Below are positions 1 through 64,000 of a stretch of DNA of 64,000 nt, piece after piece. The stretch is taken from positions 1 to 64,000 of the forward strand of contig NZ_FNRL01000014.1 in the NCBI RefSeq assembly GCF_900107795.1, read 5' to 3'. This DNA comes from Chitinophaga terrae (ex Kim and Jung 2007). Lineage in GTDB: Bacteria > Bacteroidota > Bacteroidia > Chitinophagales > Chitinophagaceae. Made by a program: the position numbers and the translations under genes. Position 1 is the first letter of the stretch, and each line of letters opens with the position of its first letter. The notes beneath the pieces were generated by a model. It saw nothing but the letters and a program-made list of their open reading frames with translations, was not told where the DNA came from and did not search any database.

Positions 1-331
1 GGAGATGGCTCGTTTCCCTGCCTACTATGACCTCGGCTGACTCCCTGTAAAAAAAACAGGGCCTCCCAGGGTAAGTGTTATCGCTTTCCATCCATGTAGC
101 CGCTGCATTTACGTTGTTACAATCTGTGTAGTATCGGGTTTTTGTTTCTTATGCAACATCACCCTTGTAACCCCGCCTTGTATACAGTTTCTGTTCGTCG
201 GCCCGGATGTTTGCCGCCAGCTTCCTTCAGATTCCACTTTACAGTGGACACCCTTGCTATTGGCTAATGCTTCCTACTACAAAGCGCATTCGGGACTTGC
301 ACCCTAGAGATATAACACATGCCTGGCACAC
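1..331 (-). mobile_element. Group II intron, 5' part (ribozyme domain I region), truncated by the window edge
   Basis: Read on the minus strand, the segment starts at 331 with GTGTGCCAGGC, which fits the GUGYG 5' end of group II introns. It continues with the typical 5' core of bacterial introns: TCTAGGGTGCAAGTCCCGAA, then AATCTGAAGGAAGCTGGCGG, then GTCAGCCGAGGTCATAGTAG near the window edge. These strings are ones I recognise from the RNA that precedes the LtrA-type reverse transcriptase/maturase ORF. That ORF would lie outside the window. The 5' exon is the U-tract of the terC-like gene's terminator, so the intron sits directly behind a terminator hairpin, as group IIC introns do. Intron class is not settled here. 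Confidence 0.8.
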
Positions 332-332
332 A

Positions 333-366
333 TAAAAATGCACCGGCGCCAAAGACGCCGATGCAT
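333..366 (-). terminator. Intrinsic terminator of the terC-like gene
   Basis: On the minus strand an 11-bp stem with one mismatch (338-348 with 356-366) is followed by TTTTTAT. It lies 23 bases past the terC-like stop codon. The group II intron starts right after the T-tract at 331. Confidence 0.75.
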
Positions 367-388
367 GTTCTATAACGAGATTTTTATA

Positions 389-1213
389 TTATACTTTCTC
401 TTTTTCCACTACTGCATCTGCCTGCGGCACACCTTTCTTAGGTATATTGAACAGGGTTGAAGTGATAATAGGGATCACAAATACGCCTACTGTCAGGATA
501 GAAGTCAGGATATCGGCTGTATGGCTTTCCAGGAACCGGGTAATAGGAGCTTCCGGGTTGTAATGCTCATACAGCGACAGGGAGAGCTTGAGCCCCAGGA
601 TACCGATCACTATATAAGCCGCGCCTTCCAGGAAAGTGTATTTAGACATCAGGCGAACAAATGCCTGCGCCACGAAACGCATCGCCAGGATACCAATAAA
701 CACCCCTAAGCAAACCAACAGGATATTATCAGTAAATGCCACTGCAGCAAAGATGTTGTCGATAGAAAACGCCATATCCATTACCTCTACCAGCGCAACC
801 GTTGCCCAGAAAGGGCCTAAAGCGCCTACGGTCATCTTATACAGCTTGCTTTTTTCCTTGTCAATAGTTTCTTCTTCGTCGTTCTCTTCTGAAGCTTTGC
901 GTTTAGCCCGTTGCTCTTTTACCCATGAAAAGGTCAGGTAAAGCAGGTAAAGTCCGCCCAATGCTTTCAGCCACCAGAACTGGATCAGGAAAGAAGCGAA
1001 CAACATGGCCAATCCACGGAATGCATAAGCGCCAACGATACCGTATTTCAATGCGCGGTCGCGTTGTTTTTCAGGCAGGTCCATAACCATTGTAGCCAGT
1101 ACTGCAGCGTTATCCACAGACAGCAAACTTTCAATGATGATCAGGTTCCCGACTACGATCAATGAAGGAATAGGATTGTCGATAATTTGTTGTAATAACT
1201 CAGAAATGTTCAT
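389..1213 (-). CDS. TerC/Alx/YkoY-family integral membrane protein (putative metal exporter)
   Basis: This 274-residue multi-spanning protein has the TerC-family hallmark of acidic residues inside membrane helices: E28 and D34 in the IES..SVDNA stretch, and a second half with VMDMAFSIDNIFA. A charged cytosolic loop (KEQRAKRKASEENDEEE) separates the two halves. Relatives include E. coli Alx and Bacillus YceF/YkoY, which export manganese or help metalate secreted enzymes; calling this one a manganese exporter is inference. A terD-like gene lies next door on the same strand. The gene has its own terminator, behind which the intron has inserted. Confidence 0.85.
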   Translation of the reverse strand: MNISELLQQIIDNPIPSLIVVGNLIIIESLLSVDNAAVLATMVMDLPEKQRDRALKYGIVGAYAFRGLAMLFASFLIQFWWLKALGGLYLLYLTFSWVKEQRAKRKASEENDEEETIDKEKSKLYKMTVGALGPFWATVALVEVMDMAFSIDNIFAAVAFTDNILLVCLGVFIGILAMRFVAQAFVRLMSKYTFLEGAAYIVIGILGLKLSLSLYEHYNPEAPITRFLESHTADILTSILTVGVFVIPIITSTLFNIPKKGVPQADAVVEKEKV

Positions 1214-1515
1214 TTAGTGTATTGTTTATTGATGCATTTTCTTTGAAACCAAACAGCTTTGAAATAGTGTTGCGGAGCGCTCTGGCATAGTGATTCTCTG
1301 GGTTCAACCGTCAATTTTCTTTGTCTCTTTAATTCGCCAATCAATGTTCTACAGCCTGCCGGAATACGTTCTATCTCACAAAACGTGTTTTTCAATACGC
1401 AAATATAAGCGCGGTTTCCAGATTCTGTTACTGGCGGTTAAAATATTTTGGATTTCACTCTTTATATATATTTTCCGGCTCATCTGCAAACCTGGCCGGC
1501 TAACAGGCGAAAAAA
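1214..1515. other. Spacer between terD-like and terC-like genes
   Basis: About 300 AT-rich bases. The minus strand carries TATATTTG at 1407-1400, matching the Bacteroidota -7 consensus TAnnTTTG, but no good TTTG lies 19 bases upstream. If it is used, the terC-like mRNA would have a leader of roughly 180 nt. I looked for a yybP-ykoY (manganese) riboswitch there and did not see its core. No gene or repeat is evident. Confidence 0.35.
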
Positions 1516-2088
1516 CTACTTGATGATCTGTCCTTTGAAGTATTTGCTAAGGAAAAATGCCAGGTCTTCTTTATAGCCCCGGCCGGAAGCTTCAAATTTC
1601 CACTTGCCGTCCTTTACATACAGGCGGCCAAATTCTACCCCTGTTTCTATAGAAAAATCTTCTCCCAGCTCATATCTGGCAATTTCCTTTGCAGTAGCGT
1701 TATCTACTATCCGGATATAGGAATCCCTCACCTGTCCGAAATTCTGCTTTTTTGAGAAGGCATCGTGAATGGTCACTACGAAGAGTATTTCCTTCACGCG
1801 GGGATCTATCTTCGTTAAATCCACCTTGATAATTTCATCATCGCCCCCGTCGCTATTCCCGCCTGTAGGATCGTCGCCTGAGTGATGCAGGGCGCCATCC
1901 GGCGAATCAGCGTTTCCATAAAATACGAAGAACTGTTCTCCCGGGATCAACCTGTTCGCATCTATCATGAAAGCCGAAGCATCCAGGTCAAATGAGGCCC
2001 CGCTCTCGTTGGGCTCCCATCCCAGGCCTACGCTGATATCCGCTAATCCAATATCGATCCTTTGTCCTTTTTGTAAGTTGATAGCCAT
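1516..2088 (-). CDS. TerD-family stress protein
   Basis: This 190-residue protein has the TerD domain along its whole length: an N-terminal LQKGQRIDI strand, the FDLDASAFM motif, HHSGDDPTGG, a GGDDE acidic cluster and IHDAF. TerD-family proteins bind calcium through such acidic loops and are linked to tellurite and general stress resistance; they are cytosolic. The neighbouring terC-like gene on the same strand makes a small ter-type locus, though terA, terB, terZ and terE are absent. The actual stress is not shown by the sequence. Confidence 0.9.
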   Translation of the reverse strand: MAINLQKGQRIDIGLADISVGLGWEPNESGASFDLDASAFMIDANRLIPGEQFFVFYGNADSPDGALHHSGDDPTGGNSDGGDDEIIKVDLTKIDPRVKEILFVVTIHDAFSKKQNFGQVRDSYIRIVDNATAKEIARYELGEDFSIETGVEFGRLYVKDGKWKFEASGRGYKEDLAFFLSKYFKGQIIK

Positions 2089-2223
2089 ACAGTTACTTTA
2101 ATTTGTTCTACCAGTAAGATAATATTTTAGATGAACGTATAGTACTGCATGACGAAATTTCCCCCGATTTAATCTGATTTTAATTTCAAGGCCGGCAGAT
2201 CATTCGCCATCCTGACTGCCTTG

Positions 2224-3531
2224 TCAGCGTTGCCTGAGCGCATTGCTGTAAACTTCCAGCGCACGTTTCCTTGCCTCCTCATGCGATACGATGGGTACGG
2301 GGTAATCAAACGAGTCCAGTTCCGGTACCCATTTCCTTGTATACTTCAGATCTTTATCGAATTTTTGGGTTTGAAGCGAAGGATTAAAAACCCTGAAATA
2401 AGGCACTGCATCGCAGCCCGATCCCGCTGCCCATTGCCAGCCGCCGTTGTTGGCAGCCAGGTCATAATCCAATAACTTTCCTGCAAAATAAGCTTCTCCC
2501 CATCTCCAGTCTATCAACAAATGCTTGGTTAAAAAACTGGCCGTGATCATACGCAACCTGTTGTGCATAAAACCGGTTGCATTCAGCTCCCGCATGCCTG
2601 CATCCACTATCGGATAACCTGTAGTACCATTGCACCATCTTTCAAATTCCTTCTCATTATTCCGCCAGGGAATTTTATCATACTCACGTTTGAACGACTC
2701 CGAAACCACCCTTGGAAAATGATAGAGGATCATCTGGTAAAACTCGCGCCATACCAGCTCTTTCGCGAAAGTATCACTCCACTCCAATGCCTGCTTCATC
2801 AATTTACGGATACTGATAGTTCCGAATCGAAGGTGTACGCCCAGTTTTGAGGTACCTTCAATGCCGGGCGTATCACGGGTTTCGCTATAATGCCTTATTA
2901 ACGCTTCGTTCAATAATGCCGGAGGAAAATGTTCTCCATTCTTCTTAAAACCTAATTGTTCCAGGGCAGGAAGATTAATGGCTGGTTGCCTGTAAAGGTT
3001 GGCCAGGTATTTTTCAACAGGATAAGGCTTTAAATGAAAGGCGGTTAATGTATCGCTCCACCGGCGGCTATATGGCGTAAAAATCGTATATGGTTCACCG
3101 TTATCTTTCAACACTTCATCCTTCTCAAATATTACCTGGTCTTTATACGTATGAAATGAAACGCCGCTTTCCTTCAGTAATGCGCCAACTGACTTATCTC
3201 TTTCCTTTGCATAAGGTTCATAATCGTGGTTGGTGAATACTCCCTGTACGTCGTATTGGTGAAGCCAATGCTTAAAGGCATTCATCGGTGTGCCGTGATA
3301 TGCTTCCAGTGTAGCGCCCCGCCTGGCCAACGTTGCATTTAATGCCTCAAGCGCCTGGTAAATGAAGTTAACGCGCCTGTCCTGTTTATCTTCCAGTTCA
3401 TCCAGGATATTTGTATCAAAAACAAAAACAGGCACAACAGGGTATCCTGATTTCAGTGCATGATATAATGCCGCGTTGTCATCCAGGCGCAGATCCCTGC
3501 GCAACCAACATAACACTACTTGTTGAGCCAT
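2224..3531 (-). CDS. phr: Deoxyribodipyrimidine photolyase (class I, cryptochrome/photolyase family)
   Basis: This 435-residue protein would repair UV-induced pyrimidine dimers using light and FAD. The N-terminal antenna-binding alpha/beta domain (about 1-130) starts VVLCWLRRDLRLDDNAAL. The C-terminal FAD domain carries ELVWREFYQ, NGTTGYPIVDAGMRELNATG, HNRLRM, DWRWGE and DYDLAANNGGWQWAAGSG, all typical of class I CPD photolyases. It lies 23 bases after the pabC-like gene on the same strand and is probably cotranscribed with it. A (6-4) photolyase or cryptochrome is less likely given these motifs and the length. Confidence 0.93.
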   Translation of the reverse strand: MAQQVVLCWLRRDLRLDDNAALYHALKSGYPVVPVFVFDTNILDELEDKQDRRVNFIYQALEALNATLARRGATLEAYHGTPMNAFKHWLHQYDVQGVFTNHDYEPYAKERDKSVGALLKESGVSFHTYKDQVIFEKDEVLKDNGEPYTIFTPYSRRWSDTLTAFHLKPYPVEKYLANLYRQPAINLPALEQLGFKKNGEHFPPALLNEALIRHYSETRDTPGIEGTSKLGVHLRFGTISIRKLMKQALEWSDTFAKELVWREFYQMILYHFPRVVSESFKREYDKIPWRNNEKEFERWCNGTTGYPIVDAGMRELNATGFMHNRLRMITASFLTKHLLIDWRWGEAYFAGKLLDYDLAANNGGWQWAAGSGCDAVPYFRVFNPSLQTQKFDKDLKYTRKWVPELDSFDYPVPIVSHEEARKRALEVYSNALRQR

Positions 3532-3554
3532 TGAAGACGGAGTTTCAGAAAGTC

Positions 3555-4394
3555 CTATAAAATATTTTCGTGCAGCACTTCATGCATTATAGCGGCCACT
3601 GAGTTGCTGTAAACAGAGTTACGAAACCTGCCTACCCAGCGGATCCCATAGATCGCGTTTGTCAGGAATATTTCGTTTGCGCCTTCAAAATCGGCGATGG
3701 TCAATGTTTTTTCCTTAATGGGAAATGGAAATTCGTTATTCAGGATATATTTGCGCATGACCCCGCACACGCCGCCTTCCGTGATCGGCGGAGTAAAGAT
3801 CCTGCCCTTATTCACAACAAATACATTCGCAATCGTACTGTCTGCTATTCTGCCGTATTGATTCAACAACACAGCTTCATTAAGACGATGCTCTTTTGCA
3901 TACATCGCCGCCATTACATATGGCAGACAGTTATTGGATTTGATGGTAGATAGTTTGTCGCAGGTTTTCTGGACATCAGGAAATATATCGATCACCAGTC
4001 CTTCTGTATTCAATTCCAACACCGACCTGGATAATTCCCAGCATTGGATCACGTAATTCGGCCGATTGTTAATAGGATCGTACAACCCGCCATCGGAGCG
4101 GAATACAGCAAACCTGACCCTCGCAAGGTGAAGGAAATTATTCTTATTGCAGAGGTCAATAATCTCCCTGACAAAAAATTCTTTGGTAAAAGTAGGAGGA
4201 ATATCAAAATGCAACAGATGCATGGTTGCCAGCAATCTTTCAAAATGCAGATCGGCCAGCAACACCTGACCCTGGTAAACTTTTAAGGTCTCAAAAAATC
4301 CATCACCGTACCTGAATGAACGATTATCAGCAGTAAAAATAGGGTCTGCTGCAGGAATGTATCTACCGTTATAACAAAGAAATCCAGCTTGCAC
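3555..4394 (-). CDS. pabC: Class IV PLP aminotransferase-fold enzyme, PabC-like (aminodeoxychorismate lyase)
   Basis: This 279-residue fold-type IV PLP enzyme has an N-terminal FRYGDGFFETLKVYQGQ segment typical of the PabC/IlvE/D-amino-acid aminotransferase group, the probable PLP lysine in LSTIKSNNCL, and the phosphate-binding ADSTIANVFVV region. The RYGDGFFET start and the size favour 4-amino-4-deoxychorismate lyase (folate pathway) over branched-chain aminotransferase, but paralogues are hard to separate by eye. The start is GTG, with the reading frame beginning MQAGFLCYNGRYIP. It precedes the photolyase gene, whose antenna cofactor is often a folate. A repeat arm lies 35 bases upstream. 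Confidence 0.75.
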   Translation of the reverse strand: MQAGFLCYNGRYIPAADPIFTADNRSFRYGDGFFETLKVYQGQVLLADLHFERLLATMHLLHFDIPPTFTKEFFVREIIDLCNKNNFLHLARVRFAVFRSDGGLYDPINNRPNYVIQCWELSRSVLELNTEGLVIDIFPDVQKTCDKLSTIKSNNCLPYVMAAMYAKEHRLNEAVLLNQYGRIADSTIANVFVVNKGRIFTPPITEGGVCGVMRKYILNNEFPFPIKEKTLTIADFEGANEIFLTNAIYGIRWVGRFRNSVYSNSVAAIMHEVLHENIL

Positions 4395-4428
4395 CTCAAA
4401 CAGTTTTATATATACAAGTTACCAAATT

Positions 4429-4470
4429 TTTCTCGCAAAGCCGCAAAGGAAGTGAGGCCGCATAAGGCTC
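4429..4470 (+). repeat. Solo repeat arm (CGCAAAG family)
   Basis: The segment begins TTTCTCGCAAAGCCGCAAAG and continues to GCATAAGG. It aligns with the arms at 51198, 53946, 54183, 30340, 30522, 62678 and 63179, all close to TTYCNCGCARAGNNGCARAG. No matching inverted arm is visible before the next gene, so it is a single or decayed copy. Its outer end faces the pabC-like start codon. Confidence 0.6.
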
Positions 4471-4532
4471 AGCGCGAATATCCCAGGCGCTTATTGTCTT
4501 ACATCCAGCAGTTTACGAATCACAACAAAATT

Positions 4533-4580
4533 AAAAAAGGTAAAGATTAACAGCACATTAGTGTACGGTCAATCTTTACC
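4533..4580 (-). terminator. Intrinsic terminator of the DUF5723 gene
   Basis: A perfect 10-bp stem (GGTAAAGATT at 4539-4548 with its complement at 4571-4580) encloses a 22-nt loop with an inner CAC/GTG pairing. On the minus strand it is followed by TTTTTT. It lies about 37 bases after the DUF5723 stop codon. Confidence 0.7.
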
Positions 4581-4617
4581 CTTTTACTCTATTTCTTAAG
4601 ATCCTTTTTACTCCTGG

Positions 4618-6000
4618 CTATTTGGCCGCTTTACGGGCCAGGCCGCCTATATGAATGCCTATGAATCCGTCTACCTGGTGAGACGATCCCATTAAAGCAG
4701 TCAACACGCTGCCTGAACCAACGAACAACGGACCAACCCTGAAGCTGGCGCCGGCATTCAGTTTAGAGAGCTCGTTATAGGAGATCGGCAGGAAGAACCC
4801 GAAAATCTTTCCGTCGTAGCGCGGCGTTATGCTGAATGCATTGAAATACTGCGCATTGTAAGGCTTGTTCTTGCCGCTGCTTAATGCAAACTGAACATCC
4901 AGGTTTACGTAAAATGCATTATGAATATGATAGTCGCCATCTATCCTCAATGTAGTTGGCAAACTTACGGAGTATTTATCCCTGTCGTTATCTTTTGAAG
5001 CCTGGAAGTATTGCGGGTACTTGGTCAGCTCTGCTTTGTAATTATCCAGGCTGACGCCATCCAGGTTGCTGAAGGCGAATTGCTGTCCTGCTGGAATATT
5101 GATAGCAAAAGTACCGCTGCGGGTAACATCGCGTTCGTATTTGATCTTACCTGCATCTAACAGCGACAGGCCTACGCGGTATTTATAATTCTGATCAGCG
5201 CCCGAGCAATATTCATATACAGCGCCCAGGTCAATGCCGAAGCCGCGGCCAGTGAATTTGGTCAGGTCGTTGACATCAAAATCAGATACGCTGAAACCTG
5301 CGAAGTTCATACCTATTGCGCCTTTGGCGTCTGTAAGGTATGCGTCCTCCTTCACCTGGTCTACATCCAGGGTGGCATGCAGCTTATCGATGTTGATAGT
5401 GCCATTTCCTGCGCCGGCCAGGTATTTCAGGGTGATACCGGCTTTCAGGTGATGCGGCCCTACCGCCAGCACTTCTCTTGCAACGGAAGCGCCGATTTCA
5501 GCCCATCCGTTCATGCTTACACGCATGTTGTTGTCAGAGGCAATTTTGTAAGGGAGATTAGGATCGTTAGAGAAATCGTTGATCACTTTGTCTGCCAGTT
5601 TTCCATCCAGGTCGGTAACATTGGTAACCATCCGGACGCGGGATGTTACCGCAAAAGAGAATTTGCCAACATTGAACATCACAGAAGGCGCATGAACACC
5701 CAGGTTTACCAAGGCCTTGGTGAGACCGGCATTTTGCCCGAACAGTTGGTTTTTAAGCGTATCTTCATTGAAAGAAGAACCGATGTCACTCAATTTGTAT
5801 TTCAACTGGTTGTTGGATACCCCAACATTCACCGCAAAAACGTTGACATCGAAACGATAGCGGCTGTTAGCAATGCTTGCAGGATTGTAAAACACACTGT
5901 TTACCCCGGCGTAGTTGCTGGTGCGAAAACCGGCGAGATCCTGGGCATGAACATAGGTAGTGCAGCATGACAGCAGTAGGCCTGTAATGATTCTTTTCAT
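4618..6000 (-). CDS. DUF5723-like outer-membrane beta-barrel protein
   Basis: This 460-residue protein has an N-terminal signal peptide (MKRIITGLLLSCCTTYVHAQ, cleavage after HAQ) followed by the motif NYAGVNSVFYNPASIANS, which I associate with DUF5723 proteins of Bacteroidota. The rest is rich in alternating hydrophobic/aromatic beta strands and ends in a hydrophobic strand with Gly and Arg, as expected for an outer-membrane barrel. Its function is unknown. It follows scoB by 173 bases with a possible terminator between, so it is probably a separate transcript. PorP/SprF or FadL-like barrels are more distant alternatives. Confidence 0.75.
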   Translation of the reverse strand: MKRIITGLLLSCCTTYVHAQDLAGFRTSNYAGVNSVFYNPASIANSRYRFDVNVFAVNVGVSNNQLKYKLSDIGSSFNEDTLKNQLFGQNAGLTKALVNLGVHAPSVMFNVGKFSFAVTSRVRMVTNVTDLDGKLADKVINDFSNDPNLPYKIASDNNMRVSMNGWAEIGASVAREVLAVGPHHLKAGITLKYLAGAGNGTINIDKLHATLDVDQVKEDAYLTDAKGAIGMNFAGFSVSDFDVNDLTKFTGRGFGIDLGAVYEYCSGADQNYKYRVGLSLLDAGKIKYERDVTRSGTFAINIPAGQQFAFSNLDGVSLDNYKAELTKYPQYFQASKDNDRDKYSVSLPTTLRIDGDYHIHNAFYVNLDVQFALSSGKNKPYNAQYFNAFSITPRYDGKIFGFFLPISYNELSKLNAGASFRVGPLFVGSGSVLTALMGSSHQVDGFIGIHIGGLARKAAK

Positions 6001-6105
6001 AGATACTTTGAAGATTTGGAAATATTAACGTTTTGGGGAATCAACGTTATGACACAAGGTTAGAATATTTAAATTATTTACCAAGTATAAACAGTTTTTT
6101 CTTAA

Positions 6106-6143
6106 AATAAAAATGCCATGCCGCCCTGGTATTGGGCAACATG
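6106..6143 (-). terminator. Possible terminator after scoB
   Basis: On the minus strand CATG..GCCC pairs with GGGC..CATG around a 7-nt loop (an internal 2x2 mismatch breaks the stem), followed by GCATTTTTATTTT. It lies about 30 bases past the scoB stop. Confidence 0.5.
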
Positions 6144-6173
6144 ACACGTTGCAGACACTGCAAATTTATCTAG

Positions 6174-6830
6174 TTATAGTTTCATTTCTGGTACTTCGGC
6201 AGGAATCACCAAACGTCCGGCTGTTTTGCTTTTGATCTCTTCTACCGTTACGCCGGGCGCTCTTTCCAATAATTTGAAGCCTTCAGGCGTCACGTCCAGC
6301 ACTGCCAGTTCCGTTACTATTTTCTTCACGCAATTAACGCCTGTTAAAGGCAGCGTACAGGCAGGCAGCAATTTGCTTTCGCCTTTGGGATTGGTATGCA
6401 TCATGGCTACTATAATATTCCTGGCGGAAGCAACGAGGTCCATTGCTCCTCCCATTCCTTTCACCATTTTACCAGGGATCTTCCAGTTGGCAATATCCCC
6501 GTTATCTGCTACTTCCATAGCGCCTAATACTGTGAGATCTACCTTCCCGGCCCTAATCATTCCAAAGCTTTCAGCAGAGTCGAAAAAGCTGCCGCCCGGC
6601 AGCAGGGTTACGGTTTCTTTACCGGCGTTGATCAGGTCGGGATCTATTTCTGTATCTGCAGGATAAGGACCCATTCCCAGTATCCCGTTTTCGGATTGGA
6701 GCATAATAGAAACTCCTGCGGGGATATAATTGGAAACAAGCGTAGGTATGCCAATACCGAGATTAACATACATACCGTCTTTTAATTCCTGTGCAATTCG
6801 TTTGGCGATGCCGAATTTATCTAAAGGCAT
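6174..6830 (-). CDS. scoB: 3-oxoacid CoA-transferase subunit B
   Basis: This 218-residue beta subunit moves CoA from succinyl-CoA (or a similar donor) to a 3-oxoacid such as acetoacetate. It carries NLGIGIPT, the catalytic glutamate in SENGILG (E47), [15 protein letters not shown] and the conserved [14 protein letters not shown] block. Length is normal for the family. The A subunit is encoded 34 bases upstream in the same direction, so the two form the usual alpha/beta enzyme. It may work in ketone-body or branched-chain breakdown; the preferred acid cannot be read from sequence. Confidence 0.93.
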
Positions 6831-6864
6831 ATCAGTCAGGTTTGAAAGTGAGGAAGCGATTGAA

Positions 6865-7557
6865 TTAGATCTTTACAGTTCTGCGTTCAATCCGTTTTTC
6901 ATAATTACCGCCCTGGAAAATGCGGTGTACGTAGATGCCCGGAACATGGATATTATCAGGGTCCAGCTCTCCGGGTTGCACCAGTTCTTCCACTTCAGCG
7001 ATCGTGATCTGTCCGGCCCTGGCCATAGAAGTGCTGAAGTTGCGGGTAGTTTTGCGGAATACCAGGTTGCCCATTGTATCGCCTTTCCAGGCTTTAACAA
7101 TAGCGAAATCGGCATGCAGGGCCAACTCCATGAGGTGTGGCTTTCCGTCAAACACTCTTACTTCTTTTCCTTCCGCTACTTCAGTTCCATAACCGGCTGG
7201 TGTGAAAAATGCAGGAATACCCATGCCGGCCATTTGTATACGGGTAGCCAGGGTACCTTGCGGGATCAGGTCAACTTCCAATTCGCCTGCCAACAGCTGG
7301 CGTTCAAATTCTGCATTTTCGCCAACATAAGACGACATCATCTTTTTAATCTGCCTGGTTTTCAGCAACAGGCCCAGGCCAAAATCATCTACCCCTGCAT
7401 TGTTTGAAATACAGGTGAGGCCTTTAACTCCTTTTCTTACCAAAGCGGCAATACAATTCTCAGGAATACCACATAATCCAAACCCTCCCAGCATCAGCAC
7501 TGCTCCATCCTGTATATCTTGTATGGCATCATCGGCATTTGATACTACTTTGTTCAT
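6865..7557 (-). CDS. scoA: 3-oxoacid CoA-transferase subunit A
   Basis: This 230-residue alpha subunit has the CoA-binding glycine motif [13 protein letters not shown] near residue 24, [22 protein letters not shown] and the [10 protein letters not shown]-type stretch (here [19 protein letters not shown]). The closing [16 protein letters not shown] segment is typical of SCOT A subunits. It lies 11 bases after the DUF4296 lipoprotein gene and 34 bases before scoB, so it is read as part of a longer minus-strand operon. Confidence 0.93.
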
Positions 7558-7568
7558 GTTTTGGTGTT

Positions 7569-8060
7569 TTAGATATTTGGATGCCTTTTAACAAAGGGTA
7601 TTACAGTATCTGATTTAGGCAGCAGCATTACACTGTCTGCATTGGGGAATATATTTCTAAGCCTGAAACGTACAGGCGCATTTTCATCTACCGGATCGCC
7701 CAGGCGTTGCTTCCTTGCTTCCAGGTCGGCCTGCACCATTTGCAGCACTTCTTTCAGCCTGTTAGGATGCGCTTCATAGTACTGGTAACTCTCCATAAAC
7801 TGCGGTACGGTCACTTTATGCAGGTCCAGTACCTGTTTATAATATACTTTCTGGGTGTTCTGGCGAAGAGAATCGTTAATGATGTGAAAGTTATTCATGA
7901 TCTGCTCATTGCCGTAGGAATCGGCAATAGACATATCTCTCAGGATTGCGCTCATCTCTTCTTTAGACATATATTTTTTAGGCACATTCTCCCCGTCTCC
8001 GCATGCGAACAGCAATACTCCTGCTAAAGCCACGATGGCATATTTCAATATATTCTTCAT
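7569..8060 (-). CDS. DUF4296-like lipoprotein
   Basis: This 163-residue protein has a lipoprotein signal (hydrophobic segment ending LLFAC, lipid-modified Cys at residue 20). The body has the pattern [18 protein letters not shown]...[30 protein letters not shown], matching the small DUF4296 family of Bacteroidota. It is mostly helical and its role is unknown. It sits 8 bases after porD and 11 before scoA, within the same operon. The PorD neighbour makes an envelope role plausible, which is inference. Confidence 0.75.
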
Positions 8061-8068
8061 TATAACTT

Positions 8069-8989
8069 TTACTTCATCTGTTGATACTTCTGCGCATTCG
8101 GAATATCCATCTGCGCCAATAATTCAGCAGCCCTGCTCTTTTCCTGGGGCATTGCCTTTGCAAAAAGCTTCTGCAATTCATTTGCCTTTGCGCTGAAAAA
8201 GACCTGCATTAACATAGAATTAGGAATGCTCTGATGAATGGAATACAGCATGTTTACGCAGTTCAGCACAGCGGCTCTTCCCTTATTCACATCTTCATAC
8301 ATTACATCCAGTCCCTGCCTGTGATACTGGTACATCACGTCATGGAACTGCAGGAATTTCGCGTTCAGCAGGTTATCCTGCAACCAGTAACGGTTACGGT
8401 TACCTTCAAATGCTTTCCATCCTGAAATATCCTTTCCTTCAGGGGCATTGTTCACAATATTCAACGCCCGTTTGAAATATTCGTCGCCCCCTCTGGGCGC
8501 AAATGAATCGTAATCCAGACCGAGTATGATATTTACATAATAAGCCAGGATGGCGGTAAGATTAGCGGCCATAGGATCGTTTCCTGCTACCCTGGTATCG
8601 TTGAATTCCAGTTGCTGGTATTCTACATACCTGAATGCTACGTTGTTATCCTGGATGTTCAGGATACTGGTAGCATAGCTGCTGTTGTACACGGGGCGGG
8701 TCGCCTGAACGGTAAGCGAAGCTTTATAGGTATCGCCTGTTCCGCCGGTACCGGTGATATTAAGCAGGAAGCTGCATTCTATCCTTTCGGCAGGCGTAAA
8801 GGCGTCTTTAGCCCAGTGGCGGTTATTGAGGAATTCCTTGATAGAGTTCTGCAGGGTTACGAATACTTTCCTGTCGACGCCCTGTACCTGGTTAGCTATC
8901 ACAGATACGGTAGCCCTGAGCTCCTGGGCTGCGGCAACCTGGCTAACCAGTAGTCCTACTACCAGGATGAACTGAAAACGTTTATGCAT
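8069..8989 (-). CDS. porD: DUF4835 protein, T9SS component PorD-like
   Basis: I chose the start MHKRFQFILVVGLLVSQ (306 residues), which gives a clean signal peptide ending AAAQ; an earlier ATG at 9001 adds four residues. The mature part begins ELRATVSVIANQVQGVDRKVF and contains NRHWAKDAFTPAERIECSFLL, features of DUF4835 proteins annotated as PorD, needed for type IX secretion in Porphyromonas. The start codon overlaps the end of coaBC by 8 bases, suggesting translational coupling. A protein with a T9SS-type C-terminal domain is encoded at 40170-43256. Confidence 0.8.
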   Translation of the reverse strand: MHKRFQFILVVGLLVSQVAAAQELRATVSVIANQVQGVDRKVFVTLQNSIKEFLNNRHWAKDAFTPAERIECSFLLNITGTGGTGDTYKASLTVQATRPVYNSSYATSILNIQDNNVAFRYVEYQQLEFNDTRVAGNDPMAANLTAILAYYVNIILGLDYDSFAPRGGDEYFKRALNIVNNAPEGKDISGWKAFEGNRNRYWLQDNLLNAKFLQFHDVMYQYHRQGLDVMYEDVNKGRAAVLNCVNMLYSIHQSIPNSMLMQVFFSAKANELQKLFAKAMPQEKSRAAELLAQMDIPNAQKYQQMK

Positions 8990-10196
8990 GTTGCAGATCA
9001 ATTATAGCGGAAACAATATCCCTGGCGACTTCCAGTTTTGATTTCAAAGGCAGGCTGCGTCCGTCGCCGTTCTTACTGAATAAAGTCACTTTATTGGTGT
9101 CGTAATTAAATCCTGCGCCGGCGTCGGCCAGGGAGTTCATTACGATCATATCCAGGTTTTTATCCTTTAGTTTTTTGAGTGCGTATTCTTTTTCGTTGTC
9201 TGTTTCCAGGGAGAAGCCGATCAGCAGCTGATGCGCTTTGTGCTCGCCCAGGTAACGAAGGATGTCAGGCGTTTTTTCCAGGTCGATATGTAACTGGGCC
9301 TGTCCTTTTTTGATCTTTTTGTCGGCGATGTTGGCCGGCCTGTAGTCTGCCACTGCTGCGGCGGCAACTACCAGGTTTGCCTGGGGGTAGAGGGAGGTTA
9401 CCTGGTCGAACATTTCCTGCGCGGTTTGGACCGCGAATGTAGTAACGCCGGGATGAGTGGTAGACTGGTTCGTTGGACCCAGTACCAGTTTGACTGCGGC
9501 GCCGGCATCGGCCAGTGCGTTGGCGATGGCGATCCCCATTTTACCGCTTGAGTGGTTAGTGATGTAACGAACGGGATCTATATGTTCGATGGTAGGGCCG
9601 GCGGTAACGATGGCTGTTTTGCCGGACAGCGGTTTATTGGCGGTAGCGGCGATGAAATGTTGTTCCAGCCATTTCACGATATCTTCAGGTTCGGCCATCC
9701 TGCCTTCCCCGAACAGGCCGCTGGCCAGTTCGCCGGTGGCTACAGGGATCTGCTGGTGGCCATACGACAGTAGTTTATCCACGTTGCTGCGGGTAGCCGG
9801 GTGATGCCACATGTCTTCGTCCATTGCGGGAGCGAACATAACGGGGCAGGTGGCCGACAGGTAAGCGGCGAGGAGGAGGTTATCGCAAAGGCCGTTGGCC
9901 ATTTTAGCAATGGTATTGGCAGAAGCGGGAGCAATGAGCATTACGTCGGCCCATCGGCCCAGTTCTACGTGGTTGTTCCAGCTGTTATGGTTGCTTATCT
10001 GGACCATTACCTCGTTTTTGGAGAGGGTGGCCAGGGTAAGCGGAGTGATAAAAGCTTCGGCGGCTGGGGTCATGATCACCTTTACCTGGGCGCCGGCTTT
10101 GACGAGGAGGCGTACGAGGGTCGCGGCTTTATAGGCAGCGATGCTACCGGAAACGCCTAAGAGGATTTTCCTGCCTTGTAGAATGTTATCAGCCAT
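8982..10196 (-). CDS. coaBC: Bifunctional CoaBC: phosphopantothenoylcysteine decarboxylase / phosphopantothenate-cysteine ligase
   Basis: This 404-residue enzyme performs two consecutive steps of coenzyme A synthesis. The flavin-dependent CoaC domain (about 1-185) has GVSGSIAAYKA, SHN.W..HVELGRWAD, APASANTIAKMANG and PAMDEDMW. The CoaB domain (about 190-404) has TAGPTIEHIDPVRYITNHSSGKMG, AAAVADYRP and KKGQAQLHIDLEKTPDIL. The spacer from rpoZ holds a perfect hairpin with a T-tract ending 8 bases before this ATG, so read-through or a closely placed promoter must supply expression. porD follows with an 8-base overlap. Confidence 0.95.
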   Translation of the reverse strand: MADNILQGRKILLGVSGSIAAYKAATLVRLLVKAGAQVKVIMTPAAEAFITPLTLATLSKNEVMVQISNHNSWNNHVELGRWADVMLIAPASANTIAKMANGLCDNLLLAAYLSATCPVMFAPAMDEDMWHHPATRSNVDKLLSYGHQQIPVATGELASGLFGEGRMAEPEDIVKWLEQHFIAATANKPLSGKTAIVTAGPTIEHIDPVRYITNHSSGKMGIAIANALADAGAAVKLVLGPTNQSTTHPGVTTFAVQTAQEMFDQVTSLYPQANLVVAAAAVADYRPANIADKKIKKGQAQLHIDLEKTPDILRYLGEHKAHQLLIGFSLETDNEKEYALKKLKDKNLDMIVMNSLADAGAGFNYDTNKVTLFSKNGDGRSLPLKSKLEVARDIVSAIIDLQHA

Positions 10197-10204
10197 TTGA
10201 CAAT

Positions 10205-10234
10205 AAAAAAGCGGCAGAAATATTATTCTGCCGC
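10205..10234 (-). terminator. Intrinsic terminator between rpoZ and coaBC
   Basis: A perfect 9-bp stem (GCGGCAGAA at 10211-10219 with its complement at 10226-10234) with a 6-nt loop is followed on the minus strand by TTTTTT. The T-tract ends 8 bases before the coaBC start codon. Confidence 0.8.
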
Positions 10235-10293
10235 CATGAAATTAATATTTTTTGTGTCGCAAAGGCTAAGCTCACAAATAAAAATGTGAACAA

Positions 10294-10635
10294 TTAGCTG
10301 AACAGATCATCGTCGTTCTTGCGGAAGTAGATCTTGTTATCCAGGAATTCCTGCGTTGCCTGAATAGCTGGATTAGCCATTCTCTCGTAGAAACGGGAAA
10401 TTTCGATCTGCTCCTTGTTCTCGTGCACTTCCTCGAGGTTGTCCGTATGGCTGGCAAACTCTTCCAGTTTGGAATGGAGCTCCTCTTTCACGGAGATATT
10501 GATCTGATTGGCGCGTTTTGCGATCACGGCAATAGATTCATATAAATTACCAGTTCTGTTCTTAATATCGGTAGTGTTTTTGGTCTCTACCCATGGATTA
10601 AGGCTACTGGTTAGACTGCGCTTTAGTTTGCTCAT
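10294..10635 (-). CDS. rpoZ: RNA polymerase omega subunit
   Basis: This 113-residue protein resembles the Bacteroidota form of omega (RpoZ/Rpb6-like). The diagnostic part is KNRTGNLYESIAVIAKRANQIN, the helix that clamps the C-terminal end of beta prime. The C-terminal part (ERMANPAIQATQEFLDNKIYFRKND) is typical of this lineage. It overlaps the end of bamD by 32 bases in another frame, so the two are likely coupled. A terminator follows, which suggests that much transcription stops before coaBC. Confidence 0.88.
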   Translation of the reverse strand: MSKLKRSLTSSLNPWVETKNTTDIKNRTGNLYESIAVIAKRANQINISVKEELHSKLEEFASHTDNLEEVHENKEQIEISRFYERMANPAIQATQEFLDNKIYFRKNDDDLFS

Positions 10636-11434
10636 TATCCAATGATTTTATATTGTTTTGTGCTAAGTTATACAATTTTTCAGCTTCAGGCTTCAATTTA
10701 CTGTTGGGGTAGTGATCTGCGAAGTCGAGATACTCTTCCAGTACAGTCGCATACCTTTCTTTCTGCCTTTCAGGGATGCTGTTTTTTGCGTAGTTAAAGT
10801 AAGCCCGGATGGCTTTTACTTTATACCCGTCGCTTTTATCTGAATCCGGGTAGTTGCGCATCAGGTTTTTGAAGGCAATACCGGCAGCTTTATAATAACC
10901 GAGGTTATAGTAAAGTTCGGCGGCGGAAAATTCTTTCATTTCCAGTTTTCGTCTGCAGAGTTCAATTACCAGGTTCGCTTCTGCTACCTTATCGGAGGTA
11001 GGGTAGTTGTTAACGAAGGTTTGCATGGCAGCAATGGCCTTCATGGTATTGGTCTGATCCAGCGATACTTTGGGAGATTGTTTATAGTAGCAGTATGCCT
11101 GCATATAATCTATCTCCAGTGCCCTGGGGCTGTTTGGGAAGATATCCAGGTAGTTTTTAAAGTGAAACGCTGCCTGAACATAATCTTTCACGTAGTAAGA
11201 GCAATATGCGTAATTGTAGTACAGTGCTTCGAACTTATCGGTTCCTTTATACACTTGGAGCAGGTCGCTGTAGAGCGACTGTGCTGTGTTGTATTTTTTT
11301 TTCTGATACAGCTTATCGGCATAGGCCAACTTCTTTTCGAAGTTGTTGCTTTTTTCTATTCTCCTTAGTTCGTTGTTACAGGAGGTAGAAATGATAAGTG
11401 CCAGTACACTGATGTACAATAGAAATTTCCGCAT
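10604..11434 (-). CDS. bamD: Outer membrane assembly lipoprotein BamD
   Basis: I place the start at MRKFLLYISVLALIISTSC (276 residues) because it yields a proper lipoprotein signal with the lipid-modified Cys in ISTSC; the frame remains open 25 codons upstream without a signal. The body has tetratricopeptide-like repeats (YADKLYQKKKYNTAQSLYSDLLQVY; AAFHFKNYLDIFPNSPRALEIDY split across repeats), as in BamD, which works with BamA to fold outer-membrane barrels. It is divergent from mraZ and heads the minus-strand cluster. TAATTTTG at 11453-11446 resembles a -7 element but lies very near the start. Confidence 0.88.
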   Translation of the reverse strand: MRKFLLYISVLALIISTSCNNELRRIEKSNNFEKKLAYADKLYQKKKYNTAQSLYSDLLQVYKGTDKFEALYYNYAYCSYYVKDYVQAAFHFKNYLDIFPNSPRALEIDYMQAYCYYKQSPKVSLDQTNTMKAIAAMQTFVNNYPTSDKVAEANLVIELCRRKLEMKEFSAAELYYNLGYYKAAGIAFKNLMRNYPDSDKSDGYKVKAIRAYFNYAKNSIPERQKERYATVLEEYLDFADHYPNSKLKPEAEKLYNLAQNNIKSLDNEQTKAQSNQ

Positions 11435-11904
11435 AAAAAGAATGGCAAAATTAAGAATTAAATGTAAATGTAAGGCAGAGATATGATGAAAGCTGTTAAA
11501 ATTTTGCAAAATGGCCTATTAAATCGCTGAAAGAGAGGTTTTTCTCTTTTGGCGGGTTTTAAAATTCCTTTTACAAGATAAGCTTTCAGCATAGGGACAA
11601 ATTAGGAAAAAAACGGACACATAAATTTCCTTTGGCGGAATTTTTTATTTAGGTTGGTAATGTTTGTAATCTGCTGCTGTCGCTATTTTCACACGTTATA
11701 CACACACAATAACTATTTATAAACATTTTATAAACACCATATTTACAAATATGCACATTAAGCCTGTATAAACAGGCCTTAACAGGCACTCAATCAGGGT
11801 ATTTCACCTGTGGAAAAAATTTATAAAGTATTTTTTCGTTAAAAAGTGGGAAAAAGTGTTATTTTGTGTTAGAAAATGGATTTTCAAGGACTTTGCCCCA
11901 TGGT
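11435..11904. other. Divergent regulatory region between bamD and mraZ
   Basis: About 470 AT-rich bases between divergent operons. It contains an inverted repeat GCCTGT/ACAGGC (11762-11777), a 10-base-spaced direct repeat of AACAGGC (11771 and 11781), and a run of three GTG-initial pentamers at 11846-11870 described separately. The frame upstream of mraZ is open from a GTG at 11866, but that extension overlaps the putative operator. No convincing TTTG-N19-TAnnTTTG promoter was found for mraZ; TTATTTTG at 11859 is one mismatch away. No gene is evident. Confidence 0.5.
11846..11870 (+). promoter_or_regulatory. Putative MraZ operator (three direct repeats)
   Basis: GTGGG (11846), GTGTT (11856) and GTGTT (11866) are spaced exactly 10 bases apart, 35-59 bases upstream of the mraZ ATG. 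MraZ of other bacteria binds short direct repeats of TGGGN or GTGG type with about 10-base spacing upstream of its own gene. The first repeat matches well, the other two are weaker. Confidence 0.45.
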
Positions 11905-12372
11905 ATGACAGGATTTCTCGGCGAATATGAGTCAACGCTGGACGCAAAAGGACGCTTTCTGTTACCAGCTGGCTTTAAAAAGCAGCTGTCAGACGGCGCC
12001 GGAGGACAGTTTGTCATTAACCGAGGGTTTGAAAAATGCTTGTCCCTGTATCCCATGAACGAATGGCAACCCATTTTTGAACGTATCAGCAAGTTGAATG
12101 ATTTTGACCCGAAAGTACGGGAATTCAGGCGTTACTTCTTAAATGGAGCCACTATTCTGGAGTTAGACAGTGCGGGAAGATTATTGATTCCCAAAAACCT
12201 GTTATCGTACGCCAGTTTGGAAAAAGATATTGTGCTGGCAGCAGCAACAAATAAAATCGAGATCTGGGATAAAGGTAAATACCAGGAGTTCTTTGAAAAT
12301 TTCTCACCAGGAGCTTATAGTGATTTGGCACAACAGGTAATGGGGGGAGGAGACAACAACATTTCAATCTAA
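11905..12372 (+). CDS. mraZ: MraZ, transcriptional regulator of the dcw cluster
   Basis: The start MTGFLGEYESTLDAKGRFLLP (155 residues) is the normal MraZ beginning; an upstream GTG in frame at 11866 would add 13 residues of non-conserved sequence and overlap the repeats. Two AbrB-like halves are visible: residues 1-70 with LDAKGRFLLPAGFK, and 75-150 with LDSAGRLLIPKNLLSYA. MraZ binds repeats in its own promoter and represses the division and cell-wall cluster. It lies 10 bases before rsmH at the head of the dcw operon. Confidence 0.93.
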   Translation: MTGFLGEYESTLDAKGRFLLPAGFKKQLSDGAGGQFVINRGFEKCLSLYPMNEWQPIFERISKLNDFDPKVREFRRYFLNGATILELDSAGRLLIPKNLLSYASLEKDIVLAAATNKIEIWDKGKYQEFFENFSPGAYSDLAQQVMGGGDNNISI

Positions 12373-12382
12373 ACGGAAGCAT

Positions 12383-13294
12383 ATGGGCGAACAAGAATAC
12401 CATTTACCCGTGCTGCTTCAGGAAACCATCGAGCTGCTGGATATAAACCCGTCGGGGATATATGTAGACGCTACTTTTGGAGGAGGGGGACATTCTCGCG
12501 CCGTTCTGGAGCAACTGGGTGAAAAAGGAAGACTGATAGTATTTGATCAAGATGAAGATGCTTACCGCAATAGGATCATTGATGATCGTGTAACTTTTGT
12601 ACAACAAAATTTTCGCCACCTGCAACGCTTTCTGAAATTACATAAAGCCGAACAGGTGGATGGTATATTAGCTGATCTGGGAGTATCCTCCCACCAGTTC
12701 GATACCGCCGAAAGGGGGTTTAGCACCCGCTTCGAAGGCGATCTCGATATGCGAATGGATACGAGAACTGATTTTACAGCAGCACAATTGCTCGCTACCT
12801 ACAGTGAAGCCAGGTTGCAACTGATCTTCCAGGAATATGGAGAAGTAACCAATGCTAAAACGCTGGCCCAAACAATTGTCAAGCAACGTAAAACACACCC
12901 CATGCGCACTATCACAGCCTTCAAATCTGTGATCCAACCCATTGTAAAGGGCAACCCGCAAAAATATTTCGCCCAGGTTTTCCAGGCTTTGCGTATTGCC
13001 GTTAACGATGAATTAGGTGCACTAAAAGATCTATTGGAACAATCTGCGAATGTGCTTAAACCGGGAGGACGTCTGGCCATTATCACCTTTCATTCGCTGG
13101 AAGACAGGATGGTGAAAAACTTTATGAAGACAGGCAGTTTTGATGAAGCGCCCGAAGATCCTTTCGCAAAAGAAGTACCCCCGAAAGTGTTCAAATTAAT
13201 CACAAAAAAACCGGTCACCGCCAGTGAAGCTGAATTGAAACGCAACGGAAGATCCAGGAGCGCTAAACTGCGGGTAGCCGAAAAATTAATATAA
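12383..13294 (+). CDS. rsmH: 16S rRNA (cytosine(1402)-N4)-methyltransferase RsmH
   Basis: This 303-residue SAM-dependent enzyme methylates C1402 of 16S rRNA. It has the N-terminal YHLPVLLQETIELL block, the SAM loop DATFGGGGHSRAVLE, DGILADLGVSSHQFD, RGFSTRFEGDLDMRMD, and the C-terminal ITFHSLEDRMVKNF and RSRSAKLRVAEK. Length and motifs are complete. It is the second gene of the dcw cluster, as in most bacteria. Confidence 0.96.
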   Translation: MGEQEYHLPVLLQETIELLDINPSGIYVDATFGGGGHSRAVLEQLGEKGRLIVFDQDEDAYRNRIIDDRVTFVQQNFRHLQRFLKLHKAEQVDGILADLGVSSHQFDTAERGFSTRFEGDLDMRMDTRTDFTAAQLLATYSEARLQLIFQEYGEVTNAKTLAQTIVKQRKTHPMRTITAFKSVIQPIVKGNPQKYFAQVFQALRIAVNDELGALKDLLEQSANVLKPGGRLAIITFHSLEDRMVKNFMKTGSFDEAPEDPFAKEVPPKVFKLITKKPVTASEAELKRNGRSRSAKLRVAEKLI

Positions 13295-13390
13295 AGCTCT
13301 AACCAGCTTTATTGATCCTACCCTATCCTAAAACTCTATCTGCTCATTTTACTGTCAGATATTTTGTCACGTTTTTAAAAAGGCATACGC

Positions 13391-13771
13391 GTGTTGCAGG
13401 AAGAAGCATTAGATACGATCCAGGACGATCCGGCCAATGAACCCGTTCATTCCCCGGAACCACGCAGAGAATGGCGGCTACGCATCAACTACAGGGTGTT
13501 GGTGACCAACATGCCATTCATCGGTTTCCTTGCCGTACTGGCGCTCATTTACATCGCTAACAGCCACCTCGCTGAAAAAAGGATCAGACGAATCAACAAA
13601 CTGGGCAAAGAAATCAAAGAACTGAAATGGGAATACCTGAACGTGAAAAGTGAACTCATGTTCAGAAGCAAAATGAGTGAAGTCAGCAAAGCTGTGGAAC
13701 CGCTGGGTCTCAAACAACTTAGCTCGCCCCCGCAGAAAATTGAGCTGAAAAATACTAACGAGAAGAATTAG
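13391..13771 (+). CDS. ftsL: FtsL-like division protein
   Basis: This 126-residue bitopic protein has a short cytoplasmic N-terminus rich in acidic residues, one membrane helix around residues 43-60 (MPFIGFLAVLALIYIANSH) and a coiled-coil segment (ekrirRINKLGKEIKELKWEYLNVKSE pattern). This topology and its place between rsmH and the PBP gene identify it as FtsL, which recruits FtsW and the PBP to the septum. The start is GTG at 13391, with a TTG three bases on; the N-terminus is poorly conserved, so the exact start is uncertain. Confidence 0.82.
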   Translation: MLQEEALDTIQDDPANEPVHSPEPRREWRLRINYRVLVTNMPFIGFLAVLALIYIANSHLAEKRIRRINKLGKEIKELKWEYLNVKSELMFRSKMSEVSKAVEPLGLKQLSSPPQKIELKNTNEKN

Positions 13772-13896
13772 CATATAGATGCCTGACGCTGCCCGCCTGA
13801 CCACCTTATCAGGTCGGGGATGCTGGTAAATAATCTGGCAAGCATCTCAATAACAAAAGCAGCCAGTGTCAGGTATCTTACCTAATATATAAAATC

Positions 13897-13924
13897 AACC
13901 AGTTGTGACAGATCATAACTGGTT
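13897..13924. repeat. Small inverted repeat before the division PBP gene
   Basis: AACCAGTT and its exact complement AACTGGTT are separated by 12 bases, ending 29 bases upstream of the ftsI GTG. No T-tract follows, so it is a leader hairpin or an operator more likely than a terminator. Confidence 0.4.
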
Positions 13925-13952
13925 ATTGCAGTAGCTAAAGCGGCATAACATC

Positions 13953-16058
13953 GTGGATGTAAAAAAGGACATATTGTGGAGAGTGTATCTGTGCCTGATA
14001 GGCATGGCGCTTTTCGGCGTGGCTATCCTCGTAAAAGTCTTTTACATCCAGCAAGTGAAAGGAAACTACTGGCGCAGCATGGCCGATAGCCTCCATACCA
14101 GCTATGTTGCACTCGATGCCGAAAGAGGCACCATCTTCTCCGAAGAAGGTAGAATGCTCTCCACCTCCATCCCCTATTTCGATATCCGTATCGATTTCGC
14201 GGCAGATGGACTGAGAGACAAAAAAGGAAAAGTATTCGAAGAAAATCTCGACTCTCTTTCCCTTTGCCTCGCCAATACGTTCAACGACCGTACTAAAAAT
14301 GAATACAAAACCCTGTTGAGAGAAGGCTATAAATCGAAAGACCGGTATTTCCTGCTTAAAAGAGATGTACCCTTCAATCAATACCAGGCTTTACGCTCCT
14401 TTCCCATGTTCAGGTTGGGAAAAAACAAAGGCGGAATGATCGCTGAACCTAAAAGTAAACGCATCAACCCCTTTAAACTGCTGGCTAACCGTACCATTGG
14501 GCTGGCCCGCGAAAACTCCCAGAGCGTTGGACTGGAAAGAACATATAACGAGTACCTGAAAGGCGTTACCGGTAAACGGCTAATGCGCCGCATCGCCGGC
14601 GGTACCTATGTACCCGTTGATGGTTACGATATCGAACCCGAAAACGGACGGGATATCGTTACCACCCTGGACGTAAACATGCAGGATATCGTTGAATCGG
14701 CCCTCTATAAAATGATGGTCGCCAACGAAGCCGAACACGGCACCTGTATCCTGATGGAAGTAAAAACCGGCAAGATCAAAGCCATCGCTAACCTCGGAAG
14801 GCAACCCGATGGCAGCTACTGGGAAGACATGAACTATGCTCTCCAGGTAGGCGAACCGGGATCAACTTTTAAACTGGCTACTGTTATTACAGTACTGGAA
14901 GATAAATATGCCACCATGAACACCATGGTGAATATGGAAAATGGCCGCTGGCAGGTTGGAAGAAGAACCGTTTTCGATTCCGAACCGCATCCCGGCCCTC
15001 AGCTGGTTACCATCAAACATGCATTCGAACTCAGTTCCAATGTAGGCATGGCTAAACTGGCCTATCAGTATTATGGTCGCCAACCTAACAACTTTGTAAA
15101 CCACCTGAAAAAACTCAGGCTGGATCAAAGTACAGGTATCGATCTCGTAGGCGAAGGCAAACCAGTGATCAAAACCACTGCTTCCAAAACATGGAGTAAT
15201 ACCACACTCCCATGGATGGCCTTCGGTTACGAAGTACTTGTCAGCCCGCTGCAAACCTGTATGCTGTACAATGCAGTGGCTAACAACGGTAAAATGATGA
15301 AACCCTACCTCGTCAATTCCATCCAGGAATTCGGCCAGGTAGTTAAAAAGTTTGAGCCTACCGTACTTATAGACAGCATCTGCTCTCAAAGTACGCTCAA
15401 ACAAGTGCAGGCAATGCTGGAAGGCGTAATGATAGACGGAACCGGCAAAAAGCTGCGCACTCCCTACTATAGCATCGCCGCTAAAACAGGTACCGCCCTC
15501 GTCGCCAATGGCAACAGAGGGTATGCTGATAAAATATACCAGTCGTCTTTCGCCGGCTATTTCCCGGCTAAAGATCCACAGTATACCTGTGTAGTAGTGA
15601 TAAAGAACAAACCGCATGCTTTGCGCTTTTACGGCGCCAGCATTGCGGGTCCGGTGTTTAGGGAAGTAGCAGACAAACTGTATGCAATGGCTGTTGAAAA
15701 ACAAAAACCCATGCAGGCTACTTTACAACTGGATACCCTGCTCGCCCTTAAAAACGGCAGAAGCAACGAATGGAAAGAGATCCTTACCACCCTCAGGTTG
15801 CCGGTAGGCGCTACCCCCGCCAATAACAGCTGGGTAAGCGCAAAAGTGGCCGACAAAAAAATAAACCTGAATACCGTCGCCCAGGAAAAAGGCGCTGTGC
15901 CGGATGTAACAGGAATGGGACTCAAAGATGCACTCTACCTGCTCGAAAACGCAGGACTGCGGGTAGTGATCAAAGGAGCCGGTAAAGTGAAAACACAATC
16001 ACTGCCCGGCGGAACTAAAATAGGTAACGAACAAACTATCGTAATAGAACTGAGCTAG
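13953..16058 (+). CDS. ftsI: Division-specific penicillin-binding protein (FtsI/PBP2-type transpeptidase) with PASTA domain
   Basis: This 701-residue class B PBP crosslinks septal peptidoglycan. It has a single N-terminal membrane anchor (about 10-30), a dimerisation domain starting DAERGTIFSEEG, and a transpeptidase domain with the nucleophile motif STFK (S304), SSN (361-363) and KTGT (511-514). A C-terminal PASTA domain (about 645-701, PDVTGMGLKDALYLLENAGL) is present, which is usual for the Bacteroidota form. The start is GTG. The stop codon directly touches the murE ATG. FtsL and FtsW, its partners, are encoded in the same cluster. Confidence 0.94.
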   Translation: MDVKKDILWRVYLCLIGMALFGVAILVKVFYIQQVKGNYWRSMADSLHTSYVALDAERGTIFSEEGRMLSTSIPYFDIRIDFAADGLRDKKGKVFEENLDSLSLCLANTFNDRTKNEYKTLLREGYKSKDRYFLLKRDVPFNQYQALRSFPMFRLGKNKGGMIAEPKSKRINPFKLLANRTIGLARENSQSVGLERTYNEYLKGVTGKRLMRRIAGGTYVPVDGYDIEPENGRDIVTTLDVNMQDIVESALYKMMVANEAEHGTCILMEVKTGKIKAIANLGRQPDGSYWEDMNYALQVGEPGSTFKLATVITVLEDKYATMNTMVNMENGRWQVGRRTVFDSEPHPGPQLVTIKHAFELSSNVGMAKLAYQYYGRQPNNFVNHLKKLRLDQSTGIDLVGEGKPVIKTTASKTWSNTTLPWMAFGYEVLVSPLQTCMLYNAVANNGKMMKPYLVNSIQEFGQVVKKFEPTVLIDSICSQSTLKQVQAMLEGVMIDGTGKKLRTPYYSIAAKTGTALVANGNRGYADKIYQSSFAGYFPAKDPQYTCVVVIKNKPHALRFYGASIAGPVFREVADKLYAMAVEKQKPMQATLQLDTLLALKNGRSNEWKEILTTLRLPVGATPANNSWVSAKVADKKINLNTVAQEKGAVPDVTGMGLKDALYLLENAGLRVVIKGAGKVKTQSLPGGTKIGNEQTIVIELS

Positions 16059-17525
16059 ATGAAGACGTTGAGAGACATATTGTATAATGTAAGCATCCAG
16101 TCCATTCATGGAAATAATGATATTTCCGTTAATGCGCTGACCACCGACTCCAGGGCCGTAAAACCCGGGGATGCTTTCATTGCTGTCAAAGGTGTACATG
16201 TAGACGGACACGCCTACATCGAAAAAGCTGTTGCCCAGGGCGCCACAGCCATCATCTGCGAAGAATTGCCAGCTCAGTTGCCTGAAACAGTATGTTTCGT
16301 AAAAGTTGCCAACAGCGCTGCCGCTACCGGCATTATGGCAGGCAATTTTTACGACAACCCATCCAATAAAGTTCAACTGGTAGGCGTAACAGGTACCAAC
16401 GGTAAAACTACCATTGCCACCCTGCTCTTCCGCCTGTTCAGCAAATTAGGATACCAATGCGGCCTGTTATCTACTGTGCAAAACCAGATAGGCGACACAG
16501 TAATACCATCTACGCATACCACTCCCGACCCTATCAGTCTTAACGCCCTGCTGGCAAAGATGGTAGAAGAAGGATGCCTCTATGTTTTCATGGAAGTAAG
16601 CTCCCACGCTATACACCAGGAAAGGATAGCAGGACTGAAATTCGCCGGCGGCATTTTCAGCAATATCACACACGATCACCTGGATTACCATAAAACATTC
16701 GATGAGTACATCCGCGTGAAGAAATCGTTCTTTGACAACCTCCCTTCCGGTGCATTTGCCCTGACCAATATCGACGATAAACGCGGTATGATCATGCTGC
16801 AGAACACCAAAGCAAAGAAAGCGACCTACAGCCTCCGGGCAATGGCCGATTTCAAGGGAAAGATCCTGGAAAACAACCTGACAGGACTGGTCATGCTGGT
16901 AAATGATACGGAAGTACATTTCCGCCTGATCGGCGAGTTCAACGCATATAACCTGCTGGCCGTATTCGGCGCCGCCATACTCCTGGGAATGGACAAGGCA
17001 AAGGTGCTGCAGGCCCTCAGCGATACGCCCGGTGCAGAAGGAAGATTCGATTATATCGTTTCCACCAACGACCGCATCATCGCCATTGTCGATTACGCGC
17101 ACACGCCCGACGCATTGAAAAATGTACTGGCTACTATCAAAAACCTGCGTAAAGGACATGAACAGGTGATCACCGTTGTAGGCTGCGGAGGTGACAGGGA
17201 TACTACCAAACGCCCCGTAATGGGCGATGTAGCCGCTGAAAACAGCGACCGCGTGATCCTGACTTCAGATAACCCAAGGTCGGAAGACCCGGTAGCCATC
17301 ATCCATGAAATGGAAGCCGGCATCCCGGTGCATCTGAAAAAGAAGGTCCTTTCGATCACCGACAGGAAGGAAGCTATCAAAACCGCCATCTCTCTTGCTA
17401 AGAAAGAAGACATCATTCTTATAGCAGGTAAAGGACATGAGAAATACCAGGAGATCAAAGGAGTAAAACATCACTTCGATGATAAAGAGGTAGTGACAGA
17501 GATGATGAAACTGATGGACAAATAA
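16059..17525 (+). CDS. murE: UDP-MurNAc-tripeptide synthetase MurE (meso-DAP type)
   Basis: This 488-residue ATP-dependent ligase adds the third amino acid to UDP-MurNAc-L-Ala-D-Glu. It shows the N-terminal substrate domain (LTTDSRAVKPGDAFIAVKG), the ATP loop GTNGKTT (112-118) and the C-terminal DNPR motif (404-407), which marks enzymes that add meso-diaminopimelate rather than lysine. The ATG follows the ftsI stop with no spacer, so the two are probably translationally coupled. It is cytosolic and of normal length. Confidence 0.96.
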   Translation: MKTLRDILYNVSIQSIHGNNDISVNALTTDSRAVKPGDAFIAVKGVHVDGHAYIEKAVAQGATAIICEELPAQLPETVCFVKVANSAAATGIMAGNFYDNPSNKVQLVGVTGTNGKTTIATLLFRLFSKLGYQCGLLSTVQNQIGDTVIPSTHTTPDPISLNALLAKMVEEGCLYVFMEVSSHAIHQERIAGLKFAGGIFSNITHDHLDYHKTFDEYIRVKKSFFDNLPSGAFALTNIDDKRGMIMLQNTKAKKATYSLRAMADFKGKILENNLTGLVMLVNDTEVHFRLIGEFNAYNLLAVFGAAILLGMDKAKVLQALSDTPGAEGRFDYIVSTNDRIIAIVDYAHTPDALKNVLATIKNLRKGHEQVITVVGCGGDRDTTKRPVMGDVAAENSDRVILTSDNPRSEDPVAIIHEMEAGIPVHLKKKVLSITDRKEAIKTAISLAKKEDIILIAGKGHEKYQEIKGVKHHFDDKEVVTEMMKLMDK

Positions 17526-17612
17526 AAGAAGAAGAAACTAAAACGAAGTATAATCCAATGACTTAAATGCCTGCCGGAGCCCCTGGCGCCAAGCAGGTTA
17601 CGACTAAAACAT

Positions 17613-18872
17613 ATGTTATATTATTTTTTAAATTACCTAAAAACAGAATTCAAGATCAGCATCATTGGTGGTGGTATGTTCCAGTTTATCACCTTCCGTG
17701 TAACGATGGCGCTTTTGCTGTCGCTCGTGATCTCCTTGCTGTTTGGTAAATGGATTATCAGGTTTCTTCAACGCAAACAGATAGGTGAAACAATCAGGGA
17801 CCTTGGATTACAGGGAGAAAACAGCAAAAAAGGCACTCCTACCATGGGCGGACTCATCATCCTTTCTGCCATCGTTATCCCTACCCTGCTTTTTGCACAA
17901 TTAGCAAACGTCTACATCTGGCTCATCTTATTATCTACCGTTTGGTTAGGATTGATAGGGTTCCTGGATGATTATATAAAAGTATTTAAAAAGAATAAAG
18001 AAGGATTGGCCGGCCGGTTCAAGATCATGGGGCAGGTAGGACTGGGACTCATCATCGGCACCACCCTTTATTTCAACAACGATGTAGTGGTATCCCGTGA
18101 AGTGATCGGCGCCAAGAAACTGGCTCCGTATGAAAGGCAGATCAGCACGCATCCTGAAAGGGTAACAAAAGACGGGCACAGGTTCGTAGATGTAAAAACA
18201 CCTATCACCACGATCCCTTTTGTTAAAAACCATGAGTTCAATTATTCAAAACTGATCTCCTGGATACCAGGTGCAGAAAAATACACTTTCATCCTCTACA
18301 TCCTGATCGTAATATTCATTATTACTGCCGTATCCAACGGGGCTAACCTGACAGACGGGCTCGATGGACTGGCAACGGGGGTATCAGGGATCATAGGAAT
18401 TGGCCTTGGCATCTTTGCCTATGTATCCGGTAACATCCAGTTTGCAGAATACCTCAATATCATGTACATCCCCAATCTGGGTGAATTGTCCATTTTCATT
18501 GCGGCATTCGTAGGAGGATGTGTCGGGTTCCTCTGGTATAATGCTTACCCGGCCCAGGTATTTATGGGAGATACCGGAAGCCTGGCGTTGGGAGGGATCA
18601 TTGCAGCATTGTCTATCATCGTTCGTAAAGAACTGCTGATACCTATTTTCTGCGGCGTATTCCTGGTAGAATCGGTATCTGTGATGGTACAGGTTTCTTA
18701 CTTCAAATACACGAAGAAGAAATACGGAGAAGGCCGTCGTTTGCTGAAAATGTCGCCGCTCCATCACCACTACCAGAAGCTGGGATATCATGAAAGTAAA
18801 ATATCCGTGCGTTTCTGGATCGTAACAATTATGTGTGTGGTTACAGCGATCGCCACATTGAAAATGAGATAA
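17613..18872 (+). CDS. mraY: Phospho-MurNAc-pentapeptide transferase MraY
   Basis: This 419-residue membrane enzyme makes lipid I from UDP-MurNAc-pentapeptide and undecaprenyl phosphate. The start MLYYFLNYL matches the family. Motifs include [44 protein letters not shown] and the HHH motif in [12 protein letters not shown]. About ten membrane helices are apparent. An insertion of about 50 residues ([15 protein letters not shown]...) in a loop is a feature seen in Bacteroidota MraY. Confidence 0.96.
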
Positions 18873-18905
18873 AATAATTATTAATAAAAACAGGAGAATA
18901 AAAGA

Positions 18906-20246
18906 ATGTCACACAAACTCATCATATTAGGCGCAGGAGAAAGCGGGATCGGAGCGGCTTTGCTTGGAAAGAAGCAAGGGTATGATGTATTTGTGTCGGA
19001 CGGCGGAACAATAAAAGACAACTATAAACAGGAACTGGCGGTAAACCAGATCTCTTTTGAAGAAGGACATCATTCCTGGGATAAAGTTTTAGGAGCCGAC
19101 GAGATTGTAAAAAGTCCCGGCATCCCTGAAAAATCAGACTTGATGAAAAAAGTACGCGAAGCAGGCGTACCAGTGATTTCTGAAATAGAGCTGGCCTACC
19201 GTTTTTCGACAGGTAAAAAGATTATTGCTATTACCGGCAGCAACGGCAAAAGTACCACTACTGCGCTCACCTACCACATTTTTAAGAATGCGGGACTGGA
19301 TGTAGCGATGGTTGGAAATATTGGCGTAAGCTGGGCCAGGCAGGTAGCAACTGAACCGGCAGAGTATTATGTGATTGAAATCAGCAGCTTTCAGTTAGAT
19401 GACATTAAAACATTCAAACCGAATGTGGCCATTTTACTGAACATTACGCCTGATCACCTGGATCGCTACGACTACAAGATGGAAAATTATGTAGCATCCA
19501 AATTCAGGATTGCCATGAACCAGACAGCGGAAGATGCTTTCGTTTACTGCATGGATGATCCGGAGATCATGCAACACCTGGCTAAGCAACCCATTTATTC
19601 AGCATCAATACCTTTTACCATCATGAAACCACTTAAAGAAGGCGGCTTTGTCGACAAGGACCAGTTGCATATTGATGTCAACGGAGAACCGGTGATCATG
19701 TCAATGTACGACCTGTCTTTAAAAGGAAAACATAACCTGTATAACTCCATGGCAGCCGCCATTGCTGCAAGAACCATGGATATCCGCAAGGAGAAGATCA
19801 GGGAGAGCCTGACCTCTTTCGAGAGCCTGGAACACCGCATGGAGTACGTGGCTACGGTGAAGGGAGTCGACTTTATCAACGATAGCAAAGCTACCAATGT
19901 GAATTCGGTGTGGTTTGCCCTCGAAAGTTTCGAGAAACCTATCGTACTGATCATGGGAGGAATTGATAAAGGAAATGATTACAGCGCGATCAGGGACCTG
20001 GTAAAAGAAAAGGTGAAAGCCATCATTTGCATGGGAGTGGATAATACCCCGATCATCAACGCGTTATCGAAAGATACGCCTGTAATGATCAGCACCGCCA
20101 GCATGCACGATGCTGTAACAGAAGCTTTCAACCAGGCCACCAAAGGAGATATCGTTTTATTATCGCCCGCCTGTGCAAGCTTCGATCTTTTCAAGAACTA
20201 CGAAGACAGGGGAAGAAAATTCAAGGAAGAGGTAAAAGGATTGTAA
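18906..20246 (+). CDS. murD: UDP-MurNAc-L-alanine:D-glutamate ligase MurD
   Basis: This 446-residue cytosolic Mur ligase adds D-Glu to UDP-MurNAc-L-Ala. It has an N-terminal Rossmann-like domain (ILGAGESGIGAALLGKKQG), the ATP loop GSNGKSTTTALTYH, EISSFQLDD, NITPDHLDRYDYKMENY, LEHRMEYVA and the terminal block NDSKATNVNSVWFALESF with SPACASFDLFKNYEDRG. Length is normal. It follows mraY by 33 bases and precedes ftsW by 39 bases in the dcw operon. Confidence 0.96.
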   Translation: MSHKLIILGAGESGIGAALLGKKQGYDVFVSDGGTIKDNYKQELAVNQISFEEGHHSWDKVLGADEIVKSPGIPEKSDLMKKVREAGVPVISEIELAYRFSTGKKIIAITGSNGKSTTTALTYHIFKNAGLDVAMVGNIGVSWARQVATEPAEYYVIEISSFQLDDIKTFKPNVAILLNITPDHLDRYDYKMENYVASKFRIAMNQTAEDAFVYCMDDPEIMQHLAKQPIYSASIPFTIMKPLKEGGFVDKDQLHIDVNGEPVIMSMYDLSLKGKHNLYNSMAAAIAARTMDIRKEKIRESLTSFESLEHRMEYVATVKGVDFINDSKATNVNSVWFALESFEKPIVLIMGGIDKGNDYSAIRDLVKEKVKAIICMGVDNTPIINALSKDTPVMISTASMHDAVTEAFNQATKGDIVLLSPACASFDLFKNYEDRGRKFKEEVKGL

Positions 20247-20285
20247 GGGTTAACCGGGTGCTGAATAAATAACAAATTATAACGT

Positions 20286-21482
20286 ATGGCAGAACTGCTC
20301 TATAAGACAAAAGGCGACAAAGTGATCTGGACGATAGTATTATTTCTATCGCTCGTGAGCCTGCTCGCTGTTTATAGCGCTACCGGCTCCCTCGCGTATC
20401 GCGAAAGAGGAGGGCATACGGAGTATTACCTGCTCAAACAACTTTTCGTGTTGGTAATGGGCCTGGTGATCATCTATTTTGCCCACAGGGTGAATTACAC
20501 TATTTACTCAAGGGTAGCGCAAATAGGTTTCCTGGTATCCATCCCCCTGCTGATGTATACATTGGCATTCGGATCAAATATCAACGAGGCCGCCAGGTGG
20601 ATACGTTTACCGTTGATCAACCTGACCTTCCAGACATCGGATGTTGCCAAACTGGCCATCTTCATGTATGTAAGCAGGCAGTTATCGAGGAGACAACACC
20701 TGATCAACGATTTCAAAAAAGGCTTTTTACCGATCATTATACCGGTAGGCATTATCTGCATCCTGATCATGCCGGCGAATATGAGTACAGCGCTGCTTTT
20801 GGGAGCAAGCTGCATGTTGCTTTGTTTCATAGGCAGGGTGCCTGTAAGGTTCCTGGCCTCTATGGTAGCAGCCGGCGTAGTAATGGTAGCCATGTTGTTC
20901 CTGATCGCCAGCGTAACAGGACTTGAAATGCGTACCAAAACCTGGCAGAAACGTATAGATAACTTTTTACACGGCGATCATACAGAAACTCCTTACCAGG
21001 TACAGCAGGCCAACATCGCTATTGCAGGTGGAGGTATTTTAGGTAAAGGACCGGGAAACAGTACCCAAAGGAACTTCCTGCCGCATGCCTATTCAGATTA
21101 TATCTATGCAACCATCATAGAAGAATATGGAATGGTAGGCGCATTCCTTATCCTGGCGGCGTATATGCTGTTACTGCTGAGGTGCATACGGATCTACCGA
21201 CGGTGTCCCTACGCTTTCGGAGCATTCCTGGCAGTAGGGCTAAGCGTCACGCTGGTTATACAGGCGTTGACCAACATGGCGGTGAACGTGCAGTTGTTCC
21301 CTGTAACCGGGGTAACGTTGCCAATGGTTAGTATGGGAGGATCTTCTGTTTTGTTCACCAGTATGGCTATCGGCATCATACTGAGCGTTTCCAGGAACGT
21401 GGAAGAAATGGAAGGCAAACGTGCAGAAAGAGAAAGAATAGAAAAAGTGATGGCAAATGCAGAAAACGCTGCAGTAGCCTAA
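20286..21482 (+). CDS. ftsW: Peptidoglycan glycosyltransferase FtsW (SEDS family)
   Basis: This 398-residue polytopic SEDS protein polymerises lipid II at the septum together with the PBP. About ten membrane helices are visible. The family motifs include NEAARWIRLPLINLTFQTSD, GGGILGKGPGNSTQRNFLPHAYSDYIYA and TGVTLPMVSMGGSSVLFT. The soluble tail (EEMEGKRAERERIEKVMANAE) is short and charged. RodA is the alternative by sequence, but the position among mur and fts genes favours FtsW. Confidence 0.95.
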   Translation: MAELLYKTKGDKVIWTIVLFLSLVSLLAVYSATGSLAYRERGGHTEYYLLKQLFVLVMGLVIIYFAHRVNYTIYSRVAQIGFLVSIPLLMYTLAFGSNINEAARWIRLPLINLTFQTSDVAKLAIFMYVSRQLSRRQHLINDFKKGFLPIIIPVGIICILIMPANMSTALLLGASCMLLCFIGRVPVRFLASMVAAGVVMVAMLFLIASVTGLEMRTKTWQKRIDNFLHGDHTETPYQVQQANIAIAGGGILGKGPGNSTQRNFLPHAYSDYIYATIIEEYGMVGAFLILAAYMLLLLRCIRIYRRCPYAFGAFLAVGLSVTLVIQALTNMAVNVQLFPVTGVTLPMVSMGGSSVLFTSMAIGIILSVSRNVEEMEGKRAERERIEKVMANAENAAVA

Positions 21483-21509
21483 AACGTAAGTATAACAATT
21501 ACCAGGAAC

Positions 21510-22604
21510 ATGCAACGCAAAGTGATCATAGCAGGTGGCGGAACGGGAGGACATATCTTCCCTGCAATAGCGATTGCCAATGCGTTGAAGAAGATACACC
21601 CGGATACGGAAATACTGTTTGTGGGAGCCAAAGGTAAAATGGAGATGGAGAAAGTGCCACAGGCAGGTTACCCGATCGAGGGACTTGAAATAGCAGGATT
21701 AAACCGCAGCAATATTTTCAAAAACATATTGCTCCCGTTTAAACTCTGGAAAAGCCTGCGGCAGTCAAAGAAAATACTCCGCACCTTTCAACCGGATGTA
21801 GCAATCGGAGTAGGCGGTTATGCCAGTTTTCCTATCCTGAACAGGGCGCAGAAATCCGGTATCCCGACATTGATCCAGGAACAAAATTCCTTTGCAGGAA
21901 AAGCGAATATGATCCTGGGAAAGAAGGCGGCAAAGATCTGCGTAGCATACGATGGAATGGAAAAATTCTTCCCGGCATCCAAACTGGTAATGACAGGCAA
22001 CCCGGTAAGAAGCAGCATTTCACAGTCTGTGATCCCAAAACCGGAGGCCTTGCAGCAGTTCGGGCTGAGAACAGACAGGCAAACGGTATTCGCAGTAGGA
22101 GGAAGTTTGGGCGCGAAGTCTATCAACGAAGGTCTGACTCCCCTGTTAAGTTCTTTTGCAGAAAAAAATATCCAGCTGATCTGGCAAACAGGGAAGCCGT
22201 ATTACGAAACTGCATTGGCAGCGGCGGCGCCCTATGGCGAGCATATCAAAGTATATGAGTTCATCAATACTATGGATGCCGCATACAAAGCAGCAGACGT
22301 GGTATTGTCGAGGGCCGGGGCTTTAGCCATTGCAGAACTCTGCGTGGTGAAGAAACCGGTGATCTTTGTTCCATATCCTTATGCAGCGGAAGATCACCAG
22401 ACTTCCAATGCCATGAACCTGGTCAATAAACAGGCAGGTCTGATCATCAGGGATTCGGAAGTAGGCGCACAATTAGGCAATACCTTGTTTAGCCTGCTTC
22501 AGAACAAAGCATTGATGGAACAACTGGAAAACAATATTGCAAAACTCGGCAATCCGAACGCAGACGAGACGATTGCCAGGGAAGTATTAACGCTTATAAA
22601 ATAA
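21510..22604 (+). CDS. murG: UDP-GlcNAc:lipid I N-acetylglucosaminyltransferase MurG
   Basis: This 364-residue GT28 enzyme converts lipid I to lipid II on the inner face of the membrane. The N-terminal lipid-I domain has GGGTGGHIFPAIAIANAL and VGGYASFP; the C-terminal UDP-GlcNAc domain has GGSLGAKSINEGL, SRAGALAIAELCVVKKPVIFVPYPYAAEDHQTSNA split over its binding loop. Length is typical. It lies 27 bases after ftsW and 17 before murC. Confidence 0.96.
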   Translation: MQRKVIIAGGGTGGHIFPAIAIANALKKIHPDTEILFVGAKGKMEMEKVPQAGYPIEGLEIAGLNRSNIFKNILLPFKLWKSLRQSKKILRTFQPDVAIGVGGYASFPILNRAQKSGIPTLIQEQNSFAGKANMILGKKAAKICVAYDGMEKFFPASKLVMTGNPVRSSISQSVIPKPEALQQFGLRTDRQTVFAVGGSLGAKSINEGLTPLLSSFAEKNIQLIWQTGKPYYETALAAAAPYGEHIKVYEFINTMDAAYKAADVVLSRAGALAIAELCVVKKPVIFVPYPYAAEDHQTSNAMNLVNKQAGLIIRDSEVGAQLGNTLFSLLQNKALMEQLENNIAKLGNPNADETIAREVLTLIK

Positions 22605-22621
22605 GCGGCATCGAATAAAAA

Positions 22622-23977
22622 ATGATGGATCTGAATAACATAAAGAACGTTTATTTCATCGGTATCGGCGGTATCGGGATGAGTGCTATTGCCCGCTTTT
22701 TCAATGAAAAAGGCGTAAAGGTAAGTGGCTACGACCGTACAGCAACTCCTTTGACCAGGCAACTGGAAGAAGAAGGAATGAAGATCCATTACACTGATGA
22801 CATAACCCTGGCAGACAAGGAAGCTAACCTGGTCGTATATACGCCGGCTATACCTGCTGCGCATACTGAACTGACCTGGTTCCGTGAAAATGGTTATGAA
22901 GTAGTGAAACGCAGCGATGTTTTACAGGAGATCACCCGCTCACTTTTTGCAATAACTGTGGCCGGAACTCACGGTAAAACAACCGTATCAACAATGATTG
23001 CGTATATACTAACAGAAACAGGTTATGGCTGCAACGCATTCCTGGGAGGGATCAGCGTCAACTATAACAAAAACTTCTGGAGCAGCAGTAAAGCAGTAGC
23101 GGTTATCGAGGCAGACGAGTACGACAGATCTTTCCTGAAATTAAGTCCGGATATCGCCGTCTTAACTGCCATGGATGCAGATCACCTGGATATCTACGGT
23201 ACTCCGGAAGCAATGGAAGAAGCTTTTATTCAATATACGCACAATATTAAGCCTAATGGCACACTGATTGCTAAGTTCGGCTTGCATCGAAGTAAAGAGT
23301 TAACAGCTACCAATAAATTGTTATACAGTTTACAAAATGATGTTGCCAACGCCTATGCCGAAAATATCCGGATGAACAATGGTGGTTATGTGTTTGATGT
23401 TGTACAGCAGGATTGGAAATTAGAGCAGGTATCGCTTCATCTCGGAGGAATGCACAACGTAGAAAATGCAGTAGCTGCAATTACAGTAGCGCAAATCCTT
23501 GGAATAGACGGTGAAAAAATAAAAGCTGCCGTAGGTACTTTCAAAGGTATCAAACGCAGGTTTGAATATGTTGTTAAAAGAGACGACCAGGTATATATCG
23601 ATGATTACGCCCATCATCCTGAAGAACTGAGAGCCCTGATCACCAGCGCCAAAGCATTGTTCCCGGGAAGAAAAGCAACCGTTATATTCCAGCCGCATCT
23701 TTTTACCAGGACAAGGGACCTCGCAGATGGTTTTGCCGAAAGTCTTTCGCTGGCCGACGAAGTGATCCTTCTTCCTATCTACCCCGCAAGGGAGTTGCCG
23801 ATAGAAGGGGTGACCAGTGAGATGATCGCCGGTAAGATCACGGTGCCGGTAAAGATCATTGCTAAAGATAAACTGCTGGAGTTCCTGCAAACACAGGAAA
23901 CGCCATTGTTAATAACTGCAGGGGCAGGAGATATAGATCAGTTGAAAGAACCGATCGCCGCCCTGCTGAAAAAATAA
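22622..23977 (+). CDS. murC: UDP-MurNAc:L-alanine ligase MurC
   Basis: This 451-residue ligase adds L-alanine to UDP-MurNAc, the first peptide-forming step. Motifs are the N-terminal GIGGIGMSAIARFF, the ATP loop GTHGKTTVSTMIAYIL, EADEYDRSFL, DADHLDIYG, HNVENAVAAI and DDYAHHPEEL. Two ATG codons stand in tandem at 22622; either can be the start. Two genes later in the pathway (murF, ddl) and murB are not in this cluster, so they must lie elsewhere. Confidence 0.96.
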   Translation: MMDLNNIKNVYFIGIGGIGMSAIARFFNEKGVKVSGYDRTATPLTRQLEEEGMKIHYTDDITLADKEANLVVYTPAIPAAHTELTWFRENGYEVVKRSDVLQEITRSLFAITVAGTHGKTTVSTMIAYILTETGYGCNAFLGGISVNYNKNFWSSSKAVAVIEADEYDRSFLKLSPDIAVLTAMDADHLDIYGTPEAMEEAFIQYTHNIKPNGTLIAKFGLHRSKELTATNKLLYSLQNDVANAYAENIRMNNGGYVFDVVQQDWKLEQVSLHLGGMHNVENAVAAITVAQILGIDGEKIKAAVGTFKGIKRRFEYVVKRDDQVYIDDYAHHPEELRALITSAKALFPGRKATVIFQPHLFTRTRDLADGFAESLSLADEVILLPIYPARELPIEGVTSEMIAGKITVPVKIIAKDKLLEFLQTQETPLLITAGAGDIDQLKEPIAALLKK

Positions 23978-23981
23978 AATT

Positions 23982-25076
23982 ATGGGTAAAACCGCTAACA
24001 TACTTAAACGCATCGTTACTGTAAGCCTCTGGGCTGCAGGCGTGATCGGCTTTGTAGTATTGTTGGTGGCGGCTGTTCAGGATACAGATGCGAGGAAGTG
24101 TAAAAGCATCGTTGTGAAGTTCGAAGGCGAAGACGATAATTTCTTCATAGGCTCAAAAGATATCAAATCACTGATCACCAGGGATAAAAGAACAAACCCG
24201 ATAGGTAAGCCGATCAGCGAGATCAATATCCGGGAGCTGGAAGCAATTGTTGATAAAGAGCCATGGGTGAAGAATTCGGAGATCTACATTGATAACGGGC
24301 AACGACTGAACATCAAAGTAGCGCAGCGGGAACCGGTAGCAAGGGTGTTCACTTTTTCAGGAAATAGTTATTACCTGGATGTTACAGGAGAACATATTCC
24401 CGTTTCCAGTCGTTATGCTGCAAGAGTGCCTGTATTTACAGGGTTTCCTACAGATGCAGCAAAACTTCAGCCGGCCGACAGTTTACTGAACAGGCAGATC
24501 GTGGAGCTGGGAACTTATATCGGCAAAGATCCTTTCTGGATGGCGCAGGTAGAACAACTGATGATCACTCCCGACCGCAAGTTCGAATTTGTTCCAAAGC
24601 TGGGCGACCAGGTGATCGTATTCGGTGAGGGAACAGACATTGAAAAAAAATTCACCAAACTGCTTGCCTTCTATAAAGAAGGATTGAACAAAGTAGGATG
24701 GAATAAATATAGTCGCATCAACATCGCATTTGAAAATGAGGTGGTTTGTACAAGAAAGGACGGAGTGCCTCCTTTGCAGCCTATCATCGCAAAAGACAGC
24801 ATCAACCTGCCTGTAGTAGATGAAAAACCGATTTCAGACGAAGAAGATGCATCAGCAGTTGCAGCAGCTCCGGTAGTTGCTACACCTGCGCCCAAGCCTG
24901 CAGCTCCGGTAAAAGAAAAACCAAAGGAAGTTGCAGCAAAACCAAAAGCCAAAGCGCAACCAGTTAAAAAGAGCAGGAAAGAGAATGAGGCAGCGCCGGC
25001 AAAACAACAGCCAAAGGCAGTGTATAAACCAGGGAATAAATCTGTTAACACATCAAAAAAACAAACAACGCCATGA
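23982..25076 (+). CDS. ftsQ: FtsQ/DivIB-like division protein with long basic tail
   Basis: This 364-residue bitopic protein has one membrane helix at about 13-32 (VSLWAAGVIGFVVLLVAA), followed by a short POTRA-like region (SKDIKSLI...GKPISEINIRELEAIV..EPWVKNSEIY) and a beta-rich FtsQ domain (IKVAQREPVARVF...YYLDVTGEHIPVS). From about residue 275 the protein is a low-complexity tail rich in Ala, Pro, Lys and Val, which would lie in the periplasm. Its stop overlaps the ftsA start (ATGA, 4 bases). In other bacteria FtsQ links FtsL/FtsB to the divisome. Confidence 0.88.
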   Translation: MGKTANILKRIVTVSLWAAGVIGFVVLLVAAVQDTDARKCKSIVVKFEGEDDNFFIGSKDIKSLITRDKRTNPIGKPISEINIRELEAIVDKEPWVKNSEIYIDNGQRLNIKVAQREPVARVFTFSGNSYYLDVTGEHIPVSSRYAARVPVFTGFPTDAAKLQPADSLLNRQIVELGTYIGKDPFWMAQVEQLMITPDRKFEFVPKLGDQVIVFGEGTDIEKKFTKLLAFYKEGLNKVGWNKYSRINIAFENEVVCTRKDGVPPLQPIIAKDSINLPVVDEKPISDEEDASAVAAAPVVATPAPKPAAPVKEKPKEVAAKPKAKAQPVKKSRKENEAAPAKQQPKAVYKPGNKSVNTSKKQTTP

Positions 25077-26473
25077 ATCAGGAAGCTCCCATCATTGTAG
25101 GACTCGACATAGGTACTACGAAGATTGCTGCCATAGCAGGAAGGAAGAATGAATACGGGAAACTGGAAATTCTGGGATTCGGTAAAGCTACATCGTTTGG
25201 TGTACAACACGGAATGGTGCTGAATATTGACCAAACCATCAAAGCTATCAGGCAAGCGCTCGAAAATTGTTATGCGTCCAACCCCAACCTGGAAATAAAT
25301 GAAGTGTATGTTGGCATCGCAGGCCATCATATCAAAAGTTTGCAAACCCGCGGAGATATTGTACGCAGCGACACTGATGCAGAAATATCCCAGAAAGATA
25401 TTGACCAGCTGATCAACGATCAGTACAAAACAGTTATTCCCGCAAGTGATCAGATCATTGATGTGATCCCTCAACAATACATTGTGGATAGTTTGCAGAA
25501 CATCACCTACCCTATCGGTATGTCAGGGGTCAAGGTAGGTGCAAACTTTCATATCATCACCGGCGACAAGAACGCTATCCGCAATATTAACCGGAGCGTG
25601 GAAAAGTCGGGACTGAAGATCCGCGACCTGGTACTGCAGCCTTTGGCTTCTGCAGCGGCGGTAATGTGCGATATGGACTTTGAAGCGGGCGTAGCGATAG
25701 TAGACATCGGCGGCGGAACAACAGACCTGGCTGTGTTCTATGAAGGAATCCTGAAACATACTGCTGTTATTCCTTACGGTGGCGAAAATATCACCAACGA
25801 CATTAAAAATGGTCTGGGTGTGTTAAAAACACAGGCAGAACAGATGAAAGTGCAGTTCGGATACGCACTGGCAGACGAAGCTAAAAGTAACGCATATATT
25901 ACCATACCTGGATTAAGAGGCCAGAGCCCCAAAGAGATATCAGTGAAAAACCTGGCCCATATTATCCAGGCACGGATGAGCGAGATCCTCGACTTCGTAG
26001 TATACCATCTGAAACAGATCGGCATGGACAATAAAATGCTGAATGGCGGTATTATCCTTACAGGCGGAGGTTCGCAGCTGAAACACCTGATCCAGTTAAC
26101 AGAATATACTACCGGCGCAAGCGCACGTATAGGTTTCCCCAATGAGCACCTGGCAAGCGGGCATATCGACGAATTGACAAAACCAATGTATGCGACCTGC
26201 GTAGGGCTGATATTGAAAGGCTATAACGATTTTGAAAATGACAGGAAAGCACTGGAAGAAAACTATGTAAAAATTAATACAAGCTATTTTGCGAAAGAAC
26301 AGGCTTCACAATCTGTAGCAGCACAGGAAGAATGGATAGAAGACAATCCAAGCACCCAGGAAATACAGGAGCGTAAAGCAAAAGAAAGAAATGCATCTCT
26401 TAAAAACTTCCTTGACAAAATGAAAACGAAGATCATTGATATGTTCACGGAAGAAGAAGATGCAAAACTTTAA
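25073..26473 (+). CDS. ftsA: Division protein FtsA
   Basis: This 466-residue actin-like ATPase tethers FtsZ to the membrane. It shows the phosphate loops VGLDIGTTKIAAIAG and IVDIGGGTTDLAVF, the SHS2/1C domain (EVYVGIAGHHIKSL) and ILTGGGSQL. The C-terminal helix (LKNFLDKMKTKIIDMF) is amphipathic and fits the membrane-targeting sequence. The ATG overlaps the ftsQ stop, indicating coupling. A 166-base spacer with an inverted repeat separates it from ftsZ. Confidence 0.95.
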   Translation: MNQEAPIIVGLDIGTTKIAAIAGRKNEYGKLEILGFGKATSFGVQHGMVLNIDQTIKAIRQALENCYASNPNLEINEVYVGIAGHHIKSLQTRGDIVRSDTDAEISQKDIDQLINDQYKTVIPASDQIIDVIPQQYIVDSLQNITYPIGMSGVKVGANFHIITGDKNAIRNINRSVEKSGLKIRDLVLQPLASAAAVMCDMDFEAGVAIVDIGGGTTDLAVFYEGILKHTAVIPYGGENITNDIKNGLGVLKTQAEQMKVQFGYALADEAKSNAYITIPGLRGQSPKEISVKNLAHIIQARMSEILDFVVYHLKQIGMDNKMLNGGIILTGGGSQLKHLIQLTEYTTGASARIGFPNEHLASGHIDELTKPMYATCVGLILKGYNDFENDRKALEENYVKINTSYFAKEQASQSVAAQEEWIEDNPSTQEIQERKAKERNASLKNFLDKMKTKIIDMFTEEEDAKL

Positions 26474-26531
26474 CGTAAATGGCGCAATTGTTGCAAAAAC
26501 CGAACGTTTAATAAATAAGAATTAAGCACAG

Positions 26532-26610
26532 TAATTAATAATGAAAGGACATAAAAACCATAGTAAGAATCGATCAACAGCACCTACGCTTTATAGCTCA
26601 TTATTAATTA
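26532..26610. repeat. 13-bp inverted repeat in the ftsA-ftsZ spacer
   Basis: TAATTAATAATGA (26532-26544) and its exact complement (26598-26610) are separated by 53 bases and end 29 bases before the ftsZ ATG. No T-tract follows. The interval also holds a 28-codon reading frame (26541-26627) that begins at the ATG inside the left arm; whether it is translated is unknown. A leader hairpin or a protein-binding site controlling ftsZ is possible. Confidence 0.5.
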
Positions 26611-26639
26611 TTCGTACTAACCCATAAAAGTATAGAGTC

Positions 26640-28433
26640 ATGATACATTTTGATCTCCCTAAGGAAAAGTCTTCTATCATCAAAGTCATTGGAATTGGCG
26701 GTGGTGGTAGCAACGCTGTGAATCATATGTATAGCCAACGCATTGAAGGGGTAAATTTCATTATTTGCAATACCGATGCTCAAGCTATTGCTAACAGCCC
26801 AGTTCCCAACAAAATACAGTTGGGACCTCATCTAACACAAGGGCTTGGAGCCGGTGCAAATCCTGAAATAGGGAAGCAGGCGACAGAAGAGTCCTTTGAA
26901 GAAATCAAAAAAATACTGGAGGTAAACACCAAAATGGCCTTCATTACTGCCGGTATGGGCGGCGGAACCGGAACCGGTGGCGCTCCTATCATTGCGCGTA
27001 TTTGTAAGGAACTGGGTATCCTCACAGTAGGTATCGTTACCACTCCATTCTCTTACGAAGGAAAGAAAAGGATGTTGCAGGCAGATGAAGGGATCACAAG
27101 GCTGAAAGAGTATGTAGATACCCTGCTGATCATCTCTAACGATAAATTACGTCAGAAATTCGGGGACCTGAAATTTAAGGCTGCCTTCGAAAAAGCTGAT
27201 AACGTGTTGGCTACCGCTGCAAAATGTATCACTGATGTGATCAACTCTACCGGTCAGATCAACGTCGACTTCGCCGATGTTTGCACCGTAATGAGAGACG
27301 GTGGCGTGGCTATCCTTGGTTCTGCAGTGGCTGAAGGTGAAAACCGCGCTCAAAGAGCGATCGAAGACGCGCTGTCTTCTCCATTGCTGAATGACAACGA
27401 TATCCGTGGCGCTAAATGGATCCTTATCAACATCTCTTCCTCCGAAGGTGAATTCGAACACACCCTCGACGAAATGGATGTTATCCAGGCTTATGTACAA
27501 AGCCAGGCCGGTGAGGATTGCGATGTTATCCTCGGTGTGGGCTACGATCAAAGCCTCGACCGCCAGTTAAGCGTTACTATTATCGCTACAGGTTTTGAAC
27601 AGAAACCGATCACTCAACATAAAGTCGCTCCTTCTAACCAGGAGAAAGTTGAACCTAAAATTGTAATGCAGTTAGGTAAAGATGGCGATGAGAAAAAGAT
27701 GAATATTCAACAAGCCCAGGGCGTTTTATTCCAGCAGGAACCACAAGACCTGATGGCTCCGCGCCTGATGGAACCTGTGAATATCCCATCTCAGCCGCAT
27801 CAGCAAACTCCTATTGCACCATCACGTCAGAACTATGTGCTGAATGTACAACAGGTACCGCCTGCAACACAGCCGGTTCAGGAAACAACGCCTCAGCCTT
27901 CCGCTCAGATGTATTCCCAGCCTGCGATGCAGCAACCTGTATATCAGCACCCGGTAACGCAGCCTAACAATATACCGCAGCAGAACATCAACGTGATCCA
28001 GCCGCAGGCAGGCAACCCGGCAGCCGGGTTCCAAAGCAGGCCAGCCCAGATCTACGTAGAGCCTGGAGCAACGCCAGCGCCTGAAATGAAAATGGTGTTC
28101 AAGGAAGAGGAAGAAAACAGCAATGTAAATACGCCGCCTGCTCCGCCGGAAGTGCCCATGCAGCAAGCATTAGAGGACCTGGAAGAGCAAAAACGCAAAC
28201 AAGCGGAAAGAGTGGCAAAATTGCGCAGCATCAGCTTCAATGTGAAGAACATGGAAAATAATGCTGAACTGGAAAATGTTCCGGCTTACCTGCGCCGCAA
28301 TATCAATCTCGAAAACGGCGCCGGCTCTGCTGAACAGTTCTATTCAAATTATACAGTTGGTGACCAGGGTCAGAATTTCCATCCTGAAATCAACACAATC
28401 AATACCTTTTTAGATGGGAAAAAGCCCGATTGA
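26640..28433 (+). CDS. ftsZ: Division GTPase FtsZ with long glutamine/proline-rich linker
   Basis: This 597-residue tubulin homologue forms the Z-ring. The GTPase core (about 1-320) has GIGGGGSNAVNHM, the signature GMGGGTGTGGAP, TPFSYEGKKR and ISNDKL; the synergy (T7) loop is in DFADVCTVMRDGG. From about 340 to 510 the chain is a long linker rich in Gln, Pro, Val and Asn, and the C-terminal part contains a Lys/Glu-rich helix and a short conserved-looking end. Such extended C-termini are common in Bacteroidota FtsZ. It is the last gene of the cluster, followed by a strong terminator. Confidence 0.96.
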   Translation: MIHFDLPKEKSSIIKVIGIGGGGSNAVNHMYSQRIEGVNFIICNTDAQAIANSPVPNKIQLGPHLTQGLGAGANPEIGKQATEESFEEIKKILEVNTKMAFITAGMGGGTGTGGAPIIARICKELGILTVGIVTTPFSYEGKKRMLQADEGITRLKEYVDTLLIISNDKLRQKFGDLKFKAAFEKADNVLATAAKCITDVINSTGQINVDFADVCTVMRDGGVAILGSAVAEGENRAQRAIEDALSSPLLNDNDIRGAKWILINISSSEGEFEHTLDEMDVIQAYVQSQAGEDCDVILGVGYDQSLDRQLSVTIIATGFEQKPITQHKVAPSNQEKVEPKIVMQLGKDGDEKKMNIQQAQGVLFQQEPQDLMAPRLMEPVNIPSQPHQQTPIAPSRQNYVLNVQQVPPATQPVQETTPQPSAQMYSQPAMQQPVYQHPVTQPNNIPQQNINVIQPQAGNPAAGFQSRPAQIYVEPGATPAPEMKMVFKEEEENSNVNTPPAPPEVPMQQALEDLEEQKRKQAERVAKLRSISFNVKNMENNAELENVPAYLRRNINLENGAGSAEQFYSNYTVGDQGQNFHPEINTINTFLDGKKPD

Positions 28434-28471
28434 TGAACACATTTGATTGTTTTTTAGTTGTGTTAAGAAAA

Positions 28472-28500
28472 ATCCTCCGGTTCTCCGGAGGATTTTTTAT
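28472..28500. terminator. Bidirectional terminator between ftsZ and the GH123-like gene
   Basis: A perfect 9-bp stem (ATCCTCCGG at 28472-28480 with 28485-28493) and a TTCT tetraloop are followed by T's on the plus strand and flanked by a run of A's on the left, so it can end both convergent transcripts. It ends exactly where the minus-strand stop codon begins. Confidence 0.88.
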
Positions 28501-30249
28501 TTAAAGAGCATTCAGTTCTTTTTTGGCTTTCTCCAGTATCGTGGCTACAGGAGTGGTTTTCAGCGTTTCTTCCTTGAAAGGTTTCAGGATGTTTTCCAGC
28601 TTCGATAGTGCCGCAGGATCACCCGCCAGTTCCTTTCGCAGGATACGGATCTTTTCATAATCCTGGATGCCTTCCACCAGCCTTTCGAACCGGATGGAAG
28701 ATCTCGGTCCCGGGTATACGAAATAGGTATCGCCGGCCGACCAGGTGCGGAACCTCGAATCTCTCAGCGGGTCCAGTACCCAACAATTATAAGCCCATCT
28801 CAGGTACCCGTTGTAGCCTTTATTGGCTGCATACCAACCCATAAATGTTGCTTCACCGGTAGGCGAAAAGCTAAAGGTATTAGGATATCCTTCTGTACAA
28901 CAGGTATAGAAGGTAGTTGGCAAACCTTTATCCAGCCTGGCTTTTAAAACATCCGCAGGATACGATTCCCTGAATGCGATACTGTAGTCATAGAGCTCCA
29001 GCCCCAATGGTGCATGGTAGCTGCCAGCCAGGGAAAGCTTGAAATCTTTATCCGCATTTTTAATAAGCTGCATAGCCGCTTTCATTGCTTCTTCAGGACG
29101 CTCGTCCATTGCGATCATGGTTTTCTCGAACCACCCCTTAGCTTTCAGATGCTTTACAAAATCTTTCAGCATTGGTTGCCAGTGGGCAGCATATTCGGGA
29201 CTTCCCGGTTTGGCCACGATAAACGTATCTTTCTTTGCTGCTTCGTCGTAGTAGTAAAACTTCAGGTTCCATGGGATCATGCTGTAACAGTTAATGCCTT
29301 TGCTGATGCCAAGATCCATCATGTATTGCACCCATTTATCAAAGATGGTGTAGTCGTATTCCCAGTCGCCGTTTTTCTTTTTTGTCCATTTCACCATTGA
29401 GCCATAAACATCCTGTGTCTGGCTGTTCCATGGGTCGTAGATAATAGTTGCCGTGATCATCTTCTGACCGGCATTGGCCAGCATCTGCGTATAAGGCTTC
29501 ATTGCCTTGAAATGCGCTTCGCTCCAGGGTTTTACGTTATACATTCTTGCCACCGCGTCGGGGCTTTGCCAAAGGTCTAAATGAAATTGCCAGTCTTTAG
29601 GGTCAGGCAATACGTGATTTAATACTGTTATTTCATATGGCAGCGTGATCTTTTGCGCAGCGGCCGATATGGTTACGGAGCCTTTATAAGTACCGGCGGG
29701 AACGGTTGCAGGCACCTTTACGCTTAACCAGACAGGTTGCGTGGTTTTGGCTGCCATGTCTTTCTTCCTGATGATATCGATACCATCGGCAACCAGCGAC
29801 GAATCATACACGCCCGGCGGATGTACGCCACAGCCGCCGCCTTCTTTATTCAGTCCGTCTGTCATTACATACCTCACAAAACCGGTAGATACCGCGTTAG
29901 CCGGGATCACTCCTCCGTTGGGGTTTACCAGTGGCGTTACATCGATTTTTACGCCTGGTTGTGCAGTTGTTGACCAGAGTACCAGCTGTGTATGAACTTT
30001 TTCGTTTTTCCAGGCTTTGGCGGCCCAGGCAGGAAATAATGCATCTGTTCCCGGAGCATTTCTTTTTTCATAACGGAGGTCAGCAGATCCAAAAGCCGCG
30101 TGTAGTTTGTTATCCTTTACAGCATTCCAGGTTGCCTGGTTAACGGGTTTAGGATCGGGAAGTTCAGTGTAATCGCGGGCCGGAGATTGAGCTAATAAGT
30201 TTTGTTGCAATGCCAGCAATACCAGCATGCCAAAAAATTTGTTCACCAT
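28501..30249 (-). CDS. Secreted GH123/DUF4091-like glycoside hydrolase
   Basis: This 582-residue protein has a signal peptide (MVNKFFGMLVLLALQQNLLAQ) followed by an N-terminal beta-sandwich (about 25-210) and a TIM-barrel-like domain. The adjacent acidic pair D382-E383 in MIAMDERPEE fits the Asp-Glu pair of GH123 beta-N-acetylgalactosaminidases, which use substrate-assisted catalysis. Other typical parts are YYDEAAK and a C-terminal RWAYNCWVLDPLRDSRF with GDTYFVYPG. The substrate is inferred to be an N-acetylhexosamine-containing glycan. It follows kup and a palindromic repeat. Confidence 0.8.
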   Translation of the reverse strand: MVNKFFGMLVLLALQQNLLAQSPARDYTELPDPKPVNQATWNAVKDNKLHAAFGSADLRYEKRNAPGTDALFPAWAAKAWKNEKVHTQLVLWSTTAQPGVKIDVTPLVNPNGGVIPANAVSTGFVRYVMTDGLNKEGGGCGVHPPGVYDSSLVADGIDIIRKKDMAAKTTQPVWLSVKVPATVPAGTYKGSVTISAAAQKITLPYEITVLNHVLPDPKDWQFHLDLWQSPDAVARMYNVKPWSEAHFKAMKPYTQMLANAGQKMITATIIYDPWNSQTQDVYGSMVKWTKKKNGDWEYDYTIFDKWVQYMMDLGISKGINCYSMIPWNLKFYYYDEAAKKDTFIVAKPGSPEYAAHWQPMLKDFVKHLKAKGWFEKTMIAMDERPEEAMKAAMQLIKNADKDFKLSLAGSYHAPLGLELYDYSIAFRESYPADVLKARLDKGLPTTFYTCCTEGYPNTFSFSPTGEATFMGWYAANKGYNGYLRWAYNCWVLDPLRDSRFRTWSAGDTYFVYPGPRSSIRFERLVEGIQDYEKIRILRKELAGDPAALSKLENILKPFKEETLKTTPVATILEKAKKELNAL

Positions 30250-30339
30250 TGCTACATTTTATAGATGTTTTCATTGCAGGGAGGCTGCTCCCTGTTTACC
30301 GAAGACCTGAAGATCAAAAATTTTTCGCGGAAAAAGAAA

Positions 30340-30538
30340 TTTCACGCAGAGAGGCAAAGGAAAGCAAAGAGGCATAAGAAATATTTTTAAGGAAAATAAG
30401 AAAGCAAAGGGAGCGAAAAATGTTATGTTATATAACACGATCATCGCTCCCTTTGCCTCTTAAAATCCGCTTCGGTCCAAAATCTTTTGCTTCTTTGCTC
30501 CTTTTTGCGTCTCTGCGGGAAACCCCTCTGCGGGAAAC
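30340..30538. repeat. Nested palindromic repeat downstream of kup (CGCAAAG family)
   Basis: The outer left arm starts TTTCACGCAGAGAGGCAAAG at 30340; the outer right arm, read on the minus strand from about 30522, starts TTTCCCGCAGAGACGCAAAA, an imperfect match. Inside lies a perfect 13-bp inverted repeat (GCAAAGGGAGCGA at 30404-30416 with 30444-30456). The CTCTGCGGGAAAC end is duplicated in tandem (to 30538). The right end is 6 bases from the kup stop codon. The arrangement and much of the sequence match the element at 53946-54183. Confidence 0.8.
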
Positions 30539-30543
30539 TTCAA

Positions 30544-32496
30544 CTAATGTATAATGCGTCGTAACTGCAGGTTGGTTACCGGCGCTACCACTAAAGGATA
30601 TTTTTCAATTGTAACATAGCTGGAATCCAATCCGAAACCTCTTTCTTCTGAAAGGGATATTTTCTTGAGGAAGAAATACATCTTCATAACCATACGCTCA
30701 TAGAGCGGCAGGTCATTATCATGCGAAAGGAATTTCTCCATTACAATGAACTGGAAATCGCCCACTACATTGTTTTTACTCAAAGATTCGTAACGGCTGG
30801 TGATATTCACTTCTTTATTTCTTACCATATCTTCCACTACCATTCTGAACATCAGGTTAATGCGTTGTTCCACTTTGAATCCAAGGCGGAATTCAACACG
30901 GATCACCTCGTTTGGTATGATGGTTTGAACAGAATATTCGCTCAGGTATGGTTCATCTACAACGTCCACATGTACAAACCAATATATATCGGCCCGTTTA
31001 GGTTTTTTGTTCAGGATGCTGTAAATGATCTTATGCTCAATTTCCTTCGGATTATCGGCGCTGCTCATATATACCAGGTGAGTAGCATATTTTGGAATAG
31101 AAGTATCATTGCTCAGCTCCTGGATAATTGGCAGATAATCTTCCAGCCTTACAAATTCCACGTAGCGGTTCTTGATCTTCCTGGATTTGAACCAGACGAT
31201 CATCACCAGGAACAGGGCTCCGGCTACGATTACTGTTACATAACCTCCATGTGCAAATTTGACAATATTGGCAAAGAGGAAAGAGAATTCGATGGTAAAG
31301 TATACCACCATATATAATAATATCCAGCCTATCCAGACTCGCCTTGTATATAGGTAAAAGGCAAAAAGGCAGGAGGTCATCAGCATACAGATCGTGATCG
31401 ACAGGCCGTATGCCGCCTCCATATTACCTGATTCCTGGAACAGGAGAACGATGGATACGCAACCTACGAACAGCATGGTATTGATACCCGGGATATACAA
31501 TTGTCCACGCATTTCTGTAGGGTAGTTCACCCTCATTTTAGGCCAGAGGTTCAGTCTCATAGCTTCAGCGATCAGGGTAAAAGATCCGGATATCAGCGCC
31601 TGGCTGGCTATGATAGAGGCCATGGTAGCGATGAGTACGCCAAAGATCACGAACCATTCCGGCATAATGGTGAAGAACGGGTTCTGATCTTTTGGCAGGA
31701 TCTGACCTTTTTGCGTAAGTAACCATGCGCCCTGGCCAAGATAGTTAAGGATGAGGCAGGTTTTTACAAAGATCCAGGAGATGCGGATATTTCCTTTACC
31801 GCAGTGCCCCAGGTCGGAATACAAAGCTTCTGCCCCGGTAGTACACAGGAAAACGGCTCCGAGGATCAGGAAACCGCTCGGATAGATAGTTAAGAGTTCA
31901 ATAGCATAATGAGGGCTGAAAGCCTTTAAAATGCTTAAATCGTCGGCAATATGCGAGATTCCGAGCACTCCCAGCATTGAGAACCAAAGGACCATGATAG
32001 GGCCGAACATACGGCCAATGGAGACGGTACCGAATTGCTGCATAATGAACAGCCCGGTTATAATTGCCAGAACGATTTTTACGATTGTCCATTGCCCGAG
32101 GTCTTTGAAGACTTCGAGGGTTCTGAGACCTTCAATGGCGGAGGTTACAGTGATAGGAGGAGTAATAATGCCATCGGCCAGCAGGGCGGCGCCACCGATC
32201 ATACCGAATATAACGGTCCATTTGGCGTGTCGTCGTACCAGGGCGTAGAGTGAGAAAATACCTCCTTCTCCTTTATTATCTGCCCGGAGGGTGAGAATAA
32301 CGTATTTAACAGTGGTTTGTAGGGTGAGGGTCCATATTATACAGGATATCCCTCCAATTACCAGCAGATCGCTGATAGGATTACCTCCTACTATGGCTTT
32401 AAAAACGTAGAGAGGAGAAGTACCAATATCTCCGTAGATAATTCCAAGAGCTACAACCAGTCCTGCCAGTGTAACCTTGTTAATGTTAATGCCCAC
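30544..32496 (-). CDS. kup: KUP-family potassium uptake protein
   Basis: This 650-residue membrane protein imports potassium by proton symport. The start is GTG (MGININKVTLAGLVVALGI). Family motifs are GIIYGDIGTSPLYVF, ADNKGEGGIFSLYALV, LLADGIITPPITV, and VFLCTTGAEALYSDLGHCG. About twelve membrane helices occupy residues 10-440 and a cytosolic C-terminal domain of about 200 residues follows. A Bacteroidota-type promoter lies just upstream and a large palindrome just downstream. Confidence 0.95.
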   Translation of the reverse strand: MGININKVTLAGLVVALGIIYGDIGTSPLYVFKAIVGGNPISDLLVIGGISCIIWTLTLQTTVKYVILTLRADNKGEGGIFSLYALVRRHAKWTVIFGMIGGAALLADGIITPPITVTSAIEGLRTLEVFKDLGQWTIVKIVLAIITGLFIMQQFGTVSIGRMFGPIMVLWFSMLGVLGISHIADDLSILKAFSPHYAIELLTIYPSGFLILGAVFLCTTGAEALYSDLGHCGKGNIRISWIFVKTCLILNYLGQGAWLLTQKGQILPKDQNPFFTIMPEWFVIFGVLIATMASIIASQALISGSFTLIAEAMRLNLWPKMRVNYPTEMRGQLYIPGINTMLFVGCVSIVLLFQESGNMEAAYGLSITICMLMTSCLFAFYLYTRRVWIGWILLYMVVYFTIEFSFLFANIVKFAHGGYVTVIVAGALFLVMIVWFKSRKIKNRYVEFVRLEDYLPIIQELSNDTSIPKYATHLVYMSSADNPKEIEHKIIYSILNKKPKRADIYWFVHVDVVDEPYLSEYSVQTIIPNEVIRVEFRLGFKVEQRINLMFRMVVEDMVRNKEVNITSRYESLSKNNVVGDFQFIVMEKFLSHDNDLPLYERMVMKMYFFLKKISLSEERGFGLDSSYVTIEKYPLVVAPVTNLQLRRIIH

Positions 32497-32523
32497 GTAA
32501 TAAAAAGTTGGTTAAAAAGCCCA

Positions 32524-32554
32524 CAAAATTAGGGGTAAATCTTGATTCTCCAAT
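32524..32554 (-). promoter_or_regulatory. Bacteroidota-type promoter of kup
   Basis: On the minus strand, -7 element TAATTTTG (32531-32524) matches TAnnTTTG, and ATTG (one mismatch to TTTG) lies exactly 19 bases upstream. This gives a leader of about 20 nt. Confidence 0.6.
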
Positions 32555-32587
32555 ATTAATCTTGGAGGGAGCTAACGGGGGGAAAGA

Positions 32588-32621
32588 AAAAACCTCTCCC
32601 GGTTGATCGGGAGAGGTTTTT
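32588..32621 (-). terminator. Intrinsic terminator of the ompA-family gene
   Basis: A stem of about 14 bp (AAAAACCTCTCCCG with its complement, 6-nt loop at 32602-32607) lies 30 bases past the stop codon and is followed by TTT-rich sequence on the minus strand. Confidence 0.85.
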
Positions 32622-32650
32622 AGTTATTTACTCGATAAGAGTGGTATTGA

Positions 32651-34195
32651 TTAGTTAGCAGGAGCTAAGTCAACAGTACCAGACTCACCAGGAGTGTTTT
32701 GTTTGATGAAGCGACCGCGATCGATACCTTGTTTGTCAGCCAGGTAGTCGATAACTGCATCTACACGGCGGCTGCTCAGGTCAACACCACCTTTTTTACC
32801 TTTAGCACCAGCGTGGCCGGTAACCAGCACGTTGCAAGAAGGATTAGCTTTCAGAGTAGAAGCAACTGAAGCGAGGATAGCTTCTTGATCTTTACCTACT
32901 TTAGTGGTAGCACCTTTGAAGGAAACGCTAGGCAGAACCAGGGAACCGCAAGTTACTACTGGAGTTTTGCAGCATTCTGGATCTGGGCATTTACCAACGC
33001 CATCAGCATCAACTGGTTGGCAGTAAGTAGGAGTGATCAGTTGTTTGTCTTTGTAATCAGGAACGCCATCACCGTCTGTATCTTTAGCAACACCGTGAGA
33101 ATCAACAGGCGCGCCAGCAGGAGTGTTAGGTTCGCGATCGAATTGGTCAGTTACACCATCACCATCAGCATCTGGTAATACTGGAGCTGGCAGTTTCATG
33201 TGACGAGGGCTGCTCAACTCGCTGTAAGCGTACTCCAATGGGTTGATCCACCATAATGGTTGAACGCGTTTAGAAGCGTTACCCAGGTTGAAGTTCAGGC
33301 GTAATGAAGTGTAAGAATAGAAATCTTTGGTAGAACCACCTGGACCAGGATAACCATCTAAGTAAGCATCAAATGGCATGGTGATTTTTTCTTCAACGCC
33401 GATGTTGAAACGTTTAGACACTTTGAACGCGATACCAGTACCGAGGTCAAGTGCGTGACGGATCAGCTGGTTGTCGTTGTGACGACCGATAGAGATCCTG
33501 TTACCTTGAGAAGGAGCGTTTTGCTCGTATTTTTTGTCTCTCAGGTCGTTCAGTTGTTTTCTGATATCGCTGCGTTTAGCGCCGAAGTTAATACCAGAGT
33601 AGTTGTAACCATTTCCGTTAGCATCCAATGCGTCAACGTCTACGTCAGCAACTACAACAGAGTAACCAGCTAATGCATACCAGTTTACTTTAGGCTCAGC
33701 TCTGTAGAACAGGATGTTGCTGAGAGAAGCGATCATGTCTAAAGACAGCTGGTGGTTCTGTGATTTGTAGTTAGGTACGATCATACCACCATTTAAAGCT
33801 GCGGTTTTAGCCCAAGGATTGCCGTTTGCAGCAATGGTTGGACGCAGCTTGTAGTCCTGACCTTTGTCGATAGAACCGATGTACTCAGCTCTTAAAGAGA
33901 AAGTATGACCCAGTGCTTTTCTCAGGGAAATACCACCACCAAAACCAGGTTGAGGAGGAACAGTTCCGCTAATCAGGTGAAGACCACCGTGAAGACCTAA
34001 TTCCCACATATCTCTCGGCTTAGCCGGGAAATTCGACTGATGGTTCAGGAAGTTGGTTTGTTGTACCATACGGCCGCGCCCAACTTTGGAAGAGTCCAGA
34101 GCATCATAGCCGGTTGGTGTAACCTGTGCAAAACTAGTAGATGCTGCCAGTAAACCCACAGCGCCTGCCAGTAATAAGTACTTTTTGCTTGCCAT
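32651..34195 (-). CDS. OmpA-family outer membrane protein with TSP3-type calcium repeats
   Basis: This 514-residue protein has a signal peptide (cleavage near STSFAQ), an N-terminal outer-membrane barrel (about 60-310), calcium-binding-type repeats DADGDGV and DTDGDGV with a Cys-containing segment (CQPVDADGVGKCPDPECC), and a C-terminal OmpA-like peptidoglycan-binding domain (VTGHAGAKGKKGGVDLSSRRVDAV split across helices, then KQNTPGES). It has near-consensus promoter and terminator, and its even codon choice suggests strong expression. It is probably a major surface protein that anchors the outer membrane. Confidence 0.9.
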   Translation of the reverse strand: MASKKYLLLAGAVGLLAASTSFAQVTPTGYDALDSSKVGRGRMVQQTNFLNHQSNFPAKPRDMWELGLHGGLHLISGTVPPQPGFGGGISLRKALGHTFSLRAEYIGSIDKGQDYKLRPTIAANGNPWAKTAALNGGMIVPNYKSQNHQLSLDMIASLSNILFYRAEPKVNWYALAGYSVVVADVDVDALDANGNGYNYSGINFGAKRSDIRKQLNDLRDKKYEQNAPSQGNRISIGRHNDNQLIRHALDLGTGIAFKVSKRFNIGVEEKITMPFDAYLDGYPGPGGSTKDFYSYTSLRLNFNLGNASKRVQPLWWINPLEYAYSELSSPRHMKLPAPVLPDADGDGVTDQFDREPNTPAGAPVDSHGVAKDTDGDGVPDYKDKQLITPTYCQPVDADGVGKCPDPECCKTPVVTCGSLVLPSVSFKGATTKVGKDQEAILASVASTLKANPSCNVLVTGHAGAKGKKGGVDLSSRRVDAVIDYLADKQGIDRGRFIKQNTPGESGTVDLAPAN

Positions 34196-34508
34196 AATTG
34201 TTTTTTTTATTAAAAACTGTTAAAAATTTACTAATAACCCGTTTTTTACCTAGCAAAGGTAAATATCATTAATGAATATACAAATTTTTCTTGCAATATT
34301 ATTTTCATTGATAAGTCCTTCACTATTAGAGCTTAAATGAAACTATTTATATACCTTAATTTTAGTTACGTTAAGGTTATGTGTATGCTTTGTTAACAGA
34401 TCCTTTAACTGCTGTTAAAAGAATGTTATACTCCTAATACAAATTAAAGGCCAAAATGTTAAAATATGAGTTATAAAACCTAGCTTAGCAATCCTTTTTA
34501 TTTCAGAC
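34196..34508. other. Divergent AT-rich promoter region between ompA-family gene and polyprenyl synthase
   Basis: About 313 AT-rich bases. It holds the strong minus-strand promoter at 34254-34284 and a leader of about 55 nt for the ompA-family gene. On the plus side no clear TAnnTTTG was found before the polyprenyl synthase ATG. No gene or repeat seen. Confidence 0.5.
34254..34284 (-). promoter_or_regulatory. Bacteroidota consensus promoter of the ompA-family gene
   Basis: On the minus strand TTTG (34284-34281), a 19-base spacer and TACCTTTG (34261-34254) match the TTTG-N19-TAnnTTTG consensus of the Bacteroidota primary sigma factor exactly. This is the best promoter in the window. Confidence 0.85.
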
Positions 34509-35474
34509 ATGGACGAGATTAAACACCTGATAAGTAAAGAATTAAAAGATTTTGAGCACAAATTTGCAGATTCAGTAAAAAGTCATGTACCCTTACTGGA
34601 CAGGATCATGCATTATATCGTTAAACGCAAGGGAAAGCAGATCCGCCCGATGTTTGTATTCTTATCAGCTAAATTATTTAATGCCAATGTCAACGAAAGT
34701 ACATACAGGGCTGCCGCACTGGTAGAACTGCTCCACACTGCCACCCTGGTGCATGACGATGTGGTAGATGATGCCAATGAAAGAAGAGGATTGTTTTCTA
34801 TCAATGCTTTATGGAAAAATAAGATCGCAGTACTGGTAGGCGACTACCTCCTGTCGAAAGGCCTGCTGCTCTCGCTTAACAACAACGACTTCAGAACCTT
34901 GCAACTTCTCTCCGTTGCCGTAAAGGAAATGAGTGAAGGAGAATTACTGCAGATAGAGAAAACAAGAAAATTAAATATAAAAGAAGATATATACTTCGAA
35001 ATTATACGCCGTAAAACAGCTTCATTATTAGCCTCCGCCTGCGCCGCCGGCGCATGGAGCAGCAGTGAAAACGAAGAGATCACGGAACAAATGCGCCTCT
35101 TCGGCGAAAAAGTAGGCATCGCCTTCCAGATAAAAGATGACCTGTTCGATTACGGTTCTGCCAAAATAGGCAAACCTACAGGTATCGACATCCGGGAGAA
35201 AAAGATGACCCTACCCCTTATCTATACCCTGGACCATGCCTCCAACGAAAACCGCCGGAAAATTATCAACATCGTAAAAAACCATAACACGGATAAGGAA
35301 AAAGTGGCAGAAGTGATTGAAATGGTGAAAGCCTCCGGAGGTATTGACTATACCAGGCAAAAAATGTTTGAATACCGTGACGACGCCCTGGCCATCCTGA
35401 AAAAATTTCCTGACAATGATTTCAGGAAGGGACTTGAATCACTGGTTCGTTTTACAACCGACAGAACATTTTAG
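34509..35474 (+). CDS. ispB: Trans-polyprenyl diphosphate synthase (octaprenyl/heptaprenyl type)
   Basis: This 321-residue enzyme extends farnesyl diphosphate with isopentenyl units to make the long side chain of quinones. It has GKQIRPMFVFLSAKLF, the first Asp-rich motif LVHDDVVDDANERRG, the GDYLLSKG segment and the second Asp-rich motif FQIKDDLFDY followed by GKPTGIDIREKKMTLPLIYTL. Bulky or small residues before the first DD motif set chain length, which I cannot call with confidence; menaquinone side-chain synthesis is the likely use. It lies 43 bases before recJ. Confidence 0.9.
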   Translation: MDEIKHLISKELKDFEHKFADSVKSHVPLLDRIMHYIVKRKGKQIRPMFVFLSAKLFNANVNESTYRAAALVELLHTATLVHDDVVDDANERRGLFSINALWKNKIAVLVGDYLLSKGLLLSLNNNDFRTLQLLSVAVKEMSEGELLQIEKTRKLNIKEDIYFEIIRRKTASLLASACAAGAWSSSENEEITEQMRLFGEKVGIAFQIKDDLFDYGSAKIGKPTGIDIREKKMTLPLIYTLDHASNENRRKIINIVKNHNTDKEKVAEVIEMVKASGGIDYTRQKMFEYRDDALAILKKFPDNDFRKGLESLVRFTTDRTF

Positions 35475-35517
35475 AAAAAATAAAAAATAATGTAATATGC
35501 AATAGCCATAAAATCTC

Positions 35518-37230
35518 ATGATGCAAAAACGCTGGTCAGTCAAGGCATATCAACCAAACCAGGAACAACTCCTGCAATCGTCGCTACGTATACATCCCTT
35601 ACTTTGTAGATTATTAGTACAACGGAATGTAACAACCTTCGATAACGCCCGGCAGTTTTTCAGACCTTCACTGGAAGACTTACATGATCCCTGGACCATG
35701 AAAGATATGGACAAAGCCATTTCCAGGATTGAACTGGCCTTCTTCCAGCAAGAGAAAATACTAGTATATGGCGATTACGATGTAGACGGCACCACCGCCG
35801 TTGCCACTGTGTATGCTTTTCTACAAAAAATCTACAGCAATATTGAGTTCTATATCCCGCACCGCTACCGCGAAGGCTATGGCGTCTCCCGGCAGGGAAT
35901 AGAATATGCCAGGGATAATGGTTTCAGCCTGGTGATAGCATTGGATTGCGGCATCAAATCCATAGACCTGATCACAACAGCCAAAGAATGGGGAATAGAT
36001 TTTATCGTTTGCGATCATCACCTGCCAGATGCTGTCCTCCCTCCTGCTGTTGCAATCCTCAATCCTAAACAAAAAGATTGCCCTTACCCGTTCAAAGAAC
36101 TTTCCGGCTGTGGAATAGGATACAAACTTATTACTGCCTTCGCGCAAAAACGTGGTCTACCCATTTCGGAAGCCAATAAATACCTGGACCTGGTGGCAAC
36201 CAGCATTGCCGCCGACATAGTGCCGATGACAGGCGAAAACAGGATTCTGGCATTCCATGGACTGATCAAAGTCAATTCCGATCCCCTCCCTGGCATTAAA
36301 GCGCTGATCACCCTCAGTGCGCTGAAAGAACAACTAACTATCTCCAACCTGGTTTTCGTTATCGCTCCCCGTGTAAACGCAGCCGGCAGAATGGATGATG
36401 CCCGCAAAGCCGTCAACCTCTTCATAGAAACAGATGAGGAAAAAGCCGCCGCTATTGCCGCCATCCTCCACGCCGATAACTTCGACAGGAAAGAGATCGA
36501 CAATACCATCACCCAGGAAGCTATTTCCATCCTGCAAAACGATGCAGATATAGCCACCAGGAAATCAACAGTCCTTTACCAGGCGCACTGGCATAAAGGA
36601 GTGGTTGGTATCGTGGCTTCCAGGCTGATCGACAAATACTATTACCGCCCAACAATAATCCTGACACAATCCAACGATATTGTTGCCGGGTCGGCGCGCT
36701 CAGTAATGGGATTCAATGTATACGAGGCTATACACCAATGCAAGGACCTGCTGGAAAATTACGGGGGCCATTTTTATGCTGCAGGCATGACCCTGAAAGC
36801 AGAAAACGTTCCCGCATTCCAGGAACGTTTTGAACAGGTTGTTGCCAGTACTATTCAGCCCGACCAGCTTACCCCTGAGATCGTGATTGATTCAGAGATC
36901 AGGTTAACTGATATCACTCCCGCTTTCTACAATATTCTTAAACAATTCGAGCCACTGGGCCCGGAAAACCAAAGACCTGTTTTCCTTGCGCGATACCTCA
37001 CAGACACCGGCTTCTCCAAAATCGTAAAAGACGAACATATCCGGTTTTCGGTAAAACAGGGCAAATACGGTCCTACCCTTACCGGTATTGGTTTTTATAT
37101 GGCAGATAAATTCCATCTTGTCAACAGCAAACAACCTTTTGACCTGGCATTTACGCTCGATGAAAATGAATGGAATGGCCAAACAAGTATCCAGATGAAA
37201 GTGATCGATGTACGGGCCAGTAAAAGCTAA
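35518..37230 (+). CDS. recJ: Single-stranded-DNA-specific 5'-3' exonuclease RecJ
   Basis: This 570-residue DHH-family nuclease works in recombination and mismatch repair. Motifs are VYGDYDVDGTTAVA (metal site), ALDCGI, VCDHHLPD (the DHH motif), GCGIGYKL, and the DHHA1 part AGSARSVMGFNVYEAI...YGGHFYAAGM. The OB-fold C-terminus (ILKQFEPLGPENQRPVF) is present, so the protein is complete. It starts with two ATG codons. It is convergent with the esterase gene, with stops 1 base apart. Confidence 0.95.
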   Translation: MMQKRWSVKAYQPNQEQLLQSSLRIHPLLCRLLVQRNVTTFDNARQFFRPSLEDLHDPWTMKDMDKAISRIELAFFQQEKILVYGDYDVDGTTAVATVYAFLQKIYSNIEFYIPHRYREGYGVSRQGIEYARDNGFSLVIALDCGIKSIDLITTAKEWGIDFIVCDHHLPDAVLPPAVAILNPKQKDCPYPFKELSGCGIGYKLITAFAQKRGLPISEANKYLDLVATSIAADIVPMTGENRILAFHGLIKVNSDPLPGIKALITLSALKEQLTISNLVFVIAPRVNAAGRMDDARKAVNLFIETDEEKAAAIAAILHADNFDRKEIDNTITQEAISILQNDADIATRKSTVLYQAHWHKGVVGIVASRLIDKYYYRPTIILTQSNDIVAGSARSVMGFNVYEAIHQCKDLLENYGGHFYAAGMTLKAENVPAFQERFEQVVASTIQPDQLTPEIVIDSEIRLTDITPAFYNILKQFEPLGPENQRPVFLARYLTDTGFSKIVKDEHIRFSVKQGKYGPTLTGIGFYMADKFHLVNSKQPFDLAFTLDENEWNGQTSIQMKVIDVRASKS

Positions 37231-37231
37231 A

Positions 37232-38020
37232 CTATTTATGTTGTTTCAGTAACCAGGTATATAATTCAGGGGTATTGTATGCACGGGTCCACGCGTCATG
37301 CCCGCCATCAGGATATTCTGTATACTGTACATCTGCTCCCAGTCTCTTCAACTCATTCACCAGCGTTCTCGATTCATTTACATTAACCGTTGGATCATCT
37401 GCGCTGTGAAAAACCCAAACCGGCGTATGCTGCAACCTCGACATCCTCGACACTGTTCCTGCACCGCAAATCGGCACCAGGGCAGCAAAATGTTCCGAAT
37501 GCAAACTACCCCAGTCCCAGGTTCCATATCCTCCCATACTTAAACCGGTGAGATAGACTTTTGTCTTATCCACATGCAATGAATCCATCACTTCCTTGTA
37601 TAAAACCTCCAGCGCTGCGCTATTCCACCAATCGTTATTGCATAAAGGCGCAACCATTATAAATTGCTTTCCTTTCATCACCCGCGACAAACCTACCTGG
37701 CGTACAGCGGATATATCTTTCCCACGCTCTCCTATCCCATGCAGGAAAAAAACTACCGGCCATTTATAATCTTTCTTCTCATTATACCCTTCGGGAATAT
37801 ACACCACGTAATCCGTAATGATATCTGTAGGCTTAACCAGTTTTTTATTGCTGAATCCAACAGTCTGCGGTGTAAATATATCCTCCTGCCCGGGCTTGGA
37901 AGGCGTCCCGGTTTCCGGATCTGGCACAATACTTTTCGATTCCGTTTTGGAACAGCTCACAATGGCAAAAAACAAAGCCACAAATACATAAACAATTTTC
38001 TTACTTCTACTTTTTTTCAT
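37232..38020 (-). CDS. Lipoprotein alpha/beta-hydrolase (CE1-like esterase)
   Basis: I place the start at MKKSRSKKIVYVFVALFFAI (262 residues), which gives a lipoprotein signal ending AIVSC; the frame is open 35 codons further upstream through a terminator hairpin, which argues against the longer form. The catalytic nucleophile is in GLSMGGYGTWDW, the acid in HSADDPTVNV and the histidine in DGGHDAW; VFFLHGIGERG forms the oxyanion region. Such secreted esterases often deacetylate or deferuloylate plant polysaccharides, which is inference here. Two terminators separate it from htpG. Confidence 0.82.
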   Translation of the reverse strand: MKKSRSKKIVYVFVALFFAIVSCSKTESKSIVPDPETGTPSKPGQEDIFTPQTVGFSNKKLVKPTDIITDYVVYIPEGYNEKKDYKWPVVFFLHGIGERGKDISAVRQVGLSRVMKGKQFIMVAPLCNNDWWNSAALEVLYKEVMDSLHVDKTKVYLTGLSMGGYGTWDWGSLHSEHFAALVPICGAGTVSRMSRLQHTPVWVFHSADDPTVNVNESRTLVNELKRLGADVQYTEYPDGGHDAWTRAYNTPELYTWLLKQHK

Positions 38021-38035
38021 ATAAATGGTTAAAAT

Positions 38036-38065
38036 TAAAAATCCCCCGGCAACACGCCGGGGGAT
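38036..38065 (-). terminator. Terminator hairpin directly upstream of the esterase gene
   Basis: A perfect 10-bp GC-rich stem (ATCCCCCGGC at 38041-38050 with 38056-38065, 5-nt loop) is followed on the minus strand by TTTTTAATTTT, ending about 16 bases before the esterase ATG. Confidence 0.75.
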
Positions 38066-38143
38066 GGTTTTATACGGTTTTCCTTGCTTCAGAACGTAAG
38101 ATAAGCACAGATATTTTAACAGCAAACAAAATATCCTTCAAAT

Positions 38144-38174
38144 AAAAAGCCCCCCGGAAATAAATCCGGAGGGC
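38144..38174 (-). terminator. Intrinsic terminator of htpG
   Basis: A 10-bp stem with one mismatch (38149-38158 with 38165-38174) followed on the minus strand by TTTTTATT lies 22 bases past the htpG stop. Confidence 0.8.
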
Positions 38175-38196
38175 GACAACTTTATATAATTACCGG

Positions 38197-40029
38197 TTAC
38201 TGTTTTTGCGCACCCATCAGCTCCACGCTTCTGTTTACGAAAGCAGTCAAATCTGCTCCTGTCAAAAGGTTCTGGGAAAGCAGCGCCAGGTCTGCAAGGT
38301 TGCGGATCTGCTTCTGCTGCAATTCCTGGTTCCCTTCTTTCAGGATTTGCGTGTAAACAGGGTGGTTGGCATTCACTGTCATATTGATCTCGTCCGGCAT
38401 ATTTGCATACCAGTTCATTGCTCCGCCACCCATAGCCGCCATATCTTTCATACGACGCATAAACTCCGGACGGGTAACGATCACAGGTTGCGCATCTGCC
38501 GTTAAACCTTTCAGCTCCACTTTAATATTAGGCTGGGTCACCTGCGAAGTGAAAAGCTCTTTCAACGCACCTTCCTGCTCTTTGGAAAGTACAGTTGTAT
38601 CGTTTTCATTCTTATCTATCAGGTTATCGGCAATATCAGCGTCTACACGGGTAAACGCAGTGTTTTCCCACTTCATTTCCATGTTGTTGATAAACGCTGC
38701 ATCTACCAGGGTTTCCATTTTGATCACTTTATAACCCTTGGCTTTCGCTGCCTGGATATAACTATCCTGCTGTACAGGGTTGGTAGCGTATAAGATCACC
38801 AGTTTATTATCCTTGTTGGTTTGCAGTGCTGACGCAGCATCGCGGTATTCCTGCAAGGTGTAGAACTGTCCGCCATCCACATCTTCCAATACAATAAACT
38901 TGTTGGCTTTTTCCAGGAACTTATCGTCTGTCATCATTCCATACTTCACAAACAGGCCGATAGAATCCCATTTTTCTTCGAACGATTTCCTGTCGTTACG
39001 GAAGATCTCATCCAGTTTATCTGCCACTTTCCTGGTGATATAACCGTTGATCTTCTTAACGTTCGGATCGCCCTGCAGGTAGCTGCGGCTCACGTTCAGC
39101 GGGATATCCGGGCTATCGATCACCCCATGCAGCAACATCAGGAATTCAGGAACGATATCTTTTACCTCGTCTGTAACATATACCTGGTTGGAGTAGAGGT
39201 TGATCTTATCTTTCTGTAATTCGTAACTCTTCGTGATCTTGGGGAAGTAAAGGATACCTGTTAAGTTGAATGGGTAATCTACGTTCAGGTGAATCCAGAA
39301 TAAAGGAGCTTCGGCAAATGGATAAAGTTCTTTATAGAAATTCTGGTAATCTTCGTTTGTTAAATCGCTTGGCTTCTTCGTCCAGGCCGGGGAAGTATTG
39401 TTGATCTGGTTGCCTTCGAATTTAATAGGTATCGGCAGGAACTTACAGAATTTTTCAAGAATGTTGCGGATACGGCCATCTTCGAGGAATTCTTCACTTT
39501 CTTCGTTGATGTGCATAACGATGGAAGTACCCCGTTCTGCTTTTTCTGTAGTTTCAATAGTATATTCAGGGCTGCCATCACATTCCCAACGTACCGCTTC
39601 TGCATCCGGCTTCCAGGAGCGGCTGAAGATCTCTACTTTGCTGCTCACCATGAAAGAAGAGTAGAAACCTAAACCAAAGTGCCCGATGATATTGGTTCCG
39701 TTCTCCTGGCCTTTGTATTTTTTCAGGAACTCTTCAGCGCCTGAAAATGCGACCTGGTTGATGTATTTATCTACTTCTTCTCCAGTCATACCAATACCAT
39801 GGTCTGCAATGGTAATTGTTTTCTTCTCCTTATCTACACTCACCTCGATCGACAGATCGCCCAGTTCCCCGTTGAATTCGCCGGCGCTGGCCAGGGTCTT
39901 CAGCTTCTGGGTAGCATCTACCGCGTTACTTACCAGCTCCCGGATGAAGATTTCATGGTCGGAATATAAAAACTTTTTAATGATAGGAAATATATTCTCC
40001 GTCTGAACACGAATGGCTCCTTTTTGCAT
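38197..40029 (-). CDS. htpG: Hsp90-family chaperone HtpG
   Basis: I place the start at MQKGAIRVQTENIFPIIKKF (610 residues), where homology begins; the frame extends 17 codons further upstream. The ATPase domain has ELVSNAVDAT, ADHGIGMT, GHFGLGFYSSFMV and GTSIVMHI; the middle domain has NLTGILYFPK, LYSNQVYVTDEVKDIVPEFL and the catalytic-loop arginine in LNVSRSYLQGD. The C-terminal dimerisation domain is complete. It lacks an acidic linker, as in bacterial Hsp90. No CIRCE element was seen upstream. Confidence 0.95.
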   Translation of the reverse strand: MQKGAIRVQTENIFPIIKKFLYSDHEIFIRELVSNAVDATQKLKTLASAGEFNGELGDLSIEVSVDKEKKTITIADHGIGMTGEEVDKYINQVAFSGAEEFLKKYKGQENGTNIIGHFGLGFYSSFMVSSKVEIFSRSWKPDAEAVRWECDGSPEYTIETTEKAERGTSIVMHINEESEEFLEDGRIRNILEKFCKFLPIPIKFEGNQINNTSPAWTKKPSDLTNEDYQNFYKELYPFAEAPLFWIHLNVDYPFNLTGILYFPKITKSYELQKDKINLYSNQVYVTDEVKDIVPEFLMLLHGVIDSPDIPLNVSRSYLQGDPNVKKINGYITRKVADKLDEIFRNDRKSFEEKWDSIGLFVKYGMMTDDKFLEKANKFIVLEDVDGGQFYTLQEYRDAASALQTNKDNKLVILYATNPVQQDSYIQAAKAKGYKVIKMETLVDAAFINNMEMKWENTAFTRVDADIADNLIDKNENDTTVLSKEQEGALKELFTSQVTQPNIKVELKGLTADAQPVIVTRPEFMRRMKDMAAMGGGAMNWYANMPDEINMTVNANHPVYTQILKEGNQELQQKQIRNLADLALLSQNLLTGADLTAFVNRSVELMGAQKQ

Positions 40030-40169
40030 TGGTAATCTGATTTTTTTCCGGTTGTTTTCAAAGTGTATGCCAGCAGACAATTAGCTGACAAGTTGTCAAT
40101 CAATTGTTCCCAATTTATCAATAACTTCAGACAATACAACCATATCTCAACTTTGTTAACCCAGGAAGT

Positions 40170-43100
40170 ATGAAAAAAACCGTTCTAACGGCCCTGCTGC
40201 TGTTTGCAGTTAACAGCTGTTTTTCCCAGTTATCGCTACCCTATCAACAGGATTTTGCCACCTTATCCGGTAATTACCCTCCCGGCTGGCAAGGAGTGCT
40301 GCTTGATGGAAATAATGTCTCAGTTTTTGATACTGCAGCTTTTTCAATTCCAGTACCGCTCAGCAGCGGCAATGCCGGCACTACAGCCGGGGGAGTTTAT
40401 AATTTCAGCGGGTGTCTTGGCTGGTTAAACACCGCCGCAAGCAACTATGCAGTGATGTTCTCTATATCTGCCAGCTCATTAGAAAATATCGCTGTCCGGT
40501 ACCAGGTTAAAACAGTGAGGAAAACTAACAAAATATGCGAATCAATTTTACAATACAGGACTAACGGGAATGGCAGCTTTAAAAATATTATAGCGAGCCG
40601 CTGTTTCCCGGATACGGTACAGGAAATCATCCTGCCCCCGGAGTGCGATAATCAACCGGTTGTAGACCTGCGCTGGGTATCGAGGGACTACGATGGAACC
40701 GGCGCCCGTCCTTCGCTGGCGATAGACGATATTTCTATTTTCAGCCGGGGAAAAGATACCGGCAAACCGGTTGTACGGCAACTGTTGCCTTTTCAGCAGG
40801 CAACCAGCCAGGCAACTGTATTGCAACTAAGGTTTGATGAAGAAGTTGTTAAAGGCGCCGGCAATATTTACTTCAATACAGATACGCTAAGCGTCGGAGA
40901 CCCTGCTGTTACTGTTTCCGGCAGAATGGTGATCATCCGGCAGCTATTACTTCCGGGACAACGGTATTTCATAACCATCGACAGTACGGCATTTAAAGAC
41001 CGGTATGGCAACCTGTTTAAGGGCATACCGGCGCAGGATAACTGGTTTGTGGATGTAACGCAATACGATTACCGGTTTTCGTTCGATGATTGTATTAAAG
41101 GCAGCAACTGGCCGGGCGGGGGATTTACCGCCTTTAGCCGCAAAGGCGCCGCTGCCTGGAGTTGCGCAAATCCCGGGCTGGAAATTAATGGGTATAATAA
41201 CGGTCCAACAGAAAATGAAGATTGGCTGATCTCTCCATCGCTGGATCTGAGAAGTTTTCAATTCCCGTTATTGAATTACAGGGTTAAGAAAGAGTTTGAA
41301 GGACCGGCGCTACGTGTAAAAATCTCGCGCAATTATCAGGGACACAATGATCCCGGAAGCGCCAGCTGGACAGAGATCCCGGGAAATTTTACCGGCCAGG
41401 CAGATTGGTATGAAGTAAATGGGATCAATCTTTCGCCCTTCCGGGACAGTAATGTGCATATCGCATTGGTATATATCTCTGATAAAATACAGCAGGCGGC
41501 CAAATGGACTGTAAGCCAGGTATACATTACTGATACCAGTGATGCACCACCGCTTCAGTTAACGGTTACACCAGGCGTATTGGATTTCGGGTATGCAGAC
41601 GAACTGCTGACCGACTCCGTCAGTTATTGGTTCAATGATGTTAATACCAAGGTCCGTTTTTCGGCGCCTGCAGGTTTCCTCGTATCTGCGGATGGGGAGA
41701 ACTATTACAGGGAAATGGATGACAGCTTGAGGTTTTCGGGCAAGTTGTATCTTAAATTTCTCCCGTCGTTTAGTCAGCACCGTTATGAAGGAGCATTAAC
41801 GATCAGCAATGACCAGCAGTTGTTAGGCCAGGTAATTTTAAAAGGAAATACCATCCCTGCATTGAAGATCGTGAACTGGAATGTGAGTTGGTTCGGCAGT
41901 CCGGCGGCTATGCCGGCGGATGACAGTTTGCAGGAGGCAAATGTGCTGAAGGTTTTGAAAAGATTGAAGGCGGCGATATATGGGCTGGTTGAGATAGTGG
42001 ATACAAACAGGTTAAGGAGCGTGGTAAACGGCCTGCCAGGTTATGATTTCGTGGTTTCCGGAACCGACAGTTTGTCGGGCATTTCTTATGCCAGGGCTCA
42101 AAAACCGGCGCTGGTATATGACCGAAGCAGGGTTAAAGTATTGCATACCCGGTTGCTGCTGCAATACAGCAGCAATCCCCGAACCAGGTTTAACTGGTCG
42201 GGTGGCCGGTATCCATTCCTTGCGGAGCTGGAGGCGAATGATAAGGGCGGGGATACCTGCAGGATAACGCTGGTGCTGGTACATGCGAAAGCGAATACAG
42301 GAGATAGCGGGGAGCAGGAACTGGCCTGGGAGCGGAGGCAGGAGGGGGTGAAAGAATTAAAAGATACCCTGGATAAATATTTCTCTCATGTTAACCTGTT
42401 GGTATTGGGAGATTTTAATGATGACCTCACACGGACCGTTGTCCGTAGCCGGGCGGATACCATCAGTTCCTGGGCGGAGTTGATCAATGATCCCAGGTAT
42501 GTTCCTTTTACGTTGCCGTTGAGCAGGGACGGGGAGCGATCGACGCTTCATTTTCCGGGGGTTATAGACCATGTGGTTGGCACCAACGGGATGATGGTTG
42601 CGCATACGGAGGCGGGTATCCAGGCCTGGGTAAAGGACTGGGTGCCGGCTTACGGAAGCACCACCTCCGACCATTACCCGGTAGCCAGTTCTTATTCCTG
42701 GCAGGTTTTAGGCAATCCGTTCCCGGTGAAGGGATTGCATGCGGTAGTATCCGGCGCTCATATCGATATAGGATGGGAGATGTTATATCTTGTAAACTGC
42801 GCTGATATAGCAGTAGAGCGTTTGGAGAATGTTAATAAATTGATAGCAATCCTACCGGGTCCAGCAGGTGGAAGTTCTAAAGAGAATATTACTTTTGCAG
42901 TGAAAGACACATTTGCAAGCAGTGGACTAAACTGTTATCGTTTGAAAATAACAGGGTTAGATGAAAAAATTCAATATTCAGCGCCTGTATATGTTTTCAA
43001 TCCGGGATCTGAACGGAATATATGGTATATAGCGGGCGGGCAACTGCATTATTGGCTGAATTGGTCGCAACGGGAGGAAGTTCCTATTCAACTGATAGAC

Positions 43101-43256
43101 CTGCATGGTCGGATTATTTGCCAGGGGAGGGTTTCCCTGGATCGGGGGTACAATTACAATACAATGTTTATAGGCCGGCTGAGTATGGGCGTGTATTTTT
43201 TACGGATAGGCGCTCCCGGGCGGTTGTTAGTGCTGAAGATTCTCGTTAACCACTGA
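40170..43256 (+). CDS. Large secreted endonuclease/exonuclease/phosphatase-fold protein with T9SS-type sorting domain
   Basis: This 1028-residue protein has a signal peptide (MKKTVLTALLLFAVNSCFSQ), then repeated beta-sandwich domains of cleaved-adhesin/choice-of-anchor type (about 20-190 and 300-450) around an Ig-like segment (FDEEVVKGAGNIYF), and an endonuclease/exonuclease/phosphatase domain at about 565-850. The latter shows VNWNVSWFG, VEIVD, LVHAKAN, GDFND (D748) and SDHYP (H835), so its catalytic set looks intact. The last 80 residues (IQLIDLHGRIICQG...LSMGVYFLRIG) form a type A T9SS sorting domain. Extracellular nuclease or phosphoesterase activity is inferred. Confidence 0.82.
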   Translation: MKKTVLTALLLFAVNSCFSQLSLPYQQDFATLSGNYPPGWQGVLLDGNNVSVFDTAAFSIPVPLSSGNAGTTAGGVYNFSGCLGWLNTAASNYAVMFSISASSLENIAVRYQVKTVRKTNKICESILQYRTNGNGSFKNIIASRCFPDTVQEIILPPECDNQPVVDLRWVSRDYDGTGARPSLAIDDISIFSRGKDTGKPVVRQLLPFQQATSQATVLQLRFDEEVVKGAGNIYFNTDTLSVGDPAVTVSGRMVIIRQLLLPGQRYFITIDSTAFKDRYGNLFKGIPAQDNWFVDVTQYDYRFSFDDCIKGSNWPGGGFTAFSRKGAAAWSCANPGLEINGYNNGPTENEDWLISPSLDLRSFQFPLLNYRVKKEFEGPALRVKISRNYQGHNDPGSASWTEIPGNFTGQADWYEVNGINLSPFRDSNVHIALVYISDKIQQAAKWTVSQVYITDTSDAPPLQLTVTPGVLDFGYADELLTDSVSYWFNDVNTKVRFSAPAGFLVSADGENYYREMDDSLRFSGKLYLKFLPSFSQHRYEGALTISNDQQLLGQVILKGNTIPALKIVNWNVSWFGSPAAMPADDSLQEANVLKVLKRLKAAIYGLVEIVDTNRLRSVVNGLPGYDFVVSGTDSLSGISYARAQKPALVYDRSRVKVLHTRLLLQYSSNPRTRFNWSGGRYPFLAELEANDKGGDTCRITLVLVHAKANTGDSGEQELAWERRQEGVKELKDTLDKYFSHVNLLVLGDFNDDLTRTVVRSRADTISSWAELINDPRYVPFTLPLSRDGERSTLHFPGVIDHVVGTNGMMVAHTEAGIQAWVKDWVPAYGSTTSDHYPVASSYSWQVLGNPFPVKGLHAVVSGAHIDIGWEMLYLVNCADIAVERLENVNKLIAILPGPAGGSSKENITFAVKDTFASSGLNCYRLKITGLDEKIQYSAPVYVFNPGSERNIWYIAGGQLHYWLNWSQREEVPIQLIDLHGRIICQGRVSLDRGYNYNTMFIGRLSMGVYFLRIGAPGRLLVLKILVNH

Positions 43257-43285
43257 TCTTTTTGAAAAAACCATGCAGACGAGAG

Positions 43286-43312
43286 AACCGCCTCTTATTG
43301 AGGCGGTTTTTA
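43286..43312 (+). terminator. Intrinsic terminator of the secreted nuclease-like gene
   Basis: A perfect 9-bp stem (AACCGCCTC at 43286-43294 with 43300-43308), loop TTATT, followed by TTTTATTATTT, 30 bases past the stop codon. Confidence 0.85.
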
Positions 43313-43416
43313 TTATTTAATATATTGTATATCAACGAATAACATATAGAAGAAGAGAATAGTCAAGATATTTAAGGAAAAGGCTGGAAAAGGTGCGGAA
43401 ATAAGGAATTGTTCAG

Positions 43417-43424
43417 TATCTTTG
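43417..43424 (+). promoter_or_regulatory. -7 element of the rpsF operon promoter
   Basis: TATCTTTG matches TAnnTTTG and lies 39 bases before the rpsF ATG. The -33 position (TGCG at the 19-base spacing) does not match TTTG, so only the -7 part is supported. Confidence 0.5.
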
Positions 43425-43463
43425 CGGTCCTAATTTTTTAAAACCATTTAAACAGGGAAATTT

Positions 43464-43814
43464 ATGAACTATGAATTGATGGTGATCTTTACCCCTGTGC
43501 TTTCTGAAGACGAATTCAAAGCGGCTCAGAAAAAATTCGCTGATCTGATTAAAGATAACGGCGGAGAAGTAACGCACGAAAATCCCTGGGGATTAAGATC
43601 ACTGGCGTATCCAATCCGGAAGAAAACTACAGGAATGTATGTTGTTCTGGAATACAGTGCGCCATCCGACCTCAATGAAAAGCTGAAAATTCAGCTGAAT
43701 CGCGATGAAAATGTATTGCGCCACATGATTACTGCGTTGGATAAGTACGCTGTTACTTACAACAACCGTAAAAGAAATGGTGTAAATGCTGAGTCTAAAA
43801 CCACTGAAGCTTAA
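43464..43814 (+). CDS. rpsF: 30S ribosomal protein S6
   Basis: This 116-residue protein begins [17 protein letters not shown] and contains [36 protein letters not shown] and [11 protein letters not shown], all typical of bS6. bS6 binds the central domain of 16S rRNA with bS18, which is encoded 5 bases downstream. The operon rpsF-rpsR-rplI is the usual order; no ssb or priB gene lies between. Confidence 0.97.
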
Positions 43815-43819
43815 AAATT

Positions 43820-44092
43820 ATGGCAGTTAAACCTAAACAAGAAATCAAATACTTAACAGCCGTAAAAACTGAGAAACGCCAGAAGAAATACTGCCGTTTC
43901 AAGAAAATGGGCATCAAGTACGTAGATTACAAAGACGCGGAATTTTTGAAGAAATTTTTGAACGACCAAGGTAAAATGTTACCACGTCGTATTACGGGTA
44001 ACTCCCTGAAATTTCAGCGTAAAGTAGCCCAGGCTATTAAGAAAGCTCGTCAAATGGCTTTATTGCCTTATGTTACTGACCTTTTAAAGTAA
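43820..44092 (+). CDS. rpsR: 30S ribosomal protein S18
   Basis: This 90-residue basic protein has the bS18 core [18 protein letters not shown] and [32 protein letters not shown] in the variant form seen here (the block begins MLPRRITG). It has an N-terminal extension of about 20 residues compared with E. coli S18, common in Bacteroidota. It partners S6 and lies 6 bases before rplI. Confidence 0.97.
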
Positions 44093-44098
44093 GAAGTT

Positions 44099-44545
44099 AT
44101 GCAAATTATCTTAATACAAGACGTAGATAACCTGGGTCAGAAGAATGAACTGGTTAACGTGAAAAATGGTTACGCCAGAAACTTCCTGATTCCTCAGAAG
44201 TTTGCAGTAGAAGCAAGTCCTTCTAACCTGAAGCAACTCCAGGAGCGCCTGAAAGTGGCAAAAGTGAAAGAAGAGAAATTACTGGCGGAAATTGCGAAAG
44301 TGGTAGAAGTATTAAAAGCTTCTCCTGTTAAAATCGGCGCTAAAACCGGTACTTCTGGTAAAATATTCGGTAGCGTAACTGGTGTTCAGATTGCCCGCGC
44401 AATTAAAGAACAAAAAGGTTATGAAATTGACCGTCGCCGCATCCACATCCTGGATGATGTGAAAGAACTGGGTACTTACAAAGCTCGCCTCGATTTCGGT
44501 AAAGGCAACGAAACCGAACTGGAATTCGAAGTTGTTTCTGAGTAG
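44099..44545 (+). CDS. rplI: 50S ribosomal protein L9
   Basis: This 148-residue protein has the N-terminal 23S rRNA-binding domain (MQIILIQDVDNLGQKNELV, VKNGYARNFLIPQKFAVEA), a long connecting helix (residues about 42-75) and the C-terminal domain (KTGTSGKIFGSVTGVQIARAI). Length is normal. It closes the operon and is followed by a terminator 30 bases later. Confidence 0.97.
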   Translation: MQIILIQDVDNLGQKNELVNVKNGYARNFLIPQKFAVEASPSNLKQLQERLKVAKVKEEKLLAEIAKVVEVLKASPVKIGAKTGTSGKIFGSVTGVQIARAIKEQKGYEIDRRRIHILDDVKELGTYKARLDFGKGNETELEFEVVSE

Positions 44546-44576
44546 TATTTCCTCCAACCTCGTTGGATCAAAATAT

Positions 44577-44608
44577 TCCCGGGCCGCAAGCCCGGGATTT
44601 TTTTTGCC
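44577..44608 (+). terminator. Intrinsic terminator of the rpsF-rpsR-rplI operon
   Basis: An 8-bp stem (TCCCGGGC at 44577-44584 with 44590-44597), 5-nt loop, followed by a run of T's (44598-44605). Confidence 0.88.
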
Positions 44609-44673
44609 TTTTACGACGATTATTACAACAAATGGGGATATTTAGTATTTTCAGGACTATATTTTCGTCCGCC

Positions 44674-45543
44674 ATGAAAAATGTAATTTTCTGTTTACTC
44701 GCAACTATTCTTGTAACCGCCTGCAATACCCGCAGAGGATCAGTACCCCGCCTCGCCGCAATTGGCATCCAGGGAGAAAACACACCACAATACACTTTCC
44801 GCTACGATCAGAAAGGCAACCTCGTTGAACTGTCGCAGCATAATAAACAAGACAGCAATATCACCACCTTCGAATACGATGATACCAACCGTATTGCCGG
44901 CATCACTTTTTCCAGCCAGCTTCCTAAGCAAAAACCCAGGATAAAGGCCAAAGCCAGGGTTACCGGCTGGGATAAAACAGGCAATATAACTGATATCACC
45001 TATTACAACGACCGCGATCAACCGCTGAGGAAGGCCTGCATCCGCTGGAAAGACGGGCTGCCCGTAGCCATGAAATTCTCAGACTCTACAATAGCCAGCA
45101 CCTGGAACCTGGCATCCAATACCCCAACCAGGAAAGACGTATACATTGATAGCTCTAAACTACCGGAAAACGAGGGCTCTATGACCTTACGCACAACACA
45201 GTACGAATACGAGGATTCAGTAAACCCGCTGAAACCCTTCGTCAACCAACTGGTCGCCAGCCAATCCGCCGCTCCTGCCACCATTTCGCCGGTTGGCAAA
45301 CTGTCGGATATTTTCCTGCAGATCGGTAATAAACCTGCCAGCCTGGTGAGGATCGCCGAACAGGAAAAAGCCGTATGCCGGCAGTATTTCCAGGAATATG
45401 AATGCAATACCACCTACCAGTATTTCTATTCATACGCCCACAACAATTCCTTCCCTGACAAAGCCTGGGTGCATGTCAGGAAACGGGGCAATACCCATCT
45501 GGATACGAATACCGATTTTATTATGTTCTATCAATACGAATAA
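44674..45543 (+). CDS. Hypothetical lipoprotein with YD-repeat-like N-terminal segment
   Basis: I place the start at MKNVIFCLLATILVTAC (289 residues), giving a lipoprotein signal; the frame opens upstream at 44563 but that part overlaps the rplI terminator. After the Cys the protein has a segment FRYDQKGNLVELSQHNKQDS..TTFEYDDTNRIAGI, resembling single YD/RHS-type strands, and later VTGWDKTGNITDITYYNDRDQPL. No family is recognised with certainty and no catalytic motif is visible. It is likely an outer-membrane or periplasmic lipoprotein. Confidence 0.65.
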   Translation: MKNVIFCLLATILVTACNTRRGSVPRLAAIGIQGENTPQYTFRYDQKGNLVELSQHNKQDSNITTFEYDDTNRIAGITFSSQLPKQKPRIKAKARVTGWDKTGNITDITYYNDRDQPLRKACIRWKDGLPVAMKFSDSTIASTWNLASNTPTRKDVYIDSSKLPENEGSMTLRTTQYEYEDSVNPLKPFVNQLVASQSAAPATISPVGKLSDIFLQIGNKPASLVRIAEQEKAVCRQYFQEYECNTTYQYFYSYAHNNSFPDKAWVHVRKRGNTHLDTNTDFIMFYQYE

Positions 45544-45577
45544 TTTCAACTCCTGTTTTTTCGTTACCTTTTAGGTA

Positions 45578-46201
45578 ATGAAGCAACGCAATAAATTACA
45601 AGGGCTGCCGGGTACCCTGATCATTATCTGTATTAATGCTATTGCTTTTTTGATCACCACCCTTAAAGGTGCTGACATCTGGAAAGGAAATGGTACAATA
45701 CTCCTGCTCAGCGGCGGCAATTACTGGCCGTTGACCATCGAACAACATCAATACTGGCGACTGGCAACAAGCATGTTCCTGCATGCAGGCTTAGGCCACC
45801 TGGTAGCGAATATGACAGGTTTATTTATTGGCGGCTTCTTCCTGGAACCTGTGTTAAGAAGCTGGCGTTTTATCATTATATACCTGGTTACAGGACTTAT
45901 TGCCAATTTTACCAGCATCTATTTTCAACAGCTTTCGATAGGCGTAGGAGCATCGGGCGCAATATTCGGGATCTATGGGGCTTTTATCGCATTGCTTTCC
46001 ACCAGCCTGTTCCCGCTCTCCTTTCGCAAAGCATTTCTGACCTACATAGGGTTATTTGTTGTTCTAAACGTCGTTACAGCGATACTGGCAGCAGATATGG
46101 ATAATATAGCCCACCTTGGCGGCTTCCTGGCGGGCGCCCTGTTAGGTTATGGCTGTTATTTCATGCTAACTAAAGAGGATGGGAAAAAAATCATTCATTA
46201 A
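45578..46201 (+). CDS. Rhomboid-family intramembrane serine protease
   Basis: This 207-residue membrane protein with about six helices has the rhomboid core: YWRLATSMFLHAGLGHLVANM, the serine motif GASGAIFG (S126) and the histidine in NIAHLGGFLAGALLG (H179), forming the Ser-His dyad. Rhomboids cut membrane-anchored proteins inside the bilayer. Its substrate is unknown. It starts 34 bases after the preceding lipoprotein gene, in the same direction. Confidence 0.92.
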   Translation: MKQRNKLQGLPGTLIIICINAIAFLITTLKGADIWKGNGTILLLSGGNYWPLTIEQHQYWRLATSMFLHAGLGHLVANMTGLFIGGFFLEPVLRSWRFIIIYLVTGLIANFTSIYFQQLSIGVGASGAIFGIYGAFIALLSTSLFPLSFRKAFLTYIGLFVVLNVVTAILAADMDNIAHLGGFLAGALLGYGCYFMLTKEDGKKIIH

Positions 46202-46252
46202 TCCCGAAAAAATCCGAATATTTACATTTGCACACTTAAATCAACGGATAAG

Positions 46253-46978
46253 ATGTTAAATAAGTTATGGCTTTTACTATGCGCTACTTTATTGGTTTTA
46301 AGCTGCAAGAACAAAACTGCCAGTTCCGGCAGCGCCGCCAACGATTCCACACCACCTGCCATACATAGCACCCCCGATGATACGGTGATAATTGGCAATA
46401 AAACATTCCTGGTTTACCTGATAGAAAAATCAGATTTTGATAAATATCCCTACACTTCTCCGGATACCAGCGAAGCGGCTGCATTGGCGAAAGACCCTTC
46501 TGTAAAACGCCAGGGCGATAAACTGGTGATAAGACTGGATAACGGGAAAGAAAGGATACTGACCAATAACCTGGGTGGCGATGAAGAAAACTTCCTGGAT
46601 TATACTTATACCGGCAACTACCCGTCCATCAAAAGAAAAGGCTTTCACCTTTCCTATTATGAAGGCAGCGGTTTTGCTTTGGTAAATACACAGAATGGCG
46701 ATTCCATGATCACCTGGTCGGCTCCCGCCATCTCCCCTGATAAAAAGTATATGATCACAGCGTCGATGGACCTTGTGGCAGCCTTTGATCCAAATGGTTT
46801 TGAACTGTATAGTATCGGCACTAATAACGAGATAAAGAAACTGGGTGAAGTAACCCTCGAAAAATGGGGACCAGGCCTGGTTCAGTGGATCAACAACAAA
46901 ACCCTGATCTCAGAATATATTACTATTAGTGAAGAAGGTGATACGCAGGTGCAGTATGTTAAAATGGTTATGCAATAA
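46253..46978 (+). CDS. Hypothetical lipoprotein
   Basis: This 241-residue protein has a lipoprotein signal ending LVLSC (Cys18), a Ser/Thr/Pro-rich linker (about 20-45), and a globular part with TYTGNYPSIKRKGFHLSYYEGSG and WSAPAISPDKKYMITASMD, which resembles a beta-propeller-like or sandwich strand pattern. I do not recognise the family. TACATTTG at 46223-46230, 23 bases before the ATG, matches the -7 consensus, but the -33 is weak. Confidence 0.7.
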   Translation: MLNKLWLLLCATLLVLSCKNKTASSGSAANDSTPPAIHSTPDDTVIIGNKTFLVYLIEKSDFDKYPYTSPDTSEAAALAKDPSVKRQGDKLVIRLDNGKERILTNNLGGDEENFLDYTYTGNYPSIKRKGFHLSYYEGSGFALVNTQNGDSMITWSAPAISPDKKYMITASMDLVAAFDPNGFELYSIGTNNEIKKLGEVTLEKWGPGLVQWINNKTLISEYITISEEGDTQVQYVKMVMQ

Positions 46979-47016
46979 AAAAAATTTTGAATAGCGCAGG
47001 TGTAAATTCCACTGTC

Positions 47017-47409
47017 ATGAAAGCATTTTCTCTTTCCCGGACCTTCTTCGTCGTTTTCAGCGCCTTGATGCTGGTATTTTCGACTGTCAGCCATGCACAG
47101 GCGCCAGCCATGAATATAGAAGGTACTTCCAATTCTATACTCAGCAAACTGGATAAGGCTTTAACGCTTACTGACGTGCAAAAGCCCAGGCTATTAACCA
47201 TTATCACCAACTACCTGCGGCAAAAGGTAAATATCCAACCCCTGCAGCAAAGCAATGAGAAAGCATATGCAACAAAGCTGAACAGCATGCAGAATGGATT
47301 GCAGACTAAGCTGAAAGCGGTGTTATCCCAGCAGCAATATGCAGATTACCAGGCGTTGAAACCAAAAACATTTGATGAAACCAACGTACTGTCGCACCTT
47401 TTTTACTAA
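47017..47409 (+). CDS. Small secreted helical protein (LTxxQ-like)
   Basis: I place the start at MKAFSLSRTFFVVFSALMLV (130 residues), giving a signal peptide cut near SHAQA; an ATG 10 codons earlier precedes no signal. The mature part is helical with LTLTDVQKPRLLTIITNYL and LSQQQYADYQALKPK, a pattern resembling CpxP/Spy-like LTxxQ periplasmic proteins. A similar protein is encoded at 53559-53948. The stop overlaps the stop of the convergent D-threonine-aldolase-like gene by 4 bases. Confidence 0.65.
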   Translation: MKAFSLSRTFFVVFSALMLVFSTVSHAQAPAMNIEGTSNSILSKLDKALTLTDVQKPRLLTIITNYLRQKVNIQPLQQSNEKAYATKLNSMQNGLQTKLKAVLSQQQYADYQALKPKTFDETNVLSHLFY

Positions 47410-48506
47410 ACAATTATTTGCCTGTCCCTGGCAATAATTTTCCAGTTTGAAATAATTTCATTGTTATCTGCTACGTATGCCTTTTCATATAGAGCAACGG
47501 TAGGACAAATATGCCTGGGCACACCATAGAATACAGTTCCTACAGGGAAGGCTGATGCGTCATCAACTTTCAGCACCAGGTGTTCTTCGCTTTGGGCAAC
47601 AGGAACGGCTGTTGGCGCATTAATGAAATGTACGCGGGGTTGTGGGTTTTCGGCGGCTACTGATTTATGCCCAAGATCCAGGCAAATATGCTGCGGATCA
47701 ACAACCGAGATCACCCGGCTGATCACTACAGCAGCCCAATTGAAAGTTTGTTCAGGAAAGTTGGCAGAATATCCCCAATCCCAGAATATAAAGGTACCGG
47801 GGCTGCATTGTACTCCTTCCCGCTGGGCGTGGATGGGAAAGGTAGGAGTGCCTCCTGCAATGATCACCGGTTCTGCATAACCGGCATCTGCGATCTGCCC
47901 TGCAAGGTTCTCTACCAGCGCAAAAGCAGCATCACAGCGGTCGATACGCACGCCCATATCCGTGTCGTGGATATGCCCGTCGTAAACGTGCAAGCCTACC
48001 GGGTTAATACCAGGCAGTGAGGCAGCGTATTGGTATAATTCGAGTCCTTTTATTGGAATAATGCCTGTACGGTTCATCCCTACATTCAGATCCAGGTATA
48101 CGTCGAGTTTCCGGGCCTGCGCAGCAAATTCGCTGCTGATGGCCTGCGCGGCAGCAGGATGATCTACCAGGCAGGAAAACGTGGTTTGCGGGTATTTCTG
48201 TACCAGCTCCAGCAACCTGTTGATCTTAGGGCCAACCGGCTGGTAAGCCAGTAAAACATCAGGCGCCTGCGCCATTCCTAACATCTCCGCTTCCGCGATA
48301 GTAGCACACTTGAACCGGGTGATCCCCGCCTGTTGCATCAGGTGAACCACTTCGGCAATCTTATGGGTTTTAACGTGTGGGCGTAACCGTTGCACGTCAT
48401 CTATCATTGTTTTTACCAGCGCAATATTTTCTTCGATCCGCGACTGGTATAACACGATCGCCGGAGAATCGATCTGCGCGATATTAGAGAGATGATACCA
48501 TTCCAT
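47406..48506 (-). CDS. D-threonine aldolase-like (alanine-racemase-fold) PLP enzyme
   Basis: This 366-residue protein has an N-terminal alanine-racemase-like TIM barrel with the PLP-lysine in RPHVKTHK (first Lys, K46), DLNVGMNRTGI, GLHVYDGHIHD and GGTPTFP, then a C-terminal beta domain with FYGVPRHICPTVALYEKAYVAD, which fits the metal-binding His/Cys site of D-threonine aldolases/D-serine dehydratases. It would cleave or dehydrate beta-hydroxy-D-amino acids. The next gene, 13 bases upstream in the same direction, is a GntP permease. Confidence 0.85.
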   Translation of the reverse strand: MEWYHLSNIAQIDSPAIVLYQSRIEENIALVKTMIDDVQRLRPHVKTHKIAEVVHLMQQAGITRFKCATIAEAEMLGMAQAPDVLLAYQPVGPKINRLLELVQKYPQTTFSCLVDHPAAAQAISSEFAAQARKLDVYLDLNVGMNRTGIIPIKGLELYQYAASLPGINPVGLHVYDGHIHDTDMGVRIDRCDAAFALVENLAGQIADAGYAEPVIIAGGTPTFPIHAQREGVQCSPGTFIFWDWGYSANFPEQTFNWAAVVISRVISVVDPQHICLDLGHKSVAAENPQPRVHFINAPTAVPVAQSEEHLVLKVDDASAFPVGTVFYGVPRHICPTVALYEKAYVADNNEIISNWKIIARDRQIIV

Positions 48507-48519
48507 CCTTGTTTTGTTT

Positions 48520-49833
48520 TTATGCGATAAGGCTTAATAACAAACATCCTACCAACCCGGTAACTGATACTATGGTTTCCATTACAGACCAGGTTTTGAT
48601 AGTATCTTTCACAGTTAAGTTAAAGTATTCTTTGAACATCCAGAAACCGGCGTCGTTAACGTGGGAAAACATCAGGCTTCCTGCGCCTGTGGCCAGCACC
48701 ATCAGTTCAGGCTTTACGCCGGAAGTGGCGATCAGCGGGGCAACAATACCCGCGGTAGTAAGACCCGCCACTGTTGCAGATCCAATACAAACCCTGATGA
48801 TGGCCGCTATGCCCCACGCCAGGATCAGCGGATGCAGGTGCATACCCTGCAAAGTGGTTGCAATATAGCTGCTTACCTGGCTATCGTGCAGCAATTGCGT
48901 AAAAGCTCCGGAACCGCCAATGATGAGAATAATTACAGCTATATCCCGCACTGCATCATCCATGATGGTCATAACTTTTTTCACAGGCATTTTACGCCGC
49001 AATCCTAACCAATACATGCCGTTTAAAACTGCCAGCAGCATTACAATAAGCGGATCGCCCAGCCATGAAGCCACTTCATAAGACAGGTTGCCCGCATTAG
49101 TGAACGACTTGATACCGGCTGTAATAGCCAGTAAGAACACCGGCAGCAAGGCGGCAAACAGACTTACGAACATGCCCGGTAGTTCTTCCTCCGGTAAAGG
49201 TTCAGCAACAAACATCTTCCCCGGGGGATTGGTATACCCTCTTAAAAACCTTGAAAACAAAGGACCAGCCAACACGATTGCCGGAACTGCGATACAAATC
49301 CCATATACCAGAGTTAATCCCATATTTGCGTGAAATTGCTCTACTAAGGCCGCAGGCGAAGGGTGGGGAGGCAAATATCCGTGTGTTACGGAGAGAGAAG
49401 CTAACATCGGGATACCCAGGTAAACTACAGGTAAACCAGTTCTTGCAGCCACGGTAAAGATCAGGGGTACCATCAATACAAAACCAATATTATAAAACAG
49501 GGGGATACCTACAATAAAGCCCGTAAGCATCAGCGACCATTGCACATACCTCCTCCCGAAAAGATTCATTAACCCCGTGGCAATACGTTGCCCGGCGCCG
49601 CTTTCGGCCACCAGTTTTCCTAACATACTGCCAAAAACAATGATCACGATCAGGGAACCCAGGGTTTTGCCTATACCGGTTTGTATAGACCTGGTAATAT
49701 CTGTGATCTTCATATGCAGGGCCAATCCCATAAGCAGGGATACGATCAGGAAGGACAGAAACGTGTTTAATCGGCACCAGGTGACTAATATTACCAATAG
49801 TAATATAGCTGCGATTACGATCAATAATGGCAT
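48520..49833 (-). CDS. GntP-family permease
   Basis: This 437-residue membrane protein has about twelve helices and the GntP features MKITDITRSIQTGIGKTLGSL, SGAGQRIATGLMNLFG, HGYLPPHPSPAAL, GIGSATVA-like (RVCIGSATVAGLTTAG) and MFSHVNDAGFWMFKEYFNLTV. The family imports gluconate and related acids, but also includes DsdX, a D-serine importer. The cotranscribed D-threonine-aldolase-like gene makes a D-amino acid substrate an attractive alternative to gluconate. Both readings are inference. Confidence 0.88.
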   Translation of the reverse strand: MPLLIVIAAILLLVILVTWCRLNTFLSFLIVSLLMGLALHMKITDITRSIQTGIGKTLGSLIVIIVFGSMLGKLVAESGAGQRIATGLMNLFGRRYVQWSLMLTGFIVGIPLFYNIGFVLMVPLIFTVAARTGLPVVYLGIPMLASLSVTHGYLPPHPSPAALVEQFHANMGLTLVYGICIAVPAIVLAGPLFSRFLRGYTNPPGKMFVAEPLPEEELPGMFVSLFAALLPVFLLAITAGIKSFTNAGNLSYEVASWLGDPLIVMLLAVLNGMYWLGLRRKMPVKKVMTIMDDAVRDIAVIILIIGGSGAFTQLLHDSQVSSYIATTLQGMHLHPLILAWGIAAIIRVCIGSATVAGLTTAGIVAPLIATSGVKPELMVLATGAGSLMFSHVNDAGFWMFKEYFNLTVKDTIKTWSVMETIVSVTGLVGCLLLSLIA

Positions 49834-49891
49834 ACGGCTGACTGTTTTACAAACATGGAAAAGAACAAGATAATAAAAAGGAACGGTAATC

Positions 49892-51169
49892 TTACTCGTA
49901 TCTTAAAGCAATAATAGGATCCAACCTGGAAGCCTTATAGGCAGGATAAAGCCCCGATCCCAGCCCTACCATTGCGCAAAGGGTTACGCCAACAAAGATC
50001 CAGGCCCAGGGGATGATAAATGGGGAACTAAGCAGCAGGGAAACAACATTGCCCAGCAGCATTCCGGCAAGTATGCCAACGATACCGCCCATTAAACTGA
50101 TGATGGTTGCCTCGTATAGGAATTGGGTGCGAATGACTTTTTTAGTGGCGCCAAGGGCTTTGGTAACGCCAATCTCCCTGGTGCGTTCGGCTACAGATAC
50201 CAGCATAATGTTCATTAAACCAATGGCCGAACCAAAGAGGGTGATAAAGGCAATAACAATAGCCAGCAGGTTCACCTTTCCAAGGCTGGCAAAAAGCATT
50301 TCTGCTATACTATCGCTGCGGCTGATCTCGAAATTATCTGCTTCATTCAATGAAAGTCCCCTGATAATCCTGAATAAGCCGGTGGCTTCGCCCTGCGCCG
50401 CATCCATCTGTTTTACATCATTTACAGCAATACCTATCTGGTAACTGGTATTCCTGTTAAATATTCTTCTTACGTTATTCACAGTAGTGATCACCACGTT
50501 ATCGGCGCTCATCATTTTGCTGCTGCCTTTAGACGCGAGCAAACCTATAACACGGTAACGTACATCGCCTACTCTCACAGTATTGTTTACTACATTCTTC
50601 TTGTCTTTACCAAACAATTTTTCCGCAACATCTTGTCCCAGTATCGCAACATTTCTTCCGCTTTGTACATCAAGCGCATTAAAGTTGCGTCCTTCAGCAA
50701 TCTCGTAGTTGGAGAACTGCAGGTAGTTCTCATCTCCGCCATAAACCCTCACATTGGGATTGGTCTTCTTTGCATCTTTATACACCGTTGCAATACCTGT
50801 AGCCTGTTGGGAAAGGCTGACGATGGCCGGAAACTTAAAACGTTCTTTAAAGGCCAGCGCTTCCTGGTAAGTGATCTGTTTATTACTGATAGAATGCCTT
50901 ACTTTTTTCTTGTCCCTCTTATTCCCTTTGGATGCTTTGTTTCCACCATCATCCATTCTCACCTGCATGGCCTTATTACGGATAGAAAAGCTGTTAACGC
51001 CCATGCTTGCAAAACTGCTGTAGATGCTTCCCTTCATGCTGTCGATAGCCGTAAGAATGCCTACCAGAACAGTGATACCCAGGGCAATAATGGAAACAGT
51101 AAGCCCGGATCTCAGTTTATTGCTGGAAACAGAACGGTATGCCAGGGAGAAGATATCTTTTTTCTGCAT
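49892..51169 (-). CDS. MacB-type ABC transporter permease
   Basis: This 425-residue protein has one N-terminal membrane helix (GLTVSIIALGITVLVGILTAI), a MacB-like periplasmic domain (about 45-280, with NVRVYGGDENYLQFSNYEIAEGR, NVAILGQDVAEKLFG) and three C-terminal helices of FtsX type (AIGLMNIMLVSVAERTREIGVTKALGA; ending LYPAYKASRLDPIIALRYE). Such proteins move peptides, lipoproteins or toxins through mechanotransmission with an ATPase. No ATPase gene is adjacent, which is notable. A repeat arm lies 28 bases upstream of its start. Confidence 0.88.
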   Translation of the reverse strand: MQKKDIFSLAYRSVSSNKLRSGLTVSIIALGITVLVGILTAIDSMKGSIYSSFASMGVNSFSIRNKAMQVRMDDGGNKASKGNKRDKKKVRHSISNKQITYQEALAFKERFKFPAIVSLSQQATGIATVYKDAKKTNPNVRVYGGDENYLQFSNYEIAEGRNFNALDVQSGRNVAILGQDVAEKLFGKDKKNVVNNTVRVGDVRYRVIGLLASKGSSKMMSADNVVITTVNNVRRIFNRNTSYQIGIAVNDVKQMDAAQGEATGLFRIIRGLSLNEADNFEISRSDSIAEMLFASLGKVNLLAIVIAFITLFGSAIGLMNIMLVSVAERTREIGVTKALGATKKVIRTQFLYEATIISLMGGIVGILAGMLLGNVVSLLLSSPFIIPWAWIFVGVTLCAMVGLGSGLYPAYKASRLDPIIALRYE

Positions 51170-51197
51170 ATAAATGGGTTCTTGCTAAAGGTAAATA

Positions 51198-51245
51198 TTT
51201 CTCGCAAAGCGGCAAAGTTGGCGAGGGAGCATGAGAAGTTTTTTT
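51198..51245 (+). repeat. Solo repeat arm (CGCAAAG family)
   Basis: TTTCTCGCAAAGCGGCAAAG is nearly identical to the arm at 4429 and continues with GAGGGAGCATGAG. No inverted partner is seen up to the GH71/99-like stop. Its outer end faces the start codon of the ABC permease. Confidence 0.6.
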
Positions 51246-51282
51246 GCAGAAGGAAGAAATTTTTACGACTGCAACAAAGAAA

Positions 51283-51308
51283 AGACCGGCCCCCTCTCTG
51301 GCCGGTCT
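51283..51308 (-). terminator. Intrinsic terminator of the GH71/99-like gene
   Basis: A perfect 9-bp stem (AGACCGGCC at 51283-51291 with 51300-51308), 8-nt loop, is followed on the minus strand by CTTTTCTTTG. It lies 33 bases past the stop codon. Confidence 0.78.
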
Positions 51309-51341
51309 GTATAGTTTGATAATACTGTTGGTTAAGCTGTT

Positions 51342-53036
51342 TCAGGGCGCCTGGAAGATCCATTGCTGGTTATTTCCGCCGTTGCTTCCGCCCTGCTGAA
51401 CAGTAGCGCCGGCCGATGTGGATGCGCCGGCGATCTCCATCAACATGCCGCTCCTCGCAACCTGTATGGTATAATACCCGTTTGTAGTGGGTGCGATGAT
51501 CCATGTCTGGTTATCATTTCCTGTATAGTCATACAATTGAACCGGGGCGCCATGAAGCAGGGAATTATCTTTAACATCCAGGCTGCGGTTACTCTGCACT
51601 CCAACGATCTTATACCGGTTATTGCCAATATTGGTAAGGATCCAGCGTTGGTTATTTCCACCGCTGTAGGTCCATTGCTGGATGCGCGTACCATTAGCGG
51701 TACCCTGGTTCTGTGCGTCCAGGGCCAGACCGCTTCCCCGGTTAATGATCTTATAAGTACCGTTAGCCGGCAGGGTAAGGGTAAAAGGGGTTGTATGAGC
51801 AGCCTGGTAAGACGCCTGTTGTTTTACCATCCGGATACCGTCTTTCACCAGCCGCAGGTAGAAATCGGAAGATACATGTACTCCGTCTGCATCCAGCGGC
51901 AGAAAATAATTTCCCGCCGGCTGCATTGATACATCTTCCGCTGTTTTGAAAATAGAAGTGGCTTCATTCAGCTCATCAAACATCGCGATGTAGAGATTAT
52001 GCACGCCAGCGTTGCGCATGCCGGCGAACATAGACCACATGAAATCGCCGTGGTTGCGCGGAATTTCATTTTTAGGCTTGGCGGTATTGGAGTTATTAAA
52101 GGCAAACCCGGGATAGCAGCAGGCCTGGTAATCAATATTCCTGGCACTGCACCAGGCAAGGTCGCTGACATACGATGCCTGGAAGTTGCTGCGTTTGCCC
52201 ACGAACCAAGGCATGATCATATCCAATGCTTCATATGCAGCACGGTATACAGTATCTGTACTGAAGTTTCCGGGAGTTCCCCCGATCACATAACAGCCCT
52301 GCGATTTAAACCAGTTGATCTTTGCTAGCCAATCAGCTACCGGCCCGCGACCTGAGAAACCGATTCCCCAGAAACAAACCACCGGCTTGCCATTTTGCCT
52401 GGCATATGCAGGAGAAGAAATGAGATTCTGTGCGCCAACAATGGTATTAGTCCAGTCGGCTTCCATAGGACTGTTCCCATTGCAATCGTACATGATGTAG
52501 AATTTAAGTCCATAGGTCTGCGCAGCATTCATCATCAGCAATGAAATACCATCCCGTTGCTGTTTTAACACCGTTCCCGGTACTACATTACTGCCAAATC
52601 GCTGCAGGGCTGCACAATCGATACCGCTTTGCTTCATCCATAATACATGCGTGTTCATCACCTGTTGATCATAACTGCTGAACATCTTTGCCGGCTGACC
52701 ATTCCCAAGATTGCCATAAAAATTTGGTTGTGTAACTGCAGCCTGGCTGAAGTTGCTGCCGGCATAAGTGGTTTTATACTCTCTTACATCCGGCCACATT
52801 TCCAGGTTCTGATGTTGCCAGGAATTTAACGGGGAACCGTCGCCCGCCGCCGAAAACCATCCCTGGTAGCCTACTACCGCCTTGCCTACCACATCGCCAT
52901 CAGGCGATAAAGCAGCAGTAATATGCATGCTCTTCTGACCAGTGAGTGGGTCAAGCGTGGAATTTTGCCGGGATTTGGAGCAACTGCTGATAACGATCAG
53001 CGCCACAAAGAAAACAGATAGCCATATTTTTTTCAT
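51342..53036 (-). CDS. GH71/99-like glycoside hydrolase lipoprotein with ricin-type lectin domain
   Basis: This 564-residue protein starts with a lipoprotein signal (ending VISSC). Residues about 50-400 look like a GH71/GH99-type barrel: VVGYQGWFSAAGDG, MYDCNG, PVVCFWGIGFSGRGP, ALDMIMPWFVG, IAMFDELNEATSIF. A C-terminal ricin-type beta-trefoil (about 425-564) has three QxW repeats (NNQRWILTN, DNQTWIIAP, NNQQWIFQA). The likely role is binding and cutting of alpha-mannan or alpha-glucan outside the cell. Upstream on the minus strand TACATTTG (53130-53123) may be its -7 element, and TTGCAGGGGCCTGCAA (53055-53070) is a near-perfect palindrome in its leader. Confidence 0.82.
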   Translation of the reverse strand: MKKIWLSVFFVALIVISSCSKSRQNSTLDPLTGQKSMHITAALSPDGDVVGKAVVGYQGWFSAAGDGSPLNSWQHQNLEMWPDVREYKTTYAGSNFSQAAVTQPNFYGNLGNGQPAKMFSSYDQQVMNTHVLWMKQSGIDCAALQRFGSNVVPGTVLKQQRDGISLLMMNAAQTYGLKFYIMYDCNGNSPMEADWTNTIVGAQNLISSPAYARQNGKPVVCFWGIGFSGRGPVADWLAKINWFKSQGCYVIGGTPGNFSTDTVYRAAYEALDMIMPWFVGKRSNFQASYVSDLAWCSARNIDYQACCYPGFAFNNSNTAKPKNEIPRNHGDFMWSMFAGMRNAGVHNLYIAMFDELNEATSIFKTAEDVSMQPAGNYFLPLDADGVHVSSDFYLRLVKDGIRMVKQQASYQAAHTTPFTLTLPANGTYKIINRGSGLALDAQNQGTANGTRIQQWTYSGGNNQRWILTNIGNNRYKIVGVQSNRSLDVKDNSLLHGAPVQLYDYTGNDNQTWIIAPTTNGYYTIQVARSGMLMEIAGASTSAGATVQQGGSNGGNNQQWIFQAP

Positions 53037-53260
53037 GAAAAAGGGTTTTATTAGTTGCAGGGGCCTGCAACCGGATCATAAAATGGAATTTGCACAGAGG
53101 GCCCAAACAGTCTTATCAGTTTCAAATGTATCCGGGAGGCATTAACAAACCGCATAATATTTGTGATAACAAGAGGAAGAAAAACAAAAATATTCTTCTT
53201 TAACCCGGCAACCTTGTTCTGTTATTCCCTTACCCTATTTCACTTCTCAAGCATTTGGAT

Positions 53261-53518
53261 ATGAACACAACAGACATTACTATTTACATCGACAACAAGC
53301 CCTACCGGTTCCATGTAAAAGTGGACCAGGAAAATGACTCCACGACTTATTCCGTTTCTTCCGCAGAGGAAGCGAATGCAGCGGCTGATTTCATACCCGA
53401 CCACCTGGAGTTTAATGTAGACGGCTCAATACAGGTAAAAGAACGGTTGAAAACAGTGGAGCAGGAACAGATAGCTAGGCTCATCTGGCAGGAAATACTC
53501 GACAAAATGAACCCGTAA
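53261..53518 (+). CDS. Small hypothetical protein
   Basis: This 85-residue acidic protein (MNTTDITIYIDNKPYRFHVKV...IARLIWQEILDKMNP) starts at the first ATG; a TTG two codons earlier is less likely. No signal peptide, membrane segment or known motif is seen. It resembles small conserved cytosolic proteins with a single beta-hairpin and a C-terminal helix. Function is unknown. It stands alone between divergent and downstream genes, 40 bases before a secreted-protein gene in the same direction. Confidence 0.6.
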   Translation: MNTTDITIYIDNKPYRFHVKVDQENDSTTYSVSSAEEANAAADFIPDHLEFNVDGSIQVKERLKTVEQEQIARLIWQEILDKMNP

Positions 53519-53558
53519 CAGGCTGTAATTTCTTAGTACAAACCTTAATTAAATTATT

Positions 53559-53948
53559 ATGAAAGCGACTCATTTTATTACCGCTTGCTGGATATCGGCG
53601 CTTCTGCTGCTTTCAGCCACTTCCCGGGCCCAGGATAATGAACGGCCTATGCATCACCAGATGCACCAAAAAATAGATGCCAAATCCTTGACCGACAGCA
53701 TGAAAACAAGACTCTCGCTTACCGCCGAGCAATACCCTAAAGTGCTTGCCATCAACCAGAACTTTATTGATGGTATCTCCAAACTCAAAGACACTCCAGC
53801 TACCGACAGCACTGCGGCAGGCGCACAGGTAAAGACATTGTCTGAAAACCGCGATGCTGAATTAAAAAAAGTACTGACAAACGAACAATACACTACCTAC
53901 CAGGAACAGAAACAGCGAATGATGCATAAGACAAAAAAACACCAGTAG
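53559..53948 (+). CDS. Small secreted helical protein, paralogue of the one at 47017
   Basis: This 129-residue protein has a signal peptide (cleavage near SRAQ) and a mature, mostly helical part: a Met/His-rich start (MHHQMHQK), LSLTAEQYPKVLAINQNF and LTNEQYTTYQEQKQRMMHK. The Met/His-rich ends could bind metal ions, which is inference. The pattern resembles LTxxQ (Spy/CpxP-like) proteins. The stop codon TAG directly touches the left arm of the large palindrome at 53946. Confidence 0.65.
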   Translation: MKATHFITACWISALLLLSATSRAQDNERPMHHQMHQKIDAKSLTDSMKTRLSLTAEQYPKVLAINQNFIDGISKLKDTPATDSTAAGAQVKTLSENRDAELKKVLTNEQYTTYQEQKQRMMHKTKKHQ

Positions 53949-54183
53949 TTTCACGCAAAGGCGCAGAGGTGTGCAAAGAGGCATAAGGATTTTTTTTAAG
54001 ATAGTAAGAAAGCCAAGACATAAATCTTTTTTAAGGAAATAATAAGAAAACAGAGAGGCGAAGATTGCTGCATAACACAATCTTCGCCTCTCTGTTTTCT
54101 TATTTGATCACTTATGATTACTTATTTCACTTAAAAAAATCCTTATGCCTCTTTGCACACCTCTGCGCCTTTGCGTGAAACTA
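53946..54183. repeat. Large nested palindrome joining two convergent stop codons (CGCAAAG family)
   Basis: The outer arms (53946-54000 and 54130-54183, 55 and 54 bases) are inverted copies that differ by a single T; they begin with the TAG stop of each flanking gene followed by TTTCACGCAAAGG. An inner perfect 27-bp inverted repeat (54041-54067 with 54078-54104) has a 10-base loop. The sequences between arms and core differ. The element resembles the one at 30340. It can form very stable RNA hairpins on either strand and may serve as a bidirectional terminator. Confidence 0.92.
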
Positions 54184-55554
54184 CAACCAGCAGAGGAGGA
54201 AGTTTGGCGCCAGGCCCAGTGCCAGCACGAGAAGGATGGTCAGGATCAGGCCAGCTTTGAAGCCGCCGGATACGGGTACTACTTCCGGATCGCCTTGTTT
54301 GAAGTACATGGCCATGATAACCCTGAAATAATAGTATACGCTTACCGCCGCGCAAAGTACTGCTACGATCACCAGCCAAAGTAACTGGCCGTGCTGGATA
54401 GCGGCAGACAATACAAAGTATTTTGCGAAGAAGCCTGCAGTTACAGGAATACCGGCGAGAGAGAACAGGCATACTGCCACAGTGAAGGCGAGTAATGGTT
54501 CTTTGCGGGCCAGGCCGTTGAAGCCTTCGAAGGTATAGTCTTTCAGTTTCATTAATACGGCGAAGATGCCGATAGTAGCGATGCTATAAGCGGCTGCGTA
54601 CAACACGATACCCTGAGCGCCCAGGTTGTTCAGTGAGATCACTGCAAACAGCATAAAACCTGCTTGTGCAATACTGGAGTAAGCCAGCATGCGTTTAACG
54701 CTTTGCTGGAATACGGCGCTTAAGTTACCCAGGATGAGGGTTGCCGCAGTAATGATAGAAAGGATCAGTGTCCAATGCTCGCTGATGTTGCCACCGGTAA
54801 AACTTACATGGAACAAACGGAGAAACGCGATAAATCCACCTGCCTTCACAACTGTAGACATGAAGGAAGTGAAAACGGTAGGAGAACCGTCGTAAACATC
54901 CGGTGTCCAGAAGTGGAATGGTACAGCAGATACTTTGAAAGACAATGCAAATACCAGCAGGATGATACCGCAGAGAGCCAGCGGATGGATCGGATCTGCG
55001 CCCAGGCCTAATTCAGAAATATTGAAAGAGCCTGCAGAACCGTAGATGAGGGTGATTCCCATCAGGAGGATACCTGTAGAGAAAGAACCCATGAGGAAGT
55101 ATTTCAGCGATGCTTCATTGCTCTTCAGGTTCTTTTTATCTGCGCCCGCCAGGATGTATTGCGGGATAGATAAGATCTCGATCGCCAGGAACAGCATCAG
55201 GAGGTTGCTGAAGCTGGAAGCCAGCGTGATACCTGCGAGTATAAAAAATATCAATGCAAAATAATCTGCTACATGCACTCCCACTTTTTCAAACTCGCTA
55301 CCTGATAAGAGGAAATATAACAAAGTAGCGCCTATGGCTACAGCATTGAATATTACACCGAATTTAGTCACTTCAATCATGCCATAAAGGATATATCCGC
55401 CATGTTCAACAGAAGGATATAAGGCCAGGTTAGCAATAAATGCTATGATGATGGCCGCGATGGCAAAAAATTTAATATGCTGCTTATTGCGTACAAGTAA
55501 TCCAACAAACATCATTACAACGCCCGACAAAGCAGTAGAAATTAGTGCATTCAT
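54181..55554 (-). CDS. nuoN: NADH:quinone oxidoreductase subunit N
   Basis: This 457-residue antiporter-like subunit of complex I has about 14 membrane helices, with SLKYFLMGSFSTGILLMGITLIYGSAG, the conserved lysine region SFKVSAVPFHFWTPDVYDG, and KRMLAYSSIAQAGFM. It forms part of the proton-pumping arm. It is the last gene of the minus-strand nuo operon, and its TAG stop abuts the right arm of the large palindrome. Confidence 0.94.
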   Translation of the reverse strand: MNALISTALSGVVMMFVGLLVRNKQHIKFFAIAAIIIAFIANLALYPSVEHGGYILYGMIEVTKFGVIFNAVAIGATLLYFLLSGSEFEKVGVHVADYFALIFFILAGITLASSFSNLLMLFLAIEILSIPQYILAGADKKNLKSNEASLKYFLMGSFSTGILLMGITLIYGSAGSFNISELGLGADPIHPLALCGIILLVFALSFKVSAVPFHFWTPDVYDGSPTVFTSFMSTVVKAGGFIAFLRLFHVSFTGGNISEHWTLILSIITAATLILGNLSAVFQQSVKRMLAYSSIAQAGFMLFAVISLNNLGAQGIVLYAAAYSIATIGIFAVLMKLKDYTFEGFNGLARKEPLLAFTVAVCLFSLAGIPVTAGFFAKYFVLSAAIQHGQLLWLVIVAVLCAAVSVYYYFRVIMAMYFKQGDPEVVPVSGGFKAGLILTILLVLALGLAPNFLLCWL

Positions 55555-55625
55555 ATTTTTGCGTTACAAAACCCCGTTACAAATTTTTTTGTTTTGATCA
55601 GACCGGTTTGATACTAAACTGATGA

Positions 55626-57062
55626 TCAAAATAATTTATTCACTACTTCAGTGGTATTGCTTACCAGCTCCAACATTGGTTGCGGGTAAACACCAAGCAC
55701 AAAGATCATGATCACGATCAGGCTCAATGCCAGCATTTCACCGGCTTTAAGATCTGTAGTAGTTGTTGTCAGCTCATTTTCCTGACCAAATATTACTTTC
55801 TGGATCATACCCAGGGTATATACTGCAGAAAGGATAATACCTAATCCGGCGAAAGCCATCATCCAGTGATTATATTGAAACAGCCCGCTGAACATCAGGA
55901 ACTCGCCAATGAAACCGTTGGTGAGTGGTAAGCCGATGTTAGCCATACTGATAATAACGAAGAAGATCGCCATACGAGGGGCTTTGCGTGCCATACCTCC
56001 CAGTTGCGCCATGTTCCGGATACCCAGGCGTTGTTCTATCACTTCAACAATGATCCACAATCCAATGATGTTGATACCGTGGTTGAACATCTGGATCAGG
56101 GCGCCCTGTAAGCTTTGTTCGTTGTTAGCGAAAACAGCGGCAGCCATCAGGCCGATGTGAGCGATGGAAGAGTAAGCGATCAACCGTTTCAGATCGCTTT
56201 GTACCATAGCAATGCAGGAACCGTAGATGATACCGATGATGCACAGTACAATGGCAACATCAGACCATACCATTACGCCATGAGGCAGTACCGGCAGCAA
56301 CCAGCGCAACAACCCGAATAAACCCATTTTAACCATTACGCCAGAAAGGATCATGGTAACAGGGGTTGGAGATTGTTCGTAGGTATCTGGCTGCCAGGTA
56401 TGGAATGGGAAGATCGGCATCTTGATAGCGAATGCTACAAAGAATAACCAGAAGAGCCAGGATTGCTGATCCTGCGACAGTTGCAGGGCTGAAAAAGATG
56501 CCCAGCTGAAAGAGTGGTCAGGCGTCTGGAAATAAAGGTAGATAATACCTACCATCATCAGCAGCGAACCCAGGAAAGTATAAACGAAGAACTTAAAGGT
56601 AACGGCTATACGTTTTTCATTCCCCCAGATAGAGCAGAGGAAATAAACAGGGATGAGGGCCAGTTCCCAGAAAATATAGAACTGCAAGGCATCGAATGCG
56701 GTAAAAACGCCCGTCAATCCGGCTTGCGCCAGTAACATCAAACCATAGAAACTACCTGGTTTTTCAAAACTACGACCATTGATCGTAATAAAAACAAGCA
56801 GAGAGGCAATCGCTGTAAGCAGGCAAAGCATCACCCCCATTCCATCTAACCCCACGCGAAACTGACTTCCCAGTTGCGGGATCCAGTTAGCTACAACATT
56901 CAGACTGTCGGGAGCAGTACGAAAACGGCACCAGGCACCGATTGCCAACACCACTGTTGCCAGCGATGAGATCATGCTTAGCACTTTTGGTCCGGATCCC
57001 TTCAGGCCAAATGTAATAAGGCCCGCGATGAGAGGAATCAATATTAATAAAACTGTCAACAT
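55626..57062 (-). CDS. nuoM: NADH:quinone oxidoreductase subunit M
   Basis: This 478-residue antiporter-like subunit has the motifs FYIFWELALIPVYFLCSIWG, FAIKMPIFPFHTWQPDTYEQSPTPV and RLIAYSSIAHIGLM. About 14 helices are present, consistent with complex I membrane-arm subunits M. It lies 33 bases after nuoL and about 70 bases before nuoN, in the same operon. Confidence 0.95.
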   Translation of the reverse strand: MLTVLLILIPLIAGLITFGLKGSGPKVLSMISSLATVVLAIGAWCRFRTAPDSLNVVANWIPQLGSQFRVGLDGMGVMLCLLTAIASLLVFITINGRSFEKPGSFYGLMLLAQAGLTGVFTAFDALQFYIFWELALIPVYFLCSIWGNEKRIAVTFKFFVYTFLGSLLMMVGIIYLYFQTPDHSFSWASFSALQLSQDQQSWLFWLFFVAFAIKMPIFPFHTWQPDTYEQSPTPVTMILSGVMVKMGLFGLLRWLLPVLPHGVMVWSDVAIVLCIIGIIYGSCIAMVQSDLKRLIAYSSIAHIGLMAAAVFANNEQSLQGALIQMFNHGINIIGLWIIVEVIEQRLGIRNMAQLGGMARKAPRMAIFFVIISMANIGLPLTNGFIGEFLMFSGLFQYNHWMMAFAGLGIILSAVYTLGMIQKVIFGQENELTTTTTDLKAGEMLALSLIVIMIFVLGVYPQPMLELVSNTTEVVNKLF

Positions 57063-57095
57063 AATTTATCTGCGCTTGTAACTTCAGCTATTGAT

Positions 57096-58991
57096 TTATA
57101 ATAAGAATCCGATCACAAATAAAACGATCATACCGATCACCATGGCGAAGATGTAAAATCCTACCTGTCCGCTCTGGATCAGGCGAACTTGTTGTCCTCC
57201 CCATTGAACGCCACGTCCGATGCCGTTTACCAGGCGATCGATACCCGCTTTTTCGATTGTATCGCGGAAGAAACGTGACAACTCATATAATGGTTTTACA
57301 ATGATCGCATCATAGATCTCATCTACATACCATTTGTTTTCCAGCGCCTTGCCCAGACCTGTAGATTCTTTGCCGGTATCTTCATAATTGGCAAATTTCT
57401 GACGGGCCAGTAAAATGAAAACGATCACGAGGGCGCTGCTGATACCCATCAATATCCATTCGAGGCTATGTGAAAGGTGATGAGGAACGGCAAATGGAAC
57501 AGAAGGTGCAAAAACAGGCGCGAGATATTCTGCCAGCAAGTTTTTACCAAATACTTCCGGCAAGCCTACATACCCGCCGATGATGGAAAGCACTGCCAGG
57601 ATTACCAGCGGAATGGTAATAGCAGCCGGGCTTTCATGAAGATGATGTTCCTGTTCGTGGGTACCACGGAACTTACCGGCAAACGTGATGTAATACAAGC
57701 GGAACATATAGAAAGCGGTCATTAATGCGCCGGCCAGGCCTAACACATAGAATACCGGGTTATGCCCGAAAGCTGAAGCAAGGATCTCATCTTTGGAGAA
57801 GAAACCTGAAAGGCCGGGAATACCAGCAATTGCAAGGCATCCAACGAGGAAAGTCCAGTTCGTGGTTGGCATATATTTTTTCAGGCCGCCCATTTTACGG
57901 ATATCCTGCTCGCCGCCCATTGCATGGATCACGGAACCGGAACCAAGGAACAACAACGCTTTGAAGAAAGCGTGCGTCATTACGTGGAAAACGGCAGCGC
58001 CATAAGCGCCAACACCTAATGCCAGGAACATATAACCTAACTGGCTTACAGTGGAATAAGCCAGTACTTTTTTAATATCGTTCTGTTTGAGTGCAATGGA
58101 AGCTGCAAACAGGGCAGTTGCCAGGCCAATTACAGCTACTACGGTTTGAATATGCGGCGCCAGCGTGTACAAGATATTGCTTCTTGCAATCATATAGATA
58201 CCGGCGGTAACCATTGTAGCGGCGTGGATGAGGGCAGAAACAGGAGTAGGACCCGCCATCGCATCCGGCAACCAGGTATAGAGCGGCAACTGGGCTGATT
58301 TACCGGTTGCGCCTACAAAGAGTAATAAAGCAATTGCAGTGATCACGCTGTTGTTCATACCCAGGGAAGCTGCTTTTGCAAAAACTTCAGGGAAGGTAAC
58401 AGAGCCGAATTGTGTGATCATGAAGAAGATAGCGATCAGGAAACCCAGGTCGCCGATCCTGTTCATAACAAACGCTTTCTTGGCTGCATTTGTATAATCG
58501 TTGTTCTTAAACCAGAACCCGATCAGCAGGTAAGAACACAAACCTACTCCTTCCCAACCGATGAACATCATCACGTAGTTGGCGCCTAAAACAAGGATCA
58601 GCATGGAGAACACGAAAAGGTTCAGGTATGCAAAATACCTGGCGAAACTTTCGCTGCTTTCTTCATGCATGTAAGAAGTAGAGTAAATATGAATGAGAGA
58701 ACCAACACCAGTGATGATCAGGAGGAACAATGCACTGAGTTGATCTACCTGGAAGGCAAAAGGAATATGCAGGGAACCTACATGAATAAAATCAAACAAC
58801 TGCACAACCTGCGCAGAGAATCCCGGGGCTTTAACCTCAAAGAATATTAATAAGCTAATCACAAAGGACGCCAGGAGAACGCCACTTCCAACTATTCCAA
58901 CCAAGGACTTGGATAAAGATCTGCGTCCTAATCCATTCACCAGGAAACCTAATAATGGTAAAAATGGTACCAGCCAAACTAGATTAATCAT
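57096..58991 (-). CDS. nuoL: NADH:quinone oxidoreductase subunit L
   Basis: This 631-residue subunit is the largest antiporter-like protein of the membrane arm. Motifs are SSESFARYFAYLNLFVFSML, FIGWEGVGLCSYLLIGFW, KSAQLPLYTWLPDAMAGPTPVSALIHAATMV and KKVLAYSTVSQLGYM. The long C-terminal lateral helix and the final transmembrane helix are represented by the last 100 residues. It starts at the first ATG, 55 bases after nuoK. Confidence 0.96.
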   Translation of the reverse strand: MINLVWLVPFLPLLGFLVNGLGRRSLSKSLVGIVGSGVLLASFVISLLIFFEVKAPGFSAQVVQLFDFIHVGSLHIPFAFQVDQLSALFLLIITGVGSLIHIYSTSYMHEESSESFARYFAYLNLFVFSMLILVLGANYVMMFIGWEGVGLCSYLLIGFWFKNNDYTNAAKKAFVMNRIGDLGFLIAIFFMITQFGSVTFPEVFAKAASLGMNNSVITAIALLLFVGATGKSAQLPLYTWLPDAMAGPTPVSALIHAATMVTAGIYMIARSNILYTLAPHIQTVVAVIGLATALFAASIALKQNDIKKVLAYSTVSQLGYMFLALGVGAYGAAVFHVMTHAFFKALLFLGSGSVIHAMGGEQDIRKMGGLKKYMPTTNWTFLVGCLAIAGIPGLSGFFSKDEILASAFGHNPVFYVLGLAGALMTAFYMFRLYYITFAGKFRGTHEQEHHLHESPAAITIPLVILAVLSIIGGYVGLPEVFGKNLLAEYLAPVFAPSVPFAVPHHLSHSLEWILMGISSALVIVFILLARQKFANYEDTGKESTGLGKALENKWYVDEIYDAIIVKPLYELSRFFRDTIEKAGIDRLVNGIGRGVQWGGQQVRLIQSGQVGFYIFAMVIGMIVLFVIGFLL

Positions 58992-59046
58992 TTATCAATT
59001 CTATTTACGACGACGAAAAATTCAATAGATCAGGGAATCCGAAATA

Positions 59047-59364
59047 TTAATTTTTCAACCTGTTAAGAATGTTAATATCTACTGAGTGTGTGTTTCTGTA
59101 GACCATAGTAATAATAGCCAGGCCGATTGCAACTTCAGCTGCGGCTACCACCATTATAAAAAATACGAACAGTTGCGCTGAGGAAGCATCTACTCTGCCG
59201 GCATCAGCCCACATTTTTGAGAAAGCAACCATTAAAAGGTTTACTGCATTCAGCATCAGCTCAATGCACATAAAGATTATGATCGCATTTCTGCGCATCA
59301 ATACACCCATCACACCTATACAGAATAAGGCGATACTCAGAAATATATAATATTGAACAGGCAT
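59047..59364 (-). CDS. nuoK: NADH:quinone oxidoreductase subunit K
   Basis: This 105-residue protein with three membrane helices has the conserved glutamates in FMCIELMLNAVNLL and VAAAEVAIGLAI, used for proton transfer. It starts MPVQYYIFLSIALFCIGVMG. A short ACGAATTAC-type repeat lies between it and nuoJ. Confidence 0.95.
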   Translation of the reverse strand: MPVQYYIFLSIALFCIGVMGVLMRRNAIIIFMCIELMLNAVNLLMVAFSKMWADAGRVDASSAQLFVFFIMVVAAAEVAIGLAIITMVYRNTHSVDINILNRLKN

Positions 59365-59405
59365 AAAATAAGTTACGATTTACGAATTACGAATGACTGT
59401 ATAAG

Positions 59406-59906
59406 CTAGTCTTCTTTCCTACCGATTACTACAGCTCCGATCATGGCGCTCAGGAACAGGATACTGCTCACTTCAAATGGAACTACATATTGTCTGAACA
59501 GCACCATACCCAGGTTATGTACAAGACCTATGTCGTTGTTTGCTGTACTCATTGCAGGCATGCTTGCATCGCGCAATGCAGCTACCAGTACAACCAGTAA
59601 CGCGCCTCCGCTGATGGCTCCCGCATACTTCAGCCAGTTACGTTTCTGTGGCTCCAATTCTGCGTTCAGGTTCATCAGCATCAATACATACAGGAACAAT
59701 ACCATGATGGCGCCTGCATAAACAATGATATGTACTACAGCAAGGAATTGAGCATTCATCATTACATAGTGGCCTGCTATGGCAAAAAATGTGACGATCA
59801 GGCATAATACGCTGGTCACAGGATTTTTACTCAACACAACCCCTAACGCTGAAGCCAGCGCAATCACCGACAGCACCATGAAAATTATTTGTTGGATACT
59901 TCCCAT
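59406..59906 (-). CDS. nuoJ: NADH:quinone oxidoreductase subunit J
   Basis: This 166-residue membrane protein has the NuoJ/ND6 pattern: NPVTSVLCLIVTFFAIAGHYVMMNAQFLAVVHIIVYAGAIMVLFLYVLMLMNL split over helices 2 and 3, including the pi-bulge VYAGAIMVLF. Five helices are visible. It lies about 40 bases after nuoI and 41 before nuoK. Confidence 0.94.
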   Translation of the reverse strand: MGSIQQIIFMVLSVIALASALGVVLSKNPVTSVLCLIVTFFAIAGHYVMMNAQFLAVVHIIVYAGAIMVLFLYVLMLMNLNAELEPQKRNWLKYAGAISGGALLVVLVAALRDASMPAMSTANNDIGLVHNLGMVLFRQYVVPFEVSSILFLSAMIGAVVIGRKED

Positions 59907-59946
59907 CTCTGCTTTTGTTTTTTAGCTAATGTGTGCTATAAATAAT

Positions 59947-60453
59947 TTATTTGTTCTGTGCTTTCGGATCTGGAATCAGCAAATCGTCTTTCCCGTAAAT
60001 AAATCCTTTACGTTGATAGTTTGCAGGTGCAAAGGTTTCTGACAGGTAAATTGCATCTTTAGGGCAGGCTTCTTCACAGAAACCGCAGAAAATGCAACGT
60101 AACATGTTGATCTCGTACCTTGCTGCATATTTTTCTTCCCTGTAGAGATGCTCTTCTCCCGGTTTTCTTTCAGCTGCCTCCATCGTGATAGCTTCAGCCG
60201 GACAAGCTACGGCGCATAAACCGCATGCTGTACATCTTTCACGTCCTTCTTCATCGCGGTTCAGAATGTGTAATCCACGGAACACCGGGCTAAACTCACG
60301 TTTTTGATCCGGGTAGCTCACTGTAGCCTTACGCTGGAAGATGTGCTTGAAAGTGATACCCATTCCTTTTGCAATAGCAGGAATGTATAACTTCTCTGCG
60401 AAAGTCATCGGCCGGCGATCGACCTGTTTTGCCCTGTTAGTTAATGCTTGCAT
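59947..60453 (-). CDS. nuoI: NADH:quinone oxidoreductase subunit I (two 4Fe-4S clusters)
   Basis: The start is placed at MQALTNRAKQVDRRPMTFAEK (168 residues); the open frame upstream to 60624 overlaps nuoH and has no homology. It has two ferredoxin-type cysteine motifs, CTACGLCAVACP and CIFCGFCEEACP, for clusters N6a and N6b that carry electrons from the peripheral arm to the quinone site. Its end (DDLLIPDPKAQNK) is basic and short. Confidence 0.95.
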   Translation of the reverse strand: MQALTNRAKQVDRRPMTFAEKLYIPAIAKGMGITFKHIFQRKATVSYPDQKREFSPVFRGLHILNRDEEGRERCTACGLCAVACPAEAITMEAAERKPGEEHLYREEKYAARYEINMLRCIFCGFCEEACPKDAIYLSETFAPANYQRKGFIYGKDDLLIPDPKAQNK

Positions 60454-60494
60454 AAATGCTTTATTTAAACCACCTGAGTGGAATGAATTAATAA

Positions 60495-61538
60495 TTAATG
60501 ATGTTTGAACAATTCTACTGCTCCTGTACCCAGCATATTCACCAACGCCAATGGAATTAACACTCTCCAACCCAGGCGCATCAGCTGGTCGTAACGGAAT
60601 CTCGGAACTGTCCAGCGCACCCACATAAAGAAGAAGATGAAGAGCAGCGTTTTTATGAACAATGCCACAAAGCCCAGTATAGTTACCATATTAGGAGATA
60701 GCCCCAGTTTATCCATCCATGGGAAGGCATAACCTCCGAAATACATGGTAGCCATTAAAGCCGAGCTGATAAACATATTGATGTATTCCGCAAACAGGAA
60801 GAAACCCAGTTTCATGGAAGAATATTCCAGGTGATAACCACCATTCAATTCGTTCTCCGCTTCCGGTAAGTCGAACGGTGCACGGTTACATTCTGCAAAC
60901 GCACATACCAGGAAAATGAAGAAGCCTAAAGGTTGGTAGCAAATGTTCCAGAGACCATGACGTTGCTGTTCAACGATCTCTTTCAGGCTCAGGGTACCTG
61001 TCAGCATCAGCAATGCGATCAGGGCCAATCCCATAGGCAGCTCGTAGGAGATGATCTGGGAAGCGGCACGAACAGAGGCCAGGAGGGAATATTTGTTATT
61101 GGATGCCCATCCACCCAGCATGATACCGTAAACACCCATACTTACAACTGCGAAGATGTAAAGGATACCGATGTTCACATCTGCCACCTGGAGAGAGATC
61201 TCGCGACCGGCTATGGTCAGGGTGTCGCCCCATGGAATTACAGCGCTGGTCATACAAGCCACCACCATGGCAATGGAAGGACCTAAAATGAAGAGGAAGC
61301 GGTTGGAGTTGGTAGGAATGATCTCTTCCTTGAAGAAGAGTTTACCACCATCTGCCAACGGCTGCAGCAGACCAGCCGGACCGGCGCGGTTAGGGCCTAA
61401 ACGATCCTGGATCCAGGCAGCCACTTTCCTTTCGCCCCAGGTAGCATACATCGCTACCACCAGGGAAAGCACCAGCACTACTGAAATCAGCAATAATTTC
61501 TCAATTAAAAAGAACCAATCTATGCTTAATAAGGTCAT
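60495..61538 (-). CDS. nuoH: NADH:quinone oxidoreductase subunit H
   Basis: This 347-residue membrane subunit forms the quinone-binding chamber with NuoB and NuoD. Typical motifs are YATWGERKVAAWIQDRLGPNRAGP, GLLQPLADGGKLFFKEEIIP, AFAECNRAPFDLPEAENELNGGYHLEYSSMKLGFF split over its loop region, and FIFFFMWVRWTVPRFRYDQLM. Eight helices are visible. It starts MTLLSIDWFFLIEKLLL, 26 bases after nuoG. Confidence 0.96.
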   Translation of the reverse strand: MTLLSIDWFFLIEKLLLISVVLVLSLVVAMYATWGERKVAAWIQDRLGPNRAGPAGLLQPLADGGKLFFKEEIIPTNSNRFLFILGPSIAMVVACMTSAVIPWGDTLTIAGREISLQVADVNIGILYIFAVVSMGVYGIMLGGWASNNKYSLLASVRAASQIISYELPMGLALIALLMLTGTLSLKEIVEQQRHGLWNICYQPLGFFIFLVCAFAECNRAPFDLPEAENELNGGYHLEYSSMKLGFFLFAEYINMFISSALMATMYFGGYAFPWMDKLGLSPNMVTILGFVALFIKTLLFIFFFMWVRWTVPRFRYDQLMRLGWRVLIPLALVNMLGTGAVELFKHH

Positions 61539-61564
61539 CTCCTTTTACGAATTACAATTACGAA

Positions 61565-62662
61565 TTACGATTTCTTTATAATAAAATCATCAGAATGAGC
61601 AGGTCCGTCGATCTTCGACAAATCTATTTCCGGCCTGTTCACCTGGCTTTCAGAGTGAATATCAAACAAGAGTTTTGGTTGTCTTCCATCCAATACTTCC
61701 ACCAGCGCATCTTTGGGTTTCACTGTATTTACGTAATGGCCCTGTGAGATAACGCTATGGCGGTCGATTTTCCTTGGTCCTTCAATTGTCCAATCGCTCT
61801 TCTCTTTCTTTTCGAAGCGGCATTCGTCGCAGATGAAGTTTTCCACCTCGCCGTATTTATCTTTTCTTGCAGTAACCCTGAACACTTCATCACCACGCAT
61901 CCACAATACTACTTTACCACAGCATTTAGGATTGCTGCAATTACGGTGTGCATCCACAGGTTTCAGGAACCAAACCCTGTTTTTGAAACGGAAAGTATTA
62001 TCTGTTAAAGCGCCTACAGGGCAAACATCAATTACGTTTCCTATGAAATCGTTATCTAAAGACTGTTTGATATAAGTACCTATTTCCGCCGCGTCTCCTC
62101 TTCCCAATACGCCATGTTCTCTTTTCTCGGTCAGCTGATCAGCGGTAAACACGCAACGGTAGCAAAGGATGCAACGCGTCATGTGCAATTTGATCTTGTC
62201 TCCCAGGTCTACTTTATCAAAAGTTCTGCGTTTAAATTCGTAACGGGTTGCATCGGCGCCGTGCTCATAGCTCAGGTCCTGCAGGTGACATTCGCCCGCC
62301 TGGTCGCAGATCGGGCAATCCAGCGGGTGATTAAGCAACAGGAATTCTACTACGCCTTTGCGTGCATCCAATACTTCCGGGGAAGTGATGTTAGCTACTT
62401 CCATACCATCCATTACAGTGGTACGGCAACTGGCTACCAGTTTAGGCATCGGGCGTGGATCAGCCTCAGAGCCTTTGGTTACTTTCACCAGGCAGGTACG
62501 GCATTTACCGCCGCTGCCTTCCAGTTTGGAATAGTAACACATGGCCGGCGGCACTACCTCTCCCCCAATCAACCGGGCCGCATTCAATATGGTTGTACCG
62601 GGTTCCACCTCTACTGAGATGTTATCGATTTTAACCTTAAACATTTTTTTATCCTCCGCCAT
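61565..62662 (-). CDS. nuoG: Short NuoG-like subunit (2Fe-2S / 4Fe-4S, no molybdopterin domain)
   Basis: I choose MAEDKKMFKVKIDNISVEVE (365 residues); a GGAGG-type sequence before the second ATG (62644) makes MFKVKI an alternative. The N-terminal plant-type ferredoxin domain (MCYYSKLEGSGGKCRTCLVKV) is followed by the His/Cys 4Fe-4S motif (DCPICDQAGECHLQD) and CILCYRCVFT...IDVCPVGAL. The chain ends soon after CDECRFEKKEK, so the large C-terminal molybdopterin-oxidoreductase-like domain of E. coli NuoG is missing, as in other Bacteroidota. A GxxExxY element lies between it and nuoF. Confidence 0.88.
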   Translation of the reverse strand: MAEDKKMFKVKIDNISVEVEPGTTILNAARLIGGEVVPPAMCYYSKLEGSGGKCRTCLVKVTKGSEADPRPMPKLVASCRTTVMDGMEVANITSPEVLDARKGVVEFLLLNHPLDCPICDQAGECHLQDLSYEHGADATRYEFKRRTFDKVDLGDKIKLHMTRCILCYRCVFTADQLTEKREHGVLGRGDAAEIGTYIKQSLDNDFIGNVIDVCPVGALTDNTFRFKNRVWFLKPVDAHRNCSNPKCCGKVVLWMRGDEVFRVTARKDKYGEVENFICDECRFEKKEKSDWTIEGPRKIDRHSVISQGHYVNTVKPKDALVEVLDGRQPKLLFDIHSESQVNRPEIDLSKIDGPAHSDDFIIKKS

Positions 62663-62677
62663 ATTATATGTTTTCTT

Positions 62678-63179
62678 TTGCCCGCAAAGCCGCAAAGAAG
62701 CAAAGCAGCAAAGTTTTATGTTTTATATTTGATTTACTATTCTTTTTATTCCGTCTTTAATAAGCGAAACGTTGAAATTGACCAGTAATCCCAACTTTAT
62801 ATTTGTCAGTTTTAAGTAGGTACGTACTTGTTTAAAATGCATATCCTTTAATTCTTCCACTGACTTTATTTCAACGATCACTTTATTGTCTACCAAAAGA
62901 TCTGCTCTAAATACCTTTTGAAGAACTGTGTTATCGTATACAACATTAAAAGCTTCCTGTCTTTTAACCTCACGTCCTCTTTTTATAAGCTCATAACTTA
63001 AGAGTTCTTCGTACACTGATTCAAATAACCCAGGTCCAAATTTAACATGTATAGCATAGCAAGCATCAACTATCTCCTTCGAGATAACATTTTCTATCAT
63101 GGATGAAATTTTATAAGGTTAACAATATTAGAAAATAAAAAATCTTTGCTTCTTTGCTTCTTTGCCCCTCTGCGTGCAA
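62678..63179. mobile_element. Putative GxxExxY-carrying element with 36-bp inverted terminal repeats
   Basis: The left arm (62678-62713, starting TTGCCCGCAAAGCCGCAAAG) and the right arm (63144-63179, starting TTGCACGCAGAGGGGCAAAG when read on the minus strand) agree at 31 of 36 positions and enclose one gene. The 502-base unit fills the gap between nuoF and nuoG; its right end touches the nuoF TAA stop. No target-site duplication is apparent and no transposase is present. Confidence 0.65.
62723..63100 (-). CDS. GxxExxY protein (PD-(D/E)XK nuclease-like)
   Basis: This 125-residue protein has the eponymous motif in GPGLFESVYEE (GLFESVY = GxxExxY), then RREVKRQEAFNVVYDN-like strands (sequence REVKRQEAFNVVYDN), FRADLLVDNKVIVEIKSVEEL with the D...EIK pattern of PD-(D/E)XK nucleases, and KQVRTYLKLTNIKLGLLVNFN. 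This family is scattered and often multicopy; its function is unknown. It is unrelated to complex I although it lies inside the nuo operon in the operon's direction, flanked by inverted repeats. Confidence 0.88.
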   Translation of the reverse strand: MIENVISKEIVDACYAIHVKFGPGLFESVYEELLSYELIKRGREVKRQEAFNVVYDNTVLQKVFRADLLVDNKVIVEIKSVEELKDMHFKQVRTYLKLTNIKLGLLVNFNVSLIKDGIKRIVNQI

Positions 63180-64000
63180 TTACGCGCCGGCAGGAACAGG
63201 GATCGGATCCGCGTAATGCGCGATACCGTAATTCCGTTTCTGAGACTCATCCGGGTTCAGCACATGCCACTCGAATTCGTCGCGGAAGTGACGGATAGCA
63301 GCGGCAACTGGCCATGCTGCAGCGTCTCCCAGCGGGCAAATGGTATTTCCTTCGATCTTGCGTTGGATATCCCACAGCAGGTCGATATCACTCATTTTTC
63401 CTTTTCCGTACTCGATATTGTGCAATACTTTTTTCATCCAGCCAGTTCCTTCACGGCAAGGGCTGCATTGGCCGCAGCTTTCGTGGTGATAGAAACGGGC
63501 GAAGGTGAGGGTGTTTCTAACGATACACTGGTCTTCATCCATGACAATAAAACCGCCGGAACCCAGCATTGAACCGGTTGCGAAGCCGCCGTCAGCCAAA
63601 CTTTCGTACGTCATCATACGGGTTTCGCCTTTTGCTGTTTTCAGCAGCAGGTTAGCAGGCAGTACAGGAACGGAAGATCCGCCCGGAATGCAGGCTTTCA
63701 GGCGTTTGTTATTCTTAATACCGCCGCAATATTCGTCAGAGAAAATAAATTCTTCTACAGAGATGTTCATTTCGATCTCGTAGACGCCTGGTTTGTTGAT
63801 GTTACCGCAGGCGGAGATCAGTTTGGTACCGGTAGATTTGCCTGTACCGAATTTAATATATTCATCTCCCCCGATGTTAATGATAGGTACTACGGCAGCC
63901 AGTGTTTCCACGTTGTTAACAACGGTTGGGCATTGCCATAATCCTTTTACTGCAGGGAAAGGAGGTTTAATACGGGGGTTGCCGCGTTTACCTTCCAGCG
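63180..64000 (-). CDS. nuoF: NADH:quinone oxidoreductase subunit F, C-terminal part (cut by the window edge)
   Basis: The reading frame is open to the right window edge, so about 273 codons of the C-terminal part are seen. It includes EGKRGNPRIKPPFPAVKGL, PTVVNNVETLA, SACGNINKPGVYEIEM, the GGSSVPVLPA loop, and the 4Fe-4S cluster motif ESCGQCSPCREGTGW, followed by CPLGDAAAWPV. NuoF binds FMN and NADH and starts electron transfer. Its TAA stop is directly followed by the repeat arm of the GxxExxY element. nuoE and the other peripheral genes should lie to the right. Confidence 0.95.
   Translation of the reverse strand, partial: LEGKRGNPRIKPPFPAVKGLWQCPTVVNNVETLAAVVPIINIGGDEYIKFGTGKSTGTKLISACGNINKPGVYEIEMNISVEEFIFSDEYCGGIKNNKRLKACIPGGSSVPVLPANLLLKTAKGETRMMTYESLADGGFATGSMLGSGGFIVMDEDQCIVRNTLTFARFYHHESCGQCSPCREGTGWMKKVLHNIEYGKGKMSDIDLLWDIQRKIEGNTICPLGDAAAWPVAAAIRHFRDEFEWHVLNPDESQKRNYGIAHYADPIPVPAGA

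Follow-up and report, generated by a model that had tools for sequence, protein, structure and literature searches.

The window, a stretch of 64,000 nucleotides from Chitinophaga terrae, carries near its end a gene for a GxxExxY protein enclosed by inverted arms between nuoF and nuoG. The features considered are given below, one to a line.

53945 to 54184, no strand: palindrome without a gene, belonging to the arm family of the unit, with 52-nt perfect arms
61565 to 62662, minus strand: nuoG, the downstream neighbour, from the open reading frame (ORF) list and profile matches
62678 to 62713, no strand: nuoG-side inverted arm (match extends to 62724), with four GCAAAG iterons at 62684, 62692, 62700 and 62708
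62723 to 63100, minus strand: GxxExxY gene, 125 amino acids, PD-(D/E)XK fold, matched by TIGR04256 and PF13366, AlphaFold2 mean pLDDT 94.1
63144 to 63179, no strand: nuoF-side inverted arm, with four minus-strand iterons, of which three are GCAAAG and one is GCAGAG
63180 to 63998, minus strand: nuoF, the upstream neighbour, from the ORF list and profile matches, running off the window

By hand count the two arms were identical at 31 of 36 positions, and an inverted-repeat tool returned a longer pair of 47 nt at 81%. The local score of the pair was 27.0, whereas 100 shuffles reached at most 12.0; together with the profile matches, this upholds the preliminary description of a GxxExxY gene within 36-base arms between nuoF and nuoG. 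Both arms consist of four 8-nt iterons GCAAAGNN facing inward, one iteron on the nuoF side reading GCAGAG. The nuoF-side arm does touch the nuoF stop codon, as had been claimed, since it ends at 63179 and the stop occupies 63180-63182, and the nuoG-side arm starts 15 nt past the nuoG start (62662). The whole unit measures 502 nt. It was described as lacking a transposase, and none was found inside it; Y1_Tnp, the sole transposase family searched genome-wide, was absent from the genome of the window (G000, 6.63 Mb). The neighbouring NuoG (window 61565-62662) is short, at about 366 amino acids, with a TIGR01973 match that covers positions 1-260 of 606 and falls below the cut-off.

The GxxExxY protein matched TIGR04256 with an E-value of 1.9e-40 and 137.8 bits (curated cut-off 35), and PF13366 (PDDEXK_3) with 5.6e-39 and 133.6 bits (curated cut-off 22). 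Among 80 named GxxExxY loci, 7 had a stop within the matched stretch and were set aside before alignment; 54 of the 73 stop-free proteins were aligned with the window protein and 12 proteins from the genus. In these 67 sequences the active-site residues D67, E77 and K79 were invariant, and E27, Q91 and Y95 were kept at 90% or more. The nearest solved fold to the AlphaFold2 model was Cas4 SSO0001 (4ic1; Foldseek E-value 5.3e-4), and the structural comparison gave Z 9.8 and rmsd 3.6 over 100 aligned residues. Among the matches listed, Cas4 alone exceeded Z 8, the next ones (Hjc and others) being tied near Z 7 and not diagnostic; a search of the PDB by sequence gave no match at E ≤ 1. The residues Q91xxxY95 presumably correspond to the QxxxY motif of Cas4/RecB-type nucleases. 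Those nucleases act on DNA ends, and an end-processing or conversion role for GxxExxY would fit the Cas4/RecB-like fold of the model. Unlike them, the protein has only 125 residues, shares 19% identity with 4ic1 and leaves its first 21 residues unaligned. The gene is under purifying selection in the three of nine gene pairs that were not saturated at silent sites (dN/dS 0.04-0.05); the other six were saturated.

The GxxExxY gene is present in a single copy in G000, and its arms are not confined to that copy. With up to one mismatch, the pattern GCAAAGNNGCAAAGNNGCAAAG occurred 62 times in forward and 57 times in reverse orientation, whereas the reversed control pattern occurred in neither; among the matches listed, most were arranged as facing pairs, some being unpaired. 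Extraction gave 37 palindrome rows, the GxxExxY unit and 36 without a gene; the latter include two that overlap (L018) and a few with weak arms (L127, L137, L143), and amount to about 35 palindromes of 104-293 nt, mostly near-perfect. Some of the arms start with GTAG. Most arm copies in G000 belong to gene-less palindromes, and the unit is not a lone insertion. At the junctions of units and palindromes inspected, no target-site duplication was evident by eye. The window also contains, at 30346-30516, a worn pair of similar iterons, GCAGAGAGGCAAAG, that face each other, probably a decayed palindrome, and lone iteron arms at 4435-4448 and 51204-51217, each with two GCAAAG units and no facing partner.

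Placement of the palindromes was assessed by crude ORF calls, by which 33 were classified and 3 further rows lay at locus edges. Of the 48 sides facing gene 3' ends, 36 were within 15 nt of the stop, versus 4 of 18 on 5' sides, and 17 of the 33 classified palindromes lay between convergent genes, versus 1 of 23 window gaps of at least 60 nt. No G000 palindrome was inside an ORF of 100 or more amino acids. In the window, the palindrome at 53945-54184 fills a convergent spacer from stop to stop, between the ORF at 53559-53948 (plus strand) and that at 54181-55554 (minus strand), which is nuoN by its operon place. Such placement would be expected if the palindromes were RNA structures under stem selection (long bidirectional terminators, mRNA 3' ends or IVS-like RNase III segments) with little mobility, GxxExxY binding or cutting RNA. 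We consider this explanation unlikely. A terminator core, GCGRAGA...TCTYCGC, was tried as a general palindrome part and rejected, being found in only 7 of the 37 G000 rows; further evidence on both sides came from the comparison of palindromes between genomes, given below. An RNA-family search of window 50000-64000 found nothing that reached the gathering score, and the palindrome at 54.0-54.1 kb matched seven microRNA models below threshold.

GxxExxY was found in 19 of 60 congeneric genomes, at nuoF-nuoG in 12, at a second shared site in 6 and at a third place in 1 (G001); G011 has an additional broken copy at the second site. The nuoF-nuoG spacer measured 527-743 nt in the 12 unit-bearing genomes and 36-134 nt in the other 48, so the unit is either there or missing as one block, as the preliminary description anticipated. 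Its opposing outcome, all relatives alike and no arms elsewhere, did not occur. In three of the empty spacers (G039, G037 and G019) one decayed arm is apparently left, a reading made by eye. In 11 of the 12 nuo-site units the arms exceeded their own shuffles (L047 failed). At the seven GxxExxY genes outside nuo the arms were clear in three, marginal in L049 and failed in L032, L033 and L046; those of the fragment L050 also failed. The unit of G050 stands apart, with a protein 43% identical and another arm class; we take it to have arrived independently or by replacement.

Five of the 80 named loci, in Flaviaesturariibacter, Lacibacter and three Niabella, also have GxxExxY at nuoF-nuoG. Because the same gene occupies this place in other Chitinophagaceae genera, a recent insertion into the operon was rejected, and the unit is an old resident that has often been lost. 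The idea of a recent, lone insertion thus did not survive, gene-less palindromes being also the dominant form. Carriage by phages or plasmids was likewise rejected: with the window GxxExxY protein as sole query, there were 0 matches in 50,697 phage records and 7 in 72,556 plasmid records.

Beyond the genus, 78 of the 80 named GxxExxY loci were testable, 2 having flanks that were too short. Inverted arms were detected by score around 49 of the 78, in several phyla, compared with 1 of 614 random windows in the same loci and 0 of 400 in the genus stretches. The suggestion that other GxxExxY genes carry arms is supported in so far as they often do. Iteron pairs on both flanks were present at 33 loci, versus 0 of 610 random windows: 18 of 57 in Bacteroidota, 5 of 6 in Verrucomicrobia, 3 of 5 in Ignavibacteria and 7 of 10 in others (phyla assigned by hand from record titles). 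A sample of 296 genomes of the phylum contained 152 with GxxExxY at E ≤ 0.001, with a maximum of 12 copies per genome. The CGCNAAG iteron pattern CGCNAAGNCGCNAAGNCGCNAAG was found in 40 of the 296, and 37 of these 40 have GxxExxY (p = 3e-9), a figure that partly reflects the units' own arms. One named locus, L216, comes from a contig whose title names a Bifidobacterium breve MAG, and its GxxExxY groups with Flavobacterium in the tree; the record is probably mislabelled or contaminated.

The recurrence of GxxExxY with inverted arms in several phyla bears on the idea that the palindromes are classical MITEs which depend on a transposase from elsewhere in the genome, and that GxxExxY is cargo of one copy, since cargo would not be expected to recur in this way. 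The lack of evident target duplication also counts against it, and 8 of the 13 genomes with at least 10 GCAAAG matches, G000 included, lack Y1_Tnp, the one transposase family searched. The inverted ends, the many gene-less copies and the near-zero gaps that relatives have at a few sites (0, 7-8 and 15 nt) are what MITEs would leave, and a link of Y1_Tnp to GCAAAG matches was present in weak and non-significant form (5 of 12 versus 8 of 48 genomes, p = 0.07; within the clade of 25 described below, p = 0.39). We judge this explanation to be quite unlikely. A RAYT as the mover was rejected on the same p values, PF01797 being present in 12 of the 60 genomes and not in G000.

Arm class was compared with gene class across the 60 genomes, with pattern counts (GCAAAG, GATT and the others) to which tandem arrays and the arms of the unit itself contribute. 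Ten or more GCAAAG matches were present in 9 of the 12 nuo-site genomes, versus 4 of the 48 others (p = 8.5e-6, ignoring kinship), and ten or more GATT(N5) matches in 5 of the 7 genomes that carry the gene at another place, versus 1 of 53 (p = 2.2e-5, ignoring kinship). The crossed pairings of gene class and arm class were not significant (p = 1 and 0.48). The GATT cut-off is quoted at 10; at 4 or more the figure would be 6 of 7 but would count an array in G044, whose 8 GATT matches are one single site and that tandem array. In the operon tree, every genome with at least 10 matches of either class fell within one clade of 25 (support 99/99). Within this clade the fractions were 9 of 11 versus 4 of 14 for GCAAAG (p = 0.011) and 5 of 6 versus 1 of 19 for GATT (p = 0.0006), both again ignoring kinship. 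The gene-arm link holds inside the clade, and is weaker there than across the 60 genomes. In both sets, arm copies elsewhere in a genome track the gene.

Four contrasts between close relatives, chosen post hoc, point the same way. For GCAAAG these were G018 (171 matches) and G019 (21), G011 (100) and G055 (9), and G038 (253) with G044 (3) and G045 (4); for GATT, G002 (142) and G004 (56). There were exceptions. GCAAAG arms occurred without the cognate gene in G037 (36), G019 (21), G027 (49) and G039 (65), and GATT arms in G004 (56), while the gene was accompanied by few matches in G017 (1), G023 (4), G050 (1) and G001. GATT arms were clear around 3 of the 7 GxxExxY genes outside nuo, and G027 has 347 GATT matches, yet its own GxxExxY copy is without clear arms. 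Palindromes of any sequence numbered 1.0-13 per 100 kb in 8 genomes with the gene and 0-5 in 4 without; as a marker of the gene this density was rejected, since it separates the genomes poorly and other arm classes are present.

Nearly all of this signal lies in one clade, as it would if GxxExxY were an ordinary host repair or recombination nuclease, its arms incidental products of template switching at hairpins and the link a matter of common descent. Quasi-palindrome correction is a known process, and the purifying selection on the gene would suit such a role. We hold this account to be very unlikely, since the iterons are common to tens of sites and to several phyla, arm class goes with gene class even inside the clade of 25, and the CGCNAAG genomes have GxxExxY in 37 of 40 cases against 152 of 296 overall, the unit's arms contributing.

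Twenty-four gene-less palindromes have the full pattern in each of their arms, and in all 24 the four spacer letters agreed between the arms. Between arms of different units the agreement was 2.09 of 4, and none of 10,000 random re-pairings reached the observed total. The two arms of one palindrome change together; in the GxxExxY unit itself, two spacer letters differ between the arms. Positions were compared along three syntenic stretches (300 kb each from G029 and G042, 200 kb from G038). For palindromes of any class, 71 comparisons were shared, 14 absent and 11 unclear, and since the palindromes mostly keep their position, new insertions are rare.

The contents of these positions were less stable. 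At six sites, orthologous palindromes were 0.34-0.92 identical and their flanks 0.63-0.97, and in 7 of 17 cases a paralogue of the same genome matched at 0.78-0.94 (3 of 6 in G029, 4 of 5 in G038, 0 of 6 in G042). Orthologues were closer than paralogues at site 3 and, for G029 and G042, at site 4. Near-identical palindromes (0.94) occurred at different sites of G029, and at site 5 the arm class differed between genomes. In G044 and G045, both without the nuo-site gene (G044 has a second-site GxxExxY), several palindrome sites are occupied by a short terminator-like hairpin or by a different arm class. At one site a GCAAAG palindrome persists, in clear form in G045 and in worn form in G044. The 300-kb stretches of G042 and G029 (L161-L190) contain further arm classes, such as GATTTTTTGATTTACG and AATTACG palindromes, at places of GCAAAG ones in relatives.

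These comparisons cut both ways for RNA structures under stem selection. The agreement of arms within palindromes and the terminator-like hairpins of G044 and G045 would be in keeping with them; near-identical palindromes at different sites and the arm-class swap at site 5 are unexpected from stem selection alone.

The gene-bearing unit showed the same replacement in place. Between G042 and G029, flanks were 0.96 identical, the unit 0.74 and the protein 0.72, and the drop in identity ran from the nuoF stop to the far arm. For G022 and G016 the values were 0.93 and 0.92 for the flanks, 0.60 for the unit and 0.57 for the protein, and for G023 and G017 they were 0.89 and 0.94, 0.52 and 0.60. No identity drop over the unit was seen in the close pairs G042/G038 and G038/G011. 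The GxxExxY gene tree joins G016 with G017 (99/92), in conflict with the operon tree, which pairs G016 with G022 and G017 with G023. Contents have thus been replaced at fixed sites, in palindromes and gene-bearing unit alike.

The reading that we favour, at a probability of roughly 0.55, is a RAYT/REPIN-like system in which GxxExxY recognises the iteron arms and drives the copying or exchange of palindromes in trans. It starts from the observed arms, palindrome family and association of gene class with arm class. Within the family of iteron-ended palindromes, the unit would be the member that carries the gene, and GxxExxY, kept at a few fixed sites, would act in trans on its cognate iterons. 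Recognition and perhaps cutting of the arms by the protein would promote their copying or conversion; gene-less palindromes would spread to gaps that follow stop codons and be rewritten there, and the unit with the gene would likewise be exchanged in place. Such homing-like rewriting would leave positions fixed and contents uniform, and palindromes would decay where the gene is lost. We infer the binding and cutting of arms, and homing-like gene conversion as the copying route; decay presumably follows gene loss, not the reverse.

RAYT/REPIN systems combine a REP-associated tyrosine transposase with REP doublets, a REP being a short hairpin with a conserved tetranucleotide. The elements described here resemble them in having one kept gene between element ends, along with gene-less paired inverted repeats in intergenic gaps, and in that the number of dispersed elements follows the gene and fades where it is missing, with exceptions. 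Unlike RAYT/REPIN, they have no Y1 (HUH) transposase, PF01797 being unmatched in G000 and the unit's protein being PD-(D/E)XK (PF13366), and their arms are of 8-9-nt iterons, 36-80 nt long and apparently without the short REP hairpin. Because the test for the defining Y1 transposase was negative, we do not class them as RAYT/REPIN members. With MITEs, ERIC and Rickettsia palindromic elements the gene-less palindromes share short length, dispersal, inverted ends and the lack of a gene; they differ in iteron arms tied to a gene class and in conserved positions whose contents change. Homing endonuclease cassettes are similar in their in-place replacement with edges at the unit and in their nuclease-like protein, but here gene-less copies abound, and the target gap is not known to be cut. 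Taken together, the evidence points to a little-studied selfish or domesticated DNA element without its own transposase. The iteron palindromes are a candidate substrate for the GxxExxY family, open to direct genetic test, and if the favoured reading is true, RAYT/REPIN-type biology would extend to unrelated proteins.

A similar layout was found around genes of TIGR02436, an S23-type four-helix bundle, which were present in 22 of the 60 genus genomes and absent from G000. Of 36 matches, 30 had loci for the arm test, and inverted arms were present at 24 of these 30, built for the most part from short repeats with a different sequence; the iterons (L321-L350) were of AATTACG, TAGCTTTT and AAAGCATAAAGC types. 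Seven or more AATTACG matches were present in 17 of the 22 genomes with TIGR02436, versus 1 of the 38 without (p = 1.1e-9), and within the clade of 25 in 13 of 15 versus 1 of 10 (p = 0.0002). GCAAAG was not significantly linked to TIGR02436 (p = 0.07), and the link of AATTACG to GxxExxY was weak (p = 0.047). GxxExxY and TIGR02436 units likely share a strategy. The four-helix-bundle units are, to our knowledge, not nucleases. With the same layout in these non-nuclease units, cutting is less plausible as a general requirement of the arms.

PMC4990558 gives an intervening sequence of Coxiella 23S rRNA as 428 nt with a 28-bp stem and a small ORF. Our unit is like such rRNA intervening sequences in its length of a few hundred nucleotides (502 here), inverted ends and one small ORF, a resemblance that would also suit palindromes acting as RNA; unlike them, it sits between nuoF and nuoG and encodes another protein. 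The S23-type TIGR02436 genes of the genus do have iteron arms, and their layout could explain the origin of S23 ORFs in rRNA intervening sequences. In the accessible parts of the open-access literature, we found no description of such elements beyond that paper; the iteron strings, TIGR04256 and TIGR02436 were not found there, GxxExxY was named in two papers, once in each, and PF13366 in one. As a tentative extension, which we regard as possible but short of even odds, there may be a widespread group of palindromic elements without a transposase gene. Each class would be linked to a single small protein that the element itself encodes, the folds being unrelated (the PD-(D/E)XK GxxExxY or the S23-type four-helix bundle). 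The elements would spread and renew themselves through homing-like rewriting, in trans, of hairpins in the gaps behind genes, with the 23S rRNA intervening sequences as one branch. In G044, contig C3 contains a long tandem array of the 7-mer AATTACG at about 541432-541543, and much of the AATTACG count of G044 comes from this array.
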